A stretch of 42,572 nt of DNA. Source: an uncultured Woeseiaceae bacterium (GTDB lineage Bacteria > Pseudomonadota > Gammaproteobacteria > Steroidobacterales > Woeseiaceae). Below are positions 1 to 42,572 of the stretch, piece after piece. Numbering within the stretch: the stretch's first letter is position 1; each line of letters begins with the position of its first letter. Under the pieces are notes generated by a model that had not been told where the DNA came from, did no database searches, and worked only from the letters and a program-made list of their open reading frames with translations. The position numbers and the translations under genes were made by a program. The stretch spans positions 1-42,572 of the forward strand of contig CAJJBK010000055.1 in the NCBI GenBank assembly GCA_905182415.1, in the 5' to 3' direction.

Positions 1-1
1 T

Positions 2-241
2 AAATCCATGTGTGGGCATTCATTGGGTGCAACGGGTGTTCAAGAAGCAATCCATTGCCTCATGATGCTCGAAAATGACTTTATTGCTCCATCCATCAAT
101 GTATTAGATTTAGACCCAGAGCTCGAAGGTATGCCGCTTGTTACGAAACGCCTCGATAATGCTGGAATAAAAACAGCAATGAGTAATAGTTTTGGATTTG
201 GTGGAACAAATGCCACTTTAGTTATGCAAAAGATAACCTAA
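2..241 (+). CDS. fabB: 3-oxoacyl-ACP synthase I, C-terminal fragment
   Basis: This is the 3' end of a beta-ketoacyl-ACP synthase cut by the window edge. The enzyme condenses malonyl-ACP with acyl-ACP in fatty-acid elongation. The visible 79 residues begin KSMCGHSLGA, which matches the second active-site histidine segment of FabB (GHSLGAAG in E. coli). They continue through PSINV and end with SNSFGFGGTNATLVMQK, the FabB C-terminus with its glycine-rich loop. The wording of the tail (VQEAIHCLMML, TNATLVM) is closer to FabB than to FabF. The frame is open from base 2; the first ATG inside it is not a real start. The usual partner fabA, if present, lies outside the window. Confidence 0.93.
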   Translation, partial: KSMCGHSLGATGVQEAIHCLMMLENDFIAPSINVLDLDPELEGMPLVTKRLDNAGIKTAMSNSFGFGGTNATLVMQKIT

Positions 242-253
242 CTTCTTGAGAAA

Positions 254-1111
254 ATGATGTCAATTGAACGTATTAAAAACGATAAGGTTTTTGATGGCAG
301 TGTTGAGGTTTATCGTCACCCATCAAAAGTAAATAATTGTGATATGCAGTTCTCTGTTTTTCGGCCACAGCAAGAACAATATTCATCTGTCCCCCTGCTA
401 ACTTGGTTATCTGGTTTGACCTGTAATGAGGACACCTTTATGTTTAAAGCAGGAGCGTTAAAGTTGGCCTCAGAATTAGGCATTATGATTGTAACTCCTG
501 ATACAAGCCCCCGAGGCGATAATATTCCTGATGATAAAGATGGAGCCTATGATTTTGGTTTAGGCGCGGGCTTTTATGTTAACGCAACGCAAGCCCCTTG
601 GCAGAATAACTATAATATGTACGATTATATTACCAAAGAATTACCAAATATTATTTCTTCAAATTTTGATGCAGATCTTTCTCGGCATGGAATTTTTGGG
701 CATTCTATGGGAGGACATGGTGCACTGACGATTGGCTTAAAGAATCCAGATTTATATAGATCTATCTCCGCTTTTGCACCCATTTGTAATCCAATAAATT
801 GTCCATGGGGCAAGAAGGCACTTCGAAATTATTTGGGTGATGATCAATCGAAATGGAATGAGTATGACGCTACTGAGATTATTGCTGCAGGAAATTATAA
901 GTCTGCACAAAATATAATACGCATCGATCAAGGACTTGATGATGAATTCTATGGGCGTGAATTATGTACCGATAAATTTGAACAAGTTTGTAAAGATAAT
1001 GAACTCGTGATTGATATACACCGTCACCCTGGGCATGGGCATGGTTATTACTTTATTTCTACTTTTATCGAAGATCACCTTAGGCATCATGCAAAATTAT
1101 TATGTAATTGA
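254..1111 (+). CDS. fghA: S-formylglutathione hydrolase
   Basis: A 285-residue serine hydrolase of the esterase D family. It hydrolyses S-formylglutathione to formate and glutathione, the second step of glutathione-dependent formaldehyde detoxification in the cytoplasm. The nucleophile elbow GHSMGGHGAL places the catalytic Ser at residue 151. DQGLDDEF carries the acid (about Asp229) and the His at about 263 sits in GHGYYFISTF. WLSGLTCNEDTF near residue 51 is also typical of the family. Length is normal for FrmB/FghA. Two ATG codons are adjacent (254 and 257) and either could be used; no strong ribosome binding site separates them. The formaldehyde dehydrogenase partner (frmA/adhC) is not in the window. 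The gene lies 12 bases after fabB and may be co-transcribed with it. Confidence 0.93.
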   Translation: MMSIERIKNDKVFDGSVEVYRHPSKVNNCDMQFSVFRPQQEQYSSVPLLTWLSGLTCNEDTFMFKAGALKLASELGIMIVTPDTSPRGDNIPDDKDGAYDFGLGAGFYVNATQAPWQNNYNMYDYITKELPNIISSNFDADLSRHGIFGHSMGGHGALTIGLKNPDLYRSISAFAPICNPINCPWGKKALRNYLGDDQSKWNEYDATEIIAAGNYKSAQNIIRIDQGLDDEFYGRELCTDKFEQVCKDNELVIDIHRHPGHGHGYYFISTFIEDHLRHHAKLLCN

Positions 1112-1147
1112 AGTTTTATGTGAGTTATTCTTAAGTTGATTTTATCA

Positions 1148-2149
1148 ATGTCATTGCAGTTTTTTTTCGTCTTAATCCCATTTTGTTTGTTTGTTTTTCT
1201 TCTGTATTTATATATCAACAGAATGGCATCATATGATAAGAGAAAAAATCATACTCGAGCAACAATAGCACTGCCTAGCCATGATCAAATTATCGATTCT
1301 TTCTCTCTATGTTCGATCACCGTCAAAGACCAATGTTTTAGGGCGCGAATTTATAACATACAGGGCAAAGGTGATGCAATTTTTCTATTGCATGGATGGC
1401 CGCAATCATCAATATCTTGGCAGCCTTTTTTCGACGCCGCAAAAGACTTGGATTATAAAATCATTGCTTTTGATCAAAGGGGCTATAGCCCTGGGGCAAG
1501 ATCGCAAGATATTCATGATTATACTACCGATAAATTAGTTGAAGATGTGTTTTCCATTGCTGATGAGTTGAATATCTCACGTTTTCATCTTGCTGGCCAC
1601 GATTGGGGTGCTGCAATCGGGTGGGCGGCAGTGATGTCTCAGCCAAAAAGAATTTTATCTTGGACGGCTTTATCTATCCCTCATTCATTGGCCTTCTTTG
1701 AGGCGCTTAGAGTTGATAAGGAGCAAAAGAAAAAGAGTCGCTACATTATCTTATTTAGAATGCGATGGCTGCCCGAGCTACTATTAATGACAAGAAATTT
1801 TTTTATTTTGAGGTCAATGATATTCCGTTGGATGCCAGAATTACACACTCAAGAGTACCTCGCTATCCTCTCTGAGCCTGGCGCTCTAAGTGCCACATTA
1901 AATTGGTATCGAGCAATAGGGATGAGTAAGAAATTTCCTTACAATCCTATTATTAATTTACCTGTATTATTTATCTGGGGCAATCGTGATCCTGCCATAA
2001 GCAAGCAGGCGATAACTTTGCAAGATCAATATATCAAAGGAGTGTATAAAAAAATTGAACTGGATGCAGGTCATTGGTTGCTTGAGAGAAGATCAAATTT
2101 AGTGATAGATAATATGTTAAAACATATTGCTAGCGTGACAAAAGATTAG
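1148..2149 (+). CDS. Membrane-anchored alpha/beta hydrolase, epoxide hydrolase-like
   Basis: An alpha/beta-hydrolase of about 333 residues. HGWPQSS forms the oxyanion-hole region. GHDWGAAIGW has Asp instead of Ser as nucleophile, as in soluble epoxide hydrolases and haloalkane dehalogenases. DAGHWLLERR near the C-terminus supplies the catalytic His. The Arg-rich, aromatic cap region lies between. The first 25 residues (SLQFFFVLIPFCLFVFLLYL) form one hydrophobic segment, so the enzyme is probably tethered to the inner membrane; most relatives are soluble. I chose the ATG at 1148 over a TTG four codons upstream (1136). The stop codon overlaps the convergent oxidase gene by four bases. The substrate cannot be told from sequence. 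Confidence 0.8.
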   Translation: MSLQFFFVLIPFCLFVFLLYLYINRMASYDKRKNHTRATIALPSHDQIIDSFSLCSITVKDQCFRARIYNIQGKGDAIFLLHGWPQSSISWQPFFDAAKDLDYKIIAFDQRGYSPGARSQDIHDYTTDKLVEDVFSIADELNISRFHLAGHDWGAAIGWAAVMSQPKRILSWTALSIPHSLAFFEALRVDKEQKKKSRYIILFRMRWLPELLLMTRNFFILRSMIFRWMPELHTQEYLAILSEPGALSATLNWYRAIGMSKKFPYNPIINLPVLFIWGNRDPAISKQAITLQDQYIKGVYKKIELDAGHWLLERRSNLVIDNMLKHIASVTKD

Positions 2150-3297
2150 ACACGTAGGTTATCAAAGATATTTTTATTATCCTCTATAATACGTTCCGTG
2201 ACTTCTGCTTCTGGATTACGTGACCAATCGTCTTTTTGGTTAGAACCACCCAGAAGTATCTCTCCTGCCCGAGGGAACATATAAGTGACATCTGATCCAC
2301 CGCCGACAGTCAGATAATCTATAGCTGGATCCGGAGGAATAAATACCAATTGCCCCTTTACTGGCGTCAATTCATCATCTTTAAATAATGCTTTAGAGCC
2401 TAATCCTGTACAGTTAAAAATTGTATTTTCTTGGAGTGAGAGAATATCATCTAAATTTGTAAAATTACGGATTTTAAAGTGACCGCCCGTTAAAAGAAAG
2501 TCATCTCGAACACGTCTTAAGAATGTTGCTGGTTCGATAATCATAGTGACTGTGCGTTTAACAAAATCAACTGGAAAGGGGTGTTCGTGAGGTTGAAGAT
2601 CAGCAACTGAGGAGAAAAGTTCAGGGAGTTCTCTGAGGTAGTATGATTCTTTAATTTCTTTATTACCTAGATAATAATTTTCGAGAAAACGAATTCCATA
2701 ATTTGCGCCACTTAAATTTTGATAAGCATGATGAGAGATTCGCGAAGCATATTTATATTGCTGTTCAAAGGCTTTGGAAGCAACCCCCTCTTCAAATACA
2801 CTCGTAGGTGCCCATTGACCAGCCCCTACATTTGATACTGAGTGCCGTGAAATATCTCGTGTATAGATGGTGACTTCCCATCCAGCATCTTGAAGTAATC
2901 TAGCTGTGGTAAGACCCATTATTCCACTTCCTATTACAGCAGCACGATTAATAGGAAGTCCTGCTGTTTGATGGACTGCCAGAGCGGACGAACCCCATGA
3001 TAATGAAATACCGCCTCCACCATGCCCGTAATTATGGATAATATTTTTTTTGTCATATTCTTCTCGTTTTACCACAAAACCAGAGGGTCGATAAGGTCTT
3101 AAGCCCACAATAACACGCACTATTTTATTGCGAGCTATGCGTGGAGCATAGAATGGTGTTCTAGAATGTGGACGCTCATAATTCTTATTTAAAATTGAAG
3201 ATATATCTGAACATGCACTTAAGGATGAGACTGCACCCACTGAGCCAAGTGTTTTAATTACTTGACGACGCGTGGTATTAATTGTGGAGTTATTCAT
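2146..3297 (-). CDS. Circularly permuted D-amino-acid-oxidase-like FAD protein, Tat-exported lipoprotein
   Basis: A FAD oxidoreductase of the DAO/DAAO fold, about 383 residues. The N-terminus has a twin-arginine signal (TTRRQVIKTLG) followed by a lipobox-like SLSAC, so it is probably exported folded and lipid-anchored. The module VGLRPYRPSG plus HNYGHGGGGISLSWG, which ends canonical D-amino-acid oxidases, occurs here at residues 64-102, before the Rossmann motif AVIGSGIMGL (about 120-129). The protein then runs through GAGQWAP, NCTGLGSKAL, KGQLV, VTYMFPRAG and LLGGSNQKDDWS, and stops where canonical enzymes would enter the GLRP segment. Active-site Arg (GLRP) and Tyr (VTYMFP) equivalents are both present. 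Oxidative deamination of a D-amino acid or related amine in the periplasm is inferred. I chose the ATG at 3297 over a TTG at 3309. It is divergent from the RibA-like gene. Confidence 0.82.
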   Translation of the reverse strand: MNNSTINTTRRQVIKTLGSVGAVSSLSACSDISSILNKNYERPHSRTPFYAPRIARNKIVRVIVGLRPYRPSGFVVKREEYDKKNIIHNYGHGGGGISLSWGSSALAVHQTAGLPINRAAVIGSGIMGLTTARLLQDAGWEVTIYTRDISRHSVSNVGAGQWAPTSVFEEGVASKAFEQQYKYASRISHHAYQNLSGANYGIRFLENYYLGNKEIKESYYLRELPELFSSVADLQPHEHPFPVDFVKRTVTMIIEPATFLRRVRDDFLLTGGHFKIRNFTNLDDILSLQENTIFNCTGLGSKALFKDDELTPVKGQLVFIPPDPAIDYLTVGGGSDVTYMFPRAGEILLGGSNQKDDWSRNPEAEVTERIIEDNKNIFDNLRV

Positions 3298-3396
3298 AGT
3301 GCCGTCCAAAATTATAATGATCCATAGATTATTTGTTTATAAATTAACTTATATTGATTAAACTGCTTTATCAAATTAAATTGGTAATCATCCATT

Positions 3397-4218
3397 ATGT
3401 TTACATATATAGACCCTGAGATTCGTGGCCGTCTTCTAGAGCGAGGAAAGCTAGTTACCATTAATTACGATGGTAAGATCATTGATTCAAGTTCTGATTT
3501 AAGCATTGAGAGTCATGCAATTAGCATTCTAGGCCCAATCCCGTTGCCGATATTAAATATGAGCTGTGAAACTACAGTCGATTGGTATGCTTGTGTGCGT
3601 CATACTGAACTCAACAAAGTTGAAGAGTTAGCTAATGAACTTCGTGACAGTGAAGGAAAGAATTCCTTTGCTATATTGGCATCCTCTATGGCTGTTAATA
3701 GTGTTCTAGTTATGGGTGATAACTCCAAATGGCAGAATCCATTGATTCGAGTTCATTCTAGTTGTTTAACTGGAGATGTATTTGGTTCTGGAAGATGTGA
3801 ATGTGGACCACAATTAGATATGTCATTGGCGAACATTAAAGATGATGAGTCAGGTGGTATGGTGGTTTACATGTCGGGACATGAAGGGAGAGGTATTGGT
3901 TTGTGGGCCAAAGCGGCTACTTATTTATTGCAAGATGACGGAGAAGATACTTATCAAGCAAATCGCTCGCTTGGTCTAGAAGAAGATTCACGTGACTTTG
4001 TAGATGCAGCCATTTTAATAAAATATTTTAATGGCTCTCAGCCTTTTAGATTAATGACCAATAACCCAAAAAAAATTAATGATTTAAAATATTTTGGTTT
4101 AGATAAAATTACACCGGTTAAACATCTGATTGGTATCACAGATAAAAATCGAAATTATCTTTCAGCAAAACAAAATTGGGGTCACAATTTGGATGATAAT
4201 GACCTCAAAAAAGAATAA
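3397..4218 (+). CDS. GTP cyclohydrolase II-like protein with N-terminal extension
   Basis: A protein of 273 residues. Its C-terminal 160 residues are a GTP cyclohydrolase II domain, which opens GTP to the diaminopyrimidine used for riboflavin. Zinc ligands are Cys123, Cys134 and Cys136 in SCLTGDVFGSGRCEC. The catalytic Tyr (about 176, AATYLLQ), the Asp-Ser-Arg trio (197-199, EEDSRDF) and LMTNNPKKI are all kept. Two features differ from E. coli RibA (196 residues). About 88 extra residues lie at the N-terminus with no motif I recognise. The usual YLRQEGRGIGL loop reads YMSGHEGRGIGL, one residue longer. It may be a divergent RibA or a RibA-like paralogue of other pathways. No other riboflavin gene is adjacent. 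It ends exactly where the convergent queF gene ends. Confidence 0.8.
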   Translation: MFTYIDPEIRGRLLERGKLVTINYDGKIIDSSSDLSIESHAISILGPIPLPILNMSCETTVDWYACVRHTELNKVEELANELRDSEGKNSFAILASSMAVNSVLVMGDNSKWQNPLIRVHSSCLTGDVFGSGRCECGPQLDMSLANIKDDESGGMVVYMSGHEGRGIGLWAKAATYLLQDDGEDTYQANRSLGLEEDSRDFVDAAILIKYFNGSQPFRLMTNNPKKINDLKYFGLDKITPVKHLIGITDKNRNYLSAKQNWGHNLDDNDLKKE

Positions 4219-5031
4219 TTATTGACGCCAGAGTCTGATATTTTCAGGATTATTTTCGAAATCAGATCTAAATGGGTTGATGTCTATACCACCGCGTCGA
4301 TTATAACGAGCATAAACAGTCAATTGATTGGTTTGACAAAGCTTCTTAATATCCATGAAAATCTTCTCTACACAGGCTTCATGAAAGTCATTGTGACCTC
4401 GATAAGAATTGATATAGCTTAATAAGCCACCGCGATAAATCTTTTTGCCTTTGTACTTTATTATGATTGTGCCGGTATCTGGTTGATTAGTGACAGGGCA
4501 ATTAGTTCTCAAGATCTCTGAATACAATAATTCCTCGGTATGAATATCATTCTCAGTTTTTAGAGCTTCAGTCGTTACTTTTGAATGAGTGAAGTTAGCA
4601 TTTTCTTGATCTATAGAATGACCTTCATTTGAATTGATCTGATTTTTTTCGTTATCTTTAGTTGATGAAATTAATACCTTTACATCACTATTGGTCAGCT
4701 GAGATAAATCATGTTTAATAAGATCGGTAGCAATTGACGGTGATTGAAATTGATTATTTGAGAAAGTATTTAGGTACAGTTTTAATGACTTAGATTCTAC
4801 GATATTTTCTGAGTTTGCGGAAAATAAGATTGTAAGCTTACCAATATGTGGTCTTCCCGAGTCATCGAGCCAAGAAAATTCCCAAGCATTCCATATATCA
4901 ACTCCTTGAAATATGAGATCTCCGTCTACCATATACTCTGCCCGATTTTCTTTTCTGCTTATTGCAAAAAGTAAATCGGGCGAATATGAGTTTGGATAAC
5001 GAGTATCTTTCCCTAGCGGGTTGTCATTCAA
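4219..5031 (-). CDS. queF: NADPH-dependent 7-cyano-7-deazaguanine reductase
   Basis: A long-form (YqcD-type) QueF of 270 residues. It reduces the nitrile preQ0 to the amine preQ1 in queuosine tRNA modification. The N-terminal half has LGKDTRYPNSYSPDLLF, VDIWNAWEFSWL and ESKSLKLYLNTF, the substrate-binding T-fold half. The C-terminal half has LRTNCPVTNQPDTG with catalytic Cys178 and Asp185, then DFHEACVEKI and RRGGIDINPFRS. A low-complexity, polar linker at about 120-160 is longer and less conserved than the rest. The gene starts 14 bases after the TPR lipoprotein gene on the same strand and probably shares its transcript. A queuosine-precursor transporter of the YhhQ family is also in this window, at 33.3-34.0 kb. 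Confidence 0.95.
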   Translation of the reverse strand: MNDNPLGKDTRYPNSYSPDLLFAISRKENRAEYMVDGDLIFQGVDIWNAWEFSWLDDSGRPHIGKLTILFSANSENIVESKSLKLYLNTFSNNQFQSPSIATDLIKHDLSQLTNSDVKVLISSTKDNEKNQINSNEGHSIDQENANFTHSKVTTEALKTENDIHTEELLYSEILRTNCPVTNQPDTGTIIIKYKGKKIYRGGLLSYINSYRGHNDFHEACVEKIFMDIKKLCQTNQLTVYARYNRRGGIDINPFRSDFENNPENIRLWRQ

Positions 5032-5045
5032 TACAATAACACCTT

Positions 5046-6707
5046 CTAGAATCGCGAAGATGTAAGTGTTACATCCGCATTAGCCCAAATAATATCGAAG
5101 CGCTGCTGTATCTCACTAAAATCTTTGTCTTGTGCTTTTAATGCTTCAATGAGTCCATACATTGCCCATCCATTTCTGGGATATCGTTTTAGATTTTCTT
5201 TAAACACACCCTCGGCCTTATTAGAGTTGCCCGCTGCTAGTAGGGCTTTACCAAGTGATAATCTAGTAGGGTAATACCAGAAGGGCGGTTCTGTATATGG
5301 CAGTTTATCCTGAATTAAAACGGCTTTAGTGAATTGGGCGATGGCTTCAGAGGTATTATTTTCAGCCATAGCTATTTCACCCAATGCTAGAGAATCAGCG
5401 ATATTCAAAAGCATTGAGGCGGGATAATAAATGGAATCAAGATGCATTACATCGTCCGTATCTTTGTATTCACCGAGCATAGCCCGCTCTTTTTTTGCCA
5501 TTTCTAATTCACCGATATTAGCGAAAGCTACAGCACGCGTGTAATGCCAAATACCATTCGCATATTCTAATCTTTCAGCCGGTGCTGGTTGTTGTAATAC
5601 TTCATTCCAGCGACCAAACTGAACTAGTGATTGCATTGGAATGGTTTTAAAGAATTCCACTCCTGGAAACTGATCAATCATTTCAATTCTAACGTTTTTT
5701 GCAACTTTCTCGCCTGCTTCGATGGCTACTTTGCTTCTTCCCTCCATACTTGAAGAAGCCCATAAAAAGTGAATATTATGGGGATAGTAGGCAGCAGGAT
5801 AGAACCCCTGTGCGTTACAAGCAGCAATATAAGCCTCATCAACTGCAGCTGCCATTTCATTCGATTTTGAGGCGTCTGCATAACGACCTAAACGCCAATA
5901 TATATGAGATGGCATATGTACAAGGTGTCCAGCACCAGGCACTAGATCAAGCAAAATATCAGCCGAAGCCTCAGCTCGTTCTGGCTTTGAAGATGATTCT
6001 ACCGCATGTATGTATAGATGGATTGCCATAGGGTGAGCTGGATTCCTAGCCAGTACCTCTTCAAGCTTATTGATTGCTTCGATAGTAAGGGGCTTTGGGT
6101 TATCTTCATCAATCCAATAATTCCATGGCATGGTATTCATGAGTGATTCAGCAAATAAAGAAGCCGCATCATCATCCTGGGGATATTTATGTGACAAAGA
6201 GCGCATCGCTTCAGCATAAGCTTGATCTAATGGCGCTCTAGGTGAAGAGAGGTCACCATTATATCTTTCGGCTAATGCATCTATATAGTCACGCTCTTTT
6301 TGAGAGGCATTTTCTTTAAGTGATATGGCTTTTTGTATTGCTATAAATGCAGCTTCACGATCTTGATCTGCCATAATAACTGCACCATTACTGGTTACAT
6401 TGATATTGGGACCTAGTGCTAGAGCTTCACCCCAGAAACACATAGCACATTCTGGATCTAAAGTTTGAGCAGCTCTGAATGAGCGCGCCGATTCAGCATG
6501 ATTGAAAGCGAAATCAATGGTTAAGCCTTGATCGAAGTATCTTTGTACATATGGATCTTTTGTGGAGATTGGATGAATGTGATTGCCCATGTTCTCAAAA
6601 AGAGGTGCTCCTGCACGTGTCACCAGATCATTTAAGCTTTCTTCAGAAGAGCAACTTCCAATAAATACTAAGGTTAAGATCAATAATATAGATTTAAATT
6701 TATTCAT
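5046..6707 (-). CDS. TPR-repeat lipoprotein
   Basis: A 553-residue protein with an N-terminal lipoprotein signal (KSILLILTLVFIGSCSS; Cys at about residue 19), so it is likely anchored to a membrane facing the periplasm. The mature part is mostly helical and contains tetratricopeptide-like units, for example around residues 65-105 (FNHAESARSFRAAQTLDPE), 225-300, and the C-terminal stretch with GKALLAAGNSNKAEGVF. The segment DPECAMCFWGEALALGPN has a CxxC pair but no following His, so it is not a heme c site. The family occurs widely in environmental bacteria; to my knowledge no function has been assigned. It lies between the EVE gene and queF on the same strand. A scaffold role is inferred from TPR repeats only. 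Confidence 0.8.
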   Translation of the reverse strand: MNKFKSILLILTLVFIGSCSSEESLNDLVTRAGAPLFENMGNHIHPISTKDPYVQRYFDQGLTIDFAFNHAESARSFRAAQTLDPECAMCFWGEALALGPNINVTSNGAVIMADQDREAAFIAIQKAISLKENASQKERDYIDALAERYNGDLSSPRAPLDQAYAEAMRSLSHKYPQDDDAASLFAESLMNTMPWNYWIDEDNPKPLTIEAINKLEEVLARNPAHPMAIHLYIHAVESSSKPERAEASADILLDLVPGAGHLVHMPSHIYWRLGRYADASKSNEMAAAVDEAYIAACNAQGFYPAAYYPHNIHFLWASSSMEGRSKVAIEAGEKVAKNVRIEMIDQFPGVEFFKTIPMQSLVQFGRWNEVLQQPAPAERLEYANGIWHYTRAVAFANIGELEMAKKERAMLGEYKDTDDVMHLDSIYYPASMLLNIADSLALGEIAMAENNTSEAIAQFTKAVLIQDKLPYTEPPFWYYPTRLSLGKALLAAGNSNKAEGVFKENLKRYPRNGWAMYGLIEALKAQDKDFSEIQQRFDIIWANADVTLTSSRF

Positions 6708-6752
6708 TGTATTTCCTTGTATTGGAGCGATTAGTTAAGGGCAGGGCATTTA

Positions 6753-7205
6753 CTACTCTAAGTCAAGAATTAGATCCCATTCCTTTTTACCCACTGGAAT
6801 GACAGACAATCGATTGCCTTTTTGGTTTAATCGAAAATCTTGCAACTGCTCATGTGCTTTTAGTTCTTTTAGAGAGATTTCGCGTTTTAGTTTTCGTTTA
6901 TATTTTACATCGACCAATAACCAACGAGGATTTTTTGGATCACTTTTACCATCAAAATATTTTGATTCAGGATCAAATTGAGTTATATCGGGATAAGCTC
7001 CACTTACTATAGTCATCAAACCAGTTATTGCAGGTATTTTGCAGTTGGAGTGATAAAAAAAAGCAATGTCACCTATTTGCATCTGATCACGAAACATATT
7101 TCTAACTTGATAGTTTCGAATACCGTCCCATGGTTCTTGCTTGTCTCTTTTTAGATCATCGATACCATAGACATCAGGTTCTGATTTCATTAACCAATAA
7201 GCCAT
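6753..7205 (-). CDS. EVE domain protein
   Basis: A 150-residue protein consisting of a single EVE (DUF55) domain. Hallmarks are the start MAYWLMKSEPDVYGIDDL, WDGIRNYQVRNMF, MQIGDIAFFYHSN, GLMTIVSGAYPD, and the closing LSVIPVGKKEWDLIL. EVE domains belong to the PUA-like group that recognises modified bases in DNA or RNA. Single-domain bacterial members resemble thymocyte nuclear protein 1. Length is normal. The gene precedes the TPR lipoprotein gene by 45 bases on the same strand. The modified base it reads is unknown. Confidence 0.9.
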   Translation of the reverse strand: MAYWLMKSEPDVYGIDDLKRDKQEPWDGIRNYQVRNMFRDQMQIGDIAFFYHSNCKIPAITGLMTIVSGAYPDITQFDPESKYFDGKSDPKNPRWLLVDVKYKRKLKREISLKELKAHEQLQDFRLNQKGNRLSVIPVGKKEWDLILDLE

Positions 7206-7320
7206 TTTTTACCTATAAAAATTTAACAATTTATTGGGTCGTATTTTTAATAAAAGCGACCTCATAAGTAATATACAATCATGGGGTTTCTTTTAAAAGT
7301 TTTAAGTGGTTTTTGCTTCT

Positions 7321-8403
7321 TTAAAATCTAAACCCTAAATCTATTTGAACACGGCTATAATCAATTTCTTCTGTTTTAGAAGGTTTATATTTTGACATGA
7401 TTATAGTTCCACCAAGAGTTATATTATCCCTCAATGTATATCTGCTTCTTATTAGATGTCCGTCAGAATCTGTATTCCCGCCTGCGAAATCCGAGTCTGA
7501 GAAAGAACCTATTAAAGCGTCTTTTTCGGTATTATGATAAGCATAACCAATTTGTTTATCACCGCGCTTCTTACTTGACCCGACGTTGATCCCAAAAGAA
7601 TAAGCTTTGTTATTATTCGCCGCGGCAGAATTGTTTATAACTTCTAAGTGTAAAGTAGTCGGCCATTGAGCAATAACAGTTTTTATTTCTGAGAAAAATT
7701 CAAATAAATTATAATCGAAAAGATAGTTTCCCTCAGAATCTAAGCTATTTCCCTTAGCTTTGTAGAAGGGAGAATTACCTTGTGAATTATAATCATAATA
7801 ACCAACTCCGGTAATTATAGATGTAACATTAGAGAGATTAAATTTCTTTCCTGCTTGCAATGAATGCAGAATTGTATCGTTTTTTTCTGATCCTTGATCA
7901 ATTACAATATAACCACTATTTACAAATACTTCATTAGCATTGAAAGTCCCAAAGACTCCCTCTGGGTTTAAATCGTTATCCCATAATAGATTATTTCCAC
8001 CTGCAGTAAACCATGGCATTTTCATCTTACCACCCATGATTTGTAATTTTTCATTTACTCTCCAGTTTGCAAAGGCTCTGCCTATTCCTATTCCTTTGCC
8101 AGAAGCATTTTCTCCAAAAGTTTGATTTGATGAAACAGGATCATCAATGCCTGTTTCAAATCTAAAAACCAATTCAACATCATCAGAGATATTCGTGGAC
8201 AAACCTAACCTAGTTCTGAATCTTTCTCGTTCATTGTCGTTACCGGGATTTTTGTAAATACCTTCCCAGCGAAAACGAGTATCTCCCTTTAATGAAATAT
8301 TGTCATACCATTTTGATTTGATTGTATCTCCAAGCAGCAAATATGGAATGAAGAGCCAGATTAAAGTCAGAAAATTTAATACAAAGAACTTTAACATAGT
8401 CAT
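7321..8403 (-). CDS. Putative outer-membrane porin of the phosphate operon
   Basis: A beta-barrel protein of 360 residues. It has an N-terminal signal sequence (LKFFVLNFLTLIWLFIPYLLLG), many alternating polar/hydrophobic strands (LKGDTRFRWEGIY, RERFRTRLGLSTNI, VELVFRFETG), and ends in IDLGFRF. The terminal Phe is the classic outer-membrane assembly signal. The overall character fits the putative-porin family rather than the OprP/OprO phosphate porins, and no poly-lysine phosphate ladder is obvious. Its ATG overlaps the pit stop codon by one base (TAATG), so translation is coupled to the phosphate transporter. It is the last gene of the Pho-box-controlled operon DUF47-pit-porin. Phosphate or phosphorylated-compound uptake is inferred from this context. 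Confidence 0.75.
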   Translation of the reverse strand: MTMLKFFVLNFLTLIWLFIPYLLLGDTIKSKWYDNISLKGDTRFRWEGIYKNPGNDNERERFRTRLGLSTNISDDVELVFRFETGIDDPVSSNQTFGENASGKGIGIGRAFANWRVNEKLQIMGGKMKMPWFTAGGNNLLWDNDLNPEGVFGTFNANEVFVNSGYIVIDQGSEKNDTILHSLQAGKKFNLSNVTSIITGVGYYDYNSQGNSPFYKAKGNSLDSEGNYLFDYNLFEFFSEIKTVIAQWPTTLHLEVINNSAAANNNKAYSFGINVGSSKKRGDKQIGYAYHNTEKDALIGSFSDSDFAGGNTDSDGHLIRSRYTLRDNITLGGTIIMSKYKPSKTEEIDYSRVQIDLGFRF

Positions 8404-9668
8404 TAGCTAAAAATTCCCTTCATCATGAAGAAGAATATTATAGATAGTCCAGCTCCAACTGGTAATGTCACGAGCCAGGATAGAAAGATTCTGCCAACCA
8501 CATTTAAATCAATAGCTGAAAGCCCTCTTGCAAGCCCTACACCAAGAACTGCCCCTACCAATGTATGAGTAGTTGATATTGGAAGTCCGGTTCCAGAGGC
8601 AAGAACAACAGTCGTTGCAGCAGCAAGTTCTGCAGCAAAGCCACGACTAGGTGTGAGCTCAGTAATATTTTTGCCAATTGTTTCTATGACTTTGTAACCG
8701 AGCATTGCTAATCCTGCAATAATACCTATACCACCAACCAGTAGGATCCACCAAGGCATGGTAGATTTGGATGCAATTTCACCTCCCGATTGAACAACAC
8801 TAACTATAGCTGCAAGCGGACCTACCGCATTTGCAACATCATTTGAACCGTGAGCAAAAGCCATCGCACAAGCCGTAAATATCATTAAAACGGCAAATAC
8901 TCGCTCCACACCATCAAATGTAACATCACCTCTTTGTTGCGAAATATTTTTAACTCTTTTGAGAAGTAAAGATCCTAAAAGAGCAATTGCAACACCAATT
9001 AAAATTGAGTATTGCAAACTTTCTGTGAAATTTAGATCTAATCCTACGTGCTTTAGACCTTTTAATAAGGTAACCATTGAAATAACAAAACCAACTAAAA
9101 ACATATATGCGGGTACATATTTTTTGGCATTTCGGAAAGGGTCATCGGTATTTAATATTAGATGTTGTACTGTTCTGAATATCAAAAAAGAAATTGTTCC
9201 TGCCATCAAAGGTGAGACGATCCAACTTGAAACTATAGATATTACTTTGTCCCAACTGACAGCATCAACACTAATTCCTACAGCAGCAAAACCGACAATT
9301 GCTCCAACAATAGAGTGAGTTGTAGAAACGGGCCAGCCATTATAGGAAGCAATAAGTAACCATGATCCGGCCGCTAACAATGAAGCAAGCATTCCGAATA
9401 CTAATAATTCTGGTGTATCTGCCAATAAAGATGGATCAATAATTCCTTTTCTTATGGTTGATGTAACCTCTCCACCCGCTAAATAAGCACCAGCAAATTC
9501 AAATATACAAGCAACTAGGATAGCTTGGGAGAGGGTTAAAGCTCTTGCGCCAACGGAAGTACCCATTGCATTTGCAACATCGTTAGCACCAATACCCCAA
9601 GCCATAAAAAAACCAAATACACATCCACTAATAAGTAGATAAGGTCCATAATTAATGATTATATCCAT
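8403..9668 (-). CDS. pit: Low-affinity inorganic phosphate transporter, PiT family
   Basis: A 421-residue polytopic inner-membrane protein with the two inverted PiT signatures: GANDVANAMGTSVGA (about residues 27-41) and HGSNDVANAVGPLAA (about 273-287). Each is followed by a PVSTTH or PISTTH motif (GWPVSTTHSIVGAIVG and GLPISTTHTLVGAVLG). It imports phosphate coupled to cations. A good ribosome binding site (AAGGA) precedes the ATG. It lies 17 bases downstream of the DUF47 gene and overlaps the porin start. Genes encoding DUF47 proteins are classic partners of pit. The Pho-box array upstream of the operon suggests control by PhoB, unlike the constitutive pitA of E. coli. Confidence 0.95.
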   Translation of the reverse strand: MDIIINYGPYLLISGCVFGFFMAWGIGANDVANAMGTSVGARALTLSQAILVACIFEFAGAYLAGGEVTSTIRKGIIDPSLLADTPELLVFGMLASLLAAGSWLLIASYNGWPVSTTHSIVGAIVGFAAVGISVDAVSWDKVISIVSSWIVSPLMAGTISFLIFRTVQHLILNTDDPFRNAKKYVPAYMFLVGFVISMVTLLKGLKHVGLDLNFTESLQYSILIGVAIALLGSLLLKRVKNISQQRGDVTFDGVERVFAVLMIFTACAMAFAHGSNDVANAVGPLAAIVSVVQSGGEIASKSTMPWWILLVGGIGIIAGLAMLGYKVIETIGKNITELTPSRGFAAELAAATTVVLASGTGLPISTTHTLVGAVLGVGLARGLSAIDLNVVGRIFLSWLVTLPVGAGLSIIFFFMMKGIFS

Positions 9669-9685
9669 TTACATTTTTCCTTTTT

Positions 9686-10357
9686 TTAGCGTGAGGCAAT
9701 AAGAGAAATTCGATGACCAATTTGTTCTGCAATATCTGCAAGTTCTCCAATCTTATTAATAACGCTATATAAGAACATTACGTTAATTGGTGGTAGGTCT
9801 TTTTCAATATCAAATAGTTGTGTTCTGAGTATGATTTCAGTTTCATCACAGCGATCTTCAAGGGAGTCTAATTGACGAATTAATTTTTGCATTTCTTCAG
9901 CAGCATTACCGCCAAAAGCGAATTGGAATAATTCATCGATTTGATTGGTAGCGTTAGAAGCAACTTTGCATATTTCAGCTGCTTCTGCAGCAAATTGCAT
10001 AAAAGTCACTGATATTTCAGAGGGAATTTCCATTCTTCTGCCAATCATTAGGCCTGAAATACCTTTAATTGTATTCGGAATCTCATCGGCACGTTTTACA
10101 AGCTCTAATACATCTTCTCTTGGAACCGATAAAAAAATACTTTTAGGAACAAGCCCTCTTGCTTCAGCCTTCAGAGCATCTGCATCATGCTCAAGATCAA
10201 CAATTTTTTTTCGGGATTGAGTTGCTCTATCCCAGTCCATATTTACTACAGATTCAAGGAAAGTCATTAATTCAGCTGCGCTTTCATTGGCTTTTTCCAT
10301 GTGTTTTTGGATAGGGCCAAATGGCGATTTTGTAATTAAATCAGAAATTCTGTCCAT
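9686..10357 (-). CDS. DUF47 / PhoU-like Pit accessory protein
   Basis: A 223-residue all-helical protein of the DUF47 (TIGR00153) family, related to PhoU. Such proteins are thought to regulate the adjacent PiT transporter. Characteristic features are PFGPIQKHMEKANESA near the start, DLEHDADALKAEARG (about 50-65), and a C-terminal helix EIADIAEQIGHRIS-like with conserved acidic and His residues. The start is set by the ribosome binding site: AAGGA at 10366-10370 lies eight bases before the ATG at 10357. The upstream ATG at 10366 overlaps that site and is unlikely. It is the first gene of the operon DUF47-pit-porin and stands 65-80 bases downstream of the Pho-box array. Confidence 0.92.
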   Translation of the reverse strand: MDRISDLITKSPFGPIQKHMEKANESAAELMTFLESVVNMDWDRATQSRKKIVDLEHDADALKAEARGLVPKSIFLSVPREDVLELVKRADEIPNTIKGISGLMIGRRMEIPSEISVTFMQFAAEAAEICKVASNATNQIDELFQFAFGGNAAEEMQKLIRQLDSLEDRCDETEIILRTQLFDIEKDLPPINVMFLYSVINKIGELADIAEQIGHRISLIASR

Positions 10358-10421
10358 ATTTATCATCCTTAGTGGTTAAATTAGCACTTGGTTAAAGCGT
10401 TGATTATTTTTTTAAAATAGG

Positions 10422-10427
10422 ATTATG
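10422..10427 (-). promoter_or_regulatory. Predicted -10 element of the DUF47-pit-porin promoter
   Basis: The minus strand reads CATAAT, five of six matches to the sigma-70 -10 consensus. It lies exactly ten bases downstream of the last Pho-box half-site, the same spacing as in E. coli PhoB-dependent promoters such as phoA. There the Pho box takes the place of the -35 element. Confidence 0.6.
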
Positions 10428-10436
10428 AACTATCAA

Positions 10437-10476
10437 TGTGACAGTTTTGTGACGCTCGTGTAACGTTTCTGTAATT
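10437..10476 (-). promoter_or_regulatory. Tandem Pho-box array (PhoB operator)
   Basis: Four repeats of a seven-base unit recur with an exact 11-base period. On the plus strand they begin at 10437 (TGTGACA), 10448 (TGTGACG), 10459 (TGTAACG) and 10470 (TGTAATT). On the minus strand the 18 bases at 10438-10455 match the E. coli Pho box (CTGTCAT, 4 bases, CTGTCAC) at 15 of 18 positions. The two distal repeats are weaker. The array fills the gap between the end of phoR and the DUF47 start and faces the DUF47-pit-porin operon. PhoB binding is inferred from this match, the helical phasing and the adjacent phoB gene. Confidence 0.82.
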
Positions 10477-11561
10477 TATTTGGAGGGTAAATTAAGAGTG
10501 AACCAGAAAATAGTTCCATTGGGATGTGCTGACTCATTACCAATTGACCCACCCATTAGATTTACTAAATTTTTTACTATCGCCAGGCCAAGGCCAACCC
10601 CGGAAGTAGATATAAATTGCTCAGATTTTAGCCGATAAAAACGTTCAAATACTCTTTCTCTTGATTTGGGTGGAATTCCTATACCTCGATCTTCAATTTC
10701 AAACTTGACTTTAGTACCCATATTCTTTGAACGGATTGAAATATTTGTACGCTCATTATTTGGACTATATTTTATGGCATTATCTAGTAAATTAGTCACT
10801 ACTTGCCTAAAAGCTTCTTCATCTATAATCACTTCTAGATTATCATTGACATCAATCTTTATTTCAGCCGAAGTATAGTTTTCAGATATATCTTTGACAA
10901 TTTTTTCAATTATTTTTTTTGGATTTACAGTTCTCATATCAAGAGAATATTCTCCTGACTCTATAGTTGCTAGATTAAGAATATCTGAAAGTAAGTAAGT
11001 TAGTTTTTCAGAATTTTTTAAAATTGCAGATGAGAATTTTTTAGCTGTATCATGATCTTTTAATGCTCCATCTAATAAACTTTCAGCATTTGCCCTTATA
11101 ACACTTAAAGGTGTCCTTAACTCATGTGAGATATTTGCGATGAAATCTCTACGCATTGATTCAAGTTTATGTATTCTGGTGGAGTTCGTTAGAAGTACTA
11201 AAATTTCTTGGGTATTTTCTTCTAATGATAGGCTAGCTAGGAATGTCATTCCACCTGATTTAGGGCCATTAATTTCTTCAACTAAATTATTAGTATTTTT
11301 AACTCTTCTAATTAAACTATTTAATTCGTGTGATCCCAGAATTTCTATGTAAGAGCATCCTAATGCTGCATTTGAAATATTGAGAAAGTTCATGCATGCA
11401 GTGTTTATTTCTGAGATACAACCTGTCTTATCAATAACCATAAACCCAACATTCATATGACTTAATACTGACGAGAGATCCCTTGAGCTTGCCTTAGTTG
11501 CTACTTCTGCGGAAAGTCTTTTTTTTGGAGTATTGTTTTTTTGGCCGGAAAAAAATTTCAT
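10476..11561 (-). CDS. phoR: Phosphate-regulon sensor histidine kinase, no membrane segment
   Basis: A 361-residue histidine kinase partner of PhoB. A PAS domain (about 28-130) precedes a HisKA domain with phosphoacceptor His146 in ISHELRTPLSV, and a HATPase_c domain with the N-box NLLDNAIKYS (257-266), DRGIGIP (291-297), FERFYR and GVGLGLAIVK. The phoB overlap (ATGA at 11558-11561), the PAS-kinase order and the following phosphate operon support PhoR. Unlike E. coli PhoR, the N-terminus (MKFFSGQKNNTPKKRLSAEV) has no hydrophobic transmembrane segment, and the phoB overlap leaves little room for a longer start. The kinase therefore looks cytoplasmic or held at the membrane by a partner. Confidence 0.88.
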   Translation of the reverse strand: MKFFSGQKNNTPKKRLSAEVATKASSRDLSSVLSHMNVGFMVIDKTGCISEINTACMNFLNISNAALGCSYIEILGSHELNSLIRRVKNTNNLVEEINGPKSGGMTFLASLSLEENTQEILVLLTNSTRIHKLESMRRDFIANISHELRTPLSVIRANAESLLDGALKDHDTAKKFSSAILKNSEKLTYLLSDILNLATIESGEYSLDMRTVNPKKIIEKIVKDISENYTSAEIKIDVNDNLEVIIDEEAFRQVVTNLLDNAIKYSPNNERTNISIRSKNMGTKVKFEIEDRGIGIPPKSRERVFERFYRLKSEQFISTSGVGLGLAIVKNLVNLMGGSIGNESAHPNGTIFWFTLNLPSK

Positions 11562-12250
11562 AACAGTTTTTTGTAGTTTAATCGGTAACCAATAGATCTA
11601 ACAGTTTCTATATTTTTAGAAAATTCGCCTAGTTTTGATCGAAGTCTTTTTATATGAGTATCAAGGGTACGTGTAGTTATATCTGCATTGTAGCCCCAGA
11701 TTTTATATAATAAAGTTTCTCTGCTATGAGCTTTTCCATTATGTCTAGCCAAGTAATGGATAAGTTTAAATTCTTTTGCTGTTAAATTTATTTCATTTTC
11801 ATTCAATAATATTCTGTGCGATTCGATATCAATATGCAGATTTCCGATTGTAATATTGTCTTTAGGCTGAGTATTTTTATTTCTTTTTAATAATGCTGAC
11901 ACTCTGAGTGAGAGCTCTCTTAGGCTGAATGGTTTCACTAGGTAATCATCGGCTCCTATTTCAAGACCTGATATTCTATCAATCTCCTCTCCTTTGGCAG
12001 TGAGTATTAAAACTAGTATATCGCGATGCTTTGGATTATTTTTTATGTGCTTACAAACATCCAGGCCCGAGATATCAGGTAGCATTAAATCTAGTATCAC
12101 TATATCTGGCGGATCACCTGCTTCAATAATTTTGATTGCCTTGCCCCCCAATGAAGCTAAAGTTACTTGGTAGCCTTCATTTGTAAAATTATATTGAAGG
12201 GTTGAGAGAAGATCAGCTTCATCTTCAACAATTAGAATGTGAGATTTCAT
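11558..12250 (-). CDS. phoB: Phosphate-regulon response regulator
   Basis: A 230-residue OmpR/PhoB-type regulator. The receiver domain has the acidic pair at ED(9-10), phosphoacceptor Asp54 in VILDLMLPD, Thr84 in LILTAKGEE and Lys106 in YLVKPFS. The C-terminal winged helix runs from about 130 to 228 (LTAKEFKLIHYLARH, ITTRTLDTHIKRLRSKLG, VRSIGYRL). Together with phoR it forms an operon with a four-base overlap. The Pho-box array two genes downstream is its probable target. I did not find a convincing Pho box in its own 146-base upstream region, so autoregulation is not shown. Confidence 0.93.
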   Translation of the reverse strand: MKSHILIVEDEADLLSTLQYNFTNEGYQVTLASLGGKAIKIIEAGDPPDIVILDLMLPDISGLDVCKHIKNNPKHRDILVLILTAKGEEIDRISGLEIGADDYLVKPFSLRELSLRVSALLKRNKNTQPKDNITIGNLHIDIESHRILLNENEINLTAKEFKLIHYLARHNGKAHSRETLLYKIWGYNADITTRTLDTHIKRLRSKLGEFSKNIETVRSIGYRLNYKKLL

Positions 12251-12396
12251 AGGCTACTTTTGGGCTTTCATGGAATTAATTTTTTTAAGCTCAGATTGAT
12301 TGATATATAACATCTTAACTGTTTAATTTTATGGCATAAACCGATATTTTATGTAAGCATATATATAGTGACTAATAATAAATAAAGTAATTTGCA

Positions 12397-12693
12397 ATGC
12401 TAGAAAATTTAGCTAGAAAAATTCAGGAAGCGGTTAGTAAAAAAGAACCATTTGGCTTTACCGTCCGTTTTGATTTAGATGACGATGAAAGTATTTTTGT
12501 TAATGCCAAATTAGATCCAATTGAGGTATTAGAAGTAAAAGATCCAGCAGATACAGTTTTTAAATTAAGCAAAGCTAATTTAGATGCTATGCTTGATGGA
12601 AAGTTATCACCCATGAGTGCTTATATTACCGGCAAGATGAAAATTGAAGGTGACATGACTAAAGCTATGCAATTAAGCTCATTGTTTGGTTAA
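12397..12693 (+). CDS. SCP2 sterol-carrier domain protein
   Basis: A 98-residue protein made of a single SCP2 lipid-binding domain. It shows the typical order of an N-terminal helix, central strands (FTVRFDLDDDESIFVNAKL), DTVFKLSKANLDAMLDGKLSPMSAYITGKMKIEGD and a final helix TKAMQLSSLF. The K(LM)KIEGD segment is characteristic of bacterial SCP2 proteins. They probably bind acyl-CoA or other lipids. The gene is divergent from phoB and its stop overlaps the convergent glutamine-synthetase-like gene by four bases. Confidence 0.9.
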   Translation: MLENLARKIQEAVSKKEPFGFTVRFDLDDDESIFVNAKLDPIEVLEVKDPADTVFKLSKANLDAMLDGKLSPMSAYITGKMKIEGDMTKAMQLSSLFG

Positions 12694-14081
12694 ACTGATC
12701 GTAAATAATAACTGTAGTCAATATCACTGATATTATGATTGAATTCTGACTCCTCGAAACGCCTATTAGCTACAAAAGTCTTGCAAAACTCCTCTCCTAG
12801 GTAAGTTGGCAGTACCTTGTTGTTTTCAAACTCATCAATAGCTCTATTCCATCGATTTGGGATTTTTTGATTGAGTGATATTACTTCGCCTTCTTTGACC
12901 ATTTCTCCGGGGTCACATTTATGCGTTATTCCGTAATGAATTCCTGAGAGTATTGCTGCTGTAGCCAAATATGGGTTTGCATCTGCACCAGAAACACGAT
13001 GCTCGAATCGTAAATTTTTCTCATCTGAAATTGGAATACGTAATGAAACATTGCGATGATTTGGGCCCCAATTAGGCTCTACTGGTGCAAACATTTCTGG
13101 TCTTAATCGTCGATATGAATTGGCATTAGGTGCAAAAATAGCTGTTGCAGCCCTCATTGTCTCCTTGAGTCCACCTATGGCATACCTTAGGTTTTCAGAA
13201 TAAGGAGGTTGAGTTAGTTTTTTGTTATTTTGCGAGAAATAGTTATTATCATCTTGATCAACCAGACTCATATGAACATGTAAGCCAGAACCAGATTCTT
13301 CGGCAAATGGTTTAGCCATAAAACAAGCGACAAGACCGTGTTGGCGAGCAATCGCTTTAATTGCTCTTTTTAAGAGTATGGCATGGTCACAGGCTAATAG
13401 AGGATCATCAATATGATGCAGGTTAATTTCAAATTGAGCAGGTGCATATTCTGAAATAGCAGTACCTGCAGGAATATTCTGCTTTTCACAGACCGCATAA
13501 AGATCATTCAAAAAGCCTTCAATATCCCAAAGATCATCAGGGTGATAGCATTGTGGTCCGGGTTGAGGTCTACCCACACCAGGAATTAAAGAAGTTTTTG
13601 GAGTGGGTCGATCAGTATTAGCATCCAAAAGATAAAACTCAAGTTCTGCTGCCATGACTACCTTGGGGACTATCTCTTTTATTTTTGACAAGGTTCTTTC
13701 AAGAACACCTCTAGGTTCTGCAAAAAAAGGTTTATTATTATGCTTATCATAAGAAAAAAGTGCCTGCGCTGATGGTTTTTTTGCCCATGGAATAGGTACC
13801 AAGCTTCCAGCAATTATATGAGCACCAGTGTCGGGATCTCCATCATCAGCAGACCATTTTATACCTGGTATTGTTTGTCCTAGAGTATCTAATAAAACTG
13901 CACTTCCAGGAATAGAGAAGCCATCCCTAAAAATACTTTCAAATTCATTAGAGCGAATACGTTTTCCACGAATCACTCCATTTATATCGCCAATTATGAT
14001 TTCCATTTCCTGTGTATCAGGAAATTTTTTCATATATTCATTCAATTCATTTAGATTAGATTCTTGAGAAATTTTACTCAT
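12690..14081 (-). CDS. Glutamine synthetase-family gamma-glutamylpolyamine synthetase (first copy)
   Basis: A 463-residue enzyme of the glutamine synthetase fold in the PuuA/PauA branch. Metal- and ATP-site motifs are AAELEFYLLD (about 144-153), EYAPAQFEINLHH (211-223), SGSGLHVHMSL (263-273), NSYRRLRPEM (321-330) and the HRVSGADANPYLA segment. It probably ligates glutamate to an amine such as putrescine, spermidine or another monoamine. It shares a regulatory gap with the divergent iclR gene, which carries the palindromic operator. A second, clearly different PuuA-like gene lies at 18.6 kb, so the two may serve different amines, as the multiple PauA proteins of Pseudomonas do. Which substrate each uses cannot be read from sequence. 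Confidence 0.85.
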   Translation of the reverse strand: MSKISQESNLNELNEYMKKFPDTQEMEIIIGDINGVIRGKRIRSNEFESIFRDGFSIPGSAVLLDTLGQTIPGIKWSADDGDPDTGAHIIAGSLVPIPWAKKPSAQALFSYDKHNNKPFFAEPRGVLERTLSKIKEIVPKVVMAAELEFYLLDANTDRPTPKTSLIPGVGRPQPGPQCYHPDDLWDIEGFLNDLYAVCEKQNIPAGTAISEYAPAQFEINLHHIDDPLLACDHAILLKRAIKAIARQHGLVACFMAKPFAEESGSGLHVHMSLVDQDDNNYFSQNNKKLTQPPYSENLRYAIGGLKETMRAATAIFAPNANSYRRLRPEMFAPVEPNWGPNHRNVSLRIPISDEKNLRFEHRVSGADANPYLATAAILSGIHYGITHKCDPGEMVKEGEVISLNQKIPNRWNRAIDEFENNKVLPTYLGEEFCKTFVANRRFEESEFNHNISDIDYSYYLRSV

Positions 14082-14160
14082 AAGACGCTCATATAATATT
14101 ATTTAACTAATTTATTGTATCAGAATATATGATTGGATCGGATCACTTATATGTGTATTA

Positions 14161-14191
14161 TCATAATATGAAATTTATAATCATATTATGA
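14161..14191. promoter_or_regulatory. Palindromic operator, copy 1 (probable IclR site)
   Basis: Two 11-base arms, TCATAATATGA (14161-14171) and TCATATTATGA (14181-14191), are perfect reverse complements separated by nine A/T bases. Each arm is itself TCAT-3 bases-ATGA, so the site contains four half-sites with arm centres 20 bases apart. This suits a dimer-of-dimers regulator such as IclR. It ends seven bases before the iclR start codon and lies in the gap shared with the divergent synthetase gene. A nearly identical site precedes the operon at 20.0 kb. Confidence 0.72.
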
Positions 14192-14198
14192 GTAAAAA

Positions 14199-14954
14199 AT
14201 GAGAAAAACAACTGCTCCAAAAGGAGCACAAGCTGCTCTTCGTGCAATTCGCCTACTCAAGTTATTTACTATTGTGAAACCTGAGTTATCTTTAACGCAA
14301 GTCAGTGTATCTGCCGACCTAAACAAAACCACCGCCCATCGGTTGTTACGGGCACTTGAGAGTGAAAGTTTGGTTCAGAGAAATTCAATTACTGGTCGCT
14401 ATAGTCTTGGGGCAGGCCTCATGGCTTTAGGTGTACAAGCATTATCGAGTAGTGACTTGAGGAGAAGGGCACGACCTATTTTAAAATTACTAGCCAGAGA
14501 TACCGGCGAAACAGCACAACTAGAAGTTCCTGTTCAAGATGGTATGTTGATTTTAGATGAAGTTACAGGCCGCCATGTAGTGACTGCAACAGGAAATATT
14601 GGCACTCATTGGCCTATACATGCAACTTCTAGTGGTAAAGCTTATATGGCTTTTGATACAAATACATATGATCAATTACCAGATGCACTATCAAGCCTCA
14701 CAAAAAATACGATCTCAAGCAAGGCTTTGATGAAAGTGGAAATTGAACGAATAGTAAAACGAGGTTTTTCCGAAAGTGTTGATGAGCTAGAAACGGGTTA
14801 TAGTTGTGTCGGCATTGCTGTATTTGATGCACTTGGTAACATCCAAGGAGCTTTATCAATTGGCGGACCATCTCATCGCATGACAATGGAACGAAGAATG
14901 GAGATAGGGGCAGCATTGAAAAAAGCTTCAGGTCGCCTCAGCCCAGAGTATTAA
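14199..14954 (+). CDS. IclR-family transcriptional regulator
   Basis: A 251-residue regulator. The N-terminal winged helix-turn-helix lies at about 12-70 (LSLTQVSVSADLNKTTAHRLLRAL, YSLGAGLMALG). The C-terminal IclR effector-binding domain runs from about 80 to 250, with HATSSGKAYMAF, RGFSESVDELETGYSCVGIAVFD and ALSIGGPSHRM. It stands at the head of the polyamine region, divergent from one gamma-glutamylpolyamine-synthetase-like gene. The operator at 14161-14191 almost touches its start codon, so autoregulation is likely. The copy at 19917-19945 suggests that it also controls the main operon. A polyamine or a pathway intermediate as effector is inferred. Confidence 0.9.
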   Translation: MRKTTAPKGAQAALRAIRLLKLFTIVKPELSLTQVSVSADLNKTTAHRLLRALESESLVQRNSITGRYSLGAGLMALGVQALSSSDLRRRARPILKLLARDTGETAQLEVPVQDGMLILDEVTGRHVVTATGNIGTHWPIHATSSGKAYMAFDTNTYDQLPDALSSLTKNTISSKALMKVEIERIVKRGFSESVDELETGYSCVGIAVFDALGNIQGALSIGGPSHRMTMERRMEIGAALKKASGRLSPEY

Positions 14955-15019
14955 TTTATTTACTTGGCATGTTAATATCAAAATAGATAAGATAATTCGA
15001 CTCTAGCGAATCTAAAATA

Positions 15020-16879
15020 ATGGGGATTAACATTAAGAGATACATAATTCTGCTGATTGCTATAATGGCCTCGACCTCTTCTCATGCAATGGACGTTAAG
15101 TTATCTCAAGTTGCCTTAACGCATGTCGATACGGAAATTAATATATCCAATACAGACGCCTTTCAGTTAATTAATGTATATATCGATACTCAAAAAATAA
15201 GTGGTACAACAGATGAGTTTGGTCGTTTAGATCTGAAATTAAAATTTGATCATACTGGAAGAAAAAATCTTCGTGTTGTTGGGTCTGATCTAGATTCTAA
15301 AGATTATTATTTACGAGTTATTCCAGGTTGGATTTCTATCGCGCCGCCATTACTGGCAATCTTTATTGCATTAATATTACGCAATGTCATCCCTGCTTTG
15401 ATTGCGGGCATCTGGCTAGGTGCCACGGCACTTATATCTTTCACGCCAATGGGAATCTTTCAGGGGCTCTTAGATGGATTTCAAGTATATGTGGTAAAAG
15501 CCCTTTCCAATGAAGACCATGCGGCGATCATATTGTTTTCGATGATGATAGGTGGAATGGTTGGGATAATTACGAGAAATGGCGGCATGAATAGCATTGT
15601 GATGCTTTTGGTTAGTAGAGCTAAGACAGCAATTGGTGGTCAAGTATCGGTATGGTTGATGGGGTTAATGATATTTTTTGATGATTACAGTAATACATTG
15701 GTTGTTGGGAATACAGCCAGACCACTTACGGATCACCTCAAAATATCCAGAGAAAAATTAGCTTATATAGTTGATTCGACTGCTGCACCTGTAGTTTGTA
15801 TTGCTTTAATTACAACTTGGATTGGCTATGAGGTAGGTTTAATTGATCAAGCACTCAAAGGTATTCCTGAGCTAACAGAGCCTGCTTATACGGTTTTCTT
15901 GCATTCTATACCTTATAGTTTTTACCCTATCTTGGCTATTATCTTTGTGTTTACTGTAGCCAGAACCGGTAAAGATATGGGTCCAATGTATCATGCTGAA
16001 GTAAGAGCAAGGAAAGGACAAGTTTCGCCTGTGAATACCATGGATATGCCAGCCATACAGGGAGATAATCTAGAGGCAAAAGCGGGCGTAAAAATGCGTG
16101 CAATGAATGCATTTATTCCTATAATAGTATTAATCTTCTCATTATTGGTGGGTCTTTATGCCACCGGTGAAGGGGATACAATGACAGATATAATTGGTTC
16201 TGCAAATTCTTATACCGCGATGCTTTGGGCTTCATTATTGGGAGCCATGACAGCAGCTATAATGACCATATCCCAGAAGATATTAACCACTCATGAGACC
16301 GTTGATGCGTGGTTTGGTGGCGTGAGAGCCATGCTATTTGCCATGATTGTATTAATTTTAGCTTGGGCACTTTCCGATATAAGTATGGCGCTTAATACCG
16401 CTGATTATCTGGTTTCAATTCTGGCTGATTCTTTACCTGCTGAGATGGTTCCAGTTACGGTGTTTATTCTTTCTGCCATTACTGCATTTACAACGGGCAC
16501 GAGTTGGGGGACATTGGGAATCTTGATGCCATTGGTAGTCCCATTGTGTTGGGCGGTAATGCAAGTCAATGGTGTTGCCGATGCTGAGCATATGCATATA
16601 TTGTATTCAGCTATTGCCTGTAATCTAGCGGGTGCTGTTTGGGGAGATCACTGTTCACCAATATCTGATACAACAGTTTTATCCTCAATGGCTAGTGGCT
16701 GTGATCATATTGAACATGTTCGAACTCAAATGCCATACGCTTTATTGGTAGGTATAGTAGCGATATCGATTGGTACCATACCTGGCGCTTATGGTCTGCC
16801 ACCCATTATTTCAATTATTGTTGGTGCAATTATTTTAATTGCAGTTCTGGGATATTTTGGTCGCAGAGCTGACGAATAA
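15020..16879 (+). CDS. NhaC-family Na+/H+ antiporter-like transporter with periplasmic N-domain
   Basis: A 619-residue membrane protein. A cleavable signal (KRYIILLIAIMASTSSHA, to about residue 23) is followed by about 75 polar residues that look like a small beta-sandwich. A transporter body of ten or more hydrophobic segments starts near residue 102. NhaC-type motifs include MIFFDDYSNTLVVGN (217-231), GGMVGIITRNGGM, TTWIGYEVGLI and NLAGAVWGDHCSPISDTT. The family exchanges sodium and protons, and some members carry organic substrates. The extracytoplasmic N-domain is not part of the basic NhaC core. Its place between iclR and puuD, with no other transporter in the cluster, makes it a candidate carrier for polyamines or related amines; this is inference. 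Confidence 0.82.
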   Translation: MGINIKRYIILLIAIMASTSSHAMDVKLSQVALTHVDTEINISNTDAFQLINVYIDTQKISGTTDEFGRLDLKLKFDHTGRKNLRVVGSDLDSKDYYLRVIPGWISIAPPLLAIFIALILRNVIPALIAGIWLGATALISFTPMGIFQGLLDGFQVYVVKALSNEDHAAIILFSMMIGGMVGIITRNGGMNSIVMLLVSRAKTAIGGQVSVWLMGLMIFFDDYSNTLVVGNTARPLTDHLKISREKLAYIVDSTAAPVVCIALITTWIGYEVGLIDQALKGIPELTEPAYTVFLHSIPYSFYPILAIIFVFTVARTGKDMGPMYHAEVRARKGQVSPVNTMDMPAIQGDNLEAKAGVKMRAMNAFIPIIVLIFSLLVGLYATGEGDTMTDIIGSANSYTAMLWASLLGAMTAAIMTISQKILTTHETVDAWFGGVRAMLFAMIVLILAWALSDISMALNTADYLVSILADSLPAEMVPVTVFILSAITAFTTGTSWGTLGILMPLVVPLCWAVMQVNGVADAEHMHILYSAIACNLAGAVWGDHCSPISDTTVLSSMASGCDHIEHVRTQMPYALLVGIVAISIGTIPGAYGLPPIISIIVGAIILIAVLGYFGRRADE

Positions 16880-16978
16880 AGCAAGCTCATATTTTTCATG
16901 ATGTGATATTTCACTGAAGATTCTATTTTCTTGGGGTAGAATTGATTAAAAGTATTTATAATTTATAGGAGAGTTAAG

Positions 16979-17728
16979 ATGTTTCGACTAAGTTTGGTTA
17001 TTCTTGGGTTTTTGATAAGCTCAACTACGTTTGCACAAAATAATAACGCAATCGAAGATAAGTTAAATGCAGCCCTTGCATCAGAAATAAGAACCACGGC
17101 AGAAAAAGCAAGAGATCGTAATAGAAAACCACTTGAAACCTTGAACTTTTTTCAGCTCAAAGATGACATGCGGGTACTTGAGTTGGTTGCCGGCGGTGGT
17201 TGGTATACCAAATTATTGGCCCCTATTCTAAAAGAAAATGGTGAGTACTATGTAGCTGTTTGGGCGGACAACCTTAAAAAAGGATTGTTATCTCAAAAAG
17301 GTTTTGAACATGTCAAAACGGTTGATGGTATTAATCCTTCTAGAAGTGGAGTCGGTCGCTTAAACACAATTGAGCCTTTTTCTCTGGGATTAACAAATTT
17401 AGATTTGGTTGTTACTTTCAGAAATATGCATAATTTCGATGTAGCAGGACGAAACGCGATTAATCAGGCAACTTACGATGCTTTGAAATCTGGTGGCTTA
17501 TATGGAGTTATTGATCATACAAGACGACATATGCAACCAATGACAAATGAAGTATGGCGTAGAGCAGATCCTATGCAGATAACAAAAGAATTACTGGATA
17601 TTGGGTTTGAACTTGCAGCTTATAGTGATCTTCATTATAGACCTGATGACGAATTACGTTATGAAGTAGGAAGAAAGTCAGTGACTGGAAATACTGATCG
17701 ATTCACTATGCTATTTAGAAAACCTTAA
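16979..17728 (+). CDS. Secreted SAM-methyltransferase-fold protein (COG4798-like)
   Basis: A 249-residue protein. It has a Sec signal peptide (FRLSLVILGFLISSTTFA, cleavage near residue 19) and a class I methyltransferase fold. The nucleotide-binding motif I is VLELVAGGGWYT (66-77). Later motifs are LDLVVTFRNMHNF and LKSGGLYGVIDHTR. It resembles the predicted methyltransferases of COG4798. A methyltransferase beyond the inner membrane would lack S-adenosylmethionine, so the protein may bind another ligand or have lost the activity. A ribosome binding site (AGGAG, 16967-16971) precedes the ATG. It sits within the polyamine region between the transporter and puuD; no functional link is proven. 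Confidence 0.78.
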   Translation: MFRLSLVILGFLISSTTFAQNNNAIEDKLNAALASEIRTTAEKARDRNRKPLETLNFFQLKDDMRVLELVAGGGWYTKLLAPILKENGEYYVAVWADNLKKGLLSQKGFEHVKTVDGINPSRSGVGRLNTIEPFSLGLTNLDLVVTFRNMHNFDVAGRNAINQATYDALKSGGLYGVIDHTRRHMQPMTNEVWRRADPMQITKELLDIGFELAAYSDLHYRPDDELRYEVGRKSVTGNTDRFTMLFRKP

Positions 17729-17788
17729 AAAATCATTTATAAAAAAACGAGGCCTTAGTGGCTTGTAAAAGTAAAACTAAGACAAAGC

Positions 17789-18541
17789 ATGAGCGAAAAA
17801 CCAGTTATTGCAGTTCCTGCTGATAGGAGACTCATCGGTATTCATCCATTTCATATGGTGGGTGAAAAATATATAACTGCCCTCAAAGATGCCGCTGAAG
17901 GTTTGCCATGGATGATACCGGCCACTGGCAATGACAGTATGCTTGATGATGTTTTTAGCAAAATTGATGGTCTATTTTTAACTGGGAGTATCTCAGATAT
18001 TGAGCCGCATCATTATCAAGGAAAATCAAGTCGTCCAGGAACGTTGCACGATCCTGGACGAGATGCCACCGTATTTCCACTCGCACGCAAAGCATTAGAT
18101 GCTGGTATGCCTATTTTTGCAGTTTGTCGAGGTTTTCAAGAATTAAATGTTTTGCTGGGAGGTACTTTACATCAACAGATACATGAGGTTGAGGGATATA
18201 TAGACCACCGTGAAAATAAAAATGATCCCATTGAGAAACAGTATGGGCCTGCACATACTGTTTCTTTGATAAAAGATAGTATGTTAAGCAGTTTCACAGA
18301 TCAGGAAACAGTGAGTGTTAATTCACTGCATGGTCAGGGAGTTGATCGAATTGCTTCGGGAGTAAATATAGAGGCCATAGCGGAAGATGGAGTAATTGAG
18401 GCCTTTAAAGTTAGTGATACAGATGGGTTTGCTTATGCGGTTCAGTGGCATCCAGAATGGAAGGTTTTGGAGAACCCTTTATCGCTTTCAATATTCAGAG
18501 CATTCGGTGATGCGTGTCGAGAATATGCACAAAAAAAATGA
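17789..18541 (+). CDS. puuD: Gamma-glutamyl-GABA hydrolase
   Basis: A 250-residue class I glutamine-amidotransferase-fold hydrolase (peptidase C26). It frees GABA and glutamate from gamma-glutamyl-GABA, the last step of the Puu route. The nucleophile is Cys113 in FAVCRGFQELNVLLGG. The His-Glu pair is at 221/223 in QWHPEW, and VNSLHGQGVD (177-186) is typical. Length matches E. coli PuuD (254). It is followed 42 bases later by the second PuuA-like gene, as in many puu/pau clusters. Confidence 0.93.
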   Translation: MSEKPVIAVPADRRLIGIHPFHMVGEKYITALKDAAEGLPWMIPATGNDSMLDDVFSKIDGLFLTGSISDIEPHHYQGKSSRPGTLHDPGRDATVFPLARKALDAGMPIFAVCRGFQELNVLLGGTLHQQIHEVEGYIDHRENKNDPIEKQYGPAHTVSLIKDSMLSSFTDQETVSVNSLHGQGVDRIASGVNIEAIAEDGVIEAFKVSDTDGFAYAVQWHPEWKVLENPLSLSIFRAFGDACREYAQKK

Positions 18542-18583
18542 TCAATAATTTTAATTAACGTGCTTTAGCACATTGGGTTAATA

Positions 18584-19915
18584 GTGAGTAAAAAAGATAT
18601 TTTTAATAATTGGTTTAAGCAGCATGATATAGAAGATGTCGAAGTCTTATTGCCAGATATGGCGGGAGCAGCGCGCGGTAAAATAATTCCTGCATCAAGT
18701 TTTGGTGAAGGTGAAATGAAGATGCCAGAAGCTATATTTGGCCAAACTGTTTCTGGTAACTATTACGAGACTGACGACAACGTTGAAGATCGGGATATGT
18801 TGCTGGTTCCTGATCCAGATACCCTCTGTTCCGTTCCTTGGATGGAGCTTCCAACAGCATCGGTTATATTTGATGGTTTTACGAAAGATGGAGAAGAAAT
18901 CTTAACCTCCCCAAGAAGAGTGCTTCAGAATGTATTGTCACTATATAGTCAACAAGGCTGGAATCCAGTGGTTGCTCCAGAAGCAGAATTCTATTTACTG
19001 AATCCATCTACGGACATAAATGTTGAAATAGAACCGCCAGAAGGACGGCTAGGGCGAACGGATACCTCTAAGCAACCTTATAGTTTGGATGCAATGAATA
19101 ATTTTGATCCATTTATTAATCAAGTTTATGAATATAGTGAGCTACAAGGAATTAACATTGATAATGTCTCGCAAGAAATGGGTCCTGCTCAGCTGGAGAT
19201 CAATTTTGTCCACGGCGATGCTTTATCACTAGCTGATCAAGTTTTTCGCTTTAAACGAACTGTTCGTGAAGTAGCAATTATGCATGGAATGCATGCAACT
19301 TTTATGGCTAGGCCAATAACTGGAGAAGCTGGTAGCGCTTTGCATATTCACCAAAGTATCCTTGACAAAAGTGGGGAAAATATATTTTCGAATAAAAATG
19401 GTACACAGACAGATTTATTTCTGAATTATATTGGTGGTTTGCAGAAATATATGCCTGAAGCACTACTTTTATTCGCCCCTTATGCTAATTCATATCGACG
19501 TTTCTTAAGCTATTGGTCGTCACCAGTCAATTTAGAATGGGCCGTGGATAATAGAAGTGTGGGTTTAAGGGTGCCTGATTGCGAACCTCATAATCGTCGG
19601 GTAGAAAATCGTTTAGCTGGATCGGACGTAAATCCTTATCTAGTATTGGCGGCAACTCTGGCTTGTGGTTATCTGGGTATGATTGAAAAAATTAAACCAC
19701 GAGACTCAATCGAGGGAAGTGCATATGATCTTCCTTTTGACTTGCATCGAAATATGTATGCTTCCATAGATGCTTTTTCAGCGAGTAAAGCTATGCGCAA
19801 GATGCTAGGCGATTCGTTTGTCGATATGTATTCTGGCATCAAGCAAAAAGAACATGAACAATTTCAAGAAATCATTACTCCTTGGGAGAGAGAAGTATTG
19901 ATGTTGAACGTTTAA
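18584..19915 (+). CDS. puuA: Gamma-glutamylputrescine synthetase (second glutamine-synthetase-like copy)
   Basis: A 443-residue glutamine synthetase-fold ligase. It probably makes gamma-glutamylputrescine from glutamate, putrescine and ATP, the entry step of the Puu route. Motifs are APEAEFYLLNP, GPAQLEINFVHGD, GSALHIHQSIL, NSYRRFLSYWSSPVNLEWAVDNRSV-type arginine region and NRLAGSDVNPYL. The start is GTG at 18584. It is directly downstream of puuD. It differs clearly from the copy at 12.7-14.1 kb, in particular in the arginine region (YWSSPVNLEW against MFAPVEPNWG). Assignment to putrescine is by linkage to puuD. Confidence 0.87.
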   Translation: MSKKDIFNNWFKQHDIEDVEVLLPDMAGAARGKIIPASSFGEGEMKMPEAIFGQTVSGNYYETDDNVEDRDMLLVPDPDTLCSVPWMELPTASVIFDGFTKDGEEILTSPRRVLQNVLSLYSQQGWNPVVAPEAEFYLLNPSTDINVEIEPPEGRLGRTDTSKQPYSLDAMNNFDPFINQVYEYSELQGINIDNVSQEMGPAQLEINFVHGDALSLADQVFRFKRTVREVAIMHGMHATFMARPITGEAGSALHIHQSILDKSGENIFSNKNGTQTDLFLNYIGGLQKYMPEALLLFAPYANSYRRFLSYWSSPVNLEWAVDNRSVGLRVPDCEPHNRRVENRLAGSDVNPYLVLAATLACGYLGMIEKIKPRDSIEGSAYDLPFDLHRNMYASIDAFSASKAMRKMLGDSFVDMYSGIKQKEHEQFQEIITPWEREVLMLNV

Positions 19916-19916
19916 G

Positions 19917-19945
19917 CATAATATGAAATTTTATATCATATTATG
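19917..19945. promoter_or_regulatory. Palindromic operator, copy 2 (probable IclR site)
   Basis: Arms CATAATATGA (19917-19926) and TCATATTATG (19936-19945) are perfect reverse complements with a nine-base A/T spacer. The flanking A at 19946 matches copy 1. Arm sequence, spacer length and half-site pattern TCAT/ATGA repeat those of the site in front of iclR. It begins two bases after the end of the second synthetase gene and precedes the seven-gene polyamine operon by about 85 bases. Confidence 0.72.
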
Positions 19946-19954
19946 AGGTAAGAA

Positions 19955-19978
19955 AGACAATTGAGATTACAATTGTCT
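19955..19978. repeat. Perfect 9-base inverted repeat in the operon leader
   Basis: AGACAATTG (19955-19963) and CAATTGTCT (19970-19978) are exact reverse complements around a six-base spacer. The repeat lies between the IclR-type site and the aminotransferase start. It has no T-run after it, so it is not a standard terminator. It could be a second operator or an RNA hairpin in the leader. Confidence 0.5.
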
Positions 19979-20030
19979 AGTATTAGATTATATATTTATC
20001 GTTAAGTAAAAATTTATTAAGGAGCGAGAT

Positions 20031-21404
20031 ATGTCTCTCTTAGAGCAACGCACCAAGGCGGACTGGCAAGCATTGGATAGTGATCATTATATTCATCCGT
20101 TTACGGATCATAAGGATCTAGGCGAAAAAAAGAGTCGTATTATTGTAAGGGCGAAAGGCGTATACATATATGATGTGGACGACAATGAAATTTTAGACGC
20201 AATGTCTGGTCTTTGGTGTGTAAATGCCGGTTATGGCAGAACTGAATTGGCTGATGCTGCCTCGGATCAACTCAAAGAATTACCTTATTACAACAGTTTC
20301 TTTCAATGCGCTAATCCTCCATCTATAGAACTAGCACAGATGCTCAAAAACATCACTCAAGCACATTTAAATCGTGTTTTTTATACTGGCTCAGGATCCG
20401 AATCAATCGATACCATGATTAGAATAGTAAGGCGGTATTGGGAGGTTATGGGACAACCGAAGCGGACCACGATCATAGCAAGAAAAAACGCTTATCATGG
20501 CTCCACAATTGCAGGTGTGAGCCTTGGTGGAATGAGTCCAATGCATTCTCAAGGTGGACCTTTGTTACCTGGTATTGAGCATATTGAACAGCCTTATTGG
20601 TTTGAATCAGATCGCAGTCTTTCCCAGGCAGATTTCGGATTGAAAATGGCCGGTTTACTGGAGGAGAGAATCCTTGAGCTTGGAGCTGAGAATGTGGCAG
20701 CATTTGTTGGCGAACCTATCCAAGGTGCTGGTGGTGTAATCATTCCGCCTGATAACTATTGGCCAGAAATAGAACGCATTTGTAAACACTATGGAGTGCT
20801 GTTAGTTAATGATGAGGTTATTTGTGGTTTTGGGCGATTAGGAGAGTGGTTCGGCTCAGATCATTTTAAAGTAAAGCCGGATTTAATAACTTTTGCCAAG
20901 GGTGTAACTTCAGGTTATCTCCCTTTGGGTGGTGTAATGGTTGGTGATAAAGTGGCTGATGTCCTGATAGAAAAAGGTGGTGAGTTTAATCATGGGTTTA
21001 CTTATTCAGGGCACCCTGCATCGTGTGCGGTTGCGATTAAAAATATACAAATATTGCAAAATGAAAAACTGGTTGAACGTGTTAAAAATGATATCGGTCC
21101 CTATATGCAGAAAAAATGGCATGCTCTAGCAGAGCACCCTGTTGTGGGCGAAACTAGAATGGTCGGTTTAATGGGTGCAATGGAATTAGTCTCTAGCAAG
21201 ACATCATGCGAAAGATTTGATGATAAGAGCACAGCAGGTACAGTTTATAGAGATTTTGCTGTTAATAATGGACTGGTGATGAGGGCGGTTGGCGATACAA
21301 TTGTAACTTCACCGCCACTGATTATTAGTCATGATGAAGTGGATGAATTGATCGAGAAAACTTGGAAATGCCTTGATCATACTCAAAAAGTAATGGCTTC
21401 TTAA
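20031..21404 (+). CDS. Class III aminotransferase, putrescine/omega-amine:pyruvate type
   Basis: A 457-residue PLP-dependent omega-aminotransferase. PLP lysine is Lys290 in TFAKGVTSGYLPLGG and the pyridine-binding Asp is Asp261 in VNDEVICGFGRLGEWFG. YTGSGSESIDTMI (118-130) and AYHGSTIAG contact the phosphate. The sequence resembles SpuC-type putrescine:pyruvate aminotransferases, so it may move the amino group of putrescine or related diamines to pyruvate. GABA or other omega-amino acids are alternatives. A strong ribosome binding site (AAGGAG) precedes the ATG. It is the first gene of a seven-gene operon under the second palindromic operator. Confidence 0.87.
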   Translation: MSLLEQRTKADWQALDSDHYIHPFTDHKDLGEKKSRIIVRAKGVYIYDVDDNEILDAMSGLWCVNAGYGRTELADAASDQLKELPYYNSFFQCANPPSIELAQMLKNITQAHLNRVFYTGSGSESIDTMIRIVRRYWEVMGQPKRTTIIARKNAYHGSTIAGVSLGGMSPMHSQGGPLLPGIEHIEQPYWFESDRSLSQADFGLKMAGLLEERILELGAENVAAFVGEPIQGAGGVIIPPDNYWPEIERICKHYGVLLVNDEVICGFGRLGEWFGSDHFKVKPDLITFAKGVTSGYLPLGGVMVGDKVADVLIEKGGEFNHGFTYSGHPASCAVAIKNIQILQNEKLVERVKNDIGPYMQKKWHALAEHPVVGETRMVGLMGAMELVSSKTSCERFDDKSTAGTVYRDFAVNNGLVMRAVGDTIVTSPPLIISHDEVDELIEKTWKCLDHTQKVMAS

Positions 21405-21425
21405 TTCAAAAATAAAGAAAATAAT

Positions 21426-22400
21426 ATGAATAAAAAGAATGGTAAAAATATGGATCGACCGGAATTATATGGCCTAAAGCTTGAACCAACCTACTCTGGG
21501 TCTACGACTTTTTATCGGCGCGAAGCATCACAAGATCTAAATGGTGTTGATTTGGCTGTCACTGGAATACCTCTTGATACAGCTGTAACTAATCGGCCAG
21601 GAACAAGATTTGGACCACGTGCGGTGAGGTCAGCTTCTACAATTTTAGCTTGGGAAAGACCATATGGCTTAGATTTTAATCCCGTCGATCGAATTGCAAT
21701 GGTGGATTATGGTGACTGCTATTTTGATTTTGGTGCACCTGAATCGGTCCCAAATTCAATTGAAGCTCATATTTCTTCGATAATCAACCAGGGATCGGCT
21801 GTGTTTAGTATTGGTGGTGATCACTTTGTCAGTTATCCAATACTAAAAGCGCATGCAAAAAAATATAAAGAGCCAATATCATTGATTCAATTTGATGCTC
21901 ATACTGATACCTGGGAAGCAGGTGAGGGAGATGATGAGCCAGCAGATGAAAATAGAATTGATCATGGCACCATGTTTTATCAGGCCACAAAAGACGGAAT
22001 ACTTGACCCAAAAAGCTCAGTTCAGATTGGAATTAGAACTGAAAATCCAGATACCATGGGCTTTAATATTCTAGATGCACCTTGGGTGCATAATAATGGG
22101 ATTGAAGCGGTTATCAAAAAAACACTTGAGATAGTCGGTGATAAACCTGTTTACATGACTTTTGATATTGACTGTCTTGACCCAAGTTATGCTCCAGGTA
22201 CAGGAACTCCTGTTTGTGGTGGACTAAGTACCCATCAAGCAATGAGTATTATTCGGGGCCTTTCTGGAATCAATTTAATCGGGATGGATTTAGTTGAAGT
22301 TTCACCAGCGTATGATGTTGGAGAAATTACGGCATTAGCGGGAGCTCATGTTGCCATGGAAATGATTGCAGTTTTTGCAAGTAAATCAGAATTTAAATAG
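21426..22400 (+). CDS. Agmatinase/ureohydrolase family enzyme
   Basis: A 324-residue binuclear manganese ureohydrolase. Metal ligands are His133 (SIGGDHF), Asp157/His159/Asp161 (QFDAHTDTW) and Asp247/Asp249 (TFDIDCLDP). NRPGTRFGPRAVRSAS and PGTGTPVCGGL are also typical. Hydrolysis of agmatine to putrescine and urea fits the operon. 4-Guanidinobutyrate or 3-guanidinopropionate are possible substrates because these enzymes are close relatives. A second in-frame ATG at 21450 (MDRPELYG) begins nearer to the conserved part, so the first eight codons are uncertain. It lies 21 bases after the aminotransferase gene. Confidence 0.88.
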   Translation: MNKKNGKNMDRPELYGLKLEPTYSGSTTFYRREASQDLNGVDLAVTGIPLDTAVTNRPGTRFGPRAVRSASTILAWERPYGLDFNPVDRIAMVDYGDCYFDFGAPESVPNSIEAHISSIINQGSAVFSIGGDHFVSYPILKAHAKKYKEPISLIQFDAHTDTWEAGEGDDEPADENRIDHGTMFYQATKDGILDPKSSVQIGIRTENPDTMGFNILDAPWVHNNGIEAVIKKTLEIVGDKPVYMTFDIDCLDPSYAPGTGTPVCGGLSTHQAMSIIRGLSGINLIGMDLVEVSPAYDVGEITALAGAHVAMEMIAVFASKSEFK

Positions 22401-22412
22401 TGGATTTTTAGA

Positions 22413-23699
22413 ATGATAGAAACATCAGAGCATACCGCTTCTTATTACGCCGCTTCCAGCAATTGGCAAACTGATTATCCTAAACTTCAAGGAGAAATTA
22501 GCGTTGATATAGCTGTGGTGGGCGGAGGTTTCACTGGAATCTCTACCGCGCTTAGATTGATCGAGAATGGTTACAAAGTGGCTATTGTCGAAGCTAATAG
22601 GATCAGTTGGGGCGCCTCTGGAAGGAATGGTGGACAACTCATTGATGGGTTTGTAATGGATTTAGATAAATTTGAAAAAAAAGTGGGTAAGGCAGGTGCT
22701 GACATCGCTTATCAGATGGGTATTGAATCTCGCGATGTAGTTTTAGAAAGAATAGAGAAATATTCAATTGATTGTGATTTGCGTTTTGGATTCCTAGATG
22801 TGGCAATGAATCAAGGTGATATTGATGAATTTCATGAGTGGATCGAAGATAAAGATAAAAAAAACTACCCTCATAAAATGGAATTTATACCTAAAGAAAA
22901 ATTACAAGAGCATATTGGTTCAGAGCGATATATTGCTGGTGTTGTTAACTACGGCAACGGTCATCTACATCCTTTAAATCTATGCATCGGTGAAGCACGC
23001 GCTATAACAGAACAAGGCGGTTTAATTTTCGAACAATCCAAAGTAATTAAAGTTAAGCATGGCGCAAAACCACAAGTTATTACCAAAGAAGGCGTTATTA
23101 ATGCAAAAAAAGTAGTGCTCGCTGGCAATGCTTATTTAGGTAAAACCGAACCTAAGCTTGCTGGTTCAGTTATTCCTGCAGGAAGTTATATAATTGCTAC
23201 AGAGCCTCTCTCAGAAGATCTTGCCAATGAGTTATTACCCTCAAATATGGCGGTATGCGATCAGCGAGTAGGCTTGGATTATTTTAGATTATCGGCGGAT
23301 AGAAGAATGTTATTTGGTGGATTATGTAATTATTCTGGAAGACATCCTAGAAGTATAACTGGAGTACTTAAACCTAAAATGGAACGTGCCTTTCCCCAGC
23401 TAAAGAAGGCGAAAATTGATTATGAATGGGGTGGTTATATAGGGATTAGTATGAATCGAATCCCACAGATGGGACGAATTGAAAATAACACTTACTATAT
23501 ACAAGGTTATTCTGGGCATGGTGTAGCGCCAACACATATTGCGGGCAATGTTATTGCTGATGCGATTATGGGCGACACGGAGAGATTTGATGTATTTGAT
23601 AAGGTATGGCATTTAAAGTTACCGGGAGGCTTGTGGTTTGCTAATCCTGCTTTAGCTCTTGGTATGATGTACCATCGAATTCGAGAGCTACTAGCCTAG
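22413..23699 (+). CDS. puuB: Gamma-glutamylputrescine oxidase
   Basis: A 428-residue FAD amine oxidase of the DAO family. It oxidises gamma-glutamylputrescine to gamma-glutamyl-gamma-aminobutyraldehyde. The N-terminus HTASYYAASSNW precedes the dinucleotide motif VDIAVVGGGFTGIS (31-44) and SWGASGRNGGQL. The C-terminal half has WGGYIGISMNRIPQMG and YSGHGVAPTHIAGN, which close the FAD site. This order is canonical, unlike the permuted DAO-like protein at 2.1-3.3 kb. It sits 12 bases after the agmatinase-family gene and 15 bases before the spermidine-dehydrogenase-like gene. Confidence 0.9.
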   Translation: MIETSEHTASYYAASSNWQTDYPKLQGEISVDIAVVGGGFTGISTALRLIENGYKVAIVEANRISWGASGRNGGQLIDGFVMDLDKFEKKVGKAGADIAYQMGIESRDVVLERIEKYSIDCDLRFGFLDVAMNQGDIDEFHEWIEDKDKKNYPHKMEFIPKEKLQEHIGSERYIAGVVNYGNGHLHPLNLCIGEARAITEQGGLIFEQSKVIKVKHGAKPQVITKEGVINAKKVVLAGNAYLGKTEPKLAGSVIPAGSYIIATEPLSEDLANELLPSNMAVCDQRVGLDYFRLSADRRMLFGGLCNYSGRHPRSITGVLKPKMERAFPQLKKAKIDYEWGGYIGISMNRIPQMGRIENNTYYIQGYSGHGVAPTHIAGNVIADAIMGDTERFDVFDKVWHLKLPGGLWFANPALALGMMYHRIRELLA

Positions 23700-23714
23700 T
23701 AGTATTGAATCTAA

Positions 23715-25613
23715 ATGAAGAGAAAACTCAATATAAGCCGGCGTGATTTTGTAAATGGGTTTGCTCTCAGCCTTGCAGCAGGCACAACTTTATCGCCATT
23801 TGAGTTGCTTGCTAATAATAATTTAGCTTTATCGAGTGCTTATTACCCCCCCGCAATGACTGGAATGAGAGGAAGCCATCAAGGATCTTTTGAGGTGGCT
23901 CACGCATTAGCATGGGCCGGCGCGAAATTTGATGAACCTAAGCACCAAACTGATACCGATTATGATTTAATTGTGGTTGGTGGTGGTCTTTCTGGTTTAT
24001 CTGCCGCTTACTTTTATCGCCAGCGTTATGGTAATGATGCAAAAATTCTTGTTATAGACAACCATGATGATTTTGGTGGTCATGCCAAAAGAAACGAATT
24101 TACGGTCGATGGTAAAAAACTAATCGGTTATGGTGGCAGTCAATCTATCGATACACCCAATTCATATTCGACTCCCGCTAAAAAATTATTGAAAGATATC
24201 GGCGTTATCACTGAACGTTTCTATGATTATTATGATCAAGGGTATTTTGAAACTCGAAATTTAAAACGAGGTCTTTATTTTAGTAATGAGTTGTATGGTA
24301 AAGACGTAGTTTGTGAGAATTTACTGAGAACTGATATAAATAAAGATGATAATGATTTGATTGATATTTTTAATGCATTTCCCCTTGCTGAAGAATCTAA
24401 AAAAGCACTAATTAATTTATTAGAATCAAAGAAGAATTATCTTCAGGATGAACCCTCATTAACAAAAAGAATCGCATTGATGCGGGCAACCAGTTATAGC
24501 GATTTCTTGAGAAAATTTACGAAAGTTCCAGAAGAAGTAGTGCTTTTATACAGAGATAGTCATCGTGGATTATGGGGTGTAGGTTGGGATGCACTTTCAA
24601 CTCTTGAAGCTTATAAAGCGAATATGCCTGGAACTCGATATCTAGATTTAGAGGTGGATTCTGTTAATCCCCATAATATGTATGAGCGAGAGGAGCCTTA
24701 TATCTTTCATTTCCCAGATGGCAATGCTGGCGTTGCCAGAGCATTAGTCAATAAGCTCGTCCCAGGCTCAATAAACGCAGAGACTATGGAAGCTCAAGTT
24801 AAAGCAAAAGTTGATTATGATGCTTTGGATTTAAAGTCTTCAAAAGTGCGTATTCGACTTAACTCTTCTGTGGTTAAAGTGGAGCACACACCTAACCAGG
24901 AATCGGTTAATGTAACTTATATTAATGACGGCGAGTCATACAGAGTTAAGGGTAGACATGTTGTAATGGCTTGTTATAACAATATGTTGCCTCATTTATG
25001 CCCAGAACTACCATTAGCCCAAAAAGAAGCGCTTGATTACGCAACGAAAATTCCATTGGTCTATATCAGTATCGCGGTAAGGAATTGGCGGGCACTTCAT
25101 AACCTTGGTTTTCAAAGTATTACTATTCCACAACCTAAACTGATGCATTCTTTTGGTTTGGACTTCCCAGTAAGTATGGGAGGCTATGATTTTACGCAAA
25201 ATCCAAATCAACCAACGATTCTGCATGGTACTTATGTCCCCACTGATCCAGATAAGGGTTTGAGTTCAAAACAACAAGCGATCAATGGTAGAAGACAGCT
25301 GTATGAAATTAGTTTTGATCAATTTGAGCGCGATATCATTGAGCAAATGCAAGGCTCACTTAAGGGTGGGGGTTTTGATGCCGAGAGAGATATTGCAGGC
25401 ATAACGGTAAATCGATGGCCACATGGTTATGCATGGGAGTACAATGATTTTTCTGATCCTGCTGAATATAATCCTTATAATGGACCGCATATTAAAGGAA
25501 GAGCGAGGATTGGGCGTATCTCCATAGCAAATTCAGATGCTTCGGCTTATGCTTATGTTGATGGCGCTATTGATGCGGCAGATCGAGCTGTGAATGAACA
25601 ATTAAAGATATAA
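23715..25613 (+). CDS. spdH: Spermidine dehydrogenase-like flavoprotein, Tat-exported
   Basis: A 632-residue flavoprotein. A twin-arginine signal (NISRRDFVNGFALSLAAG, residues 6-23) suggests folded export to the periplasm. The FAD motif is IVVGGGLSGLSAAY (86-99), preceded by MRGSHQGSFEVAHALAWAG (51-69), a segment typical of the SpdH family. Length is near that of Pseudomonas aeruginosa SpdH (about 620). SpdH oxidatively cleaves spermidine, giving 4-aminobutanal and 1,3-diaminopropane. The C-terminal end WPHGYAWEYN and IGRISIANSDASAYAYVDGAIDAADRAV fits the flavin domain closure. The neighbouring omega-aminotransferase and MmsA genes can take the C3 product onward. Confidence 0.85.
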   Translation: MKRKLNISRRDFVNGFALSLAAGTTLSPFELLANNNLALSSAYYPPAMTGMRGSHQGSFEVAHALAWAGAKFDEPKHQTDTDYDLIVVGGGLSGLSAAYFYRQRYGNDAKILVIDNHDDFGGHAKRNEFTVDGKKLIGYGGSQSIDTPNSYSTPAKKLLKDIGVITERFYDYYDQGYFETRNLKRGLYFSNELYGKDVVCENLLRTDINKDDNDLIDIFNAFPLAEESKKALINLLESKKNYLQDEPSLTKRIALMRATSYSDFLRKFTKVPEEVVLLYRDSHRGLWGVGWDALSTLEAYKANMPGTRYLDLEVDSVNPHNMYEREEPYIFHFPDGNAGVARALVNKLVPGSINAETMEAQVKAKVDYDALDLKSSKVRIRLNSSVVKVEHTPNQESVNVTYINDGESYRVKGRHVVMACYNNMLPHLCPELPLAQKEALDYATKIPLVYISIAVRNWRALHNLGFQSITIPQPKLMHSFGLDFPVSMGGYDFTQNPNQPTILHGTYVPTDPDKGLSSKQQAINGRRQLYEISFDQFERDIIEQMQGSLKGGGFDAERDIAGITVNRWPHGYAWEYNDFSDPAEYNPYNGPHIKGRARIGRISIANSDASAYAYVDGAIDAADRAVNEQLKI

Positions 25614-25645
25614 ATGAAAAATTCTTATAATTAAAGGGGAAAACA

Positions 25646-26089
25646 ATGAATAAAATAATAATCTTTTTAGTAAGCATGACTATTTTTGTTGGGTTGGTTA
25701 ATGCGGATCACCACGATGAAGTTATAAAACCATCTCAGATGACTAAAGTTGATATTGCTGGTGCTATTTACGAACGTCCTGATATGACTGAATCAACCAG
25801 AAATGGTAATACCACTCTAGATGTCACCGATATGTTAAGTAGCGATGGCAAATTTGAGACCGGAATGTATCGCTCTGGACCAGTTCATAATGTCCATGAC
25901 GAGCCTTATGGTGTGGATGAGATTTTTTATATAATTGAAGGCAGTATTACTTTAACATCCGCCGATGGAAGCGTTATGACCAGCGGTGCTGGCGAAACAC
26001 TTTCGATTCCAAAAGAATGGACGGGTACATGGGACACTGATGGCTACAGTAAGATCTGGGCTATTTATTATGGTGACAGCAAAGAGTAA
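25646..26089 (+). CDS. Secreted cupin-domain protein
   Basis: A 147-residue protein with a Sec signal peptide (IIIFLVSMTIFVGLVNA, cleavage near residue 20) and one cupin barrel of the Cupin_3 type. Its core is EPYGVDEIFYIIEGSITLTS and TSGAGETLSIPKEWTGTW. The usual metal-binding histidines of the first cupin motif are replaced (no HxH), so metal binding is doubtful. Cytoplasmic relatives often accompany amino-acid or polyamine catabolism genes; the export signal is the odd point here. AAGGGG precedes the ATG at good spacing. It lies 32 bases after spdH and may work with it in the periplasm; this is inference. Confidence 0.8.
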   Translation: MNKIIIFLVSMTIFVGLVNADHHDEVIKPSQMTKVDIAGAIYERPDMTESTRNGNTTLDVTDMLSSDGKFETGMYRSGPVHNVHDEPYGVDEIFYIIEGSITLTSADGSVMTSGAGETLSIPKEWTGTWDTDGYSKIWAIYYGDSKE

Positions 26090-26141
26090 GAAGAGATTTT
26101 AAAATAAACAAAGATAGTAATTAGATTTAAGGAGAAGGCTT

Positions 26142-27479
26142 GTGTTAGATGACAGCACAGAAAACTTAAGCATCGATTTACCGAAGATGGATTCTTATTG
26201 GATGCCATTTACTGGTAACCGTTATTTCAAAGAAAATCCTCGCGTGATTCATCGTGCTAAGGGCATGTATTGCTGGTCTCATGATGGCAGAAAGATGCTT
26301 GATATGGTTGCTGGCTTATGGTGTTGTAACGCAGGACATTGCGATCCTAGAATCGTAAAAGCTATTCAAGACCAAGCCGCCGATTTAGATTACGCTATGG
26401 CTTTCCAGCTTGGTCATCCTAAAGCATTTGAATTGGCATCAAAACTAACCGATTTAGCTCCAGATGGCATTGACCATGCATTTTTTGTTAATTCAGGATC
26501 CGAAGCTGTAGATACGGCTATGAAAATGACATTAGCTTATCATCGTATACGTGGTCAAGGCGAACGGACTCGCTTTATTGGGCGTGAACGTGGTTATCAT
26601 GGAGTAGGATTTGGTGGTATTTCGGTAGGTGGGATGTCGCCAAATCGTAAAATGTTTGGTGCTATGTTACCAGGAGTAGATCATCTACCTCATACTCATA
26701 ATCTTGAGCATAATGCTTTTTCAAGAGGCCTTCCTAGCTGGGGGGAGCATCTTGCTGATGAGCTGGAAAATATTATAGCTTTGCATGACCCATCAAATAT
26801 CGCCGGTGTTATCGTTGAGCCTATTGCTGGCTCTGCAGGGGTCTTATTGCCACCTCAAGGTTATCTCAAGAAAATTAGAGAAATTTGTACAAAACATGGA
26901 ATCATGTTGATTTTTGATGAGGTTATATGTGCTTTTGGACGAACCGGTGATGCTTTTGCTGCAAAACGATTTGATGTCACACCTGACATCATGACTACAG
27001 CAAAAGGTTTGACCAGTGGAACTGTGCCTATGGGGGCAGTGCTTACAAAAGGAGATATATACGATACATTTATGACAGGCCCTGATGGTGCCATTGAATT
27101 TTTCCATGGATACACCTACTCTGGTCATCCTTTAGCAGCTGCAGCAGCTTGTGCGACTCTCGATGTTTATGCTGAAGATGATCTGTTTAATCGAGCGTTA
27201 TCATTAGAAGATCGGTTTGCTGACGCATTGCATTCACTCAAAGATGAACCCTATGTGATTGATGTGAGAAATTATGGTTTGATTGGGGCAGTTGAGCTTA
27301 CACCTATAGAGGGTCAACCGACTGCTAGAGCAATGAGTATCTTTAGGGAATGTTATGATAAAGGTTTAATCATAAGAACCACTGGCGATACAGTTGCTTT
27401 TTCTCCTCCATTGATTGTTAAGGAAAGTCAAATCGAGCAAACGGTAGAGATAATAAGAGCTATTTTGAGGTCTATATGA
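26142..27479 (+). CDS. bauA: Omega-amino acid:pyruvate (beta-alanine) aminotransferase
   Basis: A 445-residue class III aminotransferase of the BauA/OAPT type. The start region KMDSYWMPFTGNRYFKENPR and AGLWCCNAGHC are typical. The PLP lysine is Lys288 in TTAKGLTSGTVPMGAV, with Asp259 in IFDEVICAFGRTG and NSGSEAVDTAMKM binding the cofactor phosphate. It should convert beta-alanine and pyruvate to malonate semialdehyde and alanine. Start is GTG at 26142, placed about seven bases after AAGGAG. Its stop overlaps the mmsA start (ATGA), so the two are translated together. This supports a shared beta-alanine to acetyl-CoA route. Confidence 0.9.
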   Translation: MLDDSTENLSIDLPKMDSYWMPFTGNRYFKENPRVIHRAKGMYCWSHDGRKMLDMVAGLWCCNAGHCDPRIVKAIQDQAADLDYAMAFQLGHPKAFELASKLTDLAPDGIDHAFFVNSGSEAVDTAMKMTLAYHRIRGQGERTRFIGRERGYHGVGFGGISVGGMSPNRKMFGAMLPGVDHLPHTHNLEHNAFSRGLPSWGEHLADELENIIALHDPSNIAGVIVEPIAGSAGVLLPPQGYLKKIREICTKHGIMLIFDEVICAFGRTGDAFAAKRFDVTPDIMTTAKGLTSGTVPMGAVLTKGDIYDTFMTGPDGAIEFFHGYTYSGHPLAAAAACATLDVYAEDDLFNRALSLEDRFADALHSLKDEPYVIDVRNYGLIGAVELTPIEGQPTARAMSIFRECYDKGLIIRTTGDTVAFSPPLIVKESQIEQTVEIIRAILRSI

Positions 27480-28993
27480 GTATAGAGAAAAATAATGATT
27501 CTGAGATTCGTGTTGTTCATAATTGGATTGACGGTGAATTATGTAAATCTAATTCTGAGCGTTTCGGTTCTGTAACGGATTCAGCCACTGGGGAGCAATG
27601 CGCTTCAGTCGTTATGTCATTAGAGGAAGATGTCAAAGCAGCGATAAAATCTTCAGCAGCTGCGTTTGAGAGTTGGTCGCGAACACCAGTTCTTAGACGT
27701 GCAAAAGTAATGTTCAAGCTAAAAGAGTTGATTGAGCGAGATAGAAAAGAAATTGCAGAAATCATTACCCAAGAACATGGCAAGGTACTTGATGATGCCG
27801 ATGGATCGATTCAAAGGGGATTGGAAGTGGTCGAATTTGCCTGTGGAATTCCTCATTTAATTAAAGGCGAATATAATGACCAAGTTGGAACCGGAGTAGA
27901 TACATACTCTATGAGACAACCAATGGGTGTTTGTGTTGGAATTACACCATTTAATTTTCCTGCTATGGTGCCACTATGGATGTTCCCAATGGCGATTGCA
28001 TGCGGTAATACATTCATATTAAAACCATCCGAAAAAGATCCTACGTGTGCTATTAAGTGGGCCGAGCTATTGAAAGAAGCAGGATTACCTGATGGCGTAT
28101 TCAATGTTATTCAAGGCGATCATGTTGCAGTGAATAGCCTATTGAATGATGCAGAAGTAGCTGCAGTGAGTTTTGTCGGCTCAACACCAGTGGCAGAACA
28201 TGTATATAAAACGGCTTCTGAAAAAGGTAAGCGTGTACAAGCGCTAGGTGGCGCAAAGAATCATCTTGTTGTTATGCCTGATGCAGACATGGAGCAAGTT
28301 GCTGATGCATTGATGGGTGCTGGTTATGGTTCGGCAGGTGAGCGATGTATGGCTATATCAGCAGTAGTTACCGTTGGTGATTCGACTGATGCATTACTCG
28401 AAAAATTATTACCAAAGATAGCATCACTAAAAATTGGTCCTGGTACTGATAATAACAATCATATGGGTCCACTTATTACAGCAGAACATAAGGATAAAGT
28501 TCGATCTTATATAGACCTTGGTGAGTCTGAGGGTGCTTCTCTGCTCGTCGATGGGAGGACTCATGATATAACTAACTCTCCTGGATATTTTCTTGGGCCA
28601 ACTTTATTCGATAATGTGACCAAGGAGATGCGTGTATATCAAGAAGAGATCTTTGGTCCGGTATTAACCATCACAAGAGTGGACGATTTTGATGAAGCAG
28701 TTGAAATCATTAATGACCATCAATTTGGTAATGGTACTGCAATATTTACTCGTGATGGCGATGCAGCCAGAGAATTTTCACATAAAATTCTAGTTGGGAT
28801 GGTTGGTGTTAATGTTCCCATTCCTGTTCCACTGGCTTTTCATAGTTTTGGTGGTTGGAAAAGGTCCTTATTTGGATGTAATGGGGTCTATGGTATGGAG
28901 GGAGTGCGATTCTATACTCGGCTAAAGACAGTGACATCAAGGTGGCCAACAGGAATCAGATCCGGTGCAGAATTCTCAATGCCTACCATGTAA
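27476..28993 (+). CDS. mmsA: CoA-acylating methylmalonate/malonate semialdehyde dehydrogenase
   Basis: A 505-residue aldehyde dehydrogenase of the MmsA branch. The catalytic Cys is Cys291 in GSAGERCMAIS. Asn262 (GGAKNHLVVMPDAD) replaces the general-base Glu of ordinary aldehyde dehydrogenases, the signature of the CoA-acylating type. GITPFNFPAMVPLWM and the ending LKTVTSRWP are also characteristic. It would turn malonate semialdehyde into acetyl-CoA and CO2. It is the last gene of the operon and the only aldehyde dehydrogenase in the window. It does not look like PuuC, so gamma-glutamyl-aminobutyraldehyde oxidation must be done elsewhere or by a broad-range enzyme. Confidence 0.94.
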   Translation: MSIEKNNDSEIRVVHNWIDGELCKSNSERFGSVTDSATGEQCASVVMSLEEDVKAAIKSSAAAFESWSRTPVLRRAKVMFKLKELIERDRKEIAEIITQEHGKVLDDADGSIQRGLEVVEFACGIPHLIKGEYNDQVGTGVDTYSMRQPMGVCVGITPFNFPAMVPLWMFPMAIACGNTFILKPSEKDPTCAIKWAELLKEAGLPDGVFNVIQGDHVAVNSLLNDAEVAAVSFVGSTPVAEHVYKTASEKGKRVQALGGAKNHLVVMPDADMEQVADALMGAGYGSAGERCMAISAVVTVGDSTDALLEKLLPKIASLKIGPGTDNNNHMGPLITAEHKDKVRSYIDLGESEGASLLVDGRTHDITNSPGYFLGPTLFDNVTKEMRVYQEEIFGPVLTITRVDDFDEAVEIINDHQFGNGTAIFTRDGDAAREFSHKILVGMVGVNVPIPVPLAFHSFGGWKRSLFGCNGVYGMEGVRFYTRLKTVTSRWPTGIRSGAEFSMPTM

Positions 28994-29016
28994 GTAAGTT
29001 ATCCGATCAAAATGCT

Positions 29017-30936
29017 TTAAATGAGGTTTTGTATCTCATTTTGCAAAGATTTAATGGCTTCATCAAGATTTACAGTATTCTGCTCTTTGGATCCTAGGCG
29101 ACGAATTGCCACACTTTTTTCCTCAATTTCTCGATGACCAACTGCCATTAATACAGGAATTTTTGCGAGGCTGTGCTCTCTTACTTTATAGGATATCTTC
29201 TCATTTCTAAGATCGCATTCAGCAGTTATGCCGGCGGCTTGTAATTTTTTTACAACGATTTTCGCATATTCATCTGCCTCAGAAGTGATGGTGAGGACTT
29301 TCACAGGTAATGGAGATAACCAAAGCGGTAAGTTTCCAGCATGATGTTCGATTAAAATTCCAATAAAACGTTCTAATGATCCAAATATAGCTCTATGCAG
29401 TAAGACAGGCGTATGCTTTTGGCCATCTTCACCAATATAAGTTGCACTGAGTCGAGTTGGTAAATTTAAATCTACTTGATGAGTACCACATTGCCAATCT
29501 CTGCCAATAGCATCTCTTAGGACGAATTCTAGTTTTGGACCATAAAATGCTCCTTCCCCAGGATTGTACTCATATTTAAGGCCGGTTTTTTCTAATGCCT
29601 TTTTAAGCGCGCTTTCTGCCTGGTCCCAAACTGCATCTTCGCCTACACGAACTTTTGGTCGGTCAGCAAATTTGATAATGACATCATTGAATCCAAAGTC
29701 ATGATAAATTCCAAGAATTAACTCGCAAACAGCAATAGTTTCATCAGTTATTTGCTCTGGTGTACAAAATATATGAGCATCATCCTGAGTAAACGCTCGT
29801 ACTCTAAGCATTCCGTGAAGGGCTCCGGAGGGTTCATAACGATGAACTTTACCAAACTCTCCAAGACGATATGGTAAATCACGATAACTGGTTATACCTT
29901 GCTTGAATATTTGAACATGACCGGGGCAATTCATGGGTTTGATTGCAAAGTTTCTTCCATCACCCGTTTCAGTTGTAAACATATGTTCACCGAAAGAATC
30001 CCAATGTCCAGAAGCTTCCCAGAGTGATCGATCCATAAGTTCGGGAGTGTTCACCTCATTATAACCTGCTTCTGATTGTTTTTTTCTCATATAATCAATG
30101 AGTTTTTGGAATAAACCCCAACCTTTTGGGTGCCAGAAAATAGCACCTGGGGCTTCATCTTGAAAATGAAAAAGATCCATAATTTTACCTAGTTTTCGAT
30201 GGTCTCTTTTTTCAGCTTCTTCAAGCCTGAACAGATGTTTTTTTAGATCTTTATTGTTTAGCCAAGCAGTACCATAGATTCTTTGGAGCATTTCATTTTT
30301 TGCATCACCTTTCCAGTAGGCACCGGCTATCTTGGTGAGTTTAAAAGCACCAATGTGTTTAAGCGAAGGTAAATGCGGTCCTCTGCATAAATCAATAAAT
30401 CCAGATGAACCTTGATTATAGATTTGAAAATCATTCGCTTGATCAGAGTTTTGGATGATATCAACTTTGTAATTCTCTGAGCGTTCCTTGAATAAATTAA
30501 TAGCAACTTCTTTTGGTACTAAAGATTTTTCAATTGATTCTTCAGAAGCGATAATTTTTTTCATCTCCAGTTCAATTTTTGGCAGATCTTCAACTGATAA
30601 TTGATTCTCAAAAAAGAAATCATAATAAAAACCATCTTCAATAGTCGGACCAATTGCAAGTCTTGCATTTGGATAGAGATTTTTGACCGCTCTAGCGAGT
30701 ACTTGCGCGGTAAGGGTATGTCGCATAATTTCTAAACCTTCATCACTATTAATTGTGATTAGCGAAACTTCGGCATCATTAATAATTTGATCACTTAAAT
30801 CACACTGAAGACCATTTATATTGATTGCTACAGAAGCTTTGGCAAGGCCAGCACCGATAGATTCTGCAATTTCAAGACCATTAGTTGGTGACTCGAAACT
30901 CTTTTCGGACCCATCAGGAAGTTTTATTGTTATCAT
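29017..30936 (-). CDS. thrS: Threonyl-tRNA synthetase
   Basis: A full-length 639-residue class II synthetase. Domains are TGS (1-65), the editing domain (about 75-225, including the zinc-type HHxxxH replaced region with YDFFFENQ and CRGPHLPS), the catalytic core (about 240-530) with motif 2 RYEPSGALHGMLRVRAFTQDDAH, zinc ligands in MNCPGHVQIF, and WQCGTHQVDLNLP, and the anticodon-binding domain (about 540-639). In most gammaproteobacteria thrS is followed by infC-rpmI-rplT. Here its 3' end meets mmsA convergently, so the translation operon is split. It is divergent from zur. Confidence 0.97.
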   Translation of the reverse strand: MITIKLPDGSEKSFESPTNGLEIAESIGAGLAKASVAININGLQCDLSDQIINDAEVSLITINSDEGLEIMRHTLTAQVLARAVKNLYPNARLAIGPTIEDGFYYDFFFENQLSVEDLPKIELEMKKIIASEESIEKSLVPKEVAINLFKERSENYKVDIIQNSDQANDFQIYNQGSSGFIDLCRGPHLPSLKHIGAFKLTKIAGAYWKGDAKNEMLQRIYGTAWLNNKDLKKHLFRLEEAEKRDHRKLGKIMDLFHFQDEAPGAIFWHPKGWGLFQKLIDYMRKKQSEAGYNEVNTPELMDRSLWEASGHWDSFGEHMFTTETGDGRNFAIKPMNCPGHVQIFKQGITSYRDLPYRLGEFGKVHRYEPSGALHGMLRVRAFTQDDAHIFCTPEQITDETIAVCELILGIYHDFGFNDVIIKFADRPKVRVGEDAVWDQAESALKKALEKTGLKYEYNPGEGAFYGPKLEFVLRDAIGRDWQCGTHQVDLNLPTRLSATYIGEDGQKHTPVLLHRAIFGSLERFIGILIEHHAGNLPLWLSPLPVKVLTITSEADEYAKIVVKKLQAAGITAECDLRNEKISYKVREHSLAKIPVLMAVGHREIEEKSVAIRRLGSKEQNTVNLDEAIKSLQNEIQNLI

Positions 30937-31058
30937 TTTATATTCTCTAATTATATAAAATTATTTAAAATTGAATTTATGGCATTATTGTACCTCAAAA
31001 TAAACAGTCCTATTACTAAGAAGTATATTTTTTGGCAAACGGCTTTAATAATTAACGC

Positions 31059-31565
31059 ATGAGTAAAAATATGAATACAAATATTTCAATCAAAGATCAA
31101 TTAAATGACAGTCATGATCATGATTTATGTATAGAGGAAGCGATTCAAAATGCTGAATTAATTTGTAAGAAAAAAGGATTAAGATTTACAAAGATTCGTA
31201 AAAAAGTTTTAGAATTAATATGGGTTAGTCACAAGCCTTTGGGTGCTTATGATGTGCTTGATGCTCTCAGGTCAGAAGGGTTAAAAGCGGAACCGCCAAC
31301 TGTTTATCGTGCGCTCGGTTTTTTGATTGAAGCTGAATTAGTGCATCGTTTGGATTCGCTGAATGCATTTATTGGATGTATTGATCCGAGTAATTCACAT
31401 CAAGGTCAATTTCTAATTTGTCTTGATTGTAGAAGTGTCACAGAGTTAGGCGATGATGATATCCTTAAGCTGGTGCAATCTAAAGCATCAAATATGGGTT
31501 TCTCTGCTATCCACCAGATGCTAGAGATTCAAGGGCGATGTAAGAGTTGCAGAGCTTTAAAATAG
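31059..31565 (+). CDS. zur: Fur-family zinc uptake regulator
   Basis: A 168-residue Fur-superfamily repressor. The winged helix (about 30-100) has KKKGLRFTKIRKKVLELI and AEPPTVYRALGFLIEAELVHR, wording typical of Zur. Structural zinc cysteines are Cys121/Cys124 (CLDC) and Cys161/Cys164 (CKSC). The N-terminus is about ten residues longer than in E. coli Zur and a second ATG at 31071 is possible. It is divergent from thrS across 122 bases. I saw no clear Zur-box palindrome there. Confidence 0.85.
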   Translation: MSKNMNTNISIKDQLNDSHDHDLCIEEAIQNAELICKKKGLRFTKIRKKVLELIWVSHKPLGAYDVLDALRSEGLKAEPPTVYRALGFLIEAELVHRLDSLNAFIGCIDPSNSHQGQFLICLDCRSVTELGDDDILKLVQSKASNMGFSAIHQMLEIQGRCKSCRALK

Positions 31566-31621
31566 TTCTAAGACCTAACACCAAATTTACTGTAAAATTA
31601 CGCCTAAAGAATTATAAAAAT

Positions 31622-33289
31622 ATGCCTGAAAATTTACCTAAAGACTTTATTCGACAAATTATTCATCAAGATTCTCTTGGGGATCCTTCGTGCATGACTG
31701 TTACTCGTTTCCCGCCAGAACCAAATGGTTATTTGCATTTGGGACACGCTAAATCTATTTGTTTGAATTTTGGAGTTGCTGCCGAAAATAATGGCATTAC
31801 TTTCCTGAGGTTTGATGATACCAATCCCACTAAAGAGGACGAAATATTTGTTGAGTCAATAAAGAGGGATGTGACTTGGCTTGGCTTTGATTGGGGAAAG
31901 AAATTAACCCATGCTTCAGACTACTTTGATAGATTTTATCTTGCAGCGGTATCGTTGATTGAAAAAGATTTAGCTTATGTTGATGAATCAGAGCCTGAAG
32001 AAATAAAAAGATTACGAGGAACATTGACAAAACCGGGAGTTAATAGCCCATATAGAGATAGATCTGTCGAAGAGAATTTAACTATTTTTGAGCAAATGCG
32101 AGATGGAGAATTTGCAGATGGTAAGATGATTTTAAGGGCAAAGATAGACATGGCCTCGCCCAATATGAATTTGAGAGATCCAGCGATATATCGCATAAGA
32201 CATCATCAACACCAAAGAACCGGTGATAACTGGTGTATTTACCCTATGTATGATTTTGCACATGCACTTTCTGACGCTTTTGAAGGTATTACATATTCGC
32301 TTTGTACGCTGGAATTTGAGGATCATCGACCTCTTTATGATTGGTTTATAAGGCAAGTAGAGACAAAACATCGTCCGCGACAAATTGAGTTTTCACGGTT
32401 AAATCTCGCATATAGCTTGACCAGCAAGAGAAAATTGAATGATTTAATCGAAAAGGGCGTTGTAGAAGGCTGGGATGACCCACGCTTGGTTACTATAGCT
32501 GGTATGAAAAGAAGAGGATATCCACCTGCAGCTATCTTAGATTTTTGTCAAAGAATCGGTGTTACTAAGAAAGATAATATTATTGAAATGGGTGTTCTTG
32601 AGAATTGTGTTAGGGAAAATCTTGGCAATACATCTGAACGCAGAATGGGGGTATTAAAACCTTTAAAAATAACCATATCAAATTATGATAAGGATCAGGT
32701 GGAGTATCTCGAAGCTCAAAATCACCCTAATTTTCCAGATCTAGGTACTAGACAGATGCCTTTTTGTCGTGAATTATATATTGAAAGAAGTGATTTTTTA
32801 GAAGATGCACCAAGAAAGTTCTTTAGATTGAAACCTGGCGGTGAAGTAAGGTTGCGTTACGCTTATATTATTCGGTGTGATGAGGTCATTAAAAACTCAA
32901 GCGGGGAAGTGATTGAGCTTATTTGTAGTTTTGATCCCGACACCAAAAGTGGTTCTGGTAAGAGTGATAAAAAAGTCAAAGGGACAATACACTGGGTATC
33001 CGCACAACATTCTGTTACTTCGAAAGTACATCTTTATGATCGATTATTTAAGATTCCTAACCCTGCAAGTTCAGATAACATCGAGCTATCGATAAATCCT
33101 CAATCCTTGGAGATTGTTCAAGCAGAGCTGGAAGCATCCTTTGCTGAAGAAAGCACACCTAAAGTTTTTCAATTAGAAAGAAACGGGTATTTTTGTATAG
33201 ACAATACCGATGGGAAAAAGAGATTCAATCGTATCGTGACACTCAGGGATTCCTGGGCCAAGATTGAAAAACAAGCACTTAACTCATAG
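31622..33289 (+). CDS. glnS: Glutaminyl-tRNA synthetase
   Basis: A 555-residue class I synthetase, nearly the same length as E. coli GlnS (554). The HIGH-type motif is PPEPNGYLHLGHAKS (31-45) and the KMSKS-type motif is LTSKRKL (266-272). The catalytic part continues with RFDDTNPTKE and CIYPMYDFAHALSDA, and the C-terminal beta-barrels recognise the anticodon. I chose the ATG at 31622, because the longer open frame upstream overlaps the end of zur and has no conserved sequence. It ends four bases from the convergent transporter gene. Presence of GlnS supports a gammaproteobacterial origin. Confidence 0.97.
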   Translation: MPENLPKDFIRQIIHQDSLGDPSCMTVTRFPPEPNGYLHLGHAKSICLNFGVAAENNGITFLRFDDTNPTKEDEIFVESIKRDVTWLGFDWGKKLTHASDYFDRFYLAAVSLIEKDLAYVDESEPEEIKRLRGTLTKPGVNSPYRDRSVEENLTIFEQMRDGEFADGKMILRAKIDMASPNMNLRDPAIYRIRHHQHQRTGDNWCIYPMYDFAHALSDAFEGITYSLCTLEFEDHRPLYDWFIRQVETKHRPRQIEFSRLNLAYSLTSKRKLNDLIEKGVVEGWDDPRLVTIAGMKRRGYPPAAILDFCQRIGVTKKDNIIEMGVLENCVRENLGNTSERRMGVLKPLKITISNYDKDQVEYLEAQNHPNFPDLGTRQMPFCRELYIERSDFLEDAPRKFFRLKPGGEVRLRYAYIIRCDEVIKNSSGEVIELICSFDPDTKSGSGKSDKKVKGTIHWVSAQHSVTSKVHLYDRLFKIPNPASSDNIELSINPQSLEIVQAELEASFAEESTPKVFQLERNGYFCIDNTDGKKRFNRIVTLRDSWAKIEKQALNS

Positions 33290-33293
33290 CATA

Positions 33294-34034
33294 TTATTCT
33301 TTATAAGCTAATTTATTATGTGTTGATTTAGCCCAATAGATAAAACCTGTATCAATTATTGAGATCACTACTTTAAAAGCATATTTAACCAATCCTAGTT
33401 GAATTGCTGTTTTTAAATCTACAATCCCCCACCAAGCAACCAAGGAATATATAGCTGTATCTAATATTTGAGAGCTCATTGTGGATGCATTATTTCTTAA
33501 CCACAGATGCTTTTCTCCAGTTTTTTGTTTGATGGCATGAAATGCCCAAACATCAAAGCGTTGGCTTATATAATAAGCCAATAAAGAACCGATTATAAAT
33601 CTTGGAGTGAAGTTTATAATTGTTGCAAAAGCATTATGAATATTATGTGAAAAAACAGCAGTATTCGGTTGATTGGTAGGCTGATATAATAATGCTAAGC
33701 TCATCATTACAATCATAATAATACTTACTAGAAATCCCATTTGTACTGCTTTTTGGGCCTCCTTTTTACCATAGTTTTCACTCAGTACATCAGTGGCAAA
33801 AAATATACTTGCATAGAAAATTACACCAAGACTTGTTTGTAAACCAAATATCTCGGTAAGCTTAGGTCCTTGAAGGTTTGCAAGTAAGATACTGAATGCG
33901 ATTGCTACCTGTAATCCGGCTTTTCCAAATAAGCGATACAGTAAGATTGTAAAACTTAGATCCGCTAACAAAGTGAATAACCAAAGAATTTCTTGGTTAT
34001 TAATTAAAAAATTTGAAAGATAATCAAATATCAA
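33294..34034 (-). CDS. yhhQ: Queuosine precursor transporter (YhhQ/VUT family)
   Basis: A 246-residue inner-membrane protein with about six hydrophobic segments. Family landmarks are LLANLQGPKLTEIFGL, IFFATDVLSENYGKKEAQKAV, TPRFIIGSLLAYYISQRFDVWAF and NASTMSSQILDTAIYSLVAWWG. Members import preQ0/preQ1 for queuosine synthesis. With queF in the same window, it points to a cell that can salvage precursors. It follows an acyl-CoA dehydrogenase gene by eight bases on the same strand, so its transcription may start with that pair although the functions differ. Confidence 0.9.
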   Translation of the reverse strand: MIFDYLSNFLINNQEILWLFTLLADLSFTILLYRLFGKAGLQVAIAFSILLANLQGPKLTEIFGLQTSLGVIFYASIFFATDVLSENYGKKEAQKAVQMGFLVSIIMIVMMSLALLYQPTNQPNTAVFSHNIHNAFATIINFTPRFIIGSLLAYYISQRFDVWAFHAIKQKTGEKHLWLRNNASTMSSQILDTAIYSLVAWWGIVDLKTAIQLGLVKYAFKVVISIIDTGFIYWAKSTHNKLAYKE

Positions 34035-34042
34035 TTGTTTTG

Positions 34043-35179
34043 TTAACTTTCAGATAAATTGATAAATCTTTGTAAATGAAAGTCAGCATTTCCGAAAAGT
34101 ATTTCCAATGCTGATAATCTTTTGAATAGATGTGCGATATCAAGCTCCCACGATATTCCCATTCCACCATGCAGTTGAACTGCTTCTTGACCTACATGTT
34201 TACCTGCTGTTCCAATTTGATATTTTAATCCGCTGATGGCTTTCTTTGATTTTCTTTTATTTTTTGGATCAGTCATTATTGCCCACAGAAGAAGCGACTC
34301 ACTCTGTTCGCAAGCCATTAGGTTATCCACCATTCGATGCTGTAAAGCTTGAAAACCTCCGATTGGAATACCAAACTGAACACGATTTTTTGAGTATTCA
34401 ACTGTCTTATCATGGAGAGAGCGCATGATTCCAATTGCTTCAGCACAAATTGCAAGAGTGGCTTCATCTATAGTTTCTTCAAGACATTCATAGCCTTCAT
34501 CAACATTACCAATGACACAATCTGCGGCAATCTCTAGATTAGTGATGGATATTTCTGTTGCACTATGACCATCTACTGTTTTGTAAGTGTTAAAGATGAC
34601 TCCATCATTCAATTTAGAAATACCAAAAAGTGTAATTCCATGAGTGTCAGATTGTGACCCAGACGTTCTTGCTGGAATGATTATAAGATCAGCATCAGCA
34701 CCATTAAGAACAAAAGATTTTTTCCCATTCAGGATAAATTGATTATTTTGTTTTTTTGCTGTTGTCGCAATGTCATTCAAGTTAAAGCGTGATTGTGGTT
34801 CCGTGAAAGCAACCGTAGCTTGTATTTCACCATTGATGATTTCACTGAGCCACCGTTCTTTTTGTTCAACTGTTCCTAAGCGCTTAAGTATACCTCCTGC
34901 TAGGACTATATTCTCTAAAAATGGTTCCAGCACTAGACCCCTTCCGATTTCTTTCATGATTAACATTATTTCAATGTTGCCCCCATCAAGACCCCCATCT
35001 TGTTCAGAAAAAGGAATAGCTGTAAAACCTTGTTCAACAAAAAAATTCCACACTTCTCGATTAAAGGCGTCATCACCATCAGCAATTTTCATTCGCCTCT
35101 CGAAATCATATTCATTATCTATAAAACGAGAAATGACATCTTTTAGGGCAGATTGTTCTTCGGTTATTGAGAAATCCAT
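34043..35179 (-). CDS. Acyl-CoA dehydrogenase, short subunit-like
   Basis: A 378-residue acyl-CoA dehydrogenase-fold flavoprotein. It has the helical N-domain (MDFSITEEQSALKDVISRF), the middle beta-domain with ATVAFTEPQSRFNL and NGKKSFVLNGADADL, and the C-domain with AVQLHGGMGISWELDIAHLFKR. The usual catalytic YEGT segment reads EILFGNADFHL, without Glu. Members of this type commonly pair with a longer acyl-CoA dehydrogenase as alpha2beta2 complexes (known for sterol side-chain enzymes of actinobacteria). The adjacent longer gene supports this. Substrate unknown. Confidence 0.88.
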   Translation of the reverse strand: MDFSITEEQSALKDVISRFIDNEYDFERRMKIADGDDAFNREVWNFFVEQGFTAIPFSEQDGGLDGGNIEIMLIMKEIGRGLVLEPFLENIVLAGGILKRLGTVEQKERWLSEIINGEIQATVAFTEPQSRFNLNDIATTAKKQNNQFILNGKKSFVLNGADADLIIIPARTSGSQSDTHGITLFGISKLNDGVIFNTYKTVDGHSATEISITNLEIAADCVIGNVDEGYECLEETIDEATLAICAEAIGIMRSLHDKTVEYSKNRVQFGIPIGGFQALQHRMVDNLMACEQSESLLLWAIMTDPKNKRKSKKAISGLKYQIGTAGKHVGQEAVQLHGGMGISWELDIAHLFKRLSALEILFGNADFHLQRFINLSES

Positions 35180-35203
35180 ATATTTTTCCAGTATTTAAAT
35201 GCT

Positions 35204-36406
35204 TTATAACCCAAGGACATGCTTGGCAATAATATTTTTTTGTATTTCATTTGAGCCGCCATAAATTGATGCTTTTCGATTGTTGAAATATTGTAAAGAA
35301 CTCACACTATCTGAACCGAAACCGACATGATTTATTTCTTTGCTTTCAAGTGAATATTGATTGGGTACATAAGGCAATGAGAAATAACCAGCTGCCTCCA
35401 TGAATAATTCGTCTAAACATTGCTGAATTTCTGTACCACGTATCTTTAATAATGACGATTCAGGACCTGGGGCTTTTCCCACAGATACAGCAGCAAGCGT
35501 CCTTAATTCGGTATATTCAAGTGCTTTTAATTCTATCTCTAAAGCGGCAATTTTTCGAAGAAAATTACTGTCATTTTGTAAGGAAGGTTGAGTCATATTG
35601 GCGTTTTTAATCTTGTCTTTCAATCTATTAAGGCGGTATTCCGACCGAGCCACACCAGCAATACTGGTCCGCTCATGTTGGAGAAGAACTTTTCCATAGG
35701 TCCATCCTTTACCTTCTTCGCCAATTAGGTTATTCAAGGGCACTCTAACATCTTCAAAATGAACCTCATTGACCTCGTGATCACCCTCTATAGTAATAAT
35801 TGGTCGAACTGAGACGCCTGGTGTTTTCATATCCACTAGAATAAAACTAATACCTTCTTGTTTTCTCGCCACGTCACTGCTGGTTCTTACTAAACAAAAA
35901 ATCCAATCAGCCATTTGCCCTAAAGTCGTCCATGTTTTAGTACCATTCAAGATATATTCGTTGCCATCACGATCTGCACGAGTTTTCAGAGAAGCTAGAT
36001 CCGAGCCTGAACCTGGTTCCGAGTAACCTTGGCACCACCAGACATTACTTGCAGCAATATCTGGTAAAAATCTTTGTTTTTGTTCTTCGTTACCGTATGT
36101 ATAGATAACAGGTCCAACCATTCCAAGCCCAAAAGGTACGATTGCTGGAGCATTTGCCTTTGCCATTTCATTGGCAAAGATATATTTTTGGACTGTTGAC
36201 CATCCAGTTCCACCATATTCAACGGGCCAATTAATTGCTGCCCACCCTTGTGCAAAAAGTACTTTTTGCCAACGAATAAAATCTTCTTTCATTAAAGGTA
36301 CAGCATGATCTTGTTTCCGTTTGATATCATTCGGGTATTTATCTTTGAAAAAAGCCTGAACCTCTTGTTCAAAATTTTGTTCTTCTGGCGTAAAATTGGT
36401 ATGCAT
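35204..36406 (-). CDS. Acyl-CoA dehydrogenase, long subunit-like
   Basis: A 400-residue acyl-CoA dehydrogenase. Features are GWAAINWPVEYGGTGWS, WWCQGYSEPGSGSDLASLKTRA (flavin and substrate site), LNGTKTWTTLGQMADWIF, and a C-terminus KASIYGGSNEIQKNIIAKHVLGL. The position of the classic Glu of IYEGT is Gly here; HERTSIAG near residue 235-242 contains a Glu that may act as base instead, as in FadE-type relatives. It is the first gene of a three-gene minus-strand unit with the shorter dehydrogenase and yhhQ, and faces the divergent moa operon. The pair may act as a heteromer on an unusual acyl-CoA. Confidence 0.88.
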   Translation of the reverse strand: MHTNFTPEEQNFEQEVQAFFKDKYPNDIKRKQDHAVPLMKEDFIRWQKVLFAQGWAAINWPVEYGGTGWSTVQKYIFANEMAKANAPAIVPFGLGMVGPVIYTYGNEEQKQRFLPDIAASNVWWCQGYSEPGSGSDLASLKTRADRDGNEYILNGTKTWTTLGQMADWIFCLVRTSSDVARKQEGISFILVDMKTPGVSVRPIITIEGDHEVNEVHFEDVRVPLNNLIGEEGKGWTYGKVLLQHERTSIAGVARSEYRLNRLKDKIKNANMTQPSLQNDSNFLRKIAALEIELKALEYTELRTLAAVSVGKAPGPESSLLKIRGTEIQQCLDELFMEAAGYFSLPYVPNQYSLESKEINHVGFGSDSVSSLQYFNNRKASIYGGSNEIQKNIIAKHVLGL

Positions 36407-36556
36407 ATGGTTTGTGCTCTTAGGTGGATTCTTGTATTTGTGGTTATATTACATTAATTTTTCATAACCATTATGTCACTTAGATGACTATAATAGCCTA
36501 TGCTAACTTTTTTTCATTATACTAATACACCTTGAAACAATTTTTTATTATTTCTA

Positions 36557-37594
36557 ATGAGTAATATGAGTACTTCCATGATTGGACCAAAAGATCAGTT
36601 AAGACGACCATTAAGAGATCTAAGGATATCTTTGCTTGATCAATGTAATTTTAGGTGTACATATTGTATGCCTGTTAAAAAGTTTCATGAGAATTATCAA
36701 TTTCTAAAAAAAAATGAGCGCTTGAACCACGAAGAAATTATTAGACTGGTAAAAATAGTAGTGCCAATGGGGGTTTCTAAAATAAGACTCACTGGTGGAG
36801 AGCCATTGTTGGATAAGAATGTGGCTCAACTAGTCGAAAAGATAAACCAGATTGAAGGTATTGAGGATTTAGCTCTAACTACCAATGCCACTCTTTTGAA
36901 GAAGAAGGCGCAAGACCTTGCAGATGCTGGCTTGGATAGAATTACTATTAGTCTGGATAGTATTGATCAAGAAATATTTTATAAAATGAATGGAAATCGA
37001 GGTAATGTATCTGATGTTATTGAGGGTATTGAAGCGGCTGAAAAAGCTGGATTATTGCCTATAAAAATTAATACTGTTGTGCAGCGAGGGGTAAATGAAC
37101 ATACGATTATAGATTTGCTTGAACACTTCAAAGGAAGTGGTCATATAGTGCGACTAATTGAATTTATGGACGTAGGTAATCAGAATAACTGGAATCTTAA
37201 GGATGTGGTTACTGCAAAAGAATTGCTAACAATGATCCAAAATAAGTGGCCTGTTAGTCCTGTTGATAAAGCTTATCGGGGCGAAGTAGCAAAAAGATAC
37301 TCATACGATGATGGCTCAGGAGAAATTGGTTTCATTACATCTGTATCTAAGCCATTTTGTGGAGATTGCAGCAGAGCCAGGTTATCTGCTGATGGAGTTT
37401 TATATACTTGTTTGTTTGCAAATCATGGGACCGATATCAAGGAGTTGCTCAGGGGTGATGCTTCTGATCGTGAGATACATAATTTATTCTCCAAGGTATG
37501 GATGGCAAGAAATGATCGTTACAGCGAGACTCGAAAATCCTACAAACCTGATGAGTCTTTGAAGAAAATTGAAATGTACAGAATGGGTGGTTAA
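36557..37594 (+). CDS. moaA: GTP 3',8-cyclase (molybdenum cofactor)
   Basis: A 345-residue radical-SAM enzyme that makes 3',8-cyclo-GTP in the first step of molybdopterin synthesis. The N-terminal cluster is Cys30/Cys34/Cys37 in LLDQCNFRCTYCMP. The C-terminal cluster is Cys268/Cys271/Cys285 in PFCGDCSRARL and YTCLF. The protein ends in the required Gly-Gly (RMGG). RLTGGEPLL is the SAM-site GGEP motif. It heads the operon moaA-moaC-mobA-moaD-moaE. Three ATG codons occur within the first eight codons, so the exact start is uncertain by a few residues. Confidence 0.96.
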   Translation: MSNMSTSMIGPKDQLRRPLRDLRISLLDQCNFRCTYCMPVKKFHENYQFLKKNERLNHEEIIRLVKIVVPMGVSKIRLTGGEPLLDKNVAQLVEKINQIEGIEDLALTTNATLLKKKAQDLADAGLDRITISLDSIDQEIFYKMNGNRGNVSDVIEGIEAAEKAGLLPIKINTVVQRGVNEHTIIDLLEHFKGSGHIVRLIEFMDVGNQNNWNLKDVVTAKELLTMIQNKWPVSPVDKAYRGEVAKRYSYDDGSGEIGFITSVSKPFCGDCSRARLSADGVLYTCLFANHGTDIKELLRGDASDREIHNLFSKVWMARNDRYSETRKSYKPDESLKKIEMYRMGG

Positions 37595-37600
37595 TGAATT

Positions 37601-38080
37601 ATGAAGAATATAACGCATATCAATAAAGACAATAAACCTCAAATGGTCGATGTGAGCAATAAGAGAATTACTTCGAGGTATGCGCATGCTCAATCCACTG
37701 TCGTTTTTCCTAAAGAAATAACATCACGTTTCGTAAATGGAGACATTGCTTCTGCTAAGGGACCGGTATTTTCTACAGCAATTATTGCAGGAGTAATGGC
37801 GGCAAAAAAAACTTATGAATTGATTCCTTTTTGTCATCCAATTGGTCTAGATGATTGTGAATTAAATATAAATCTTGATGAAGCTGGAGCCGCAATAATT
37901 AATTGTATATGTAAGGTTGAGCATCGAACAGGCGTGGAAATGGAGGCCATGGTTGGTGCAAGCGTTGCTGCACTCACGATTTATGATATGTGTAAAGCTT
38001 TATCACACGATATTGTCATCAAAGAAACAAAATTAATCTCTAAGACAGGTGGAAAGGCAACTTATCATCGTGAAAAATAA
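37601..38080 (+). CDS. moaC: Cyclic pyranopterin monophosphate synthase
   Basis: A 159-residue MoaC, which turns 3',8-cyclo-GTP into cyclic pyranopterin monophosphate. Signatures are MVDVSNKRITSRYAHAQ, AGVMAAKKTYELIPFCHPIGL and VEHRTGVEMEAMVGASVAALTIYDMCKA. The ending ISKTGGK matches the conserved C-terminal lysine region. It begins six bases after moaA, and its last codons overlap the mobA start. Confidence 0.97.
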   Translation: MKNITHINKDNKPQMVDVSNKRITSRYAHAQSTVVFPKEITSRFVNGDIASAKGPVFSTAIIAGVMAAKKTYELIPFCHPIGLDDCELNINLDEAGAAIINCICKVEHRTGVEMEAMVGASVAALTIYDMCKALSHDIVIKETKLISKTGGKATYHREK

Positions 38081-38663
38081 TGAAGATATATATGGTCTAA
38101 TCCTTACGGGGGGGCAGAGTCGACGTATGGGTTTTGATAAGGCCTCACTTGAATATCAAGGAGTGTCTCAATTAAGTGAAACTTATGGTTTATTAGAACA
38201 ACACGTATCTAATGTTTTTATTTCAGCCAGAAAGGACCAAGCCAAAGACGCAACAAGAATTAAGTATCAGCAGATTATAGATATTTATGATGATTTAGGC
38301 CCTTTAGCTGGAATATTATCAGCCATGAAACGTTTTCCAACGGTACACTGGCTGATAGTCGCTTGTGATTTAGTGAATTTAGACAGTGAGACTTTAGGTT
38401 GTCTCATCGAAAATTTTTCAACAGAACATTACTTTACAGCATTCAGAAGTGAGCATGATGGATTGCCGGAGCCGTTGTGTGCAATCTACAGCAGTAAATC
38501 CATTGAAATAATCGAGGATTATATTTCTAATAACATCAGATGCCCCCGAAAAATTTTACTAAACTCAGATACTTTATTGCTTTCTCAGCCTAATTCTAGC
38601 GCTTTGGATAATTTTAACTCACCAAATGATCTTATTAACTCCAAATACAAAGTGAGAGTATGA
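38070..38663 (+). CDS. mobA: Molybdenum cofactor guanylyltransferase
   Basis: A nucleotidyltransferase of about 197 residues. It attaches GMP to molybdopterin to form the bis-MGD cofactor of DMSO-reductase-family enzymes. The nucleotide-binding motif GLILTGGQSRRMGFDKASL lies at the N-terminus, followed by DDLGPLAGILSAM and WLIVACDLVNLDS. I chose GTG at 38070, which overlaps the end of moaC by 11 bases and has GGAAAGG upstream; an in-frame GTG at 38049 is the alternative. mobA lying inside a moa operon is less usual than standing with mobB. Its presence implies that the cell uses MGD-type enzymes. Confidence 0.88.
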   Translation: MKNNEDIYGLILTGGQSRRMGFDKASLEYQGVSQLSETYGLLEQHVSNVFISARKDQAKDATRIKYQQIIDIYDDLGPLAGILSAMKRFPTVHWLIVACDLVNLDSETLGCLIENFSTEHYFTAFRSEHDGLPEPLCAIYSSKSIEIIEDYISNNIRCPRKILLNSDTLLLSQPNSSALDNFNSPNDLINSKYKVRV

Positions 38664-38905
38664 AGAAATCAATTACAGTAATATACTTTGCCCTTTTTAG
38701 AGAAAAAGCAGGCATCAATCAAGAGGTGATCTTAACTGAAGTAAGCTCTGTAGCCGATTTATTTTTAGAGTTAAAATATCGTCATCAATTAAATGAGCCT
38801 CAAGGGCACTGTAAGATTGCTATTAATGATAATTTAGCCACTTGGGATGCAGAAATAAATGACGGCGATACTGTTCTATTGTTTCCCCCGGTAGCGGGTG
38901 GATAG
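38660..38905 (+). CDS. moaD: Molybdopterin synthase sulfur carrier subunit
   Basis: An 81-residue ubiquitin-like protein ending in FPPVAGG. The terminal Gly-Gly is the part that is adenylated and thiolated to carry sulfur for molybdopterin. ITVIYFALFREKAG and NDGDTVLLFPPVAGG are typical. It overlaps mobA by four bases (ATGA) and lies three bases before moaE, its partner subunit. Confidence 0.94.
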   Translation: MKKSITVIYFALFREKAGINQEVILTEVSSVADLFLELKYRHQLNEPQGHCKIAINDNLATWDAEINDGDTVLLFPPVAGG

Positions 38906-38908
38906 ATT

Positions 38909-39334
38909 ATGAAAGTAATCTCAACTGAGATTGATATTGCGAGCTGCTCTAAACTACTGGTGAATTCTAGAGCAGGAGCACTTGCTGGGTTTGAGGGGTG
39001 GGTTAGGAACCATAATGATGGTCATAACGTATTGCAATTGGAGTATGAGGTATACAATCCAATTGCTGAATCAGAGGGAGATAAAATTATACAGGAAGCA
39101 AAAACGCAATATGATATTCTGGATGCGTATTGTGTTCACAGAAGTGGTTTACTTGAAATAGGCGATTGTGCGGTCTGGGTGGGTGTATCAGCGGCGCATA
39201 GGAATGAAGCATTTGACGCTTGTCGATATATTATTAACAACATAAAAACACGATTACCGATATGGAAAAAAGAATATTATCAGAATGGTGATTCTGGCTG
39301 GGTAAATTGTGAGCGATGTGCTGCAGAGAAGTAA
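38909..39334 (+). CDS. moaE: Molybdopterin synthase catalytic subunit
   Basis: A 141-residue MoaE. Together with MoaD it inserts two sulfurs into cyclic pyranopterin. Motifs are GALAGFEGWVRNHNDG, LQLEYEVYNPIAE, VHRSGLLEIGDCAVWVGVSAAHRNEAF and the active-site lysines in PIWKKEYY. It is the last gene of the moa operon. moaB/mog and moeA are not in the window. Confidence 0.95.
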   Translation: MKVISTEIDIASCSKLLVNSRAGALAGFEGWVRNHNDGHNVLQLEYEVYNPIAESEGDKIIQEAKTQYDILDAYCVHRSGLLEIGDCAVWVGVSAAHRNEAFDACRYIINNIKTRLPIWKKEYYQNGDSGWVNCERCAAEK

Positions 39335-39391
39335 TATTTTCTAAATCAATACCAATGTCAGTATTAATTACTTATAAATCAAGGATTTATT

Positions 39392-39850
39392 TTGTATACA
39401 ATTAATTCACTAGAGGATGCACAAGCACTCGAAGGGCTTGAAGTTGGTGTGTCCGATTGGGTGGTTATAGATCAAGCTCGAATCGATAAATTCGCAGCTG
39501 CTACGGGAGATGATCAATGGATTCATATCGATCAAGCTCGTGCAGCCAAAGAATTACCTGAGGGGAAAACGATTGCTCATGGCTATCTTACTTTATCTTT
39601 AATACCCAGTTTAACGAAGAATTTCATCGAAGTTAGTAATTTAGAGCAAATGATTAATTTTGGTTGTAATAAAGTGAGATTTTATTCAGCTGTTTCTGTG
39701 GGCGACAAAGTGAGGGCAAGAGGAAGCCTAATAAAAGCAAAAAAAAGAGGCGGTATGATGCAATTATTATCTAAAATTACAATTGATATTGAAGGAAAGA
39801 AAAAACCAGCATGTATTGTTGAGATGCTGGTTTTATTGGTTATGAAATAA
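39392..39850 (+). CDS. MaoC-like (R)-enoyl-CoA hydratase-type protein
   Basis: A 152-residue single hot-dog domain of the MaoC/NodN group. The hydratase-2 motif is AAATGDDQWIHIDQARA, with Asp and His as catalytic pair, and AHGYLTLSLIPSL follows. It probably hydrates an enoyl-CoA or acts on a related thioester. The start is TTG at 39392: AAGGA at 39381-39385 lies six bases upstream and no ATG is close. It precedes the acyl-CoA ligase and thioesterase genes on the same strand, forming a small acyl-CoA gene group. Confidence 0.87.
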   Translation: MYTINSLEDAQALEGLEVGVSDWVVIDQARIDKFAAATGDDQWIHIDQARAAKELPEGKTIAHGYLTLSLIPSLTKNFIEVSNLEQMINFGCNKVRFYSAVSVGDKVRARGSLIKAKKRGGMMQLLSKITIDIEGKKKPACIVEMLVLLVMK

Positions 39851-39931
39851 TAGGATATTGATCAAGTCTAATTTAAGATAAGATTTATATCAGAAAAAAA
39901 ATCTCATAAAAAGCTGTAAGGAGAAAACTTT

Positions 39932-41557
39932 ATGCATGGCTTAATGATGGACACCCCTTTATTAATTTCTTCAATCGTGGAGCATGCAGATATTAATTTT
40001 CATGATCGTGAGATTGTTTCAGTTACTGCTGATGAATCGTTGCATCGTTATACCTATAAAGAGTGCTTTCAGCGAGTAAGAAAATTAGCTAATGCGCTCG
40101 AAAAATTAGGCTTATCTGAGGGCGACCGTGTTGCCACAATGGCTTGGAACGATTATCGACATCTTGAATCCTATTATGCGATTGGTGGTGCTGGTTATGT
40201 TTGTCATACAATTAATCCTAGGCTTTTTCCAGAGCAAATCATATTCATGATTAATCATGCCGAGGATAAATGGTTGATGATAGATCCTATGTTCATTCCT
40301 TTGATCGAAAAAATTGCTTCGCAAATCTCAGATGTAAAAGGTTTTATTGTAATGGGCGATGAGGGTTCAACTAAAGATACCACTTTGAAAAATGTTATCT
40401 CTTATGAAGCGCTTATTAAAGATGAAAGTGATCAATTTGAATGGCCTTTACTTGATGAAAGAGCTGCTATGGGCCTCTGTTACACTTCTGGTACCACAGG
40501 AGATCCTAAAGGCGTATTGTATAATCATCGCGCTACAATATTGCATGCTTATGCATTGATAGCCCCTGATGCTATGAATTTATCAAATCGTGATTGCGTA
40601 TTACCTGTTGTACCTTTATTCCATGTTAATTCTTGGGGGTCTCCATATGGAGCCATGATGGTTGGTGCAAAGATTGTTTATCCCGGTCCTAAAATGGCTG
40701 ATGGTGAAACATTGTATAACTTAATGGAAGAAGAGAAAGTTACAGTTTCACTCGGAGTGCCTACCGTTTGGTTGGTATTATTACAGTATGCGGCTAAAAA
40801 TAATCTAAAATTAAATAACTTACAGCGCACCATAATTGGGGGTGCTGCTGTGCCTGAATCCATGATTCGAGATTTTCATGATAATCATGATGTCTTTGTT
40901 CAGCAAGCATGGGGAATGACTGAAATGACCCCGCTTGGGACAGTCATGTCAATGAAGCATGGGATGGAGGATCTGACGCACGATGAGATCATTGCTCTTC
41001 AGACTAAACAAGGCAGGGGTATGTTTGGCGTAGAAATGAGGATAGTGGATGACAATCAAGCAATATTACCTTGGGATGGCGTTGCTTTTGGTGCTTTGCA
41101 AGTAAGAGGACCATGGGTTTGCAGTGATTACTACAGACTAGACGGCAGTGCAGATGCTCATACGGGTGATGGCTGGTTTGACACTGGCGATGTTGCCAAG
41201 ATCGACCCAGAAGGTTATATGCAAATAACAGATAGAACCAAAGATGTGATTAAATCTGGCGGTGAATGGATTAGCTCAATAGAGATTGAAAATACTGCTA
41301 TGGGCCACCCTGGAGTGGCGGAAGCTGCAGTCATTGGTGTGGCACATGAGAAATGGACTGAAAGACCTATACTCATTGTGGTAAAAGTTAAAGATGCAAG
41401 CGTTGATAAGCAAGATATACTGTCTTTTCTTGAGGGTAAAATTGCCAAATGGTGGATGCCTGATGACGTTATTTTTATAGAAGAAATTCCGCATACGGCT
41501 ACTGGAAAAATAAAGAAAACTGCTTTGCGTGAACAATTTATAGACTTTAAATTATAA
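39932..41557 (+). CDS. Fatty-acyl-CoA synthetase (AlkK-like)
   Basis: A 541-residue AMP-binding ligase that activates a fatty acid to acyl-CoA through an acyl-AMP. The ATP loop is [11 protein letters not shown] (184-194). [29 protein letters not shown], and the hinge region [23 protein letters not shown] follow, ending in the catalytic Lys segment [15 protein letters not shown]. The wording is nearest to AlkK-type medium-chain ligases of the LC-FACS group. AAGGAG precedes the ATG. It lies between the MaoC-like and TesB genes. Confidence 0.92.
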
Positions 41558-41582
41558 AATTAATCGAGAATGTGAGATACAA

Positions 41583-42497
41583 ATGCACCCCATACTTGAT
41601 GACCTGATTAATCTACTCAAACTAGAACGTATTGAAGAAAATATCTTTCGTGGAGACAGTAGAGATATCGGTAGTGCTCAAGTTTTTGGAGGTCAGGTTG
41701 TTGCACAAGCTCTTTCTGCAGCGCAAAGCACCATTGAAGAGAGTCGCATCGCTCATTCGTTGCATGCCTATTTTTTGAGACGCGGTGATATGGAGTCACC
41801 GATTATTTATGAAGTTGATCGCTCTAGAGATGGGGGGAGTTTTTCCGTAAGAAGAGTGGTTGCAATTCAGCATGGTAGGCCTATTTTCAATTTAGCTGCA
41901 TCCTTTCATAAGGAAGAGGACGGCTTGAACCATCAAAATAAAATGCCTGATGTTGAGGGCCCTAATAAGTTAAAGAATATGTCTGAGTTAATGTCTGTCA
42001 TTAAAGATAAAATTCCGAAAAATTGGAAAAAATTTCTTACCAGTGAACGCCCATTTGAATTTAGACCGGTTCGACCTGTTGATATTTTTAATCCGGGAAA
42101 ATTACCACCTGTTAATCATGTCTGGATTAGGGCGGTTAATGAATTACCTAATGATGATCATCTGCATCAATGTTTATTGGCTTATGTTTCTGACTTTCAG
42201 TTATTAGGAACAAGTCTTAGGCCCCACGGCTTTGGTGTTCCTTTTGGAGGAAACGGTATTCAAATAGCTAGTTTAGATCATGCCTTATGGATTCATCGCC
42301 ATTGCCGAGTCGATGAATGGTTATTATATTCATCAGAAAGTCCTAATGCATCAAATGCTAGAGGTTTTGCTCGCGGCCAGTTTTTCAAACAAGACGGTAC
42401 ACTTATAGCGTCCGTAGCTCAAGAAGGTATGATTAGACTTCGGAATTCAGAGCGAGAGAATGTTCCTCCTACAGACCCCAGACTACATTTATCTTAG
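41583..42497 (+). CDS. tesB: Acyl-CoA thioesterase II
   Basis: A 304-residue double hot-dog thioesterase that hydrolyses acyl-CoA to free acid and CoA. FGGQVVAQALSAAQST and HSLHAYFLRRGDMESPIIYEVDRS are TesB hallmarks. The catalytic residues of E. coli TesB (Asp204, Thr228, Gln278) correspond to Asp204 in YVSDFQLLGT, Ser230 in ASLDHALW (a conservative change) and Gln280 in VAQEGMIR. It starts 25 bases after the acyl-CoA ligase gene. Confidence 0.95.
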   Translation: MHPILDDLINLLKLERIEENIFRGDSRDIGSAQVFGGQVVAQALSAAQSTIEESRIAHSLHAYFLRRGDMESPIIYEVDRSRDGGSFSVRRVVAIQHGRPIFNLAASFHKEEDGLNHQNKMPDVEGPNKLKNMSELMSVIKDKIPKNWKKFLTSERPFEFRPVRPVDIFNPGKLPPVNHVWIRAVNELPNDDHLHQCLLAYVSDFQLLGTSLRPHGFGVPFGGNGIQIASLDHALWIHRHCRVDEWLLYSSESPNASNARGFARGQFFKQDGTLIASVAQEGMIRLRNSERENVPPTDPRLHLS

Positions 42498-42506
42498 TGT
42501 TGGGAT

Positions 42507-42572
42507 TTAATTATCATTTGCTTGATTAGCAACTGATTGCATTGCTTCTTCAATACTTTTTGGATCTCCAAG
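42507..42572 (-). CDS. C-terminal end of an unidentified protein (truncated by window)
   Basis: The minus strand is open from the window edge and ends in TAA, giving 21 residues: LGDPKSIEEAMQSVANQ followed by ANDN. The gene converges on tesB with a nine-base gap, consistent with the tight packing elsewhere. The fragment is too short to identify. Confidence 0.55.
   Translation of the reverse strand, partial: LGDPKSIEEAMQSVANQANDN

Follow-up and report, generated by a model that had tools for sequence, protein, structure and literature searches.

Biocatalysis, sensing and medicine all make use of D-amino-acid oxidase (DAAO), a model flavoenzyme whose chain order, with the Rossmann motif first and the GLRP and HNYGHGG segments last, has to our knowledge been taken as fixed. 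The window analysed here, a stretch of 42,572 nucleotides from an uncultured Woeseiaceae bacterium, encodes a DAAO-like protein in which these segments appear in another order, raising the question of whether the chain is a true circular permutation and what kind of enzyme it would form. The role of bacterial DAAOs has been described as largely unknown (PMC4699246), and a D-amino acid oxidase is included among the proteins of Asaia bogorensis (PMC12502724).

The window protein gives a Pfam DAO match of 1.3e-30, and no NCBIfam model scores near its own cut-off for it. Among solved structures, human D-aspartate oxidase (DASPO), a fungal DAAO and pig DAAO are closest to it. The protein carries the family's GxGxxG, GxRPxR arginine, HNYGHGGxG and substrate tyrosine; from the N- to the C-terminus, its elements run R10R11, C29, GLRPYRP, HNYGHGG, WG (residues 101-102), GSGIMG and LLGGSNQKDDWS (residues 348-359). 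Because this order is swapped relative to the canonical one, we file the protein as a permuted variant and not as a canonical DAAO/DASPO member. We take R67 and Y339 to be the counterparts of R283 and Y228 in pig DAAO. Coordinates are collected in Table 1.

Table 1 Features of the permuted gene and its product (window positions)
Feature	Position	Strand	Remarks
Permuted D-amino-acid-oxidase-like flavoprotein gene	2146..3297	(-)	383 aa from ATG, stop included
Tat-type signal (R10R11) and lipobox-like LSAC, C29	3211..3297	(-)	R10, R11 and C29 invariant in the 17-row alignment, window included
Residues 59-109, canonical C-terminal part, now N-terminal	2971..3123	(-)	Aligns to DASPO 280-330
GLRPYRP, residues 65-71	3085..3105	(-)	R67 equivalent to the substrate arginine (rotated alignment); R in 89/89 aligned rows
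HNYGHGGGGISLSWG, residues 88-102, FAD-closing segment, holds HNYGHGG 88-94	2992..3036	(-)	H88-G94 identical in 89/89 rows, partly through selection by this motif
Linker, about residues 110-117, old C-terminal helix to old N-terminal strand	2947..2970	(-)	Model helix 93-109, strand 118-122; rotation optimum 114
Residues 118-383, canonical 1 to about 265, with Rossmann motif	2149..2946	(-)	Model 86-352 (residues 114-380) on DAAO 1-269
GSGIMG, residues 123-128, FAD-binding GxGxxG	2914..2931	(-)	G123, G125 and G128 in 89/89 rows
Y339, equivalent to the DAAO substrate-binding tyrosine	2281..2283	(-)	Rotated alignment

The initial annotation had recognised the DAAO segments in rotated order, and alignment to solved structures bears this out. 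In a phmmer search of the PDB, human DASPO (6rkf) matches in two stretches, its residues 5-264 with query residues 109-371 (i-E 1.5e-17) and its residues 280-330 with query residues 60-107 (i-E 1e-5), and pig and fungal DAAO likewise match as two stretches in reversed order. A 17-row profile strengthens both 6rkf stretches, to 6.9e-24 and 2.3e-8. Chance motif matches are ruled out, since the E-values hold for both blocks. When the whole genome is scanned with Pfam DAO, the gene is split out of order (model 2-300 at 2155-2943 and 297-350 at 2977-3147, both on the minus strand); the 12 other long DAO-family matches in the host genome each form one near-full-length piece.

The permutation was tested by a scan in which the mature window protein was rotated every fifth residue and scored against a 320-position canonical profile built from 12 sequences (nine bacterial and three from the PDB). 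The native chain aligns as two domains with a best single alignment of 142.9 bits (model 4-259), and the chain started at residue 114 gives one near-full-length alignment of 191.5 bits (model 4-313). Residue 114 is the scan maximum, with scores dropping on either side, and lies in the linker between the front-block helix and the Rossmann strand. As a control, the 12 canonical sequences, the same ones from which the profile was built, were put into the permuted order, and every one of them scored lower, by 87-123 bits.

Does the arrangement belong to this locus alone? Among the genome of the window and those of 59 relatives, searches at 1e-3 gave matches in 28 of the 60; 22 of these matches are near full length and colinear, two are partial, and four are weak and confined to the Rossmann region. 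In named genome contigs, at least 580 places encode a relative by degenerate patterns for HNYGHGG and WGSSALAV. Chain order was assessed in the best 80 of these, 79 of which were parsed; adding the window protein and five relatives from plasmids gives a set of 85 proteins (L numbers below denote individual loci). L033 was dropped because of a stop in the match frame, although a family ORF is seen there, and L105 was excluded, since this Mesorhizobium plasmid copy (2735-3798) is divided between two overlapping frames that are annotated as two proteins.

All 85 native proteins show two domains in reversed order, so that the 84 relatives supply the same-order homologues that the initial annotation had proposed to look for. 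It is on these unforced domain positions, and not on a motif-order scan, that our statement of chain order rests; the scan sought GxGxxG solely downstream of HNYGHG, and some of the GxGxxG places it returned are not the Rossmann motif. GxRPxR precedes HNYGHG in 78 of the 79 parsed loci and is unmatched in L081. Rotation improves the best score in 82 of the 85 proteins; L070, L079 and L102 show no gain, each changing by less than 1 bit. No second H-N/H-YG-H/Q-G motif occurs in the 85 open frames, which agrees with the earlier statement that all pieces are present once; by this motif search, none of the frames is a duplication intermediate with the block at both ends. An assembly or sequencing rearrangement at the locus, for which no evidence was found, is so improbable as to be negligible and is refuted by independent genomes: near-full-length colinear matches occur in 21 of the 59 other genomes, another genome holds a 95%-identical colinear locus over 9.3 kb, and the blocks are reversed in all 84 relatives.

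Two details of the junctions differ from the initial annotation. It had the chain ending right after LLGGSNQKDDWS, but 24 residues come after DDWS, including a helix at residues 364-379 (model 336-351) that aligns with the canonical stretch preceding GLRP. It also had the old C-terminus joined to the export signal; instead, a short linker connects the helix that used to end the chain to the Rossmann strand that used to begin it, and the export signal sits on the new N-terminus, which is the former internal loop preceding GLRP. At the other end of the chain, a longer C-terminal tail with a PxxESFFGL-like end is present in the permuted members L055, L070, L079, L086, L097 and L099.

Structure prediction, also proposed in the initial annotation, yielded a confident AlphaFold2 model of residues 29-383 from 89 sequences (pLDDT 95.3, pTM 0.92); an earlier model built from 17 sequences was too weak (pLDDT 67.6). 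In Foldseek the top-ranked chains are those of DAAO and DASPO, and VIA-align places model residues 86-352, corresponding to residues 114-380, on the two-domain fold of DAAO (residues 1-269) with a Z of about 23 and an rmsd of 2.2-2.3 in the top rows, at 20-25% identity to DAAO/DASPO over about 250 aligned residues. Neither search overlays model residues 1-85 or the canonical C-terminal segment to which they correspond in sequence. For the front block, the equivalent of the strands and last helix of that canonical segment, the model shows three strands and a helix at high confidence; the high pTM speaks for a single body in which this block packs against the remainder, a prediction that may lean on canonical DAAO structures from the training of AlphaFold2. 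The alternative of swapped modules with a different fold is not supported; the confident model and the DAAO overlay, which excludes the front block, speak against it. Each block occurs once, in rotated order, in a protein that is homologous to DAAO and has the same predicted fold, as in a natural circular permutation. Together with the rotation scan, the reversed blocks in 85 of 85 proteins and a separate tree group (below), the swapped matches and this fold strongly support a circular permutation of the DAAO chain in the window protein, as the initial annotation had suggested as one of two options.

R67, R70, H88-G94, G123, G125 and G128 are identical in all 89 aligned rows, with the invariance of HNYGHGG partly selected because most rows were found or cut out by that motif. 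The position of Y339 is more variable (Tyr in 68 rows, His in 18, Gly in two and Phe in one), and the replacement of Tyr in some rows may mean that substrates vary between members.

To place the permuted proteins relative to canonical ones, we built an unrooted tree from rotated sequences, using 52 of the 97 available rows. The 40 permuted and 12 canonical rows fall on either side of one branch with support of 100/99, recovered in 100% of 200 bootstrap trees, and a tree restricted to the block whose order the two groups share (the colinear block; 29 and 12 rows) agrees, with an SH-aLRT of 99. As the tree is unrooted, a single event is the simplest reading and not proof, and we infer one permutation. 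Other DAO-superfamily enzymes share the canonical order, which is therefore taken as the older one. In a midpoint-rooted drawing, whose root serves the drawing only, a cytosolic-looking group from Rhizobium, Nonomuraea and Bradyrhizobium is the first branch among the permuted rows. That the swapped order arose repeatedly, and that the tree groups these rows for reasons besides single descent, seems very unlikely to us. The main tree does cover 52 of 97 rows with thin canonical sampling (12 rows), several rows are of unusual composition, a long end branch leads to one canonical sequence, and the tree carries no root; against repeated origins stand the support for the single branch, the same split in the colinear-block tree, and the break region shared by the five permuted rows displayed in the colinear-block analysis.

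The permuted members span seven phyla by record name, a count to be read with the caution that many records are metagenome bins whose individual taxon labels may be wrong. By record title they include Gammaproteobacteria (among them Woeseiaceae and Alteromonas), sphingomonads and other Alphaproteobacteria, Acidobacteriota, Gemmatimonadota, Bacteroidota, Verrucomicrobiota and Zixiibacteriota, and the Nonomuraea member adds Actinomycetota. With few candidates scored per genome, the permuted profile matches 20 of 398 genomes of the phylum at 1e-20, and a canonical Streptomyces query matches nine of the same genomes at 1e-15, the window's own included in both counts; all nine are in the permuted list and are partial matches, and by this one query, at that depth of scoring, no canonical enzyme was seen in the 398 genomes. 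Canonical-order relatives are present on Burkholderia and Vibrio plasmids. In a class-level draw, only the window's own genome of 143 has the gene, which is thus patchy. Viral and phage homologues were looked for and none was found.

The initial annotation described a Tat signal and a lipobox, and at the level of motifs both hold: the window protein has a twin arginine (R10R11), a hydrophobic stretch and a lipobox cysteine (C29 in LSAC), with both arginines and the cysteine invariant in 17 rows. Under a loose pattern applied to the open frame before HNYGHGG, 81 of the 85 proteins have a twin arginine, and in 68 of the 85 a script, again with a loose pattern, finds a lipobox-like cysteine as well; by eye a cysteine is also present in L050, L051, L076, L098 and L099 and absent from some others, such as L095 and L106. 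The four proteins that lack the twin-arginine pattern are L100, cut by a contig end, and L101 (Rhizobium), L102 (Nonomuraea) and L107 (Bradyrhizobium), which are cytosolic in appearance. Since some permuted members lack the pattern, export, though frequent, does not go hand in hand with the permutation. Judged by these motifs, the permuted enzyme would usually be a Tat-exported lipoprotein outside the cytoplasm, and a Tat signal implies that FAD would be loaded and the chain folded ahead of export.

In the window the permuted gene stands alone, with a convergent alpha/beta hydrolase gene on one side (the gene ends overlap by 4 bases) and a divergent RibA-like gene on the other; S-formylglutathione hydrolase and QueF lie further out. 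An all-against-all ORF comparison of the 85 loci revealed no conserved partner gene: the largest cluster (72 loci) is the permuted gene itself, a 12-locus cluster resembles antisense shadow frames, and the next covers eight loci. Nor did any Pfam family occur, at 1e-6, in more than two of the 43 close neighbours scanned (40 of 50 listed and three others). In two rhizobia an annotated FAD-binding oxidoreductase gene precedes the permuted gene and a TPP enzyme gene lies behind it. On a Kozakia plasmid (L106, 4866-6526) the permuted gene is directly followed by an annotated cytochrome c gene, with serine hydrolases, another FAD-dependent oxidoreductase and a TonB receptor nearby.

Other genes of the window were recorded in passing. 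The GTP cyclohydrolase II-like protein at 3397-4218 (273 aa) passes the PRK00393 subfamily cut-off and falls below that of TIGR00505 ribA, and about 100 residues precede its GTP cyclohydrolase II match. A lipoprotein-like ORF of 553 aa at 5046-6707 on the minus strand, which has no Pfam match at 1e-20, has relatives near the permuted gene in L021, L022 and L045 (Pseudomonadales by title). At 17789-25613 a plus-strand gene run resembles polyamine catabolism and encodes gamma-glutamyl-GABA hydrolase-like and glutamine-synthetase-like proteins, a class III aminotransferase, an agmatinase, a canonical-order DAO-family oxidase, and a 632-aa protein that matches no NCBIfam model at 1e-40 and no Pfam family at 1e-20.

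Chain order, family, spread, the one tree group, predicted fold, conserved site residues and signal motif are all computed results, and with these in hand we infer the location, substrate and electron acceptor of the window enzyme. We consider it likely that the protein belongs to a single-origin, circularly permuted branch of DAAO/DASPO, whose members are usually Tat-exported lipoproteins that oxidise D-amino acids outside the cytoplasm. A canonical chain would have been opened in the loop preceding the GLRPxRP strand, with a short linker bridging its former C-terminal helix and its former N-terminal Rossmann strand, and the product would fold into the same FAD enzyme, founding a branch that is presumably old and probably of single origin. 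The new N-terminus, with its Tat signal and lipobox, would send the folded, FAD-loaded enzyme through Tat, after which it would most likely be lipoprotein-anchored outside the cytoplasm. In the reaction proposed there, the substrate carboxylate would be bound by R67 and Y339 while FAD accepts the alpha-carbon hydride of a D-amino acid (or similar amine acid), the imino acid product would hydrolyse to a keto acid and ammonia, and the reduced FAD would be reoxidised by O2, producing H2O2, or by an electron carrier. Hydride transfer to FAD is established for DAAO, and the conserved arginine, tyrosine and FAD segments make binding of a D-amino acid carboxylate and hydride transfer to FAD the most likely chemistry.

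Two departures from this scheme concern function and keep the permuted fold. The main substrate may differ, being another alpha-amino or imino acid, a D-peptide end or an aminated sugar acid. His in place of Tyr339 in 18 of 89 rows, and the rhizobial (FAD-binding oxidoreductase, TPP enzyme) and Kozakia (hydrolase) neighbours, which suggest other pathways, fit such a change; the arginine kept in all 89 rows, the tyrosine kept in the window protein and the best matches to DAAO/DASPO, with glycine and sarcosine oxidases lower, argue against it, and we give a different substrate less than an even chance. A dehydrogenase that passes electrons to a c-type cytochrome or another periplasmic carrier, and not to O2, seems to us somewhat unlikely. 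It would suit members that are mostly exported by motif, the Kozakia gene that directly precedes a cytochrome c gene, and a related protein found within the flanks of eight of the 85 loci, whose L024 member has a CxxCH motif. However, among the 84 loci with nearest neighbours listed, Kozakia (L106) alone has a CxxCH gene within 250 bases, those next to the permuted gene in L030, L049, L055 and L097 lie 360-1290 bases off, seven of the eight loci with the related protein are Proteobacteria by title, and no cytochrome occurs among the two genes scanned on either side in the window.

Comparison with known systems sets the permuted proteins apart. With canonical DAAO/DASPO (human 6rkf; pig 1dao and 1an9; Rasamsonia 7ct4) they share the Rossmann motif, the GxRPxR arginine, H-x-YGHG and the fold, and they differ in the swapped blocks and, usually, a Tat signal in front. 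Bacterial DAAO-like proteins from Streptomyces, Streptantibioticus, Nocardia, Tsukamurella, Burkholderia, Vibrio and Mycobacterium plasmid records have the canonical order and lie on the opposite side of the tree; seven of these nine fit all three motif patterns (L131 fails HNYGHG and L133 fails GxRPxR), and where annotated they are named FAD-dependent oxidoreductase. Glycine oxidase ThiO shares the DAO-superfamily fold, but the window protein scores 63.6 against an NCBIfam cut-off of 250.8, so that it is not ThiO by equivalog, and ThiO overlays with a Z of 17.4-18.7, below the value of about 23 that DASPO and pig DAAO reach. D-amino acid dehydrogenase DadA belongs to the DAO superfamily as well; here the window protein scores 30.2, far below the NCBIfam cut-off of 383. 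The same kind of change, a rotated motif order within one family, is described for cpRAS GTPases (PMC2430557), an unrelated protein family. Among the top-ranked open-access papers found by full-text searches, none describes a natural permuted DAAO in its title or the start of its abstract; the author of the initial annotation likewise knew of no described enzyme with this order, while allowing that similar database entries may exist.

A broader reading, which we put forward as speculative and on balance improbable, is that one ancient permutation founded the main Gram-negative DAAO lineage, a membrane-anchored, periplasmic enzyme of seven or more phyla that would harvest D-amino acids from peptidoglycan turnover and feed the respiratory chain, not produce H2O2, with a new N-terminus that suits anchoring. 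In plasmid records the permuted members are named just FAD-dependent oxidoreductase, which hides the class. The permuted DAAO-like chain is common to many bacterial proteins, most of them apparently built for export.
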